From Pachyseris speciosa (lineage: Eukaryota; Cnidaria; Anthozoa; Scleractinia; Pachyseridae), in the NCBI GenBank assembly GCA_016490735.1, contig JAEMWC010000372.1, positions 377,501 to 441,500 of the forward strand: DNA of 64,000 nt. The letters are read 5' to 3'. The notes under the pieces are model-generated. The model did no database searches. It was not told the DNA's origin and worked only from the letters and a program-made list of their open reading frames with translations. The position numbers and the translations under genes were made by a program. Numbering within the stretch: position 1 is the stretch's first letter; each line of letters starts with the position of its first letter. This document shows, in pieces, positions 1 to 64,000 of this stretch.

Positions 1-1180
1 GAGGTAAAGGAATGGAAAATGGCATTTATTATGTTAAGATGAAAACAGATTTTTACAAAAATCATCACTCTTATGAGAGTTAGCATAATTTTTGAGACCT
101 TAGCAGGTTTGTGGCAGATGTTTTGCATGGTTATTGGGGTATGGTATTGACCTGATACCTTTTGTAGCATTACAGGGCTTTCATAGCTCCTAAGAATTAG
201 GCAGTGTGATATGGTATTGCTGAACATCTTGTGCAGTGCACTTACTATGATTAGCCTATTACAGGTGTTTCAGTGAATGGTGATGGTAAACTGACTTGTG
301 TTTTGGGAAATTGTTTGTGTTTTGAGAAACTGTTTCGTGTTATGGGAAACTGATTTTTGTTTTGGCAAATTGATTTGTGATTGACCCTTTTGGGCCGCTG
401 TAGAAAAGCAAAGTGAAAGACCAACAGATAACAGATGGACAATTAAATTTTAAGAATAATTTTAAATTTTTTTGTACCCCCCTCTGAAACTGAGGGTGTA
501 ATTTCTTCTTGGGTATACTCATTGGAAATTTCATTTAGTTAGGTAGGCTTCTCCTGAAGTGCTGGCAGCTGGCTGAAAAGTGGCTTCTTTACATTTTGAG
601 CCACCTGCTTTTCAATGAAAAGTTTCCAACGTTTTTTGAAGGCTGTTTAAATTCTCATAAAAAAGCCACCTTCTGTTAGATTCCAGTCAGCTACTCTAAA
701 ACCTAATAACAACTCTGAGGCCATAAGGCTTGTGACAAATAATCACAGTGACTACAATATCCAAACAGATTACATTGGAAACTTGAATTTAAAGTTACAT
801 CTTACTATCAAGAAAACTTCTGAACAAACAAAAAATAAATGAAATAACAATCCCTTCTAGTTTTATTTTATTGTTTTTTTTGTTTCCACTTTACTAAAAG
901 GGGATATCTTACTGAGAAGCTACTAAATTTTGTCCTTTGAGTGACCATGTTAACATATTTTGTAATTGTATTCAGGTTATGGGTATGGTTTGTGTGTAGT
1001 GTTCTTTAATTTGAAACCTACCTTAAAATAATTATACTATACGTATAATAACTATACTTAGCCATACCATTGCATCAGCCTGTTTGACTCAGTGAACTGT
1101 ATAGTTGAGAATAATTTGTCAATAGGTTGTTATCGAGGGTCTTTTGGCACAAAACACATTTACACTACATGTATGTGAGG
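1..1180. other. AT-rich stretch without a recognisable gene
   Basis: Reading both strands shows only short chance ORFs, none with a recognisable family signature. The one structured part is a short imperfect tandem repeat near 294-384, listed separately. Confidence 0.6.
294..384. repeat. Imperfect ~20-bp tandem repeat
   Basis: About four diverged copies of a unit close to TTTGTGTTTTGGGAAACTG follow each other directly. Copies differ by a few substitutions and one-base length changes. No function is suggested by the flanks. Confidence 0.6.
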
Positions 1181-1222
1181 AACTGAAAACATGATTCCTT
1201 TTAAGGAATCATGTTTTCAGTT
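1181..1222. repeat. Perfect 20-bp inverted repeat (hairpin)
   Basis: AACTGAAAACATGATTCCTT is followed after two bases (TT) by its exact reverse complement. This is a perfect snap-back with almost no loop in otherwise plain AT-rich sequence. An ORF starting inside the right half is probably a by-product. Confidence 0.85.
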
Positions 1223-1659
1223 AACTGAAAGCATTCGCTCATGTTTTAAAAATTGTAAAGGTAAAATTGGTGTGGTCTCATGGGAGAAATCAAGTCCTTT
1301 CCTGGTGTACCATTGGCTTGGCAATCACAGCAACTACAACTGTATCATGCAAAAATGGAATTTAATAATTGTCATATTATGGATACACAGGAGCGTTTAT
1401 AAAGACAAGAGTGCATACAAAACACTGAACATCCTGCATCAACTTCTAAACAACTTTATCTGAAACTTTGCAACCTAAAAGTTGCAGCACAGTCAACATA
1501 ATGTAAATGTTTCCAGCAAGATTTTGCAAAAGCCCACTCTAAAACATGTTTTTAGAACTTTTTAACTGAGCTCAGCACCACTGTGGTAAAAGAGTTCATG
1601 GAAAGCTTGTGCAAATTACCATGCATCTTGCATGTACAGTACAACACAATTAGCAATTA

Positions 1660-2079
1660 TCACAACTGCAAGGCAATCTGCATATTTTTATGCACACCTT
1701 GGGAAGAAAAGCATATTGGCCAACAGATACCAGTCAAAAATATGAAAAGCAAAACAATGCAATGTATCACAGTGGAACTGTACACTTTCTCTAAAAACTT
1801 TTCGTGGTCTCTCTCGAAATTCAGCTGAAACGGTCGATTGCAAGGATTGAGCAAAATATTAAACCGCCGAGCTGAGTGCTTCTCGCCCGATCGGCAAACT
1901 TGTCTGGCCCGTGCAACAGAAATTTCATCGCCCCGAAGAGTTTCAGGAGCGGCCCACTGCCCGTACGTAAACCAGAGAAAAAAGCCCAAACCAAGCAACA
2001 ATGATCCTAACCAGAGAAAGAGACCGAGTTACATGCTGTTCTTCGCGTGAAGTTTACGATGCCTGCGGCCGGTCTTCAT
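1660..2079 (-). pseudogene. Possible membrane-anchored protein exon, interrupted by an in-frame stop
   Basis: On the minus strand an ATG at 2079 opens a frame with a basic N-terminus (16 codons, many K/R/H). It then meets a TAA at 2031-2029 and continues in the same frame with a hydrophobic stretch rich in L, F, G and W, followed by a charged segment containing arginines and cysteines. The basic-then-hydrophobic order would suit a type II membrane anchor or a signal anchor. I do not recognise the family. The frame degenerates below about 1790, where a splice donor could lie. A broken first exon or a chance ORF are both possible. Confidence 0.25.
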
Positions 2080-2084
2080 CTTGA

Positions 2085-4082
2085 TTTTTCTAGTTCCTTA
2101 CAAGTGATTGTTGCTTGAGTTCAATTTTAATTTGTGGATTTCTGGGTTTTGTGGGTCCCTTTCCACCAAAATGTTCCTCTTGGGATAAATCTGTCCAACG
2201 AACGAGACAAGTGGAACCACTAAAAATATGGTCGACAGCAGATTGACGGCTTACTTGTTGGTGTAAGAAGTCACGAAAGGAGTGCGATATATAAGCTAAT
2301 AGCCGATTGGGCAGAAAAAAATTCCTTGCCAGAAAATTTCCGCCCAATCACGAAGCTGGATTTCAATAGCTTCTGGAACGAGTCCGATAAAGAAATGTTC
2401 CCAGGGGCTCTCCCGACTGTCTTGTAAACTTTCGCTCGTCCCGAATCTTTGTCCCGTCCCGACTATCTGCCCCAGGGTCTCCGAGGATGACTTTTTACTT
2501 GAAGGAAATTCATCACTGTAATTCGAAGTTGAATTGCTAAAAAAGGAATATTTTGAAGAATATATTTTGTACATAATAAAATTATTTCACCGTTAATACA
2601 ATGTTGTTACGAAGGCTATATATCTTGACAATCATCCACCCATTTACATTTACCTGTTCAGATCACTCTTTAGATATAACGCGTACGAAGTCCATCTCGC
2701 CGGATATTTTGAAGATCTTTGATACTTAGAAACAACACCGTGGCTGATTTAAGAGATCTAAAACCCCAGCCAGCCCAATTCTGTTGTTGGTTGTACTTCA
2801 TGTAATAATTTGAAAAAATAAAAAAATAAAAATAACAGGTACCTTAGATGTGGGCCATTCCCTGCCTGATGCAAACGATGCCTTTTGTCGTTGTCACCGA
2901 AGTTTGCTGACGAACCACTCGCTCCGAAACGCATATGGTGCTGAGTGTTGTCCATTTAGGATCCTTATCTACACTGTATACGGCACAGGGATGCTATTCT
3001 TTAATGCCACTGAGCGCGAGCCAAACTATCTATAAATACACATTAAAGATGACGTGGTTCTTCTGTCGAAAGCGGAGATCGTTTAGAAAACACAGCGACC
3101 AGTTTTGAGGTAAGAAGTAACTATAGTAGCCTGTCTTTTCGGATGAAATGTTTTTTGGTTTTTTCAGACTTTCACTTTCAAAACGCGTTGAACAAGAATA
3201 ACTTTAAGTAGTGAATCGCTGTCTATAGACTAAAATTATGCGTAAAATTCGAGTGAGAAGGCAGGTGGTTTCTTCTTTGTATATTCGGAGAAAGGGAAAA
3301 TCCCCTCCTTAGCACATGACGAAAGAAAAGGAATTTGTTTTTGCTAACTCCCTGACATACAAAACGCAGTTATGATTCACCTTTATGGCACCCAGGTTTG
3401 TCAACAAGGTTTGAAAGTCAAAAACACGAGCTCATTAATATTCACGCGTATTCAAAATCCTGGGAGAAACGTTATCATATGTTAATAGTCTTACGGTTTG
3501 TTGTCACTATCAACGTTTATAATATATTAGCCCTAACAGGTGGAGACGAGCATTACAACAAATTAAACTGCGCTGTAGCTGTCGGATCAAAATTGTACAA
3601 TGTATTAATTACGTCACGGGTTAACGCATGGAAAGGACGCATAAAGAAATATTTGCATCCTACGAGCAGAAACCGAAAAAAAAGAACGTTTCATCGGAGT
3701 AAGCGTCAGTATTATCAATCCTCACTGCCTTATTTTCAGTTTCTTTTGTAATAATTGTAAGTTGTTTTCCACGAAGACAATAAACCCATCCCGACGTATT
3801 TATAATCAACAAGAGCCATAATGGCTTTTAGCTCGGGGAAAATTGCAGGATGTAGCTTGGAGAGGACGTGCAATGTTGTCATTGCAACTTGTCGTTTGAC
3901 ATAAGTACCAAGATCAAAGGGTCGTGAACGCAAACATGAGATTTCAAAATTAATGGCCGAAGGATAAAGCGGCAATGATTTATCCTATGATTTGGAGTCT
4001 TATAAACACCGATATTAAAGTACGGTTCCATTTTGTGATATTGTCCCTCTTTCAATTTGCACTTCAATTTCCCGGGTGAGGA
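2085..4082. other. Region with unrecognised ORFs only
   Basis: Two overlapping minus-strand frames (2296-2574 and 2090-2347) and a plus-strand frame (3398-3751) are open for 80-117 codons. None shows a motif I can place, and no splice or polyadenylation context is convincing. Treat as intergenic unless transcript evidence says otherwise. Confidence 0.4.
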
Positions 4083-4493
4083 GGGGGGGGGGGGGTTACT
4101 CGAAGTATACATGACGGAGGGGTCCGACGGAGCTTCATATTGCAAATCCCAAAAAATACATGAGCCTGAAATTTTAGACCCAAAAAAATACCTGGCATCA
4201 AAATATCCTACCCCCCAAAAAAATACAAGACTTAAATACCTTAATACTGATTTATAATCAAACAGTCGCACGCGTCGCTGAGAAAAAGTTCGAATGAATA
4301 TTATTCTGATCCACTGATCGCAACGAAAAGTTCGCTCGGAGATGTGACCCAAAAAAATACGCGTATTTTTTTAAGACCTAAAAAAATACGTGACCGATCT
4401 CTTGACCCAAAAAAATACCGAGCGTGTAAATTTCCAACCCCAAAAAATACGTCGGACCCCCCCCCACCGTCATGTATACTTCGAGTACCCCCC
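4083..4493. mobile_element. MITE with G-run plus GTATACATGACGG inverted ends
   Basis: The left end reads G-run, then ACTCGAAGTATACATGACGG and a GGTCCGAC block. The right end is the reverse complement, ending in a C-run. The inside holds at least five copies of a short ACCCAAAAAAATAC-type motif, spaced irregularly on both sides of the centre. There is no coding capacity, so it is a non-autonomous DNA-transposon derivative of unknown superfamily. A clear target-site duplication was not found. Confidence 0.75.
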
Positions 4494-4683
4494 TGGGTTC
4501 AATTTCTCCTTCGTTCGCCTCAGTTCATGCTTTGACCACAAGCGCCCTATCATACGCGTTCTGTTATTCCTGTCGATAAAACTATGGCAAACAAAGGCAC
4601 TTTTAACATACAAATGAATTGTTGAAGAACTTGGAACATTTTTACTGATGTATTTTTTGCAGATTCGCCTTAGTTTTCTTGGC

Positions 4684-5199
4684 TTATTCACAAATTGCCC
4701 ACCTCTTTGACACAACTCCTACTGGGTTCACGCGCTCGTCTTCGAGATACAGGACTTCTGTTACTCGTGTTTTCGCAGTAAATAAACTTGTCAAATCGTG
4801 ACCTGCACGTTTGAGAGAAACAGATTCTGCTACAACAGAGTAGGCCGTTTTACAAGGTGATGTACCTTCCTTCCTCAAAGGTTCCTTCAAAGAATAGCAG
4901 AAATCAGAAACAAATGTATCCCGTTTATCAGCTTTAGTTTGAGTGCTTTGTGGCGACGTTTTGCTGTCACATCCTGTAGTCGGCTCCAGTGGAGGTTTCG
5001 CTCGACTTGGTTCTGATGCTATATTTTTTGCTTTGGGTTTAGCTAATTTCAATGTACGTAAATTTTTAGATTAAGAAGGTTTTGATGTTGTACTCTTTTT
5101 TGATACACGTTTGTTTCTTAGTTTCAGTGGCTCAAATGATGGTTTGTTTCGAGATGTTAATTTTAACACTGGTTTGTTTACACGTGTAAAAGCTTTCAT
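4684..5199 (-). pseudogene. Basic, lysine/proline-rich ORF with one internal stop (possible host exon)
   Basis: An ATG at 5199 on the minus strand opens a frame of 172 codons ending at 4684 with only one interruption, a TAA at 5073-5071 (codon 43). Composition is the same on both sides of that stop: rich in K, S, T and P for about 100 residues, then a more ordered C-terminal part. This suggests one protein with a nonsense mutation, or a sequencing error. The family is not recognised. The LINE insertion begins less than 100 bp upstream of the ATG, so the 5' part of a gene could have been separated from it. Confidence 0.3.
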
Positions 5200-5279
5200 A
5201 TCTCCAGTATTTGCTCGTAAATACCGTATTTACCCGTGTATAATGCGCACCCTGTTTTTCTAGACAATTTTCCAAAATT

Positions 5280-5293
5280 AAAATAAATAGCAG
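5280..5293 (+). repeat. Left target-site duplication of the L1-like LINE
   Basis: AAAATAAATAGCAG occurs here and again at 12198-12211, directly flanking the LINE. A 14-bp perfect duplication is typical of target-primed reverse transcription. Confidence 0.9.
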
Positions 5294-5371
5294 GAGGGGG
5301 TGTGAACAAACATGGCGGAGTGACGTGTTCGTGTTTGCTCCAGTTGTAGCACTCGTTTTTTGCTTACTTCT
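5294..5371 (+). promoter_or_regulatory. LINE 5' end with YY1-like ATGGCGG site
   Basis: The first ~25 bases read G-rich, then ACAAACATGGCGGAG, then a TGACGTG box resembling a CRE. An ATGGCGG core at 5312-5318, about 18 nt from the element start, fits a YY1 site that would position initiation at the 5' end. The human L1 5' end is arranged similarly. Function is inferred from position and motif only. Confidence 0.5.
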
Positions 5372-6238
5372 ATGTCCGCTAAGAGAAAACCCCGCTCACC
5401 ACAACAAGCAGGAGTTTCTGTTTCACCGGCTGAGAAGAAAACGCGAAATAACTCGGAAGATAGCAATAATTCGACCGATATCGTACTTGACATGGCCGAC
5501 AATGTGAACGAAAAGTTAGACAATATCATGCAAAGCCTGGAGAAGCTTAATCTAATTGAGAACCGCCTGGACAGCATGGCCTCGACAATGGCGAATATTG
5601 AGTTGAATCTCAGCAGGCTTGATTCTAACGTGAAAAAGCTTAAAGGCGAGTCTAAAGTAAAAGAGAAAAAGATACAAGAGCTCGAAGAATCCATCAATTT
5701 TACTGAGGAAGACGTTGCTGAACTTCAAACGCGAGTCCTTGATTACAAAGCAGAGCTTGACAAATGTAAGAAAGATCTCCTCTATCTTGAGGCTTATAGC
5801 AGAAGAGAAAATGTGAAGATTTTTGGAGTTCCTGAAAGCGTGGCTGATAGTACTTCAAAGCTGGAAGAAACTCGAGAAATTGTATACAACGTTTTGGAAA
5901 GCGAGTTACAGATCGAAAATCCTCGAGCTAAATTCGAGTTTCAACGAGTTCATCGCATACGTAAGATTAAATCTGCGTCATCGAGATCTATTATTGTGCG
6001 GTTCTTGCGATTCACCGATAAAGAAGAAGTAATGAAAATAGCACGTCAACGTTTAGAGGAAAAGGATTTATTTATGTACGATGACATTCCAAAGGAGCTC
6101 TATGACCTTCTTAAGCAGCAACAAAAGAAGTTCAAGCAAGCGTTAGATAAAGGTTACAGAGTGCACTTCAGTAAGGCTCAACCTGAAAAACTCTTTGTTA
6201 ACGGAAAATGTTTGCCTCTTGAAAAAGAGTTAGAATGA
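5372..6238 (+). CDS. LINE ORF1 protein (L1-type RNA-binding chaperone)
   Basis: Encodes 288 residues. The start is the first ATG of the frame, 78 nt from the element's 5' end. Residues ~1-35 are basic and disordered. Residues ~40-135 have heptad-like spacing of L/I with K/E, as in the trimeric coiled coil of L1 ORF1. Residues ~138-235 begin with LEAYSRRENVKIFGVPE, the start of the RRM-like domain of the Transposase_22 family, and end in a basic block. The C-terminal domain (~236-288) begins DDIPKEL. In this family ORF1p coats the LINE RNA to form the retrotransposition particle. The frame is fully open, unlike ORF2. About 440 bp separates it from ORF2. Confidence 0.92.
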   Translation: MSAKRKPRSPQQAGVSVSPAEKKTRNNSEDSNNSTDIVLDMADNVNEKLDNIMQSLEKLNLIENRLDSMASTMANIELNLSRLDSNVKKLKGESKVKEKKIQELEESINFTEEDVAELQTRVLDYKAELDKCKKDLLYLEAYSRRENVKIFGVPESVADSTSKLEETREIVYNVLESELQIENPRAKFEFQRVHRIRKIKSASSRSIIVRFLRFTDKEEVMKIARQRLEEKDLFMYDDIPKELYDLLKQQQKKFKQALDKGYRVHFSKAQPEKLFVNGKCLPLEKELE

Positions 6239-6681
6239 TCGAATGCATATGCTAGGTAGGAGAGCGATTTCCAAGCATCATTTCGTTATTGGTTTGGTTT
6301 AAAATATTATTAAGATATCAAGTAAGTTTTCTGCTTTTCTCTTTTTATTTTTCTTGTAATCCAATCTAAGATTTAAGTTTTTTAAAGTATTTTGTAAATC
6401 TTAGCGGTAAATCTTTTTCTTCCGGGCTGCGATTTGTGGAGCACTACCTGGAGAATAGGAAGATGCCCATACAACAAGTTTTGGGGCGGTTGGTAAGGTA
6501 TTTGTTTTATGTTATTTTCGTTTTTCCGATGTTTATGAATATTTCTTTCACACCTTCAAAACTGTCTTTGTCTTTGTTTTGTGTAGATGCAATTTTCCCA
6601 GATTTTTGAATTTTTCAACGACTTCTTTTGTTCTTCTTTGGCTTCCACTTGTTTATTGCGTTTAAGCTTGTCCTTTCAAGC
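6239..6681 (+). other. Inter-ORF spacer of the LINE
   Basis: Non-coding and T-rich, between the ORF1 stop and the ORF2 ATG. A few short pyrimidine runs are present. No internal ribosome-entry structure is obvious by eye. Confidence 0.6.
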
Positions 6682-7516
6682 ATGGCTAATTATAATTTTA
6701 ATCTATTATCTCTAAATGCTCGAGGGATTCGTGACGCTTTCAAAAGAAAATCAATTTTCTCGTGGGCTAAACAGCAAAAAGCCGACATCATATTTTTACA
6801 AGAAACCTATAGCACCCCCGATATCGAAGATAAATGGAAGTTTCAGTGGCAAGGCAAAATGCTGTTCGCGCACGGCACAAATCACAGCAGAGGCGTGCCC
6901 ATTCTATTTAATAGCGACCTTCAATTCCAAATCAAAAATGTGCTTAGCGACAACAATGGCAGGTACATTTTAGTTGAAGCAACGGTTCAAGACTCTCCTT
7001 TCCTTTTAGTAAATCTATATGCACTCACGAATGGCCGTGAACAATGTGGCTTCTTCGAAAACATTACATTAAAATTAGAAGAGTTCAACGTAGACCCAGA
7101 TTGCCAAATTATTATCGGTGGCGATTTCAACACCCACCTTGATCCTACGCTAGATAACCTTGGGGGAAGGATAGAGACGAAACCTTCTGTAAGAAAGATT
7201 GAAGAATTAATGATAACTTGTGATCTTATTGATATTTGGCGAATACAAAACCCGATAAAAAAGAATTTTACTTGGGCTCAGAAAAGACCGTTTATAAGAC
7301 GCCGGCTAGACTTTTGGCTTGTAAGTAGGGCTCAATCTTTACTTTGGTAGATTTAAGGGGTAATGCCCGCTACCATGTGGCCTTAGTGCCTTTAGAGTGG
7401 CTTCAGCTTACCAAATCACATTAATTTGTGAGGTATATCGTTGTCACTCCAGCCACATCCCACAAGCTTTACGTTTTCACTGCTTGTTTTATGGATATGT
7501 GGGTACTTGAGCCTGA

Positions 7517-7581
7517 GCATTAGCTATGCCATGCTGATGAGGCCTAACAAGGCCGAAACAGCTGTCCATGGCTGCTAATGC
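7517..7581 (+). ncRNA. Type I hammerhead ribozyme, copy 1
   Basis: The conserved core is CTGATGA (7534-7540), then a GGCC/GGCC stem II with TAACAA loop, then GAAA. Stem III is the self-complementary ACAGCTGT. The predicted cleavage site is after GTC, between 7566 and 7567. Stem I is GCCATG/CATGGC, then an internal loop (TAT opposite T), then GCATTAGC/GCTAATGC, all perfectly paired. A palindromic stem III without a real loop is typical of hammerheads that act as dimers or multimers. Confidence 0.93.
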
Positions 7582-7766
7582 TCAATCTTTACTTTGGTAG
7601 TTTTAAGGGGTAATGCCCGCTACCATGTGGCCTTAGTGCCTTTAGAGTGGCTTCAGCTTACCAAATCACATTAATTTGTGAGGTATATCGTTGTCACTCC
7701 AGCCACATCCCACAAGCTTTACGTTTTCACTGCTTGTTTTATGGATATGTGGGTACTTGAGCCTGA

Positions 7767-7831
7767 GCATTAGCTATGCCATGCTGATGAGGCCTAACAA
7801 GGCCGAAACAGCTGTCCATGGCTGCTAATGC
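7767..7831 (+). ncRNA. Type I hammerhead ribozyme, copy 2
   Basis: Same sequence and pairing as the copy 250 bp upstream, with CTGATGA, GGCC/GGCC stem II and GAAA intact. Predicted cleavage lies between 7816 and 7817. Confidence 0.93.
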
Positions 7832-8016
7832 TCAATCTTTACTTTGGTAGTTTTAAGGGGTAATGCCCGCTACCATGTGGCCTTAGTGCCTTTAGAGTGG
7901 CTTCAGCTTACCAAATCACATTAATTTGTGAGGTATATCGTTGTCACTCCAGCCACATCCCACAAGCTTTACGTTTTCACTGCTTGTTTTATGGATATGT
8001 GGGTACTTGAGCCTGA

Positions 8017-8081
8017 GCATTAGCTATGCCATGCTGATGAGGCCTAACAAGGCCGAAACAGCTGTCCATGGCTGCTAATGC
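8017..8081 (+). ncRNA. Type I hammerhead ribozyme, copy 3
   Basis: Core and all three stems match the other copies. Predicted cleavage is between 8066 and 8067. Just 3' of it the sequence reads TAATGCTTGGGCTC, where the inner units lack the TTGGG part. That longer form is also seen in the separate copy near 34.97 kb, so it is probably the ancestral unit. Confidence 0.92.
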
Positions 8082-8470
8082 TTGGGCTCAATCTTTACTT
8101 TGGTAGATTTAAGGGGTAATGCCCGCTACCATGTGGCCTTAGTGCCTTTAGAGTGGCTTCAGCTAACCAAATCACATTAATTTGTGAGGTATATCGTTGT
8201 CACTCCATCCACATCCCACAAGCTTTACGTTTTCACTGCTTATTTAAAACGGAGATTGTTCCTGCTATAAAGTCGGGTCATTCTGCCATCACTTTATCGC
8301 TTAACAGCCTTGACAAACAAATGCATGGTCCGTCCTTCTGGAAGTTCAACTCAAGTTTGCTAGAAGATACTTCTTATGTTGAGCTTATAACCTCAAAGTA
8401 TCCTGCAATGGCTTGATGAATTCAAGGAAGTAAGTGACAAACGCGTTCTGTGGGACTTAATTAAATATAG

Positions 8471-8712
8471 AATAAGGTTTGTTTTTGTAATTTTGTAAGG
8501 TTGAATTGTAATAATTCTAGTTCATCTTTTTTTATCGATTATATAGATTTATCTTCCTTCTCCTTTCCTTTTCTTTCCTTATGTTTGTTTTCCTCTGCCC
8601 GCCTCGATGAGCTAAGCTATATGCGAGCAGAGGAAGTTGATATGTGTGTTTATGTATAATTTTTATTTATTTTGTAACTCTTACTTGAATATCAATAAAC
8701 AGAAACAGAAAC
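8471..8712 (+). mobile_element. 242-bp retroposon (SINE or truncated LINE tail) inside LINE ORF2
   Basis: A perfect 12-bp duplication, AATTAAATATAG, lies at 8459-8470 and 8713-8724. The insert ends in AATAAACAGAAACAGAAAC, a typical retroposon tail, and contains an imperfect stem near 8596-8632 (CCTCTGCCCGC paired with GCGAGCAGAGG). No ORF is present. It is either the 3' end of another LINE or a SINE. ORF2 coding resumes directly after the second duplication. Confidence 0.85.
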
Positions 8713-8720
8713 AATTAAAT

Positions 8721-10610
8721 ATAGCAAAGAGAAGGCCAGAGAGCGCAGAGCACGTTTGCTTCAATTGGAACAGAAGGTAAAAAGGTGTGAATCACTTTGC
8801 AAATCCTACGCAAAAAATGTTGATGAACTTGAAACGGCAAAATCGGAATATGAACTTCTGCTTGATTACATCGTAGGGGGTTGCATAGTACGCTCACGAA
8901 TCAATTGGTATGAGAACGGCGAGAAAAACTCTAAATACTTCTTAAATTTAGAAACATCAAGGTGTGGTAAAACTGCTGTTCGTCGGCTTTACGACTCCGA
9001 AGGTAAAATTACTGTTAATTCTCAATCCATAATGAATGAACTTGCAGATTATTACCAAAACCTTTACAGAAACCATGATTCCCATGAAAATGAAGTATTC
9101 ATGCAAGAGTTTTCTGATAATGAAAACATCCCGACGTTAAGAGAGCATTCAAAAATAATATGTGAAGGATTGCTTTCGTGCTCAGAATGTTTCGAAGCCC
9201 TGAAAAAATTTCCTAATGGTAAAGCTCCTGGTAACGACGGCCTTACAGCTGCTTCCAGAAATAATTCACGTTGACCAATACGCGTACGTAAAGGAAAGAA
9301 CAATGCTTGATGCTATTCATACAACTGATGACATCATTGAGTATACTAAAGTTCAACAAATGTCCGGTCTTTTGGTTGCCTTCGATTTCGAGAAAGCCTT
9401 TGACTCTTTAAGCTGGTCATTTTTATTCAGGGCCTTGCGTTCCTTTAACTTCGGTAATTCGTTTATCACTTGGGTATCTGTCCTCTATAGTAACATATCG
9501 AGCTGCGTTCTAAATAACGGTTTTCTTACGCAGCTTTTTGATGTTCGCAGAGGTGTTAGACAAGGAGACCCATTGTCAGCATATCTTTTTATTATTGCAC
9601 TCGAAGTGTTGCTCGTTAAAACAAGGAGTGATGAGGGAATAAAAGGCATTGCTGTTGAGAACAAAGAAATTAAGATTGCAGCTTTCGCCGATGATTTAAC
9701 AAGCCTCCTACATGACTCTCAGTCTTCTGAAAATCTTTCCACGTTACTTGATAAATTTGGAAAACGTTCCGGTTTAAAGCTCAACACAGAGAAAACTGAA
9801 GCTCTATGGCTGGGAACTGCTCATCATAAGAATCAACCCCCGCTTGCTGGTATTGATGTTGATAAAATAAATAAGCCAATTAGAATTCTAGGTGTTTATT
9901 TTACTTATGATTGGAAGAAAAGACAAGAGCTTAACTATGATGAAACTTTAAAAACAATTTCTGAAATACTGAAAGCTTGGAGATGGCGAAATTTAACATT
10001 GTATGGTAAAATCCAGGTTGTTAAGACTTTTGTAATCCCGAAATTTATGTTTGGTGCATCTCTCATCTGCTCTACAAAAAATCTGATCAAAGACCTCAAT
10101 TCTATTATCTACAGATTTGTCTGGAAAGGAAAAGATAAAATTAAACGACTAGCACTCATTAGCGATTATAAGAGTGGCGGCCTGAGAATGCCTCATATCG
10201 AAACTCTTATCGATACGCAACGCATTATTTGCCTTAAAAAGTACATCGAGGACCACGAAAGTCCCTGGAAACATATTCTTTCGTTTTTTCTTAAGGACCA
10301 CGGACAAATATTTTTCTTACAATGCAATTTTAGCCCTGCTGACCTTCCAAATAACCTTCCTTGTTTTTACAGAGATTGCCTTACAATCTGGTCCAAACTA
10401 CATGCTAAACCTGTTGAATCTCGCGAAGAAGTCTTTAAACAGATCATATGGAATAACCAATTTATACGCATCAATAGTAAGGCCATATTTTGTAAGAAAT
10501 TATTTTTGAAGGAAATTATTTCTTTTTATGACATTCTGACGGATAAAGGTTCTCTTAAGCCATGGCCCTTCTTCGAGGCGAAAGAGTTAATGACTTCTTC
10601 CTACTTCTAG
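8721..10610 (+). pseudogene. LINE ORF2 reverse transcriptase, with internal deletion
   Basis: After the 242-bp insert ORF2 resumes with the linker and the start of the RT domain (to about 9245, ending KAPGNDGLTA). The reading frame then changes and continues LLPEIIHVDQYAYVKERT. The segment that normally carries RT motifs 0-2 (the fingers) is missing between these points, so about 50-60 codons are lost. Later motifs are present: FDFEKAFDSLSW (A), GVRQGDPLSAYLF (B), FADDLTSL (C, catalytic pair DD), GLKLNTEKTEALWLG (D) and ILGVYF (E). The thumb and connection region runs to 10610. Family role: copies LINE RNA at the nicked target. Confidence 0.9.
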
Positions 10611-10820
10611 GTATCTTTGATGCCGTTCCTATTGCATGAAAAAACTCTTAAGCTTGAACGATGAGGCTTCATTTACATGTCAGGGCCCTCCTACGACACA
10701 ATAGTCTTTCTTTTTAAACGATAAATATTTTTCACTTGATTCGATTAATTCGAAAAAAATTTACTGGGAATTAGTGGAGATGATTCAAACTCATCCTTCT
10801 GCGCAACACAAGTATATTAA

Positions 10821-11422
10821 CCCTTTAACATTTTTTATGCAAATTATCGTTCGCCGGCGAACGATAACTTTCCTTGCTTGGTGTATAAAGAGAATTAAAT
10901 GTATTACAACACCAACAACACCAGTCACATCCTGAAATAAAGCTGTTTCCTGAATAGAACCCTTTAATTAAATTGATTGAAATGCTCCGTTGTAACTTTG
11001 GGTAAACCTTGTGCTCACGAAGTTGTTGAAAACGAGGGAATACTTGTGAAAACCATGAAATGTTCATATGCACCTAAGAAACACAATAGACAACAAATTG
11101 TACCCAAGTTTGGTCAGTGACATGAACTTATTGCGCCATTACTGTTCCTGCCCTTGAACCGCTCTCAGCTCCAATTCTCCAGCCACAGCATACCAAAAAC
11201 ATTCGTTTTGTCCGGTTTGAGGGTTCAAATTGCGACACATTTGACATCACAACTCCCTAGGGAGTCAACTGTCGATCCACCAACAACTATTAATGGAAGG
11301 GGCTCTCTATGTTCGTAAAAACGGTATATAGTTATAAGCACTTTCTGTCGATTTGAACATTACCAAATGGCTCCATAACAAGGACTCTCTGAATCATCCA
11401 AAATAAAAGAAACGTTAAAGGG
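10821..11422. mobile_element. TTAA-flanked MITE within the LINE
   Basis: The ends are CCCTTTAAC and GTTAAAGGG in inverted orientation, flanked on both sides by TTAA (10817-10820 and 11423-11426). TTAA targets are typical of piggyBac and some Kolobok elements. Removing the insert plus one TTAA rejoins an ORF2 reading frame (HKYIKIFPDRDLDW), which supports the boundaries. A perfect 24-bp palindrome lies at 10844-10867. There is no coding capacity. Confidence 0.88.
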
Positions 11423-11426
11423 TTAA

Positions 11427-11960
11427 GATATTTCCCGATAGAGATCTCGATTGGCAAACAATATACTTACTTCCACATGTCGTTACGCTTGACACTAACC
11501 TTAAAACAAGAATTTTTCAATACAAAGTTGTCAATCGCATATTATACACTAACAATTCTTTACATAAAATGAAAATAGTTGACTTTCCTCTATACACAGC
11601 CATACGTCAGAGGAATCTTTCGAGCATCTCTTTTGCCAATGTAGGTTTAGTCAAGATTTCTGGAAGTCTGTAGTTCTCTGGCTTCAATCGTTACACATTG
11701 GTATTGACTCTTTAAACGACTGCGATATCATTCTTGGCTTTACGTTTAAGCGTCCTAATTGGACTTTTTTAAACCATGTAATTATTGCTGGGAAACAGAT
11801 AATATACCATAATCGGCTTAAAAATTCTTTACCTTCTTTAAGCCAAGTTATTGCCAAACTAAAATACTCGGAATCTATTGAACGCTCAATTGCCTTGAAG
11901 AACAACAGACTAGCCAACCATAATGAAAAGTGGAAGCCAATGAACAACATAATACAATAA
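11427..11960 (+). pseudogene. C-terminal part of LINE ORF2
   Basis: In shifted frames the plus strand gives KIFPDRDLDWQ, then a frame change and FWKSVVLWLQSLHIGIDSL and LGFTFKRPNWTFLNHVIIAGKQ, ending near NEKWKPMNN. This resembles the conserved C-terminal region of L1-clade ORF2 proteins. At least one indel breaks the frame near 11620, in the region where a zinc-knuckle-like Cys segment would be expected. Confidence 0.75.
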
Positions 11961-12197
11961 AGCGAAGTTTTTCTTTTTTTAACCTTTTTTCCGGGTTCTT
12001 ACACAAACTTGTACAAGGTTGTAATGTCTTCTTGTAAGCTGTGTAATTATTAATTAACTTCAGTGTATTGTTATTTGTACTCTAATGTAATGTTATGTGA
12101 GTTAGTAAATGTAAGTGAGGTAGTGTAGTGTAATGTAAGATAGCGATGTAGTGTTTGTGAAGTAGTAAATAAAGTTAAAAATAAAACAAAATAAAAT
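11961..12197 (+). other. LINE 3' UTR and A/T tail
   Basis: A non-coding region rich in GTAATGTAA-like words, ending in AAATAAAGTTAAAAATAAAACAAAATAAA-like sequence and running into the right 14-bp target duplication. Confidence 0.8.
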
Positions 12198-12245
12198 AAA
12201 ATAAATAGCAGTATACCTATCTGTTAAAATAACCACCATTTCGTC

Positions 12246-12660
12246 GGGTGTGGACAAAACGTGGCCTAGGCCATGGCCTAGCCTATGGCCTACCCTATGA
12301 CCTACTGGTGGTCGATTTTTTAAAACTCGGTTCAGTATTCCTGGAAACCTGTGTGAACAACGTTCTCCATCAATCTGTCATACGGCTACGACTCTCTTCT
12401 GTTCTCTTGGCGGCGTTTCGCTCAAATTTTCTAAGCAGACTCGTGGTACATTGGAATCAGGAAAAAAAGCATTAATAAACACTAATTTTGAACAACTATT
12501 GTATTAAAGGAATAGCAACTGTTATAAAGGAGCTCCCGCGAAGGTCCCTCTCTCAGCGCTCATTCCGTGCAAATAAGCCAGCGAACTGGGTCCCAGTTTC
12601 TTTCACTTGCGTGTACTGTCTGCGGAAGCGAGGTAAAATACCTAATTACATCCAAACCAT
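12246..12660 (+). repeat. Left inverted end of the foldback element
   Basis: Pairs with 17222-17667 in inverted orientation. Landmarks in both arms are the ATGGCCTA repeats, CTCTCTTCTGTTCTCTTGGC, GGAGCTCCCG and TCACTTGCGTGTA. Confidence 0.85.
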
Positions 12661-12832
12661 CATCTAGCATGTAATACATCTGCCCATAGCCTTTATGATA
12701 TGAAACACTATTATTTTAATACTGAAGGGCTTCATGTTTTACCGTCAACAATGTAAACCGGCTTAATATAATTCATTCATTGTCAACTTGCGTTACGCTG
12801 CGTTACGTCTAGTGGTCAGAGCACGTAGAGGT

Positions 12833-13031
12833 TGTTGGGTCGGGTGAACGGGATAAATCCTGACGCAGTTAAACGGACGACGAAAACGGTAAACTTCAAC
12901 TGAAACTGGATTTATTTACGAGTTGTTGAAAACATAAACGAATCAACGAAATACGACTCGACAACGATTACAAGCTCGGCTACCTAGTTGCGTTACGTGT
13001 GACTGATCACGTGCACAGTTTGGCGCGAACA
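12833..13031 (-). repeat. 3' LTR of BEL/Pao element (199 bp)
   Basis: Starts TGTTGGGTCGGG and ends GGCGCGAACA as written on the plus strand. Compared with the other LTR it lacks a 6-bp GGCTTC-type segment and one T. Confidence 0.95.
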
Positions 13032-13043
13032 TCCTTCCCCCCC
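13032..13043 (-). promoter_or_regulatory. Polypurine tract of the BEL/Pao element
   Basis: On the minus strand GGGGGGGAAGGA lies directly against the 3' LTR, the position used to prime plus-strand DNA synthesis. Confidence 0.85.
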
Positions 13044-13049
13044 GTGTTC

Positions 13050-13816
13050 GACGGCGGGGTGAGGCGGCGAACACTACTTCGCACCTTCTAGTAAACACAG
13101 TTTAACAACAGGTCGGATGTAAGTCCCACTCTTGGTACGGACGTCGGCTGCTCTGACTCTTCCGTCGTCTCCCGGAAGTACTCTTAGAACACGAACGAAC
13201 GGCCAACACCCGCGAGGGGAATTCTCTTAGACGACGAGTACGAGGTCTCCTTCACAAACATTGCGGGCTTCATTCGTCCACTTTCGACGTTCCGTCAGCA
13301 CTGGAAGATATTCTCGGAGCCAACGTTTCCAAAAGTGCTATGTCAGCACCTGCGCGTGCTTCCACCTCTTACGACTACACAAGTCCTTATCACTGACGAC
13401 ATCTGGCGGCACGTTAGGGTTTCCTCGCCCGAGCAGAAAGTGATTCGGTGTCAGAGCTTCTTCATCGCGATAATCAACACTAACATGAGTAAGAGGGCGA
13501 CCATTTAGTAACGACTCCACTTCAGCCATAAACGTGAGTAAAGTTTCATCATTGACACACTGTTTTCCTGCCACCGCCTTGAGCGCTCTTTTAGCAGACC
13601 GAACGAGGCGTTCCCAAACGCCTCCAAAGTGTGGCGAAGACGGAGGATTAAAATTCCACTGCACTCATCGCCAGACAGTTGGTCACCAATTCGCTCAGCA
13701 TCTAGACGCACGACAGCTTCTCGGAGCTCTTTCTCGGCACCAACGAAGTTAGTGCCGTTATCCGACCAAATGTGGGCTGGCTTTCCGCGTTTGGCTATCA
13801 TTCTTCTCATATCCAT
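13050..13816 (-). pseudogene. BEL/Pao integrase core and C-terminal domain
   Basis: Minus-strand frames give WSDNGTNFVGAEKELREA (second catalytic Asp), then after a frameshift near 13640, PHFGGVWERLVRSAKRAL (catalytic Glu). A BEL/Pao C-terminal stretch with ALTPNHFLLGR and RKRWKHAQVL follows. The domain inserts the cDNA into the genome. The frame change means no intact integrase is made. Below about 13340 the frame decays towards the LTR. Confidence 0.85.
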
Positions 13817-13849
13817 TAGGCAAGAATCAGTGTCTAGTGAGTGAGCAAT

Positions 13850-14829
13850 CTAAAGGTGGACAGCACGGGTTGTCAAGCATGTAAAAAGCACTCCGTAGCG
13901 CTTTTCTGTTTTCCTTCCATGGCGTACAAGCATAGGGCCGAAGTAATCAACTCCAGTATTCGTGAACGGCGGTTGCTGACAACCCAGTCTTGAATTGGGC
14001 AGATCGGCCATGACAGGTGGTTCGGGTTTCGCTCGTAGTCTTCGGCAGGAGGGACAACTGGACGAAATCGTCCGAACTGTGGCTAGCCCCATCAGGATCC
14101 AAAACGTCTGTCTCAGCTCGTTTAGAACATGTTTGTCACTTGCACAGTACAAACGAAGATGATAGTGTGTTACAATAAGACGTGTTATTCCATGCTTCGG
14201 ATCCAGAATCAAAGGATATCGTGTTTCTTCAGGAACAGGGGCTTTGCGTAGACGTCCACCTACCCTTAAACATTCTGCTTCGTCAATATACGGTCTAAGC
14301 GCACTGAGTCGACTCTTCACTGGTAAACGCTTGCTTTAAAGTCTAGAGGAAACGAGTCTCTTTGACTTTTGTGCACGGCAATCAACTCCGCATTGCGGAT
14401 TTCCCCAGCGGTTAGAGATGACAGAACGCGATCTTCTGCCTTTCTTCTACAGTTCCGGACGAAACGACATATCCATGCGAGGACACGACGGAATCTTGTC
14501 CATGAGGAGAACTTCTCTGGGTCTGGAAAGTAAGCTGTCAGATCGGTAACGGATGCATGACCTGACCACTTTGTATTCTTCACTTCCTCATCCTTTTCAC
14601 GGAGAGGACCAATGAACGTGTCGTGAGGCCAGTGTTCTTCGGGCTTGGACAAGAAGGTAGGGCCGTTAAGCCATCGGCAATGCGTATCCAAATCTGCCGC
14701 ACGAAGGCCTCGGAAGCAATCGTCAGCCGGGTTTAGGTGACCAGGGACGTGTCTCCACTGCGTCGGGTCGGTAGCATCTTGAATCTGAAACCCCGTTAGC
14801 CACGAACGTGTAAAAGCGTCGACTTTCAT
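13850..14829 (-). pseudogene. BEL/Pao integrase N-terminal half and RNase H/INT linker
   Basis: Two frames meet at about 14320. The upstream one (14829-14317) carries VPGHLNPADD, the usual end of the RNase H/tether region, and then a basic linker. The downstream one (14320-13850) has LRVGGRLRKAPV, an H2C2 zinc-binding set (THYH then CPSCRR), and VDYFGPM with the first catalytic Asp. The match to the family is clear. The break between the frames is a single-base-scale shift, and a stop follows TRAVHL. Confidence 0.88.
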
Positions 14830-15298
14830 TAGCTATGTACTGCAACACAGTTTTTGAGTCGCTCCAAAAGATGGTGTCTTGGATGGTAACTGTCAACTCT
14901 TGCTTGACCAGCTGGGAACACAGTCTAACGGCTAAGACGGTAGCTTGGAGCTCCAGACAAGGAATGCTAAACTGCTTTAATGGGGCAACACGATTCCTTG
15001 CCAAAATAAACGAAACTTTAATCGTACCATCAGGAAGTGAATATCTAGCGTAGCACACGGCACCAAAGCCAATTTCGGACCCGTCAGCAAATACATGAAG
15101 CTGAATTGAAATTGACTCTTCAGGACATGTGTCAACACAAAAACAACGGGGCAGTTCAAATTCACGAAGGTTCATCAGATCAAGGAGCCAATCTTCCCAG
15201 ATTCTTTGATCTTCATCCAAGGGCTCGTCCCAGCCTTTGTTCTTTCGCCACAGCGATTGGATCAGACGCTTTGCGGGCAGCATGTACGGAGCTAGCAC
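14723..15298 (-). pseudogene. BEL/Pao RNase H domain
   Basis: The minus-strand frame has LAPYMLPAKRLIQ, then the RNase H acidic residues in HVFADGSEIGFGAV (Asp), CLELQATVLAVRL (Glu) and FWSDSKTVLQYIA (Asp). It removes the RNA strand during cDNA synthesis. The connection to RT is damaged: the expected VSSIYDPLGF-like motif before LAPYMLP is absent, and the RT frame ends at a UGA just upstream. Confidence 0.88.
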
Positions 15299-15381
15299 TC
15301 CCAGTAAAAGACGCCTCGCTTGGTAGACTTATACGATTGGCGTGAGCAAACAGAAAAACGGAAACAATCTGTTTCAGTGTT

Positions 15382-16248
15382 TCATTTCAAACCGTGTGTG
15401 CGTTCAATCGGTAGTTCGTCAAAGTTTACGTCAACTGACGGGCTAGCTTTCTCTTCAGGGATCTGTGATAGGACTTCACGCGAGGAGCTGATCCACTTGG
15501 TCAACCTGAAACCTCCACGGGACAAGAGGGAAGTCATTTCAAGGAACATTCGCACTGCGGTGGCTTCATCACATACAGACCTCAGAAAATCATCCATGTA
15601 GAAGTTCTTTTCTACGGATTTGATCGTGTTTTCAGAAAACGAGACGTCGTCACGGTTGTCAAGGGCTGTCTTTCTCAAGACAAAGTTCGCCATACATGGG
15701 GAGGAAGCAGCTCCGAAAATCATGACAAGCATCAGATACACATCAGGTGGGCGTTGCAATTCTAAGTTCCGCCACAGGAACCATAAGGCAGGCTGATCTT
15801 CTTCTACGATCTGAACCTGGTGAAACATGGCCTCAATGTCGGCGGCTAGGCCAACACGCTGTTCTCTAAACCGCAATAGGGCACCCACTAAGCTATTCAG
15901 GAGGTCAGGCCCGACGTGAAGCTTGTCGTTCAAAGACACTCCATCGTGCTTGGCCGCAGCGTCCATGACAATTCGGACTTTGTCAGGTTTGTTAGGGTTA
16001 CGGACTGGATGATGCGGCAGGAACCACTGTTTCGGTGTTGGGACGGCTGCTTCTTCAGGGGTAAGCTTTCTAGCGTAGCCTTTGTCAATGTAGTCTTCAA
16101 AAATAGCACAGTACTTCCTCACAAGGTCTCCGTCATGCTTGAGTTTCCTCTCGGTGGACTCTAGTCGCTTTACAGCCATGAGACGGTTGTCAGGAAACTT
16201 TACTTCTTGCTCTCTCCATAACATTCCGACTTCGTACCTGCCGGACAC
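15382..16248 (-). pseudogene. BEL/Pao reverse transcriptase
   Basis: A 288-codon minus-strand frame. Signature segments are YCAIFEDYIDKGYARKL, WFLPHHPV, KVRIVMDAAAKHDGVSLND, LAADIEAMFHQVQI (motif A Asp), FGAASSPCMANFVLRK (motif B), YMDDFLRS (catalytic DD) and GGFRLTKW. The frame ends GLK-UGA at 15384-15382, where family members have Trp, so this is a nonsense change (UGG to UGA). Upstream, the frame is fused out of phase to the Gag N-terminus at about 16250, so protease and zinc knuckles are missing. Confidence 0.92.
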
Positions 16249-16249
16249 A

Positions 16250-16690
16250 TGCGCAAAGGTGAGCTATGACCGCTGGTCGAATCAAATGGGAGCGAAGGCG
16301 CGTATTGGCTTCCAGCTTCCGAAGGCGGTTCGTTTTCCCTTTCGTTTAGCGAACTTTCAATGATTTCCAGGCACAAATTTGCTCTTTCCGTAGCCATTTC
16401 GGTTAGCTTCAGGTGTTCCTGCAAACCTTCAAGTTCCAAAGCCGATTCGTATTCTTCGCTGACACGCTCAAGCTCTCTCAACGCTTGTTCAATTTTGCCA
16501 GCCAGCTCGCGTAGTTCCCTTCGACTAGCATGTGACTTCAGAAGACTCTCAGCAACTCAGATAACCTGCTCTTGGCCTTTTCCCTTTGAGAGTTCAAGTT
16601 CTCATAATGGCTAGGCCTAACGACGACCCGCATTTCCTTTTCGTTTACATATTGCAACTGCACGTGGTCTGTCTCACCGTCTTTCGACAT
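16250..16690 (-). pseudogene. BEL/Pao Gag N-terminal fragment
   Basis: An ATG at 16690 on the minus strand starts MSKDGETDHVQLQYVNEKEM, about 75 bp inside the 5' LTR. A shift near 16540 leads to an E/L-rich helical segment (RELERVSEEYESALELEG) similar to the N-terminal coiled coil of BEL/Pao Gag. The segment ends abruptly where RT starts, so the capsid core and CCHC knuckles are deleted. Confidence 0.75.
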
Positions 16691-16754
16691 TTTCAATCTC
16701 AAAACCACTTCATTTGAGCAAAGCACTCAATGTTTACGTACCACAGAAACCTCG

Positions 16755-16765
16755 CTCTGCTACCA
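16755..16765 (-). promoter_or_regulatory. Primer-binding site for initiator tRNA-Met
   Basis: On the minus strand, two bases after the 5' LTR, the sequence is TGGTAGCAGAG, complementary to the 3' end (...CTCTGCTACCA) of animal initiator tRNA-Met. This position and match define the minus-strand primer site. Confidence 0.75.
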
Positions 16766-16767
16766 GA

Positions 16768-16973
16768 TGTTGGGTCGGGTGAACGGGATAAATCCTGACG
16801 CAGTTAAACGGACGACGAAAACGGTAAACTTCAACTGAAACTGGATTTATTTACGGCTTCGAGTTGTTGAAAACATCAACGAATCAACGAAATACGACTC
16901 GACAACGATTACAAGCTCGGCTACCTAGTTGCGTTACGTGTGACTGATCACGTGCACAGTTTTGGCGCGAACA
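16768..16973 (-). repeat. 5' LTR of BEL/Pao element (206 bp)
   Basis: Identical to the other LTR apart from a 6-bp insertion after TTATTTACG, one substitution and one extra T. The GAGGT target duplication follows at 16974-16978. Confidence 0.95.
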
Positions 16974-17221
16974 GAGGTGTTAGAAAAAAAAAGGAAAGTA
17001 AGTTCAGCTCTGAGGTTTTTTTTCTCTCCTCAATAGTGCGACGGGAAAATATAATTTGGGACAGAATCAACAGAATCAAATGCACGTGCATACCGTGGGA
17101 ACGGCAAGCAGTGATTGGTTGAATATTTTTTCAAGATTTACATCCCGGTATCTCAGTGCTGAATGCCACTCGGTGATCATGAGTGATGGAATTTTGGAAA
17201 ACATTTAATTTAAAAAGAATT

Positions 17222-17667
17222 ATTGTTTTGGTGTAATTACGTATTTTACATACCTCGCGTCTGAGAAATCTTCAGTCATGGCGCGCACCGGCAAGCTACA
17301 CGCAAGTGACAGAAACTGGGACGCAATCTGCACGGAATGAGCCTTAGCGCGCCGAAATTCACGGGAGCTCCTTTCTTTAAACAGTTGCTCTTCCTTACGA
17401 TAGTTGTCCAAAACTATTGTTTATACGGCATTTTGGTTTTCCTGATTCTAATCTACCACGAGTCTGCTTAGAAAATTTGAGCGAAACGCCGCCAAGAGAA
17501 CAGAAGAGAGTCATAGGTATGACAGATTGATGGAGAACATTGTTTTCACAAGTTTCCAGCACTGCTGAACCAAGTTTTAAAAAAACCGACCACCGGTAGG
17601 CCATAGGGTGGGCCATAGGGTAGGCCATGGCCTACACCATGGCCTAGGCCATGTTTTATCCACACCC
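17222..17667 (-). repeat. Right inverted end of the foldback element
   Basis: Reverse complement of the left arm with scattered substitutions and small indels. The tip has GGGGGG where the left has GGG. Confidence 0.85.
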
Positions 17668-17730
17668 CCCATTTGGTCAGAGAAAATTCTCACCCGATCG
17701 AACAGCTGGAGTTATCTACTCGCGTAAGAG

Positions 17731-17845
17731 TTCAATATGTAGGGCTTCTTTGATCTTAAGTTGGAAATTAGTAGGAGTCGAGTCTAAGATTGACTCGGCT
17801 CCTACTAATTTCCAACTTAAGATCAAAGAAGCCCTACATATTGAA
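17731..17845. repeat. 54-bp-arm hairpin at the 5' junction of a PLE fragment
   Basis: Left arm 17731-17784 and right arm 17792-17845 are inverted copies with a single mismatch, separated by a 7-base loop. The right arm codes for the last part of a GIY-YIG domain in the downstream PLE fragment, so the left arm is an inverted copy of the element's truncated 5' end. Confidence 0.92.
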
Positions 17846-18090
17846 TGGGAACAACCCGCATTGAATAAACAACTCAAACATGTTAATTTAATACTCTTAA
17901 GTATTATGTAACCTTTTCACTGAGTTGTAACTATTATTCTACAATTTGTAATCAATACCTACTTGTTATTTACTTTATATAAGTGACTCACTTGTAAACA
18001 TCCTTCAACTGAAGATAGATACTGAGTATCCGAAACATGTCTTCTTGTAGATTCAAACGTTGTGTCATCTTTTTTTAAATGTTTCATAAC
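17785..18090 (+). mobile_element. 3' end of a Penelope-like element
   Basis: The plus frame reads KIKEALHIEWEQPALNKQLK and then a short tail, the typical C-terminus of the GIY-YIG endonuclease domain of PLEs, with a stop at about 17911. A non-coding tail follows to roughly 18090, containing a hammerhead-like core near 18009-18041. The RT and most of the nuclease are absent. The element starts in a foldback, the same design as the PLE pair at 45.6-47.9 kb. Confidence 0.75.
18004..18050 (+). ncRNA. Hammerhead-like motif in PLE 3' tail (degenerate)
   Basis: CTGAAGA, a GATAC/GTATC stem and GAAA are followed by palindromic ACATGT then C, matching the order of a minimal hammerhead with a dimer-type stem III. 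The base next to stem II does not pair and stem I is weak, so activity is doubtful. Confidence 0.4.
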
Positions 18091-18358
18091 TATAAAATTG
18101 TAGAGAACATAATTTAGAGTTTTGTATGGTGTTGCCGTATTTTCTTTAGTAATAACAATATAATAAACCTGTACATGTCATTGAATGATTTTTTTTCAGT
18201 CCAGTTACACTAGTCGATTTGGTGTTTCATTGTAAATTAATAGTTGTAGTTGCCTTTGCTGATAAGACGTCATTTGTGATTTAAAAGGTTAAAATGGGTT
18301 GTGCTTCACTCGTGTGGCAATGACAGAAACCAAAAATTACAATGAAATTTCTACTGCA
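18091..18358. other. Spacer without recognised features
   Basis: AT-rich sequence between the PLE tail and the large foldback element. Only chance ORFs are seen. Confidence 0.5.
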
Positions 18359-18404
18359 CTTACATATGGTGTTCCATCCCCGCCAAAAATCAAAGTTGAT
18401 CACA

Positions 18405-18735
18405 ACATTCAACTTGACAGTTTAACCATTAACTTGGCAAACCTCAACATCATATTTCACTCTTCAACTTTGTACTTTGTATCACAAACATTGAAACTTT
18501 CGACATCAACTTTCAAAGTGACGGTTCAACATTCAACTTTATCCATCAACATTCATGTTTACATATCAACAATGGTCTTGGCACATGGGCTGTCAGCAAA
18601 AGATGACGTTTGAATCTCGAAGTCGAATGTTGAGTTACCAAAGGCGCTCCAATCCCGCCAAAATTGAACTTCAGAATTCAACTTTCAAGTTGATAATTCA
18701 ACATCAAATGTTACGTATCAATACCCGTGTTTAAC
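18405..18735. repeat. CAAC-TTTC short repeat cluster, left arm
   Basis: Dozens of variants of CAACATTCAACTTT lie close together. The same cluster is mirrored at about 21100-21430. A 104-codon ORF crosses it in both arms, but its repetitive composition argues against a protein. Confidence 0.7.
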
Positions 18736-19074
18736 AATGAACATTGCTATTGCTGATGACGCAAATATGCTAGTTCACCATAACGTAATGTTCGATCTCT
18801 CAAAGTTGGTTGTTTCGTTATCCATACGTACCAATTCCGCCAAAAATCCCATTGAAGCGCTGTAGGGGAGGGGAAGGGTAATTTTGTAAGGCCTTAGCCT
18901 ATGAAGGTCCGTTCTGGTCAAAATTAAACAAGATTTTTTTTGTCGGCGTTTATGGTATTCAATTATTTTTACTGGCAGTCTATTTTATGTCACTGTCTAA
19001 ATATATTTTCAAATTTTTGTCTTGACTTTTTTCGTTACCTTCTGTGAATTTTTGGGGGGCTACCCCCTACAAAT

Positions 19075-19200
19075 TATTTATTATTACATTGTACGAATTA
19101 TTTTTGGCACCTTTCCGAATATTTTTTTTTCGCACTGTCCATGAATTATTTTTGGTTCCCTCCGTGAATTATTTTTTAGTACTATCGAATTAATTTTTGG
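19075..19200. repeat. GAATTATTTTTGG tandem-like repeats, left arm
   Basis: Four to five diverged copies of a ~30-bp unit containing GAATTATTTTTGGT. They are mirrored at about 20640-20775 in the right arm. Confidence 0.65.
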
Positions 19201-21474
19201 TTCGGTGATGCATTGCGTGGCTGTGACTTGTATGTCTAAAGCGTCAACACTGGATCGAGTTCTTCCCGTCGTCATAAGAACGTTGAATTGCACAAATAGC
19301 TCGAAATACACTACAAGACATCGACCGAATAGCTCAAATAGTCCGCTTAAATGGGCCATCCTTCAGCTATGCTAGAGGTGACCCCTCCTCAAGTTCTACT
19401 GGAAATAAAACGCCCTCAAGTTCCAATCGTGCAGGAGGCAGTTCACCGTTTGCGATGCGAGAGACCGCAACGCACTGACTGACTGAATTGAGAAGGAGGT
19501 TCCCTACACTTTCAAGTTCAAATGATGCTGTAGCACTAGGTATCTCGAAACCTCGGACCCTAAAATGGTCTAAAATTAACAAAAATGTACACAGTGTAAT
19601 TGCTACAAGCCGTCTTGAGTTCGTCGATAATGTCGTAGCCAGAATCTGCGGAGGGAAACAAAAATAGCTCCCGGTAGTAATTGCCTGTACTGATCACAGA
19701 AATAATGCTCAACATTCGTATTGATGTTTGGTTGTTTTATTAGTGTAAACCACATTTATCCACAATGTTTTAGAAGCGATTGTAGCCAAGTTTAGTTAGC
19801 GCAGGGTGCGTTGCGTGACGGTTTCCCAATATATGCATTTTCATACACTCACTAAGAAGGCGTAAGTTATAAGTCAACATCAGCTGTCAATTTAATATGG
19901 TAAAACAAGTATCTGTTCGTAGATGTAATTTCCAAGGCATGAGTTCATTGTCTTTACCATCCCGTTTCTGTAACGTTACGCTATATATTTTTGTACAGAT
20001 TGCGAAACCATCACACAACGCACCCCGCGCTAACTAAACTTAGCTCGAATCGCCAGTCTAAAACATTGTGGATAAATTTTGGTTTACTCTTATAAAGCAA
20101 CCAAAAATCGATACGAATGCTGAGTATTATTTTTGTGATCAGTGCAGGTAATTACCTTCACGAGCTGTTTTTGTTTCCCCTTCAGATTCTGGCTACAACA
20201 TTATCGACGAACAGTAAACAAGACGGCTTGCAGCAATCACGCTGAGTAAATTTTTATTAACTTTAGGGTCCAAGGTTTCGAGACACCCAGTGCTACAGCA
20301 TCATTTGAACTTGAAAGTGTAGGGAACCTCCGTCTCAATTCAGTCAGTCAGTGCGTTGCGGTCTCTCGCATCGCAAACTGTGAACAAGAAAGACTGATCA
20401 GTGGATCACTACAGAACTGCCTCCTGCACGAGTGGAGCTTGAGGGCGTTTCATTACCAGTAGAACTTGAGGAGGGGTCACCTCTAGCACAGCTGAAGGAT
20501 GGCCCATTTGAGCGGACTGTTTGAGCTATTCGGTCGATTTCTTGTATTTGTTCAATTCAACGTTCTTATGACGACGGGGAGAACTCGATCCAGTGTTGAA
20601 GCGTTAGACATACAAGTCACAGCCACGCAATGCATCACCGAGCCAAAAATTAATTCGACAGTACGAAAAAATAATTCGCGGAGGGTAACCGAAAATAATT
20701 CATGGACAGTGCGAAAAAAAAAATATTCGGAAAGGGTGCCAAAAATAATTCCTACAGTAGCCCCCCAAAAATTTCACGGAAGGTAACGAAAATATATTAT
20801 AGACAGTGACATAAAATAGACTGCCACATTGACTGCCCATTCGTGGGCTCCTGACTGCCAGTAAAAATAATTGAATACCATATAAGCCGACAAAAAAAAT
20901 CTTGTTTAATTTTGACCAGAACGGACCTTCATAGGCTAAGGCCTTTCAAAATTACCCGTCCCCTCCCCTACAGCGCTTCAATGGGATTTTTGGCGGAATT
21001 GGTACGTATGGATAACGAAACAACCAACTTTGAGAGATCGAACATTACGTTATGGTGAACTAGCATATTTGCGTCATCAGCAATAGCAATGTTCATTGTT
21101 AAACACGGGTATTGATACGTAACATTTGATGTTGAATTATCAACTTGAAAGTTGAATTCTGAAGTTCAATTTTGGCGGGATTGGAGCGCCTTTGGTAACT
21201 CAACATTCGACTTCGAGATTCAAACGTCATCTTTTGCTGACAGCCCATGTGCCAAGACCATTGTTGATATGTAAACATGAATGTTGATGGATAAAGTTGA
21301 ATGTTGAACCGTCACTTTGAAAGTTGATGTCGAAAGTTTCAATGTTTGTGATACAAAGTACAAAGTTGAAGAGTGAAATATGATGTTGAGGTTTGCCAAG
21401 TTAATGGTTAAACTGTCAAGTTGAATGTTGTGATCAACTTTGATTTTTGGCGGGGATGGAACACCATACTTACA

Positions 21475-22203
21475 GAACATTTGCTCCAACAAACAAGGAT
21501 AAAAATAGCTCTCTGATTCAAAAGACGGGAATGATAAAATAAACACCGGTTTATGCAAAGAGAAAATAGCTTAATTAATGGTACATTTATGTATGACTTA
21601 TTTACTTTCCTAGATAATTAATCAAACAAGAACAGTGCCAATATATGCTTTTTGATAAAACAGGACTTGTCGCAAATAATTGCCAAGGAACACACACTTT
21701 AAAGCTGTCGCTACTGCTGTTACTTTGACTACCCCTCCTTAATCAAACATTTCTGTTGCCCAGAATGAGGAATGGGGGTAAAGCACTAGAAATATTTAAT
21801 AATCACTACGTCAGGAAAAGAAATTCGACCTTGAAAATGGTTTTCGATGGCCCCACCAAAACAAGTGGCTTGTCATGTGCTTGCAGCTGGCTCCTCCAAA
21901 GAGGTTGACTGGCACATGGGGTGGATAAAACAATTCGCAATGATTAACACACAAGAACCGGCCATATTTTTGAAGACATTTGATTATCCGTGGACACCCC
22001 TTTGCCCCTTTGCAGAACTCGCAGGTTGTGAAGAAATACAATGAACAGATTCCCCTATTAAAAGCGAAGCACGTCCTTCAAAACAATTCAGCTTTTTTTC
22101 TCAAGGTTTATGTTTATATGCGTGTGTACCTCGTAACAACTAATGATCAACGTCATCCAGTTGAAAAACGGTCCGCTAGTGCGATGTTGGCTGGAACAAG
22201 CAA
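21475..22203. other. Spacer without recognised genes
   Basis: AT-rich sequence with a few ORFs of 65-94 codons on both strands. None has a recognisable domain. Confidence 0.45.
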
Positions 22204-23270
22204 CAGGGACACCCAACGACAAGTTTCGGTAGATATATGCACGGTTGAGGGTAGTTCGCCTTAGGCTTTCGGCATCGATTAAAGAGTGCACTCGGATTTT
22301 CGTAACTGAAACGTGGCCTAAAAGATTCGCAAATGGGAAAGACGGGAAATCATAGCCCCTGAGGTTTTTGGCAGTCAAAAACACCATCTAGCATTTTCGG
22401 AAAGAAAAATTTTCCCTATAAAGTTCGTGGAAAGTTCATTTCATCTAGCATTTTCTCAAAGGAAATTTTGTTCTCTAACATTTTCGGCCAATTATAATTT
22501 CAGCTAAGGAATCCGAATAGCTCAAAATCTTCTAGCTAACGAAAACATCAGGGGCACCCAACGAGTCAAATCAACCAAAAGCTTTTGAGGTCTGTTTAAA
22601 GAGAGAGTTTTTGTTAGCTAGAAGAATTTGATCTATTCGGATTCCTTAGCTGAAATTTTAGTTACCCGAAAATTTTAGGGAACAAAATCTTCGTTTAAGA
22701 AAATGTTTGCTGAAATCATAGTTAATAGAGGGAAATGGTTATGAAACCTAGCAAAGTTCTGTGTTATATGTTTTGGTTTGCTATTTTGGGTCTTGACCGT
22801 GCACAAATAACAATAGGTGGTTCGCGTGTTAATGCAACTAACCAATAGAAACATTGCGATTATGTAACTCATGCATAGTACATGAATGCAAAACAAAAGA
22901 TGTGTAGGGTCATGGACCTTCCAACATAAATCTTGGCCTCTTTGTTTTACTCTTTTGATGTTTGTCGGGCTTCATAACCTTTATCCTTTATTAACTATAT
23001 GCTGAAATGAACTTTCGACGAACTTTCTAGGGAACTATTTTCTTTCCGAAAATGCTAGCTGAGGTTTCTGACTGCCAAAACCAGCAAATACAACCTCTCC
23101 GAAAACCTCAGGGGCTATGATTTCCGGCCCATTGTGAATCTTTTACGCCACGTTTTAGTTACAAAAGTCCGAGGGCACTATTTAATCGACGCCGAAAGCC
23201 CAAGGCGAACTACCCTCCACCGAACACATATATACCGAAACTTGTCGTTGGGTGCCCCTGAAACATCACT
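22204..23270. mobile_element. MITE with CAGGGGCACCC inverted ends, nested copies
   Basis: Outer arms 22204-~22445 and ~22995-23270 are inverted copies ending CAGGGRCACCCAACGACAAG. A second inverted pair lies inside (about 22480-22545 with 22605-22675). An additional CAGGGGCACCCAACGA tip at 22549 has an inverted mate ending near 23325. CAGGG tips are typical of hAT-type elements. No matching 8-bp duplication was found, which suggests nested or rearranged copies. A single arm of the same family is at 52.73-52.92 kb. Confidence 0.75.
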
Positions 23271-23848
23271 TTCAACAGACCTCTCTACAGCTATTGCTTG
23301 ATTTGGCTCGTTGGGTGCGCCTGAAGTAATCAAGAGGCTTGGGGAAAAAAAGTCTACCAGCTAAGCTGTATGGAATTTATAGTGGGCTTACATTTTACTC
23401 GTTAAAGAGATTGCATAAAAGTTATTGAGACTGAATTCTATATCATTCGAAGTTATTTCAAGTCACAAGTTCTGTTCAGAAGCACCCATATGACCGGTAT
23501 AAGACACAAGAAACACAAGAGTTGTTCTTCAATGAAACCCGATCAAGCGAAGTTGGAGCAAGTGAAAAAAAGTAGGATTTGACGTCAGTGGAGACGTCGC
23601 CTCAGGTCAACACGTTTCAAAGCGATGAGAATGGTGGAATTATGCAAGGACGGCCATCATTAGCGATCGAGAACGTAGACATTGCTTTCTGTGACTAGAC
23701 TTCGCGAAAAATTAGTGATGCTGGAAGGCCTATCAGGTAAAAAGCGCCTAACAAAACAGCGAATGAAGAAGTGTGAGTAGAGAAAGCATTGCAAACAAAA
23801 CATCATAAAAGCGGTCACCTAGGAGAGCTGTGAGAGCGACGGAATATT

Positions 23849-24410
23849 GTGCAAGATTTGATTGAGGGTTCCAGCGTACGGGAAGCTGAATTAGAAGACG
23901 CCCTCGCAAGGTATGAGGAAGCATTTCATAATTTTGTTGACAGTCATGATAATTATCTCCTCTTTGAAGATGATGCGGAGAAAAGAGATTTAATGATTGA
24001 CAGTTATGAGAACCAAAGAGACTTGAAATTACAGTTAGATAATCTGGTGCGTAAATGGAGGGTCAAGGGTCAGAGGGCAAGTCCCCCATCTGAATCTGAC
24101 AAGAGTTGGAAAGAGTAATGCTTTCAGTAGGAACAGTATTCAAGAAAGGATGAGAGTAGTAAAGGAGGCAAAATTACATATGCATGCTCTTCAAGAAAGA
24201 CAGGAGCTGCAACGTGAGTTAGAAGAGGTCGAGAAGGGCAAGGCTGAATTGAGTAGAAACTTGGAGTCGACAGATGCCAGAACCAAAGTGAAACAAGCTG
24301 AAATTGATCCATTACTGGAACAAAACGTAGAAGAAGGGAGGAAAGACGGGATGAATGAATATTTAAAGGAACATTATGCCCAAAATCCGGTTTGAGTCTT
24401 TGTCACCTTC
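23849..24410 (+). pseudogene. BEL/Pao Gag, N-terminal coiled coil
   Basis: Frames 23849-24118 and 24150-24395 encode QDLIEGSSVREAELEDALAR, HNFVDSHDNYL, DSYENQRDLKLQLDNL and then an E/K/Q-rich helix (LQERQELQRELEEVEKGK). This is the typical N-terminal helical region of BEL/Pao Gag. The two frames are separated by a shift near 24120. A proline-rich linker follows and is interrupted by the 310-bp insertion. Confidence 0.8.
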
Positions 24411-24634
24411 CAGTGTTAATGGTACCACGCCTCCCCCAAAGCCACAGCCAATCATTGGCGAGAAGGGAATAACGTCATCGATAGAACCCAGCTTTGCTCA
24501 GTCCCAGTGTCGTTAAAACCAGAAACAGAACCAATAGTCACCCTTTCCTCAACACCTCATGTGGTTTCAAAGGCTGGTATTAAAACGAGTTCAAAGAAAG
24601 TTGGTGCAGTGATAATGTGTCATCGTACAAAGCG

Positions 24635-24944
24635 TAAAGTAAGCCGTAAACTGTAGGTCCCGTCTCACAACACTTGCACCTAATAATCTGTGGGACGTTA
24701 AAGAACCCACACACTGTTCGAAAAGAGTAGGGGACGTAGTTCCCGGTGTGGTGGTCTATCTCTATCTTTCATCTTTCTTTGACATTCATGTGTGGGTTGG
24801 GTGGGTGAGATCAATATGGACTGATAGCGGCTGCCAGAGGCACCTTTACAGGCTGACGTCCGATCTCACCCTAGAGAAGCATTGTAAACCGCCATGAAAC
24901 TTTGTGATATGTGCGGTATATAAACCATTACCATTACCATTACC
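24635..24944 (+). mobile_element. 310-bp retroposon with (CCATTA) tail inside Gag
   Basis: The octamer ACAAAGCG at 24627-24634 is repeated at 24945-24952. The insert ends in (CCATTA)n-like sequence and has GGGACGTTAAAGAACCCACA and AGTAGGGGACGTAGTTCCCG blocks, which look like a LINE 3' UTR. Excising it rejoins Gag codons. No ORF is present, so it is a 5'-truncated LINE tail or a SINE sharing that tail. Confidence 0.82.
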
Positions 24945-24997
24945 ACAAAGCGATCCTCAGTTCTACGGTTGATCTCTCCCTTCCGTCAAAACCCACA

Positions 24998-27545
24998 TTT
25001 AATAATAACAATAAATAATAAATAATAATAATGAATTTATAGTGCGCAAATTTCATACAAATGCGCATAACAATTAAAAACTAAAAATAAATAGATAGAT
25101 ACAAAATATTACAAAAATTGAACGATAAAAGGTGATATTAACAATTACAATGCAATTATGATTCATGGTTGTGACAAAATGCTCGTCTAAAAAGGTGGGT
25201 CTTTAGTTTAGCTTTAAAAATTCCAACAGTGTCAGCGCTTCTAATGGCCAGTGGAAGTGCGTTCCAAAGTTTAGGCACAGAACAAGTAAAAGAACGGTTA
25301 CCAAGGATGGCTTTAGACCTAAAACGAGAATAAGTAAGTAAAAGTCCATCTTTGGAAGTCCTAAGATTATATTTCGGTGGGGACCTAAGAGAAATCATAG
25401 AAGATAAATAACAAGGAGCTAAACATTTAAGGATTTTAAAAGTAATCCTTTAAAAATTAAAGGATTTTAAACTCAATTCTGTATCTGATCGGGAGCCAAT
25501 GTAATTCATAAATGAGCGGCGTTATATGGCAACATTTTGGTTCTCTGAAGATCAGTCGAGCACATGCGTTCTGCAGCTTATTTATCAAGTAGTCCGTTAA
25601 TCCATACAGAAGACTGTTGCAGTAATCGATACGGCTAGTGATTAAGGCATGGACTAGTGCCTCAGTAGACTGTACATGTTGTGAAAGATATTTCCTAAAA
25701 TGATATTGTGGATATTGTGGATGTAATAGAATGAGAAGCTACAGATCTAAGTAATATGTGTTGCCATTGACAGTCTGGAATCAAACCAGGAGCCAAGATT
25801 TCTCGCCAAATGCACAGGTTGGATGTTCACATCACCAACAAAAATACCAGCAATATCAACTTTCTCTAGTTGCTTTGGCGTCCCAATAATAAGAAATTCG
25901 GACTTGTCGTCATTCAGCTTAAGACTACCGTTGAACATCCAAGAGCGAATATCCCTTGCACAATCTTCGATACATTTCACCGCAAGAAGTTGGTCAGACT
26001 TGTCGTTTGGACTAAAAGCGATGTAGACTTGTGTGTCGTCAGCGTAACAGTGAACATCAGGCAGATGAGTCTTAATTACATCAAAAATTATGCTTGTGTA
26101 ACAAAGTCAACGATAAGGGGCCTAGACAGGAGCCCTGGGGTACACCACAATCTAATTTGAAAGGCTCGGACAGCGACTCGTTGATCATAATACGTTGCGT
26201 TCTAACAGATAAGTAGGATTTTTAAAACCAGGAATAGACTTTGCCTCTCACGCCAAATGAATACTGTAGACGATGCAATACAGTTTCGTGATTAACTGTG
26301 TCAAACGCGGCACCGAAATCCAGTAGAAGGAGTAAAGTGACACGCTGATTGTTCATACTGAGGAGAGTATCATTCGTAACTTTCATCAAAGCAGTTTCAG
26401 TACTATGATTACGACGATAGGCAGATTGTAGGACAGGAAACAAGTTGTTTGTATGCAAATGATGTAAAAGTTGCTTGGCAACAACGCTTTCAACCAGCTT
26501 TGGGATATATGTGAGATTGCTTATTGGCCTATAGTTATTAACTAGAGGTTCCAGACCATCTTTCTCCAACAGCGGTCGAACCACGGCACATTTCCAAGTA
26601 TATGGGAAGTAGCCACCATCAAGTGAAGCATTGATTAGCTTCGTAATCGAGGGTAACAGGCCATGCACACATTGAATAAGCATCTTAGTTGAGACGGGAT
26701 CAGGTGTAAAAATCTTCTTTGAAGATGTGATAATTAAGTCACGCATCTCAGCCTCGGACAGCAGATTAAATTCCGAAAAGGAACAGTCAGTTGTGGCAGT
26801 AGTTGTATTGTAAGTGCCAAGCTGAGAGTTCTGTTGCAAAATTTCAGACCTGATAACGGTAATTTTTTTGAGTGAGTCGTTAACAAGCTGATGATCGTTG
26901 ACGGAAGGTGGAAACACGGGAGGTTTAATTTAATAGGGACTTACTGGGTCTAAAAAGTTTTTTCTGATCACCAGAGTTCTCATTGATAAAGTCGGTGAAG
27001 TAGTCACGTCGAGCACTGTTAATCAAGAATGTTACACGATTTCTCAAGGCACTATATGACAGTAAGTCAGTAAGTGATCTCGAAGATCTCCACTTCCTCT
27101 TAGCTTTCCGCCTTTGTAGTTTAGCCAGTCTTATTTCATCATTTATCCATGGAACACGTGGGCAAACAGTAATGCTCTTGCGTTTAACAGGAGCATAGCG
27201 ATCCAGCAAAGAATGCAATGTATTGTCAAATAAGGCAGCGAGATCATCAGGGTCAAACAAAGATCACTACCACGGATATCACTCATAAATGATTCCATAT
27301 CAACTGCTTAACTGTGAGAGACGGTCGTTCAGCTTTGAGTCTGGAAAGCAGTGTAAAATGAACTGAAAACAGGGTGTCAGGCTTAGGTCTGTCATGAACA
27401 AGGTTATCTGGCTTCCGCGTAATTACAAGATGACACATGTTGAATCAATGACATCGACTCCAATAGATCCGCCAAGCGACGGGCCGCTGAGTCACATTGG
27501 TCATCAACGTGGATATTGACTTCAGTCAATGCCAAGAGCTTCTGT
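24998..27545 (-). mobile_element. L2/CR1-like LINE, 5'-truncated, antisense in the BEL/Pao element
   Basis: Minus-strand coding runs from about 27545 to 25156, followed by a 3' UTR ending in an (AAT)n/(ATT)n tract at about 25000-25035. The 5' boundary lies within the endonuclease domain, consistent with ordinary 5' truncation at insertion. Gag sequence of the BEL/Pao element resumes just beyond it (VLGHCTGKAKEA, then QPHMILNAHMKRL). Confidence 0.85.
25156..27545 (-). pseudogene. L2/CR1-like ORF2: partial endonuclease, reverse transcriptase, C-terminus
   Basis: On the minus strand: the end of the endonuclease (VNIHVDDQCDSAARRLADLL, SLIQHV); a linker with VPWINDEIRLAKLQRRKAKR; the RT start PLLEKDGLEPLVNNYRPISN; AYRRNHSTETALMKVTND; and LLLLLDFGAAFDTVNHETVL (motif A). 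A decayed palm follows with LKLNDDKSEFLIIGTP and LGSWFD, then the C-terminal KAILGNRSFTCSVPKLWNAL and FKAKLKTHLF. This order and wording are typical of the L2/CR1 group. At least four frame changes and stops are present (e.g. near 26220 and 27265). The YADD-type catalytic motif falls in a damaged stretch and I could not confirm it. Confidence 0.85.
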
Positions 27546-27549
27546 TCAA

Positions 27550-28490
27550 CTTCAGAGTTCACGAACTGTATGTTTAAATGCTGCTGCAGCAGAGTTTTAT
27601 CAAGTAATGGCGTCACAACTGTGTGCTTGGACATTGTACCGGAAAAGCTAAAGAAGCAATCACATTTTGCGTAAACTGACCGGTTGGTCAAAGGTATATA
27701 GAGGCATGCAGAACCCTCCAAGAGAACTTTGGTCAGCCCCATATGATACTAAATGCCCACATGAAGAGATTAAGACAAATTCAAGTGCGAAAGGCTGACG
27801 CGTCTTCCCTTATGAAGTTTGCGAGGAGATTGGAAGACGCCAGAAGGGTCCTGGCAAGTATGGGCTGTAACTACACGTACAGCATGGACAATGAGGACGT
27901 GATAGTCATGCCGACGAGGAAGCTGCCCGAGGAAAGTTTGAAGACGAAGTGAGTCGACCAAGCAGGGGATCGTATTGTGCGCAAGGGCCGAACTGAATAT
28001 GCAGATTTTGTCGAATTTGTTCGCAGGGTAGCTGAACGTATCAACAACAGATATGGACATGAGCTGAAGGTGTTTCCCTCCACTGAAAGAGACAGAAGGG
28101 GGTCCATTCCAGTACAGTTTATTTCTAGGTCCAGGGTGACAACTCAGGCCACTGAAAGCGATCGGAATCAACGAAGCTTAGACCCTCAACCCAGAGCTGT
28201 TTCAAAGTGCGCTCAATGCTCCGGACTTCATGGAATTTTGAGGTGGCGAGTCTTCAGAAGTATGCCACTGATTGACCGCCTTAAGACCGTAAGACAGCAA
28301 AAGCTTTGTAAAGTGTGTCTTGGGGAAGGCCACAACGCGAGGCAATGTAACAGAGGTTTTACCTGCAGAATATCGAGATGTGGGAAGGATCACCACTATC
28401 TGATACATCCATCAGGAGAGAATATTGACGACAACAGCGTGGAAACTACAAGTTATAACACACTTAGATGGTGCAAGTATCAGTAATGCG
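27550..28490 (+). pseudogene. BEL/Pao Gag C-terminal half with zinc knuckles
   Basis: Plus-strand frames give GKAKEAITFC, EACRTLQENFGQPH, MKRLRQIQVRKADASSL, RRLEDARRVLASMG, then (frame 27977-28486) EYADFVEFVRRVAERIN and a cysteine cluster. That cluster is CAQCSGLHG, CKVCLGEGHNARQC (a CCHC zinc knuckle) and CRISRCGKDHHYLIH. This is the capsid-to-nucleocapsid part of BEL/Pao Gag, which packages the element RNA. Frames change near 27955, so it is not one ORF. Confidence 0.85.
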
Positions 28491-28502
28491 CGACACAATG
28501 AG

Positions 28503-28853
28503 CCGGTCACTGAGCATCACAGCAACCGAGCGCGGACAATGGTGGATGCAGTAAATCAAAGCACTTTCTCAGCGGTTGGCGAGTCCAGAAAGACAAGTTC
28601 CAGCATCCCTGTCGTAGTTTGTTCCGTTAAAACTAGTCGACCAAGAGTGTGCTTCAAAGTTTTTCCGGTTAAGATTGCTGTGAAGAGGTACCAAAGAAAT
28701 TACCAGTTGCGCGTTCTTGGAACTAGAACGTCTGCTCCAGGAGTTAGGCTTAAAGGACATGAGGCCCACCAGCTTTACAATGGCGACTGTCAATCTCGAG
28801 GAAGAAAGATCTGGTTACGACGTTCAGTTGAACATAGAATCACTTGAACTGAA
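28503..28853 (+). pseudogene. BEL/Pao protease remnant
   Basis: The position between Gag knuckles and RT, and fragments such as VCFKVFPVKIAVK and YQLRVLGTRTSAPGVRLKG, suggest the aspartic protease region, but the D-S/T-G catalytic triplet is not visible. Either it is lost in a deletion or lies in a degraded frame. Confidence 0.5.
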
Positions 28854-30420
28854 GTGCAGTTTCAACTTTCTAATGTTTTGACCACACCCAATCTTCCTGT
28901 AAATCGACAACACGTAGCTACCCAAGACGATTTGAAGAAGTGGTCCCACCTTCATGACGCCAGTCTGCCCGATACTGGAGACGGGAGAGTAACAATCCTG
29001 ATCGGTGGTGACGGTCCACACATCATCGATAAGCAGTTAGACAAGAGTGAACGAAAGCATGGTGAACCCATAGTGGTAAAAATGCCCCTCGGATGGACCG
29101 TCCATGGCACCATTGGAGACGTTTCTGAAAGTGGTGTCCATACAGAGCAAGAAAGACTGAACGTCCAGCTGGAACGCATGTATAACGAAGAATTTAGCGA
29201 TAATGATGTTGAAGAGGGTCTGTCAGTTGAGGACCGTAAAGCCCGAAAAATCTTAGATCGTTCAGCACTCCTTTTAGATGGACACTATCAGCTTAAATTT
29301 CCATTTCGTCAAGACCACCCAGACCTACCAGACAGCCTACCGACAGCAGAAAGTAGACTTAAGTGGCTGAAAGGGAAGATGCAGAAGGATCAATTTTCCA
29401 TAGCAAGTACAGCACTGTCATGGAAAAGTACCATGCTGAAGGAGCTTCACGACAGGTACCTGGTGATGAACTTGCTAACCCTAGATCGATCTAGTACCTT
29501 CCACACGACGCTGTCTGGCATCCCAGAAAACCAGAGGAACCGAGAGTGGTTTTTGAGGAGGTTTCTAAGAGTGGTGGAACATCACTGAAAGAACAGTTAC
29601 TGAGAGGACCAGAAAATACCAGCACCCTGATAGGAAGTATTCTCAGTTTTAGAGTGGAAGATGTAGCAGTCACGGCAGATATAAAGAGAATGTTTCACCA
29701 GGTTTATGTGGCACCAGAGGATCGCGGAGCCCTGTGTTATTTGTGGTGGCCAAACGGTGAAATTTCAAAGAACCCCAAAACTCACCAGATGCTAGTACAC
29801 ATCTTTGGAGCCAAGTCTTCTCCAAGCGTAGAGGGTTATGCTCTTCGAAGAACAGCTCAGTACAACAAACAAGATTTCTCTCAAGAAGTCATTGATGCTG
29901 TATCCAGAGATTTTTATGTAGACGACTTGTTGAAGTCGTTTTCTGACTCAGAACAAGCTATAGTTGTACATGTTGGTAAGCAGCTGCAAGAATTACTCGC
30001 CAAAGGAGGTTTCGAACTCACCAAATGGATCTCGAACTTCCGAAGTGTATTGTCGGCATTTCCTGTTGAGGAGAGAGCACCTCACATCAAGCTTTGGATT
30101 GAAGTCAGAACGTTTGCCCATGGATAGAGCGCTAGGGATCCACTGGAATGTAGAACGCGATACGATTGACTTTGTCATAGGTGGCAAAGAGCAGCCTGAT
30201 AATCGGAAAGGTGTCTTATCCTCTATCGTAACCGTTTATGACCCACTCGGATTCATGATCACTAGCCCACTATTACTACCTGGTAGAGAAATTAACCAAG
30301 AAGTATGTAGCCTCAAGCTTGACTCGAGCGCGAAACATGAGTTGCGTAGTCATTGGAGAAAATGGAAGGAAGGCCTGGCGAGTTTACATGGCTTTAGCAT
30401 ACCACGCTGTTATTAGTCAA
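28854..30420 (+). pseudogene. BEL/Pao reverse transcriptase
   Basis: Three successive frames cover the domain. 28854-29588: IGGDGPHIIDKQL, MPLGWTVHGTIGD, LERMYNEEF, LSVEDRKARKI and DGHYQLKFPFRQD. 29546-30127: VTADIKRMFHQVYVAPEDRG (motif A), YLWWPNGE, HIFGAKSSPSVEGYALRR (motif B), FYVDDLLKSF (catalytic DD) and GGFELTKW. The frame starting at about 30110: LPMDRALGIHW and VYDPLGFMITSPLLLPGREI. The middle of the fingers is missing at the first frame change (near 29540), where KVRVVFD-like sequence is expected. Non-functional but unmistakable. Confidence 0.9.
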
Positions 30421-30429
30421 AAGATTTCG

Positions 30430-30972
30430 GCAGAGTTCAACGAATAGAGCTGCATCATTTTGCTGATACGTCTCAAGAGCATGGTTACGAGACAGCCTTC
30501 TATTTGCGCCTTGTCAATAAAAAGGGACAGATACATTGTAGTTTTGTCATGGGGAAATCACGTGAGACCCCTGAAGGGTGCAGTGACAGTGCCAAAGCTA
30601 GAATTGGCTGCAGCTACCTTAGCAACCAACGAAGTCGAGATTAGAGAGTTAAAGAGAAGATTGAAGATTGAAGACGGTGTCACGTACCGGACTGATTCCA
30701 TAATAGTTTTAAGGTACATAGCCAATGAAGTGTGGAGATTTGTAAACTTTGTGGCAAATCGAGTTGCCGCGATACGGCAAGAATCAGAACCGAAGCAGTG
30801 GCGCTATGTTCAGTCGGAAACTAACCCAGCAGATTATGAATCATGCCCTCGAAGACTGGGAAGCTGGAGATATGGCGACATGGACCCAAATTCTTATGGC
30901 AGAGTGTTGAGGAGTGGCCTCCACAGCCAGCAGAAGTATTCAAGGATCTCCTGGAAAGTGATGAGAGAGTAA
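30430..30972 (+). pseudogene. BEL/Pao RNase H domain
   Basis: IELHHFADTSQEHGYETAFY carries the first acidic residue. After a frame change near 30560 the sequence has VPKLELAAATLA (Glu), YRTDSIIVLRYIANE (Asp) and WRYVQSETNPADYES. The frames do not join, so this is a relic. Confidence 0.85.
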
Positions 30973-32372
30973 AGAAGGAGAAAACGACAGTTGGAGCAGC
31001 CACAGTGCAGACCGACACTCTCTGAGTGGAATCGGCTAAGAAGAGTAGTCGCTTGGCTGATCAAAGCCTTCCAGGCACGGACTCGTCCGCAGTCCCAATA
31101 TGAATCGGACGGTGCCCCAGAGAGGAGATTAAAGTGTGATCCCGTGTACCTGCCAGCCTTCGATTTAGACAAGGCAGATAAGATGACTGTAAAGGCTGTA
31201 CAGAGATAGTCATTCCCCAGTGATGAGTCATTGTTGAAAGGCAGCCTCGCTCGACTTAAACCGTCGACGACGATGGAATTTTGCGTGTGGGAGGACGACT
31301 AAAGCAATCGAATTTGCTGTATGATGGCAAACATCCAATGATACTGCCAGGGAAACATCCTGTGTCAGAGTTAATAATTTGCCATTATCATCATTCAAAT
31401 GGACATGCAGGAAGTTACCATGTTCTGGTTGAGATGCGACAACAGTTTTGGAGGAGTCTCCGCAGTCAAGCCCATCCTCAGTAAGTGTCAAGTGTTCAGA
31501 CGACAGAATGCTAAATTGGCAGAGCAGATAACTGCGCCGTTGCCAGTAGTTTGTTTTGTCGTCAGATAGTCACAGAATCATCTAGCCCTTTGCAGCAGTA
31601 GGACTGGACTATTTCGGACCGCTCTACGTGAAGATGGGACCTGACGAAGAGAAATCCCATCCTGAACAAGTGGTGCGGATGCAATTTACTTGCTTTAGGT
31701 GTCGGGCGGTGCACATAGAAGTCGCGGAAGACCTCTCCACAGATAGTTTCATCAACGCAGTTTTGCGCTTTGTTGGGAGACAGCGATAACAGAACTAATT
31801 TTAGAGGAGCTGAGTTAGACGCCGTTAAGGCCTTGAAGGTGTGGGATCAAGAGAAGATCCAGGCTTCGTTAACTCAGAGGTATTGACTGGAAGTTCAATC
31901 CGCCTGCAGCGAGCCACCAAGGTGCGTTTGGGAACGCCTCATCCGTTCTATCAGAAGAATCTTACTCTCGTTGGTGGGAGAGCGTCTTGTTAACGATAAA
32001 CAACTAAGAACATTTTTAGTCGAGGTGGAGAAGATTTTGAACGACAGACCCATTCCACCCGTCTCAAGCGACCCACAGGATTTAGAGGCACTGACACCGA
32101 ACCACATTCTTCTCCTCCGTCAGAATTTGTTCTTACCTCCATACGAACTCGAAGAATCTGATCGATCCAAGGCCAGATGGAAGCACGTTCAAGTACTGTC
32201 GAAAAGGTTCTGGCAGAGGTGGATGAAAGAATGCTTGCCCACACTACAGGAACGCCAGAAATGGCTGCATCCTAGACCTAACTTCAAAGTAGGAGATTTG
32301 GTCCTGATGGCAGACAAGAATGCTCCCGGGGCAGTGGCCAAAAGCATTGGTCGAGCAAGTATTTCCTAACAG
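30973..32372 (+). pseudogene. BEL/Pao integrase, degraded, with intact C-terminal domain
   Basis: In order: a linker (WNRLRRVVAWLIKAFQ), MRVGGRLKQSNLLYDGKHPM, the H2C2 start (CHYHHSNGHAGSYHVL, then a decayed Cys pair), VGLDYFGPLYVKMG-like sequence across shifted frames, CFRCRAVHIEVAEDLSTDSF, and NFRGAELDAVKAL without the usual SDNGT. Then a 132-codon open frame at 31971-32369: ALTPNHILLLRQN, RWKHVQVLSKRFWQRWMKE and PNFKVGDLVLMADKNAPG. The last part is the BEL/Pao-specific C-terminal domain. The loss of the second catalytic Asp region is an internal deletion near 31790. Confidence 0.85.
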
Positions 32373-32527
32373 TGAAGACATGATACGTCAAGTTGTCGTT
32401 CAAACCGCACGAGATGGAGTCTACCGCTGAGACACATGAAAGCTGCGTATGTTGGAAGAACAATTGCTTAGTTGCCTTGAAGAAGGGTAGGAGCCCAGGC
32501 TTTCAATAACTTGCCACCGCATCTAAA

Positions 32528-33256
32528 GGAAGTTGACTCTATAGCTTGATATTATTTTTTAGAGTTTTGGTAAAGCTTTTGGAGTTTGTAGAGTCTCAAT
32601 TTACTTAGTTATATAATTCTTGGTTTTTAACCATCGACATTGTACATAGTTTTTACATTTTCCTGATGGTTAATCTGTCATAGCCATTTTTCTTTTAATT
32701 GTCAATTTTTTAGTTACCCAGGGCACCCATTTATAACAACATCAGCTGACAGGTTTACCCTGATTAAATATGTTATTATTATTATTATTAATTATTATTG
32801 TTATTATTATTATTATTATTATTATTAGGAATCCGTGTGTGTTGAGTTTCATAAGGAGAGTGACCATCGATATCATTGTTAGCATGGACAGGAAGTTGAC
32901 TCTATGGCTTGATGATATTATTTTTTAGAGTTTTGGTAAAGCTTTTGGAGTTTGTAGAGTCTCAATTTACTTAGTTGTATAATTCTTAGTTTTTAACCAT
33001 CGACATTGTACACAGTTTTTACATTTTCCTGATGGTTAATCTGTCATAGCCATTTTTCTTTTAATTGTCAATTTTTTAGTTACCCAGGGCACCCATTTAT
33101 AACAGCATCAGCTGACCGGTTTACCCTGATTAAATATGTTATTATTATTATTATTAATTATTATCATTATTATTATTATTATTATTATTATTAGGAATCC
33201 GTGTGAGTTGAGTTTCATAAGGAGAGTGACCGTCGATATCATTGTTAGCATGGACA
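32528..33256 (+). repeat. ~365-bp tandem duplication in the 3' LTR region of the old BEL/Pao element
   Basis: Copy 1 (32528-32890) and copy 2 (32891-33256) start GGAAGTTGACTCTAT and end GTTAGCATGGACA. They differ at scattered bases and in the length of an (ATT)n tract inside each. The duplication lies downstream of the integrase and within the span to the LTR end at 33673, so it may represent a duplicated part of the LTR. Confidence 0.88.
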
Positions 33257-33416
33257 GTTCTGTCAGAGACATCCTTAATTCAGTTACAGAAGAGTTGTTG
33301 TTTTAAGAAACCATAGGATACTTTGAACAGTCTGTTAGAGTTAAGGTTTAAAAACACTTGGAATGAGTACTAGTTTATCTCCGTAGAAAGACTCCCTGAT
33401 CGTCTTTGGGGTCGGG

Positions 33417-33435
33417 TGGGGGGGGGGGGGGGGGA
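33417..33435 (+). repeat. G homopolymer run
   Basis: About 18 consecutive G preceded by GGGGTCGGGT. It could form a G-quadruplex, and is also an assembly-error hot spot. Confidence 0.8.
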
Positions 33436-33699
33436 GCATGTAAGCTTCAATTCGTGCTTTTTGGAAGATTATATACAGTAACTTGTGGGTATTTTTGTTG
33501 CCATTTGCTCATATCCGCACCTAGCTTACTAGCGCCTAGGTTTACACATTTCGCCTGTATTTCTCTCAACGAATAGTTCACTTCGCCATTAAGTTCGGCG
33601 TTTGTTTTGCTTTTAATTTTGTCATTTAGTAATTAAGAAGGAACGCATAGAAGTTATTGAGACTGAATTCTACATAGCAGTTGAAAGGAGGAATGAATA

Positions 33700-34670
33700 A
33701 TAATAATAACAATAATAATAATAATAAACTTTATTTTTCGAGGGTGGCACTTGACAGTATAAAATACTGATAAACTCGTGGCCCTCTAAAGAAATTAAAA
33801 ATAAACACATATACATGTAAATAATGAAGTAATAAAATTAGCCTATAAACAATTAAAATATGATTAACCTTAAGTTAAGATAGAATATATGAATATAAAA
33901 AGGAAGAAAAGCCTAAGATATAGTAAAATGATGAACATCTTCATAGGACACTAAAAGATACTTAAATAAAGACTTCTTCAAAATTTCTAAACTAGAGGTA
34001 CTCTTAATTTCATTGGGAAGTGAATTCCAAAACCTGGTGGCTGATACTTGAAAAGTCCTAGCACCTTTTGCATGATTCTCTTTTATACTTTGGACAAATT
34101 AAATTCAAAGACCCATATCTACTTTGTCCTTCACTAGAACGTATGTTGATATTTCGTTTGAGTAATTGTAGCCTACAATTGGGACGCACCCCATACAAAC
34201 GTTTGTAAACTAATGGGAATATATTAATCATGGCTTCATGAAAAAAAGGTAACCAATTAAGTTCTCTAAAAAGATCTACACTATTTGCTATAGTGTCAGC
34301 ATTGAGAATAATGCATGTGGCACACTTCTGTAGCCTGAAAACCTTATTTAAATTATCCACAGCTGTGGAGACCCACACACTAGAACCATACATCATAGTT
34401 TGCTTTATCATGGCATTATAATGAAGAATTCGTTGATCTAAAGGTAAATAACGCCTGATTTTTTTTCAAAACAGCAATACGCTGTGTATGCTTCTTACAT
34501 AGATTATCAATATGCTCATTAAAACTAAGCCGAGTGTCAATAATTACATCTAACAGTTTTTGAGACTGCTGAATCATTACTTTTATTTGAAAAGAATTGT
34601 TTGATATTTCTTCATACAACAAAACATAAATAGTATAAATGGCTTGCATTTTACACAGTCATCATTACCA
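33700..34670 (-). mobile_element. L2/CR1-like LINE 3' fragment
   Basis: On the minus strand the RT C-terminal region reads TMMYGSSVWVSTAVDNLNKV, RLQKCATCIILNADTIANSV, LFRELNWLPFFHEAMIN, LVYKRLYGVRP and RYGSLNLICPKYKRES, then a 3' UTR with an (AAT)n tract at 33700-33725. The upstream segment (34650-34420) encodes LLDVIIDTRLSFNEHIDNLC-like sequence in a separate frame. It is 5'-truncated and broken. Confidence 0.85.
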
Positions 34671-34673
34671 CTG

Positions 34674-34869
34674 TTAGTATATACCACACAAGTGAATAGT
34701 GCTTTTTGCGTGCTCTGATTGGTTAACTCGGAGGTGATTGGCAAGTACTATTCACCTCCGAGCAGTCAGAGCACGAGATTTTAAAATTTCCGACTGCTTG
34801 TCGGTATAATGTCACACATAAAGTAATGTTTTGGTCCGCTAATTATTCAGCTTGTGTGGTATATACTAA
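34674..34869. mobile_element. MITE with TTAGTATATACCACACAAG inverted ends
   Basis: TTAGTATATACCACACAAG at the left is matched by its reverse complement at the right end, with one internal mismatch region. An inner pair (CTCGGAGGTGA/TCACCTCCGAG) makes most of the element fold back. There is no ORF. It lies between the LINE fragment and the retrozyme monomer. Confidence 0.85.
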
Positions 34870-34889
34870 AACAAATTCACCTCTGTGTC

Positions 34890-35130
34890 GGTGAAAGTGG
34901 TGGATATTTAGCTTTGCCATGCTGATGAGGCCTAACAAGGCCGAAACAGCTGTCCATCGCTGCTAATGCTTGGGCTCAAACTTTGCTTTGGTAGATTTAA
35001 GGGGTAATGCCCGCTACCTTGTGGCCTTAGTGCCCTTTGAGTGGCTTCAGCTTACTTGATCATATTAATTTGTGAAGTATTCTTGTCACTCCAGCCACAT
35101 CCCACAAGCTTTACATTTTCATTGCTCCTT
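34890..35130 (+). mobile_element. Solitary retrozyme monomer, diverged
   Basis: The sequence from the hammerhead through TGGTAGATTTAAGGGGTAATG and CCAGCCACATCCCACAAGCT matches the 250-bp unit at 7.3-8.2 kb with a few percent divergence. Only one unit is present and the 5' portion differs from the array units. A second genomic locus in the same window shows that the family is dispersed. Confidence 0.85.
34906..34968 (+). ncRNA. Hammerhead ribozyme in the solitary retrozyme copy
   Basis: CTGATGA (34922-34928), the GGCC/GGCC stem II, GAAA and palindromic ACAGCTGT are identical to the array copies, with predicted cleavage after 34954. Stem I is weakened: CATCGC faces GCCATG with one mismatch, and the outer helix has only a few pairs. 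The core could still be active as a dimer. Confidence 0.8.
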
Positions 35131-35132
35131 TT

Positions 35133-35222
35133 GGTAATAGATCACAGAAGATGTCAAAATGTCTGCAGCTCATGTGCCAAAACACATTTTAACATCTTCT
35201 GTGACTGATTACTGAACAGACA
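35133..35222. repeat. Hairpin with TAATAGATCACAGAAGATGT arms
   Basis: GGTAATAGATCACAGAAGATGTCAAAATGT and its near reverse complement flank a ~25-base centre. It looks like an internally deleted MITE directly downstream of the retrozyme copy. Confidence 0.75.
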
Positions 35223-35530
35223 CATGACAAAAAAGGAACTAAGTGGTAAACTATAATACCTGATTCTGAAGTTATATGAATGTGTGAAAATCATATATTG
35301 TATATGATACGTGATTCTCTTATAAATCTTATGTAAATCTTACAAATCTTATAAATCTTACATAAATCGTAGATTAGTTACAAAGGAAGAAATGTGTGGG
35401 ATGGAAAAAAATTCGTGCAAGGCTTGTGCCTCAGAAAAAAAAATCCTGCAGACAAGTGGGCTTTGAAAATTTCTTGCACCGCAAATTTTTCACCTCCCCT
35501 CCGGTTATTTTTAATGGTCCGTCCCTAATA
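35223..35530. other. Spacer with short TAAATCTTA repeats
   Basis: Around 35320-35370 the words AAATCTTA and ATAAATCTTAC recur five or six times. Nothing else is recognised. Confidence 0.5.
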
Positions 35531-35861
35531 CACATGTCATCGGCTTCCCCGTGAGGTTGACCCCTGGGCTAACCAGGGGGATTGTAAAATCAGTCAAGCA
35601 AACTTGATGAATTTCCCCGGGGGGTCGGGGAATCTCTCAAGACAAAGTCCCCAGGGTGACTGAGGTGTCTCTCAGCTGAAAATCCCTGTAACGTCCTTTT
35701 CAAACTTGTGAATTCCCTCACCCCCTAATCTTTGATCGTAAAACAATGTCAAGATTTTCCCCTACCATCGGGCAAAGAATCCCATCCATCTGCTTGTATT
35801 CCCCCACATATCTCCCTGGTAGGCCCGGGGATTGACCCCACGGGGAAGCCGATGACATGTG
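35531..35861. mobile_element. MITE with CACATGTCATCGGCTTCCCC inverted ends
   Basis: The first ~45 bases and the last ~45 bases are inverted copies (CACATGTCATCGGCTTCCCC, then a GGTTGACCCC-type block). The centre is rich in CCCC/GGGG runs. There is no ORF. Confidence 0.85.
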
Positions 35862-36492
35862 CATAATAGACTAAGTGCATACATATTGGGTCAGAGTCTT
35901 CGACACATTCGCAAGGTGTGAGATTTTCGGGTCTGAGTTTTCAAGACACCGACAGGCTCTCAGTTTTTCAGTTCAGCAGTGGCCAGTTTCTCAAACCTTC
36001 CGAAGATTTACAGCCATCTCGGTATCGAATTGGCTGTAATTTTACGCGCAAACGAGCCCAGTGAACTCCTCCATCTTGTAACCCAGCCTTAACACAGAAG
36101 ACATTGAATTTCGTACCTTCTCTCCATATGGAAGCAGAATTTCATCAATTCTTCGAGCACAAAACCTTCCAACATCTGGCTCGACACGTCGGCCACATTT
36201 GTTTACAGTTTAATCCCGAACCAGTCTGTACGCGACCTGTGGTAATCAATTCAAAATAAAATTCACGTGTTCCACTCCGCCATGACAGAATCCGAAGAAT
36301 ATCCAACTCCTTGAGCGCAGCTAAGGCTCTTGTATCAACGTACGTATATCCGTTATATTTATTTCCGTTATATTTATTGCTATATTTGCTAAGTAAAACG
36401 GGCCTAAATAATAAATAAAATTAGTCGAGATATGTTGTGAAACTAAAAATTTTCTTTAAATATCTTTGTTTCATCACATTATGGCCGTACTT
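35862..36492. other. Spacer upstream of the tRNA gene
   Basis: No ORF or repeat of note. A short direct duplication, CCGTTATATTTATT, occurs at about 36350-36378. Confidence 0.5.
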
Positions 36493-36574
36493 GCTGTGAT
36501 GGCCGAGTGGTTAAGGCGTTGGACTTGAAATCCAATGGGATCTTCCCGCGCAGGTTCGAACCCTGCTCGCAGCG
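36493..36574 (+). tRNA. tRNA-Ser (anticodon UGA)
   Basis: The 82-nt sequence folds as a type II tRNA. The acceptor stem GCTGTGA/TCGCAGC has one G-T pair. The A box TGGCCGAGTGG, anticodon loop CTTGAAA (UGA at 36526-36528) in a TTGGA/TCCAA stem, a long variable arm (TGGGATCTTCCCG) and B box GGTTCGAACCC are all present. It closely resembles vertebrate tRNA-Ser(UGA). There is no intron and no encoded CCA. A T-run follows, so it is very likely functional. Confidence 0.95.
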
Positions 36575-36663
36575 ATACCTTTTTTTTTTTTTTCCATATC
36601 ATTTTTCTTTACCGTTTTTCGCTCGCAGCGATATCTTTTTTTTTCCATATCATTTTTTCTTTA
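36563..36663 (+). repeat. Tandem duplication of the tRNA 3' end and terminator
   Basis: GCTCGCAGCGATA, a T-run and CCATATCATTTTTCTTTA occur first at the tRNA 3' end and again about 52 bp downstream with minor changes. The second copy is a stub containing only the last dozen tRNA bases plus a second T-run. Confidence 0.85.
36580..36595 (+). terminator. RNA polymerase III T-run terminator
   Basis: Fifteen or so T residues start six bases after the tRNA 3' end, far more than the four needed to stop RNA polymerase III. Confidence 0.85.
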
Positions 36664-36879
36664 TCGTCTTGGTTTTAGCTCTGCAGTATACGTTTTCCAA
36701 AATGAAATAAATTCATCCTTAATGAAGTTCCCTTCCAAAGATCATTAAAAAAAAAAAAAAACTCCACTTTGCTCGATCTTGTTCGTCGTACAAAAGCCTT
36801 TTGTTGACGAGCCAATCATAGCGCGTACTCGAATTCTAATACACGGAATAAGCTTCGCATGTTCAGTTATGGAACGAGA

Positions 36880-37350
36880 TTGAACTCATAGAAAAGACTG
36901 CGCATCGAACAAAATCGAACGTTCGATGAAGTTCGATTTTAATTTACAAAAACAAAATTATCGAACTACATCGAACTTTAGGTACCTAAAATAATTCAGA
37001 GTTGAGACAGTACGCAAGAGTCTACGCAAGGCCATCTGAATTTTTGTTGCCATTTTTACATCAAACACCAATGAAGTTACGGTTATGTCAAGGCGGACAG
37101 CTTCTCTCGCGCTACATTGTAATGATTGAGCGTTGCTATAAGAATAAATTAGTTACACAAGTTCATTGGACCAGACACTCTATATTTTGGATTTGATTCT
37201 GAACAAAATCGAACGTTTTAGTACGATTTTGTTCGGAAATCGAACAAACAAATTTTGTGTTCGATTTCGTCCGATGACCAAACAAAAAGTAAATCGAACT
37301 CAATCGCTCGATACATGGTTCGATTGACTTCGATTCAGTTTGTTGGGAAT
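36880..37350. repeat. Cluster of TCGAACAAAATCGAAC motifs
   Basis: ATCGAAC/GTTCGAT words occur more than fifteen times on both strands in two groups (36895-36980 and 37195-37335), with roughly inverted arrangement around an ordinary centre. This looks like subterminal repeats of a non-autonomous DNA transposon. Exact ends were not found. Confidence 0.6.
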
Positions 37351-37458
37351 TTCTTTCCATGTGATACCCCTGGTACTAAAGACAAAAGGGCAGTTTTCCT
37401 TTTTTCGGCCCGACTGTAGTTGTAGGCCGGTCCCCTTTTAAGCGGCCACCTATTTAGC

Positions 37459-37740
37459 CAGGCCCGGCCAGGTAAAGGGGGGGGGGGGGGGGGGGTGTAG
37501 CGGGATACCAATATACCTAATTTTTTTCCAAGTAAGATACCAATATACCTTAAAATTTTAAAACGTGTGATACTTCTAACCTAAAATCATCTTAAAGCAT
37601 TTAATTCATGGCTGTATACCGAATACCTAAAATTCAGGAAGAACCAGATACCTTATACCCGAATTGTAACATAAAAATACGATATACCTGAATTAAAATG
37701 GCCCTAGATACCGTATACCCAAAGCCCCTGGCCGGGCCTG
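37459..37740. mobile_element. MITE with CAGGCCCGGCCAGG ends and TTTAGC duplication
   Basis: CAGGCCCGGCCAGG at the left is inverted as CCTGGCCGGGCCTG at the right. TTTAGC flanks both sides (37453-37458 and 37741-37746). Inside, a run of ~19 G is followed by repeated GATACCAATATACC and ATACCTAAAA words. There is no ORF. Confidence 0.85.
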
Positions 37741-37746
37741 TTTAGC

Positions 37747-39500
37747 GGCCACCCCATTTTAAAGCGGCGGACAGTAATCAAAGTCCCGAGACTTTTTGCC
37801 GGTATTCTTACACCATTGTAATTAAACTTTTGTTAAGCGCAACTTTTCGTCCGCTAAAGGTACGTTTTCCAACCAGTTTTCACCCAAAGGGGCAACCTGA
37901 AATCTGATAGACTTAGTTCAGCTACACTTGGAAGAAAGAGACTACAGCTGGGAGGCCTAAAAGGAAGGTCAACTGCTCTGGCAATAGCATTCGAACACTT
38001 CTTTATTGCAGTGTTAACTAGCGTGAACCTTCACGGCGATCAGGTAAGCATACAATAATCCACATGATAAACTCTAATAAATCGAAATAAAGGTAAATAC
38101 AGCACAATGTAAGAATAGAGGGCTCCAAAATATGAAAACTTTTCGCCAGCCACTGACATTTCGACCGCATGTTTGATTTTTTTGGCGGAAACTCTCCAGA
38201 CCACTTGCCGCGCTTTGGCCTAATGTTTGGATGTAGATAAACCTATCAGTTGGTCAAAATAAGGTATGGATCGTAATGTCGCTCCGCCAACAAACAACAA
38301 GAACAACAAACAACAAACAACAAGAAGACCAAGCTTCTGTACAGCTTTATCTGGAGAATAAAATTCAAGGGCGAGTGCTTGATTATAATAAATCTTAACA
38401 GTCAGTCTTGGTTAAAATTGTGAGGATAAAAAATTAAAGTGGGTTTGCATTCAAACCGACAACAGCCTATGACAGCTATCACAGATTAACATAACACAAT
38501 CATTACAGGCATCTTTGTTCTTTAAATGAAATAATTTTGCCACCAGAAAGTTGATATGTACCGCGAAAGTCGTGGGTTATAGATTGGAAATTTACCCACT
38601 CCCGGAACCAAATAAACTGCAGGATTCTCAGTATGACGCTCGGGAAAAAAAATGCGATTTCTGAGAAATACGTGGATTGTGGTTAGGGATTGTGGTAAAT
38701 TATCACCCGTGAGCCGGATCAGTAATCGAACTTAACCACGCCCCTCATGGCACAGTAGCGTAAGTTGCGTAATCACGCACATAAGATCACCAACGCTGCG
38801 TTATCGCGCGACACCAAAGTAAGGAACGACAAAATAATCTAGCCCTCAATTGCTGTGTCCTTGTTTATTTACACTCGCGATTAGTATAGTCTGAAAAAAA
38901 ACAAAACGAAGCAAAATCAAGTGGATGTGGTTGTTTACTTCTGTTTGATTCAGCGAACCCACCGGGATCGCCATGCAATTTATCTTTTCATCGAGTTAAT
39001 TTGTTTTCATTAAAACTCATATTTACTGAGTAATTTGAGAGTACTGTAGTTATCAGCTTGTACAGCCCCGCCCCTTGATTATTATTATTATTTATTTTTT
39101 GTTTTTTTTTTTCTTTTGTACATGTATGTGTTTTTTTCATTGTTATTGGAGCTTAAGAAAAAATGCTTTAGCTGCAAACGTTCTTCTTCTTATATGGTGG
39201 TTAATTTGGACCTGTAACTGTAAAAGTCAAACAAGAGTGAAGCACATGATGTTTTCAATTAATTCATGGAAGTGGCAGTTCAGTTCAGCAGACGTTCGTG
39301 GGCAAGGAACGCGTGACGAGCCCAAAGACGTCTGCGAAGGAGGCTAGCTCTAGCCAAGATAAATAAAAAATCGCAAACAATATTGACTGCCCTTGAGATC
39401 TTCGTAAGCTACTACAATGTCTTTGCATCCCGAACACCTTAATTCATTAAACAAGGGTTTCATGCAAATCGGTTCGCATCTTCTTAATGTTGTAACACTC
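37747..39500. other. Spacer without recognised genes
   Basis: AT-rich sequence. A CAACAAACAACAAGAA-type simple repeat lies at about 38285-38325, and a GATTATTATTATTATTTATT tract at about 39077. A 90-codon ORF at 39075 begins in the T-rich tract and is not convincing. Confidence 0.5.
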
Positions 39501-39590
39501 ATTTTAGTATTTTAGTTATAGTATCCCCAATTAAGTCCGTGAGGGCTGAATACTCCGACACTGAAATAAAGGTTACTACTACTACTATCG
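39500..39590 (+). mobile_element. 3' tail of a LINE or SINE
   Basis: TGAGGGCTGAATACTCCGAC, CTGAAATAAAGGTTACTACT and an (ACT)n run resemble the 3' end of L2/CR1-type retroposons. Only the tail is visible. Confidence 0.45.
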
Positions 39591-40920
39591 TGGGCTTTGC
39601 TTCAGTGTCGTCGGCATGTCACGTTCATCAAAGGTTACGGTTTCCTTGGGCCGGCCGAGACATTTTGCTCATTGACCAAGGACAAAACACATAAAAACTG
39701 TTTTTGTTCGACAGAGTGGTGATTCAAGAATTAAAAGTAAACATTTCCGGTAAGCTTGCTTAGAAATTAAGAATTCACCACAGTTGAGAAGAGAGTATAT
39801 AGTTTAATTTTTTTACAGAGAACCTTAAACTGACCTTATTGCGGCTAAAGAGTCATCTATTTTAGATTTGTAATCTTTTCGCTTCTACACTTACCTAGTA
39901 GTGTGGAGACAGGGTTAAAGCAAAAATAAATCTATAAGGGACGAAAAGTAAAAGAAGAAAACAAAAACAGAAAAAATTAAAACAAAGAAGGCAGCGTTTT
40001 ATCCCAATAACACCTAATAGCAGATTAATGTATTACGTAAACCAAGAAATGAATTTGCGTTGATTTATAATGGCCGCTGGAAAAAAATAAGATTTATTAA
40101 ATTAAAAATTAAACAATTTAAGAGGCAATAAAGTGGCTGGCTTCCTTTTAATGCTGTCACCTCATATATTATTTTCTCGAAACACCAGCCCATAACATAA
40201 CTACCACGTATTAAAACTCGCATATTGAATTTTTTTGGATAAAGGTTACTACTACTACTATCGTGGGCTTTGCTTCAGTGTCGTCGGCATGTCACGTTCA
40301 TCAAAGGTTACGGTTTCCTTGGGCCGGCCGAGACATTTTGCTCATTGACCAAGGACAAAACACATAAAAACTGTTTTTGTTCGACAGAGTGGTGATTCAA
40401 GAATTAAAAGTAAACATTTCCGGTAAGCTTGCTTAGAAATTAAGAATTCACCACAGTTGAGAGAGAGAGTATATAGTTTAATTTTTTTACAGAGAACCTT
40501 AAACTGACCTTATTGCGGCTAAAGAGTCATCTATTTTAGATTTGTAATCTTTTCGCTTCTACACTTACCTAGTAGTGTGGAGACAGGGGTAAAGAAAATA
40601 GAAAAATAAATCTATAAGGGACGAAAAGTAAAAGAAGAAAACAAAAACAGAAAAAAATTAAAACAAAGAAGGCAGCGTTTTATCCCAATAACACCTAATA
40701 GCAGATTAATGTATTACGTAAACGAAGAAATGAATTTGCGTTGATTTTATAATGGCCGCTGGAAAAAAATAAGATTTATTAAATTAAAAATTAAACAATT
40801 TAAGAGGCAATAAAGTGGCTGGCTTCCTTTTAATGCTGTCACCTCATATATTATTTTCTCGAAACACCAGCCCATAACATAACTACCACGTATTAAAACT
40901 CGCATATTGAATTTTTTTGG
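39566..40920. repeat. 673-bp tandem duplication
   Basis: Copy 1 (39566-40238) and copy 2 (40239-40920) are nearly identical, differing by a handful of indels in A-runs and a few substitutions. Both start ATAAAGGTTACTACTACTAC and end GAATTTTTTTGG. The high identity means a recent event or an assembly artefact. No gene is recognised inside. Confidence 0.93.
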
Positions 40921-51733: not shown

Positions 51734-52457
51734 TCACTTCATTTAAGTCTACTATACAAACTTGGTGTCACATAAATATGGGCACCATGCATAGCACTTA
51801 CATAATTAAAGGAATAACTTCTTCCCTTCCACCCAATTGGTTATTGTTCTGATGCAATTGATGAATTGTTTACCAGCTACGAAAACAACCCAACAGCATT
51901 AAAACAATATAAAGCCAATTTCCAGTGCAATGTTCCAGCCCCTCTTGCTCCTCTTTCCAGAGACCTGACAGAGATGAAATGGTAGAGAATTTTGTCAGCC
52001 GCTACGCCCACTCAAGTCTTGTACACTAGGTTTATGTTATTACAGTAAGTAGTACCTCGTTCAAGCCCGAAAAGAATTCTGGGTAATTCCCCCTAATCCA
52101 GCAGCATAGAACTCTCCTTCGGTTCATTTCATGGTTTTTCAATAAGTGTTGAGCCACCCGGTGTTACTAGCAAAATATTGCATCGATGAGTTTTTTTTAC
52201 CGGTCAAAACTAGCCCAAATTGCCTTGGTAAGGTCCCGGAATCCACTCGAGGAACGGAAAGAGACACAGGTTCCAATTTGAGTCATCATGCTTACAACAG
52301 AGCGTGTTTGGCATCTCCGTCAACATGAAACCGCCTCTCACCTCTGGTTTCTTTCAAAGGCTCGTCTTTACCCACATTCTAGCTTAATGATGCCAGCCTG
52401 TGGGCTTCTGCGAGGAAAATGGCTCAGAAAACCACTTTAAAAGCGACAATCTTATCA
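51734..52457. other. Spacer, perhaps with decayed THAP-gene exons
   Basis: A short stretch at 51835-51960 could continue the THAP-type gene, but no frame is convincing. Otherwise nothing is recognised. Confidence 0.35.
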
Positions 52458-52690
52458 AATTACGGCCTGTTTACATGGAGGGAGGGTGCCCCGGCTAACC
52501 GAGTTACCCGGCTAACCGAACTACTCTGGGAGGCCAGCTTTTCATACGTTTCTTTAGAAAATGCATTGAAGCGTTTACATGCTAGACAGGGTAGCCCGCC
52601 TTCCCGGGGCACCCAGTCTACTTGCCCGGGGCACCCTTCTAGGCGGGTTAACTTTTGCCATGTAAACGGTTCATGCCGGGTTATCCCGGC
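52458..52690. mobile_element. GTTTACATGG-type MITE
   Basis: GGCCTGTTTACATGGAGGGA near 52464 is inverted as CCATGTAAACGG near 52658. GCCCCGGCTAACC/GGGTTATCCCGGC blocks lie within it, and CCCGGGGCACCC occurs twice in the centre. Confidence 0.65.
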
Positions 52691-52732
52691 TAGCCGAGGT
52701 GAGAAGACCGTGAAAAGCAGCCATATATGGTC

Positions 52733-52922
52733 CACGTTTTTGACTGCAAAAACAGCAATTACGACCTTTCCGAAAAACTCAGCGGCTATGATTTCCCAAT
52801 TTCGAATCTTTTAGGCCACGTTTTAGTTAGAAAATCCGAGTGCACAATCGACGCCGAAAGCGCAGGCGAGTTACTCTCCACCGAACAGATATCTACCGAA
52901 ACTTGTCGTTGGGGTGCCCCTG
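52733..52922 (-). mobile_element. Single arm of the CAGGGGCACCC MITE family
   Basis: Matches the right arm of the element at 22.2-23.3 kb, including GGCTATGATTTCC, GCCACGTTTTAGTTA and ACCGAAACTTGTCGTTGGGG, ending GCCCCTG at 52922. The partner arm is missing. Confidence 0.8.
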
Positions 52923-53140
52923 ATACATCTTCAGAAGTGATCGTTGGGAATAAAAGTAACAACTAAATTTTTAAATTTAAGATAAGTAACTAATTAACAA
53001 TAACCTTGACAGAAGTTGAAAATCATTTGCATATTAAAAGATGCCAACTAATAAAGATAACGCTTTTCGCTGCTTACATTTTCATTCAGGGTAGGTTTCA
53101 ATTCTCTAATCAGCAGAGTCTCCTTTATCTTGCAATGTGT

Positions 53141-53251
53141 ATCTGACCGACCTTTCGCCCTTTCGCCTTTCGTGACGTGGTCTGGTCACGTCAACTGATC
53201 ACAACTTAAAATGGGACCACTCTGAGATATTGGCGAAAGGTCGGTCAGATA
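53141..53251. repeat. Hairpin with CTGACCGACCTTTCGCC arms
   Basis: ATCTGACCGACCTTTCGCC at the left and GGCGAAAGGTCGGTCAGAT at the right are perfect inverted copies. The centre holds a second small pair (GTGACGTGGTC/GGTCACGTCAAC). Probably a small MITE. Confidence 0.85.
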
Positions 53252-54029
53252 TTAGACGTTAAATGCGGCTTGTAGAAACACCTACAACTCGACTCATTCG
53301 TCTGCTATTTTCACGCGCAAATGCCCCGAATTTTGGCTTTTGACTGCCCAAGACACTTGAAGAATCCATACAATAAACATAAATACCATTTTATTTTGAC
53401 ATAATCTAGATATATACCACAAATATCTCCAGCTTCAAATCCGTAAATAACCCGATGTCTCACATAGCACGTCTGGGCTGTCTGTGGTCGTGGTATTTTC
53501 GTCACTATGTCTAGGTGAATTTTGGTTTGCAATCGGGAAATCATATGAGGATTTCAATTTTTAGTCATCTGACACCAAGGCTTCAGGAGTTACTTCACTT
53601 AACCAAGTCGTTCAAAGAAAGAAGAGCTACAAGTATTGCTGGGCTAAAGACAGCCGTTGTTTTGATCATGAGGAAATCTGATAATTCAACAGTTACCAGA
53701 CTCAACACAGTGCAAGATCTTGAAGGGCTCGTTACTCAGAAGCCGACAGAGCAGCTAGCATCCAATCTGCCTCTGATGACGCCCATCGTTAAACGATGAG
53801 TAATACAGTTTAGTTCAATTCAGTGTTTTTAGAAGTTGTTTGACTACTGTTAGTTTTCAAATAGATCTTAACTGATGATAGTCTCAAAATGGGCTACAAA
53901 GATAGTAAACAAACTGAATGTGAATTGTCATTTGGTAAAAGTTTACTCAAAGAACTACCATATTATAATTTTAGTGGAGATCTTGTACAATTACATCAGT
54001 GGTCAGTTCAATAACAGTGTCCTGGCCTC
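53252..54029. other. Spacer with one unrecognised ORF
   Basis: A 94-codon plus-strand frame at 53515-53799 has an ordinary amino-acid mix and an AG just upstream of its middle part. I cannot place it, and it may be chance or a decayed exon. Confidence 0.35.
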
Positions 54030-54460
54030 TTAAAGGGAACCTCCACTCTTACAACAAATTCACGATAAATTGTTGGAAATAATTACTGCCTTCCAAATTT
54101 TGTTTTGAAACGTGGATATAACATTTAAGTCTACAAAAAAAAAGAATATCATTATCGCCTATTTTCGCTTTCAAATTTCCCGGCGCGCCATTTTGGATTT
54201 GATGACGTGTAATGGTTGCAACTATTGTCAGGAAGCAAAATGACGCAGAAAATCCTTTGTTCTAAAAATAGGGCAACCATTATACGTCATCAAATCCAAA
54301 ATGGCCGCGCCCGGGAAATTTAAAAGCGAAAATAAGCGATGAGGATCTATATTTTTTGTATACTTAAATGTTATATCCACGTTTTAAAACAAAATTTGAA
54401 ATATAGTAATTAGTGCTTACAATTTAGCGTCAATTTGTTGTAAGAGTGGAGGTTCCCTAT
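54030..54460. mobile_element. TTAA-type hairpin MITE with GGGAACCTCCACTCTTACAA ends
   Basis: GGGAACCTCCACTCTTACAA is inverted at 54436-54457, and the arms remain alignable for about 190 bp each, through TGGATATAACATTTAAGT and CCAAAATGG/CCATTTTGG blocks. TTAA precedes the left tip. The right flank reads TATAA, likely a mutated TTTAA. Confidence 0.88.
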
Positions 54461-54479
54461 AAACAACTGGTAATAACCT

Positions 54480-54790
54480 ACATAAATTGACTAGTCTGTA
54501 CGATCTAAGACTGTTTAATCTTAACATAGATTCAGATGTAAACCTGAATTCTTATGATCTATCAACCAAATTCGTAGTAGATATTTCTCCCCACACAGCT
54601 TCGCGCAGATGAAATCAAAACTCTCTAAAAATGAACAGCTGTCAAGCTTCTCTATTTTTCGTAATAACGTTCTAAGTGTAAATAAAAATTTAGAGAATCT
54701 TCAAACACAGATCTTATAGAAGGGCTTTAATTTCACTTTCACATAATCGGAGTATCAGCATCGTTGTCACCTGGGGAATTGCTATAGCGG
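54480..54790 (+). pseudogene. Non-LTR retrotransposon endonuclease N-terminal remnant
   Basis: The plus frame reads NEQLSSFSIFRNNVLSVNKN, LENLQTQIL, a stop, then FNFTFTIIGVSASL. In CR1/L2-type elements this region is F-S-x-x-HNNVRSLxKNxxxL followed by IIGVTET, the start of the APE endonuclease. The catalytic Glu motif is lost and coding ends near 54790. Confidence 0.65.
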
Positions 54791-55889
54791 ATATAGGCGT
54801 ATATATAGTTTCAAAACAGTAAATTGTCCGTTATGCCATTGAATTCTATAAGAAGGACATAAATTTTAATGAGGTTATTGGAAGGAAAATGAAAATGTTG
54901 GAAAGACTCATTGCCAATATTTATTACCAAATACGAATTCACAAAACTTTACATTTTCATCACAAACGGAATCGTAATCAGTTTTAGAAAGCACATCTAA
55001 AAGCCGAGACTGAAGTGGATAAAATTGTTATTGAAAAGAATGCTAAAAAGCCCTCACTTTGACCCTGCATGGCAACGAGCAGGGGCGAATCCAGCATTTT
55101 TCTTAGAATGGGGTGTAGCCACATAGTTTTTTTGCTGAATGCTAGCCTATATTAAAAAGCCGTAGGTCATCTCGGGGTGGGGAGGGGGTGCGCTCCCCCT
55201 GCACCCCTCCCTGAGAAGAAACAAATGTACGTTTGTTAAGGCGTGTGACGAACATCTCGAAATGTGTTCCTAATTCCATTCGAAATGTAAACTAGGTAAC
55301 TAGGTTTTATATGTATCCTGATGTACACACAACAAATAGTGTAAAGGCCCTCGTAAATGATACAAATAAGTTTCCGTGTCTTGTGTGTGTACAGTGGGTG
55401 ATAATAACTTCACTTGTATTCGCGGAAGTTTTAGCGATCTTGTTTTGAGTCTGAAATAATCGGTTTATCATGTAGGCGTAATGCGTTTTCGTCAGTTGAG
55501 TGTCATTTACCTGTTTCGGGAGACATATTTAATTTTAGAACGGTACATGTACATGAGTTCTCTTCTCTTCTCAAAATAGTGCTTTCATCAGTCGAGTTTT
55601 CATCAAAAACACGGGGGAAAAATGACCCTTCACTGCCTGGTTGATTAGCAGTTCGTCTCGTGTTGAACGAAATCCTTCATGTGTGAGACCAAGACGACTT
55701 TAAAAACAAGAAAGGGTCATTTGTTTTGTTTGTCTGTGCTATCGTTTCTTTCGTTGTTTTCATTTTGTCTCACGCGAACTAACTTCTGGGTCTCCCTGGC
55801 TGACTTCCTCATTCGTCGTGCACACGCCTTACGAACAAGAAAAGATCACGTTATACTGAAATTTAACGAAGATTGACGACGGATCAAGG
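54791..55889. other. Spacer with G/C-run repeat fragment
   Basis: At 55083-55212 GGGGCGAATCCAGCATTTTT and GGGTGCGCTCCCCCTGCACC resemble the end of a common DNA-transposon-derived repeat. Elsewhere nothing is recognised. Confidence 0.45.
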
Positions 55890-56110
55890 CTAGCCTGCAT
55901 ACAGGCTCTTCATTTGAGCAATTAAGAGAGGTTTTTTCCATCGATTTTGCTTTCGAGTGGCGCGCGGAGGGCGAACGAGAGAAGGGAAGAGGCTGCAACA
56001 GTCTCTGTACGATTTGAGATCAGACCCCCTTTCCCTCGCTCGCCCCAATCCGCTTTGGACCGCGCGTCATTCGAAAGCAAAACCTCTGTGAATGCCTGTA
56101 TGCAGGCTAG
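55890..56110. mobile_element. MITE with CTAGCCTGCATACAGGC ends
   Basis: CTAGCCTGCATACAGGC at the left and GCCTGTATGCAGGCTAG at the right are perfect inverted copies. A further inverted pair (TTTTGCTTTCGAGTG/CATTCGAAAGCAAAA) continues inward. The outer TA on each side could be a TA target duplication. Confidence 0.9.
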
Positions 56111-58039
56111 ATTAAGACGGACACATCGAACCGCATCGTTCCTATGGATTTTTTGAGAATCGTCACCCATCTCAATCTGAGTGGCGGTGAGTCGGAAGGA
56201 CGGTGCTGTTGATTCGAGTTAAGTCGACATGAGAATCTTCCTCTTGAGAGAACCTTTACAGTTTTATGCGTGATAAATTGGCTCGAACTGGACAACCTTC
56301 CATGCTTACACTGAGACGACTCCAGTCAAGTCGGGGCCAGACGAGACAGAAACAGTTAAAGCCAATATCAACACCAGACTGACTTCGGGAGTTAGTCTTT
56401 TCTGCATTGACCAAACACTTTACCCACGGCCTATTGTAAATATAGCAATTGAATGAATTTCTGGCTAATTGGGTTGATAAAATAATCCAACCATTTCCCC
56501 TTTATTTATATCCTAGGAAAGTGATCTCAACCTGTAATTACAATAAAACAACTGGAATAACATGCACTGAAAATAAAAGTCTCCACCACTAAAAAGGACC
56601 AGTGAAGTTTTTTATCTGATGACACTTATTAAGTACATTGAAGAGTTGGAGTAACCGAATACTCACTTTTTATGCATATAATACGCGTTTTTGTTCTTTA
56701 ATGTTTTTTCGCGTTAATGTATCGGTGCATCGTGTGTCCCTAAATCAACTTTTAATTTCCTCACGCTTATTATTTACATACCACTTAGTAATGGCAAGTT
56801 TCTGACTTCGGTCGTCACGGAAATGCTAGCGCTTTTCTAGCTTTTACTACTTATGCTCAGTTTTTTAATTGAGTTAACTTAGTTTCTTTTGAAAATTTTA
56901 ATTAAGTCAGAAGCAAATATAAGATGTTTCATTCTACGTTAGAGTGGATAAGAAGGTCTAAAGAACGCCAGGAGAACAGAAGTGGCGTCTTTGTTAAAAT
57001 TAATTAAGCGATCGTAGTTTATATCATCAGAGAAAATGACACGAAACCCTTTTCACGAAAGGACAGGCTTGAGGCTTAACATTGGCTTGAGTAAGTGCTT
57101 TTCTTTAACTTCAAAACAAAGATGCATTTAAGAGCAGTAGCCTCAGGACATGGTGAGATAAGCCACTGAAACCAACAGGTGTAGTGGAGTCATAGTGACT
57201 GGCAAATACGCTATCAAATACCCACAGCAAAACAGTTTAACGGTTTGTTGTTCCTTATCGATAACATACGTAAATTTATTGTACAGTTTAGCCAAAATTA
57301 TACTTATTAGATGCACTTCTAAATGATGGCACAATACAGAAAATTGGCTTTTGCAGTGAATATGCCCCTGTTATGACAAAAATCAAACATGATGAGCTGG
57401 ATTAAATTTGGAAACAAACAAGGAATTATCAAGTGATCAAAAAAAAAAAAAATCAAGTGATCATGTCTCTTGCCAAGAGGATAGCGTAGAAAAGGTTTAG
57501 AGCGAATTCCAGCAGGTTAACAGGCATCAATACGTCAAATTCTCTTTATAAGTCAATGATCGTAACGCCATGTTGATTTCTATGCTCTTTCTGTGAAGAA
57601 GAAAAAAGTTCAGTCAGTTATATTCAGATAGTATGCGGCTTTCTACACCTCATAAATATAAGGAAACAGGTTCAATTGGCTTATGAAGTGAAATGAATTT
57701 ATAATTAATTGTTCACTGAACTGAACTGTGGAAGTTTTTCGCCGGAAAAAATTCAGCACCCCAGTGCGTAAACTGAGTCAGTTATTTTACGTGAAAGAAA
57801 CAATAATGAGGCAAGACCAATTTAAAGGATTTAATCTGATACATCGAATTGAAGTTAACTTCAAACGACAGTATTTGCTTTTCTATAATTATGTTGCTGA
57901 AATATTCAAAGGAAGCTGTAGATAGGGAGTCTTTCTCGCTCTCTTCCTATAACGTGCCTGTTTTTTTCTATTCGTCAAACCTCCGTATCAGACCTCATTG
58001 ATTTTTCCAAAGCTGAGGACGCTAATAATGAATAATGCA
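56111..58039. other. Spacer without recognised genes
   Basis: AT-rich. A duplicated AATCAAGTGATCA segment around an A-run lies at ~57430-57465. ORFs below 70 codons only. Confidence 0.45.
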
Positions 58040-58206
58040 TTTTATTATATGACTGGCTCTTTCAGCGGTCAAGATGAATCAATTCTCCTGCTGTGATTGG
58101 CTACCCGCGAGGTCAAGATGGAGCCATCATTCTTGACCGCTCGGGATAGCCTGTTCGTCCCGCGTTTTACTATCTTTTAATTGCGTCCTTTGAGTCATAT
58201 AATAAA
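58040..58206. mobile_element. MITE with TTTATTATATGACT ends
   Basis: TTTATTATATGACT at the left is inverted as AGTCATATAATAAA at the right, with an inner GCGGTCAAGATG/CTTGACCGC pair. Confidence 0.82.
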
Positions 58207-58229
58207 TCCTTTATTGACCACGCTTGTTC

Positions 58230-58271
58230 GGTCAAGATGGCGGAATATTGGCTTCGTTCTTTTTTTGCGTG

Positions 58272-58304
<33 letters not shown>

Positions 58305-58346
58305 CACGCAGAAAAAGAACTTGGCCAATATCACGCCATCTTGACC
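58230..58346. repeat. Hairpin with GTCAAGATGGCG arms
   Basis: GGTCAAGATGGCGGAATATT, TGCGTGTTTATGGACC and their reverse complements flank a short centre. It directly follows the MITE above and shares its GGTCAAGATG core, so it may be a sister copy. Confidence 0.85.
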
Positions 58347-61300
58347 TCACGCTTGGCCAATAACCCATGTGTATATTTATTCTCTTTGAATAGGGACTGT
58401 CGGAAACTTTTCTCACTAAAATGAATTCAGATGGTATTTTCAATTTGAAAATTCTGGGAGGTGAAGATTCTCTTATAATCGGAAAATGTGTAATAATGTA
58501 GAGGAGGTTTGATAGAAGAGCATAAAAACACAATGTATATTGAAGGACGTGTTGTAGCGTGATGCTATCGAAAAAAAGAGAGTTCTAAAATTAAGGGATA
58601 AGATACACTGCAGGTCAGATAGGACGATCGAGAAAACACCATATCAGTTCCCCGCCCCACACTGATCAGCTAAATTACGAATTTATCAGGTGAATATAGT
58701 GAAAATCCTTTGTAATTACATTGGTTTCAGTCAAACGTATAGATTTGAAATTTATTAAGACTAACCTTCGATTTATTTGCGGTGAGTTTAGTCAATTGAC
58801 GTAACAGTGTGAAAAAAAGAGCTCTGTTAACACACAGACCAAACGTAAGAACACTGATAAGCACGAGCTATGATCTCCAACAAAGAAAACAAAATATATT
58901 ACATTTCCTCTTTAAAAGTACGGTTTCTACGAAGTTAATCTTCAGCTGAGTTTCACTTCCGACAAATTAGACGAGAGTCTTTTTTGTTATCTTTATGACG
59001 ACCAGGAGAGGTGAACACACAATTTAGCATTCGTTTATCAAACGTTTTATGAACCAGGCAGATTTACCATAGACATTAAAGTATGCGAAAAAAAAATCAA
59101 TCACGAAATGAGAAATGTGTGAATATTTTCTTCAACATTTTTGAAGTGTTCTTCCTTGGTGACAGAACTTAATGTCATTTTTCCTTGCCGATAACCGGAT
59201 TCTACTACTATTGAATCAATTATTTTCTGGCCTTATCCGTGTGCTAAGATCTATATTTCCGTCATCTTTGTATGTAAAAGTCTTAAGTTGAATAAAAAGT
59301 GTCACTTTGGACATTAATTATTTCGTGGCGCCTTTGTTCAAAAGAGCCATTATAAAATCACTCTTAATAGCAAATTCTGTATAAAACGCAAAGTCCAACG
59401 CAAGACGCCTCAAAGCAATTTCAAGGTAACAACGCCCCTTCTAGACTCTTTCCTTCGCAGAATACCATTTCATGAACATTTTTTCTTTGTGGATTAAACA
59501 GGAACTGCAACAATCACGAACAGTAACACCTTGGAATAGTTCAATTTTGAGGTTAGTAAACTTTAACTCTGACAGATTGAATCAGCTGAATTTAGCGGCT
59601 GGTATATGCAGACAGTTCGCACTTCTTGCTTGCATGTATTTGGCATTTGTGCTCGAAATTTAAAACGAACAATTTCACGAGCCTTCTCCGGATAACTGAA
59701 TGGGTATTCAACAATTTGTGGCTTAGTTTAGTTGGGTAGTATAGTAAGAGCATCGATAAAAAAAGCAAAGCTTTCACACAAATTTCTGCAAAGAAAACTT
59801 CACTATTTGGCTTTGATGTATAATTGGAAAAGTTAGACCGTATGTTTTAGGCCTCTGGCAATACTTACGACACATGAAACAACATTTTTAAATTTAAAAA
59901 TACTTATATTTTTGCGACGTGTCATCATATTTTAAAAGGAGTGTTTTTATGACTGCAGCTCACAATTGTTTTTATTTTGTTATTTCAGAGGAACCCGAAA
60001 ATCATATTATCTCTGTTTTAAACCACATTTTCTTAGCCGGTTTCAAAAACGTACATCCATGTTGCTTTAAACATTCGTTGGTATTAGGGAAATAAGAGTA
60101 ACGGATGTTGTAGTGAAATGATGAACGTCATCTGCCCACGCTGAAAAAAAGTAAGAACTAGATAATTGTATGTCGCGGTGGCCTATTCACTTCACTTTGA
60201 CTTTAGAATTCAGGAAACCAATTTGTTCTCGATCAAACTCAAAACTTTTAACCGCCAGTAATTTCAAACATGGGTGCCAGAATAGACTTTCATTAACTTC
60301 TCAAAAAATGAAATAACAGACATACGAAAATACTGGTCCATTTAGGGCCCGTTATGAATACAAATTTCTTCTGAAAATCAGGTGCCATACATGACAGCAA
60401 ACGTAAACAACTTAACTCGTGTTAAAACTGAATGCACAAGAAAGTTTTTAGAGCCGATATATTTCCGCGCGCTGTAATGAGAGACAAATAAAAACTTTTT
60501 TTTATTTACTGTGGGCCGAGATGTTGCCGATCGGAAGCGTTAATTCAGTTAATTTTGTCGTCAAAGTGTTATGGTCTATCTCCCCGCCTGAAACATTCCT
60601 GTCAACTTTTTCTTCAGTCGAACTTCAATTAACATATAACTACTGAGTCTGAAGGCAAATTAATTTACAGCTTGTCATTATTCAGCAAGACACAAAGGAG
60701 CAAATTTTGTCACTTCACAAATATATTCTAAACATAAAAATTAGTAATGTTGATAGCATTTACGATAATGACAATCTATTTACTTTAGCCGTTTTTTATT
60801 TGGGCTGGTTAAGGTATGAAAAATATTCGATAAAATCAAACAAACTAACAAAGCTACAACCAGTTGCAAAAAAGTTGAGACACTTCCAATAAAAAACACA
60901 CTTTTCTCCTAAAACTGTCCCATGACAGTTACTACACGGCAGTCCAGACTCCCCTCCTCCCCCACCCCTTAGCAATGTTGCTGGACCACATTTTCTGCCT
61001 GGCCTCGCGTTTCTACGAAGACAAAATTGGGCCCTACAACACTGATAAGGGGAGGGGTGGGTGATCTCTTTTCAGTCGGAATTTAGTGTAGTGTTTTAAG
61101 TATTTTTGCAACTGGTTGTAGCGAGCCAAAAGTTAAGCGACACCAGTTTTGTGGCCACACCTATCTCGTTATTACAGCACTTTTTTATGGCCCCTGCAAA
61201 CCCATTCAATCGACCAATTCGTTATACGTTACAAACCACCACCTTTTGGAGTTCATGTTTTTTTTAGAAATCAACCCAATTTAAATTACGACCATTCGAA

Positions 61301-62150
61301 ATGCAAGAGACACTTACTCTTAAATAACACAAAGAACCGCAAATTAATAATAAACTGGACAAAGCCCAGTTACGGCTTCAAAGTTACTCCAGCTTCTATT
61401 TCCGATTTCGCCCTCCGATGTTATTTTCTTTTTGTGTCTGTCTGTATTCTTTCGCAGTATGACAAGCGTTTCCTCATTTCTCTGCGCACCTTTCAACGAT
61501 TATAAAATAGAGATAGCATCCTCCAAGATCCTATACTAGCAATAACAAAAACCTTCACGTTTCAGAGACAGACCTTTATATTCTCCTTTCGTATCGACAA
61601 AGTGACAAAAGACAGTGTGTAACATGTTTATCCAAATAAATTTATCGTATACCTTTCTTTGCATTTTGTACGGAAAAAAGAATACTTAAAAAATTGCCAT
61701 CGCGAAGATCCCATGCAATTCCATGCATTGGACGCATGTTCAAGGACTGGGGAAAAAATCACCAAAATCAATTTGTGGTTAAATATAGGAACCATACGAA
61801 TAAGCACTTCAAAACTGTTAGTTTGGAAGTAATAGGTTACGAAAATGCTGAAAAAATGAAATAGAATCTAACTAACTGCACAGTTTGTTTCGTCATGAGG
61901 GGCGCGCTTTTGAAAACAGAGGCATTTGCAAGGATTCCTTGATTTTTGGAAAATTACAAATAAATCACTTTCCTTCCAATCTTTTTTAAACTTGTTAAAG
62001 TTTTAAAAGGTGTAAAAACCTATATTTTTAGCAAGGCGTTTAATAATCATTTTTAATTTAATGGTTATATTTTCTCGTACGTGTCAGTTTAGATTCCCTA
62101 GATTTGATTGTTATGTGCATGTGAGCATCTCTTCCAATGGAAAATGTGCA
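58347..62150. other. Long AT-rich stretch without recognised genes
   Basis: Several ORFs of 60-118 codons exist (for example 61149-61505) but none has a recognisable domain, signal peptide or splice context. No strong repeat was seen. Confidence 0.5.
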
Positions 62151-62156
62151 TTACGA

Positions 62157-62240
62157 ATATTATATTGTTAATATTGTTATTATTATCATGATTATTACCA
62201 TTTATTATTAATATTATCATTATTATTAGTATTACCATTA
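62157..62240 (+). repeat. Interrupted ATT/ATC-rich simple repeat
   Basis: Imperfect TTATTATTA and ATTATCATTA words in succession. Confidence 0.7.
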
Positions 62241-62848
62241 AACGCCTAAATATGTCATGTTATTTGTTGTGAGAGAACGTTTCCATACAGATGATGGATT
62301 TGATTCATTCGATTCCCAGTCCCCTCCTCATTTCTATAGATACCCTGCAAGAAAACAATACAACAAACAACAAATATTATTATGCATTGGTGTCACTGTC
62401 TCAGTTTTGATTGGCTAAAAACACGCAGCTAATTACTGCTGGCAATGTTTTCTTTACGTCATACCTACAGACAATAGGTTTTATACATGCAGAAGGGACG
62501 TCATTTTGCAGACAACAGTTTTACATGCGAGAAACACGTGTGGCGTAGGTGAGCACGAGTGGTGAAGTGAAAACGACGGCCTTGGTTTGTGTTATTCGGC
62601 TCCGCCTTCGGCTTCGGCAGATAACACTGCAAACCTCGGCCATAATAATTCAGATAATTCTCGTTATCATGCTCAGCCTCATCCAATAATTGTTAATTGT
62701 CAATAGCTGCTTCACCTTAGGGCCAATAAAATCTCTTCACTGAACTGTTACAGAGTTGAAAAGGTTGTAAACGACAAAGCTGGAACCTAGTTAGAAATGG
62801 AAAACGTCGCACTGTTTAAATCTCTGTACTCGCTTTTCTTTCTTGCAG
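62241..62848. other. Upstream region of the cysteine-rich peptide gene
   Basis: A GCTCCGCCTTCGGCTTCGGC segment at ~62610 is locally GC-rich and partly inverted. The last bases, CTTTTCTTTCTTGCAG (62833-62848), form a strong polypyrimidine tract and 3' splice site directly before the ATG, so a 5' UTR exon should lie upstream. Confidence 0.5.
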
Positions 62849-63091
62849 ATGAAGTCTATGTTCACTGCACTCGTAACCTTGTGCTTAATGGCAACTCTTA
62901 CTGTAGTCTCAGCAGACGACTGTGAAAGCAAGTGCAATGCAACGTTCGATCAATGTAAGAGTATGTGTGCGAGCTTTGAGGACTGCGAGATTTGCACGCT
63001 TAAAGTAGACGGGTGTAGAATCGACTGCAGCCGGAAACGAAGCCTTTACTTCAAGATATGGACGTCACGTGACAACAATATGCTCCAGTAA
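62849..63091 (+). CDS. Small secreted cysteine-rich peptide
   Basis: The ATG at 62849 follows a consensus 3' splice site (TTTCTTGCAG), so this is probably the coding exon after a 5' UTR intron. The 80-residue product has a clear signal peptide: basic start, then LVTLCLMATLTVVSA with cleavage expected after Ala at about residue 22. The mature part has eight cysteines spaced C-x3-C-x6-C-x3-C-x5-C-x2-C-x6-C-x3-C, all within about 37 residues, then a basic tail. Paired C-x3-C motifs suggest a helical-hairpin fold. Such peptides in cnidarians include defensive, venom-related and biomineral-associated proteins, and the sequence alone does not decide. AATAAA lies at 63199-63204. Confidence 0.75.
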   Translation: MKSMFTALVTLCLMATLTVVSADDCESKCNATFDQCKSMCASFEDCEICTLKVDGCRIDCSRKRSLYFKIWTSRDNNMLQ

Positions 63092-63198
63092 CAGGGACCA
63101 TCACAATAGACAGTTTTGAAGGAAGCTTTCGTGTGTAAATTCGCCAAATATGTCATTTTTGTTTTGCTCTGTATAACTCAGCTAATTGAAATAATGCA

Positions 63199-63204
63199 AA
63201 TAAA
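63199..63204 (+). promoter_or_regulatory. Polyadenylation signal for the cysteine-rich peptide gene
   Basis: AATAAA about 108 bp downstream of the stop codon. Confidence 0.6.
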
Positions 63205-64000
63205 TTAATTAAAAGGTAACACGACCAACAACGCTAAAAGCCAACCACTCTATTTTCTGTGGCTACCGAGAGGGCGTGAAAAGTGAGAGACATGAATGAA
63301 TGAATTTATTTAAGTGTCAGAGAATTTAGCTAAATATACCTTAAGCTGAGCGTGTGAACCTTTCTGTCCCATTTCATACGATTAAGCGATACCATCTATG
63401 CAATAAGGTTCAAATTCAAGAATGTTAGTCCTGATGACACATGCTGATTTTACACACCGCCCTCCCCAGGACTAACGTTTTTCATGCGCCAAACTTGTGC
63501 GAGATAACAAAAGTACAAGTGGGATTGGGCACGATTTTAAAACTCTGATGCAACGTAACACATTTTCAAATGAGCTTTCCTTTGAATTTGGCTACTTTCA
63601 GCTTAATATGGCCGTCAATTCTCGTTTGTTCTTTTCTGTTAGATTTCCAAAAATTTGTCGACTTAGGGAATCATGTGTGACGCGACGACTCAATTATCGG
63701 TCGGCTTAAGGTGGTACATGAGGCTAATTTAACAATTTCGGATTGCATCTATTTCTTGTTGATTGCAAGATTACCTAACAAGAAAGGTCTGCGCTAAATT
63801 TGAAGTCTTGAGAGTGAATCGTTTTCAAGATAGAAGCGAGAGAAGTTTTGTTTCCAAGGTCAGTTTCCCGCGAAAATGAGGACTACATACTGTGTTGGGT
63901 GCGGCTTCATCGTGGTGTAAAATTTCGAGAAGAATACATTGCTGACAGATGTATCAAAGAAATGTTTGTAATCTGTAAAATGAAACCACCTTTTGCGGAC
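63205..64000. other. Spacer without recognised genes
   Basis: AT-rich, single-copy in appearance, with short ORFs only. An ATGAATGAATGAATTTATTTAAGTG-like segment at ~63292 may be the tail of an old retroposon. Confidence 0.4.

Follow-up and report, generated by a model that had tools for sequence, protein, structure and literature searches.

The stretch of Pachyseris speciosa DNA analysed here (the window) is 64,000 nt long, and the coordinates of its features are collected in Table 1. Near its beginning, an L1-like LINE, whose ORF1 carries a Transposase_22 domain, is interrupted within its endonuclease domain (PF03372) by a tandem array lying in the LINE sense orientation, at the place that an earlier note made from the sequence had given. 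Tandem Repeats Finder reports a period of 250, 3.6 copies and 98% matches at 7330-8245, in agreement with the near-identical repeat of about 3.7 units of 250 bp described in that note. The LINE reading frame extends about 20 bases into the array, inside which no ORF of 150 aa or more is present. Further along the window lie a second, single-unit copy of the same element, which the earlier note does not mention, and a head-to-head pair of Penelope-like 3' halves. Broken ORFs at 13850-16263 and 27953-32369 resemble pieces of Pao/BEL-type retroelements by eye, a 366-bp unit is repeated twice at 32527-33257 (96% alike), and a tRNA gene is found at 36493-36574 (Rfam, 64.5 bits; anticodon UGA by eye).

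Table 1. Coordinates of the retrozyme copies, predicted ribozymes, host LINE and Penelope-like fragments in the window
Feature	Positions	Strand	Remarks
LINE ORF2 endonuclease, upstream part	6682..7330	+	PF03372, paralogs
Retrozyme insertion, one T2 arm	7328..8241	+	5' end at unit position 18-20, 3' end at T2
Hammerhead 1 with extended stem I (predicted)	7517..7581	+	Rfam 7528-7572, 33.9 bits; cleavage expected after 7566
Complete 250-nt unit, first, between cleavage sites	7567..7816	+	
Hammerhead 2 (predicted)	7767..7831	+	Rfam 7778-7822, 33.9 bits; cleavage expected after 7816
Complete 250-nt unit, second, between cleavage sites	7817..8066	+	
Hammerhead 3 (predicted)	8017..8081	+	Rfam 8028-8072, 33.9 bits; cleavage expected after 8066
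T2 terminus (..CACTGCTT)	8232..8241	+	One of two recurrent 3' ends
LINE endonuclease, downstream part	8241..8459	+	About 15 bp missing at joint
Second retrozyme copy, single unit	34908..35126	+	Ends at T2
Penelope-like 3' half, GIY-YIG domain, left arm of head-to-head pair	45612..46836	-	
Penelope-like 3' half, GIY-YIG domain, right arm of pair	46859..47871	+	

The hammerhead array and its host LINE

The element belongs to the metazoan non-LTR retrozymes, which are already known; the earlier note had called it a retrozyme from its type I hammerheads and tandem units of ~250 bp, to which dispersed copies can be added. Metazoan retrozymes are characterized by units of ~170-400 bp, a GC content below 50% and target site duplications (TSDs) that, when present, exceed 4 bp; the units found here measure 250 bp (window), 256 and 255 bp, with a GC content of 0.452. 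The Rfam model Hammerhead_1 (RF00163) matches the array three times, once at each full junction (33.9 bits each, E 4.4e-6), in line with the complete type I hammerheads that had been described there. These scores sit 0.1 bit below the gathering score of 34, so a default Rfam scan shows no hammerhead in the array; the covariance-model check returned the expected matches and fell short only in this narrow sense. The structural elements claimed for the motif can all be read from the array: stem I has two helical parts of 8 and 6 bp separated by an internal loop, GGCC/GGCC forms stem II, and two pairs with an AGCU cap make up stem III (palindrome ACAGCUGU). Cuts after 7566, 7816 and 8066 would be expected to free two identical 250-nt units, and the junction predicted earlier, joining 7816 to 7567, correctly delimits the first of them.

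A hammerhead core pattern was matched six times in the window, against a shuffle mean of 0.24 and a largest shuffle count of 2; three matches fall in the array, one in the second copy and two elsewhere, the last being chance-like. A stricter descriptor, which misses the second copy with its mismatched stem I, found only the three array motifs (Markov control mean 0.017). Folding energy offers no evidence for a ribozyme, because in the minimum-energy structure of the 65-nt motif (z -4.9) some of the core is paired with stem III, so that this structure is not the catalytic one, and because the antisense strand is comparably stable (z -4.2); the case for the putative ribozyme rests on the Rfam match and the sequence. 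When folded as a circle, the unit reaches -85.7 kcal/mol, compared with -62.5 +- 9.1 for 200 Markov resamples, one of which lies at -87.2. Viral and bacterial relatives were also sought and the candidates rejected: two unit patterns matched nothing in viral_contigs, a degenerate hammerhead pattern matched six contigs with a similarity to the retrozyme of at most 39 nt among the matches listed, and a unit 16-mer matched 108 bacterial stretches, the longest similarity being 37 nt among the matches listed.

Over the first 160 bases, unit 1 of the window array shows one difference from units 2 and 3, which are identical to one another, while unit 1 and the last partial unit show three differences, the third of which, right at the terminus, probably belongs to the flank. 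Six bases present in the last junction are missing from both inner ones. This absence, together with a substitution common to units 2 and 3, is most simply explained by a six-base deletion and a later unit duplication, both after insertion. The copy at 34908-35126 shows 89-92% identity and has its own hammerhead match (31.1 bits), but its stem I is mismatched, it folds no better than shuffles (z -1.0), and its single ribozyme cannot free a unit. By eye, the sequence upstream of the ribozyme in this copy is short of about 21 nt, which recalls the 20-nt indel described between Acropora millepora variants (PMC7229834). The comparison of ribozyme and body divergence between the window array and this copy gave p 0.07. 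A MITE-like inverted repeat, at about 34676-34870 by eye, adjoins the copy.

The upstream LINE fragment has at least 47 matches in the genome (40 of 240 candidates scored), and the eight of these 47 that were compared across the insertion site are all empty there. They read AAGTAGGG (one AAGTTGGG, one AAGTAGG), followed by 12-16 nt that are mostly AAACTCAGGACGACG, and then TATTTAAAACGG or close variants, and the filled site in the window reads AAGTAGGG-CTCAATC...CACTGCTT-ATTTAAAACGG. By this comparison the insert spans 7331-8240/8241, with GGG at 7328-7330, the 5' end of the array, and T at 8241 common to element and target; the LINE has therefore lost about 15 bp, the left joint has GGG microhomology, and no target duplication is seen against the eight empty paralogs. 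An earlier estimate of a 24-bp deletion, made from protein gaps, is superseded by these nucleotide comparisons. The same LINE contains, at 8460-8724, a further short insertion; its end is A-rich, and it lies between the copies of an 11-bp duplication (ATTAAATATAG).

Dispersed copies and their two-armed architecture

In the 984-Mb assembly at least 105 stretches match the retrozyme unit (39 of 775 candidates scored), in a scan that is biased to well-matching arrays and whose list lacks the 34908 copy. The genome-wide count that had been suggested thus describes a dispersed element, of which 37 further regions were analysed; these and the two window copies make up 39 insertions, with a segmental duplicate at one locus (L130) counted once. 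The 300-nt flanks of the 37 regions are unrelated, save for one segmental duplication. At L130 the insertion lies within a tandem segmental duplication whose two copies differ by 512 bp, or two units, indicating that unit number shifts after insertion. A strict core pattern has 195 matches across 39 locus sequences, 33 of which have two or more; it is absent from L129, L133, L134 and L137, and it undercounts, since L129 and L134 have the variable base of CUGANGA changed (position 228).

Two opposed arms with their 5' ends inward are found in 27 of the 39 insertions, and the arms are between about 0.2 and 17.8 units long. When positions are counted from the cleavage site along a 256-nt unit, the outer ends are clustered (Rayleigh p 7e-16) and the inner joints are scattered (p 0.54). 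The outer ends fall at two sites, T1 and T2, whose ranges (104-136 and 158-183) were chosen after inspection of the data. In every one of the 25 scored pairs one arm ends at T1 and the other at T2, the same type never occurring twice, with the T1 arm on the left in 15 pairs and on the right in 10. When family units and exact matching are used, the median for T1 is 129 (IQR 128-130, range 106-134; 24 insertions) and that for T2 is 173 (IQR 170-175, range 155-175; 24 insertions), L128 being omitted. This mapping halts at the first mismatch, and the outlying ends under it are that of L150 at 155 and the T1 ends of L127, L135 and L136 at 106-117. The 25 pairs and 24 inner joints were typed by hand from the table of ends; the pairs omit L137 (two arms, both with ends other than T1 or T2), L138 (two arms, one end in an N gap), the L130 duplicate and the 12 one-armed copies. 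Five of these 12 end at T1 (L133, L140, L141, L144, L148) and four at T2 (L152, L159 and both window copies), while L132 has an ambiguous end, L158 matches neither site and L154 runs into N.

TSDs of at least 8 bp flank 24 of the 25 scored pairs, with lengths of 9-17 bp and a median of 14. An insertion's own flanks share 10 bp or more in 23 of 25 cases, compared with none of 600 mismatched flank pairs, among which 18 share at least 8 bp, nine share 9 and none share more; the 9-bp repeat of L149 lies inside this control range. L128 has no TSD, and its arms come from two subfamilies that are 3.9% apart. Among the one-armed copies, four of ten testable have a TSD, which is 11-16 bp long and in one case displaced by 20 nt. 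The TSDs are 71% A+T as against 60% in the flanks (21 loci). Target and template overlap by at least 1 nt at 17 of 24 T2 ends and 14 of 24 T1 ends, compared with a rough expectation of 25%, an excess inflated by the choice of the longest repeat. With family units these overlaps are mostly 1-4 nt; a first table overstated the T2 overlap (mean 3.5 nt), its reference unit having held the window's terminal bases. Inner-joint overlaps of 2 nt or more were counted in 15 of 24 joints, without formal control.

Between arms at the same locus the mean difference is 0.8% (19 pairs), and between arms at different loci it is 2.7% (971 pairs, subfamilies mixed). In six of the 19 loci no other arm is as close as the sister arm (L129, L134, L136, L138, L139, L157); in a further six the sister arm is identical but tied with 16 others, and in seven it is not the nearest (L128, L143, L147, L149, L150, L153, L156). 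Variants that are private among the loci compared are fixed across both arms at four loci: in all units of L129 (9/9 and 4/4), at two positions throughout L134, at one throughout L157 and at one in every unit of L136 (position 217). L136 has seven variants in all units, most of them common to one L128 arm. The fixation of private variants across both arms argues for a short, single-unit template, which would have been copied repeatedly from two ends and was probably circular. L123, with up to 21 units and zero variable positions, should be recent on account of this uniformity; units vary within L139 (60 positions), L143 (12) and L131 (10).

Proposed route of integration and its alternatives

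We consider it likely that the window array is a non-autonomous metazoan retrozyme insertion, made when an RNA circle was copied by a Penelope-like enzyme from both cut ends. A genomic array would be transcribed, probably by read-through, and the type I hammerheads, to judge from their intact cores, would cleave the RNA to 250-256-nt units; published work on elements of coral, mussel and axolotl has demonstrated self-cleavage, and in the literature a host RNA ligase circularises the units. The reverse transcriptase (RT) and GIY-YIG endonuclease of a Penelope-like element (PLE), suggested by the matching signature, would then cut the target with a stagger, and each strand would offer its 3' end as a primer on the RNA: copying would begin near T1 (~129) from one strand and near T2 (~173) from the other. 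Such two-site, two-strand priming is proposed because of the pattern of ends in the insertions. Each cDNA may circle the template several times, giving tandem units, and the cDNA ends would join head-to-head at scattered positions and leave TSDs of 9-17 bp, as read from the insertions. The window copy would represent a one-armed outcome, with a T2 arm only, its 5' end joined to the LINE via GGG and a target deletion of ~15 bp. The wider proposition, that animal retrozymes move by Penelope-type double-ended target-primed reverse transcription of circular RNA from fixed sites ~44 nt apart, is held with less assurance, the evidence tilting in its favour. If it is true, tandem hammerhead arrays form in one integration step and the circle is a transposition intermediate. 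It may be speculated that each insertion pairs a T1 with a T2 end because a dimeric protein contacts a single RNA at two points a fixed distance apart.

PLE machinery is proposed because the two start sites, the priming from both strands and the head-to-head arms match the published PLE signature. Frangieh 2024 (PMC11167929) reports, in the sections drawn on here, that a Penelope-like protein, once purified, cleaves the two strands of the target and extends each of them, that reverse transcription starts internally at two neighbouring sites, the distance between them corresponding to the genomic 'tail', and that the start lies in an AC-rich stem-loop. In the retrozyme, the A+C-richest 26 nt of the unit (a length chosen by the analyst) begin at position 129, and the T1-T2 stretch is predicted to join a hairpin. 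Penelope inserts are described in part of Arkhipova 2013 (PMC3846280) as head-to-head inverted pLTRs with a tail on one only and TSDs of 8-10 bp, along with one TSD-less insertion in a non-LTR retrotransposon that was joined by microhomology, which the window copy resembles. As far as these sources go, the features that the retrozyme insertions share with the PLEs Poseidon of Anolis (PMC11167929) and Penelope of Adineta vaga (PMC3846280) are head-to-head arms with an extension on one arm only, two neighbouring internal starts at a stem-loop rich in A and C, cleavage and extension of the two target strands, TSDs that are short, one insertion joined by microhomology with no TSD, and a hammerhead in the element. 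The retrozyme unit has no RT/GIY-YIG ORF and is therefore not itself a PLE; it further differs from PLEs in its full hammerhead and in arms that are multimers of a ~256-nt unit. Its TSDs (9-17 bp) are longer than the 8-10 bp given for Penelope, and T1 and T2 lie ~44 nt apart, compared with the 30-40 nt of the tail in those accounts. In the Anolis data described in PMC11167929 both strands use the same sites indifferently, whereas the retrozyme insertions use one each, and the Anolis account gives no template homology to the target, whereas the overlaps at retrozyme insertions are slightly above expectation.

LINE and SINE retrotransposition is marked by a poly-A tail and an A-rich cut site, and LINE twin priming is expected in a minority of insertions, with one fixed 3' end bearing a tail and a variable internal start. 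Mobilisation of the retrozyme by LINE machinery, through ordinary target-primed reverse transcription in which a twin-priming 5' inversion yields the head-to-head arms, would be compatible with the 9-17 bp TSDs and the joint overlaps, and LINEs are at hand, given the 47 or more matches to one fragment. Both outer ends, however, are recurrent and differ in kind in 25 of 25 pairs, the two-armed structure is too common at 27 of 39 insertions, no poly-A tail occurs at the junctions listed, and a TT/AAAA-like cut is absent from 21 target sites (L128, L146, L149 and L150 omitted), so that this route appears decidedly improbable, even though a part of Cervera & de la Pena 2020 (PMC7229834) leaves LINEs open as mobilisers. 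Somewhat more probable, but still unlikely, is a template in the form of a linear multi-unit transcript, the tandem units mirroring those of a source array. Arrays of identical units such as L123 could give identical multi-unit transcripts, homogenisation is possible, units vary within L139, L143 and L131, and unit number changes after insertion, as in the L130 duplicates 512 bp apart and in the window array, which seems expanded; the private variants fixed at L129, L134, L136 and L157 would nevertheless call for a one-unit template or complete homogenisation, and a multi-unit RNA should be cut by its intact hammerheads.

Amplification and inversion of a satellite purely as DNA, or an artefact of assembly, would dispense with an RNA step altogether, and repeats in tandem or inverted arrangement readily give rise to both, as the changed unit number at L130 illustrates. 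With TSDs at 24 of 25 two-armed copies, unrelated flanks, a site that is empty in eight of eight LINE paralogs, and recurrent ends with scattered inner joints that amplification would not lead one to expect, this reading is scarcely credible. Hardly better placed is the nested host-guest unit envisaged by the earlier note, in which the LINE promoter drives production of circles, and which we regard as very improbable. The array does lie in sense orientation to the LINE with three hammerhead cores kept, and read-through transcription is the published proposal for retrozymes. The host copy, however, is defective in three ways: it codes SGH where D precedes H in seven of eight paralogs and nine of ten relatives, it carries the 8460-8724 insertion, and its RT region is split across two frames. 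Expression driven by the LINE is thus unsupported, and so is a special nesting arrangement, 37 other regions carrying the retrozyme at unrelated flanks; since its flanks are not common to other copies, the landing in the LINE is one event among many.

Relation to known elements

Copying of a retrozyme circle by a Penelope-like enzyme accords with an existing proposal: Cervera & de la Pena 2020 (PMC7229834), in the part available, suggested that Penelope elements mobilise retrozymes, pointing to hammerheads common to both, to tandem copies and to their joint occurrence, and later papers, so far as their accessible text goes, restate it. The coral-type retrozymes of that study (PMC7229834) likewise have ~250-bp tandem units, type I hammerheads, a 2-bp stem III with a tetraloop, a GC content of 45% and dispersed copies, the match being one of description. 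Its main text mentions TSDs only as present and above 4 bp, and contains no mention of inverted or head-to-head copies, orientation or a tail; the present genome adds head-to-head arms, start sites that recur at two positions, and the empty site of one insertion. No report of a two-site, head-to-head anatomy of retrozyme insertions was found among openly accessible titles and abstract openings, and what is new here is this insertion anatomy across 37 further regions. Plant LTR retrozymes (PMC4918200; as summarised in parts of PMC7229834 and PMC7761336) are also non-autonomous, hammerhead-bearing and associated with circular RNA, but differ in their type III hammerheads, LTRs, PBS/PPT, ~700-nt units and 4-bp TSD (PMC7229834, PMC7761336). 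The hammerhead repeats of newt and axolotl also form tandem type I units, and differ, according to the same part of PMC7229834, in their length of 330-350 nt, a weaker stem III or II and dimer-dependent cleavage.

For the question of how animal retrozymes reintegrate, the scars described here offer a testable answer, with two start positions and a small RNA circle as template. If it is true, ribozyme-made circular RNAs would be tied to retroelements reported to prime internally and from both target strands, and the ~256-nt unit would provide a compact natural RNA for the study of a PLE enzyme. The Penelope-like pair in the window itself is arranged head-to-head about a palindromic joint with no TSD seen by eye, and it lacks the two-site pattern, as both of its arms end at the same position. 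At about 47780-47820, in the Penelope-like 3' region, lies a minimal hammerhead-like motif, which is absent from the Rfam scan output and was recognised by eye.
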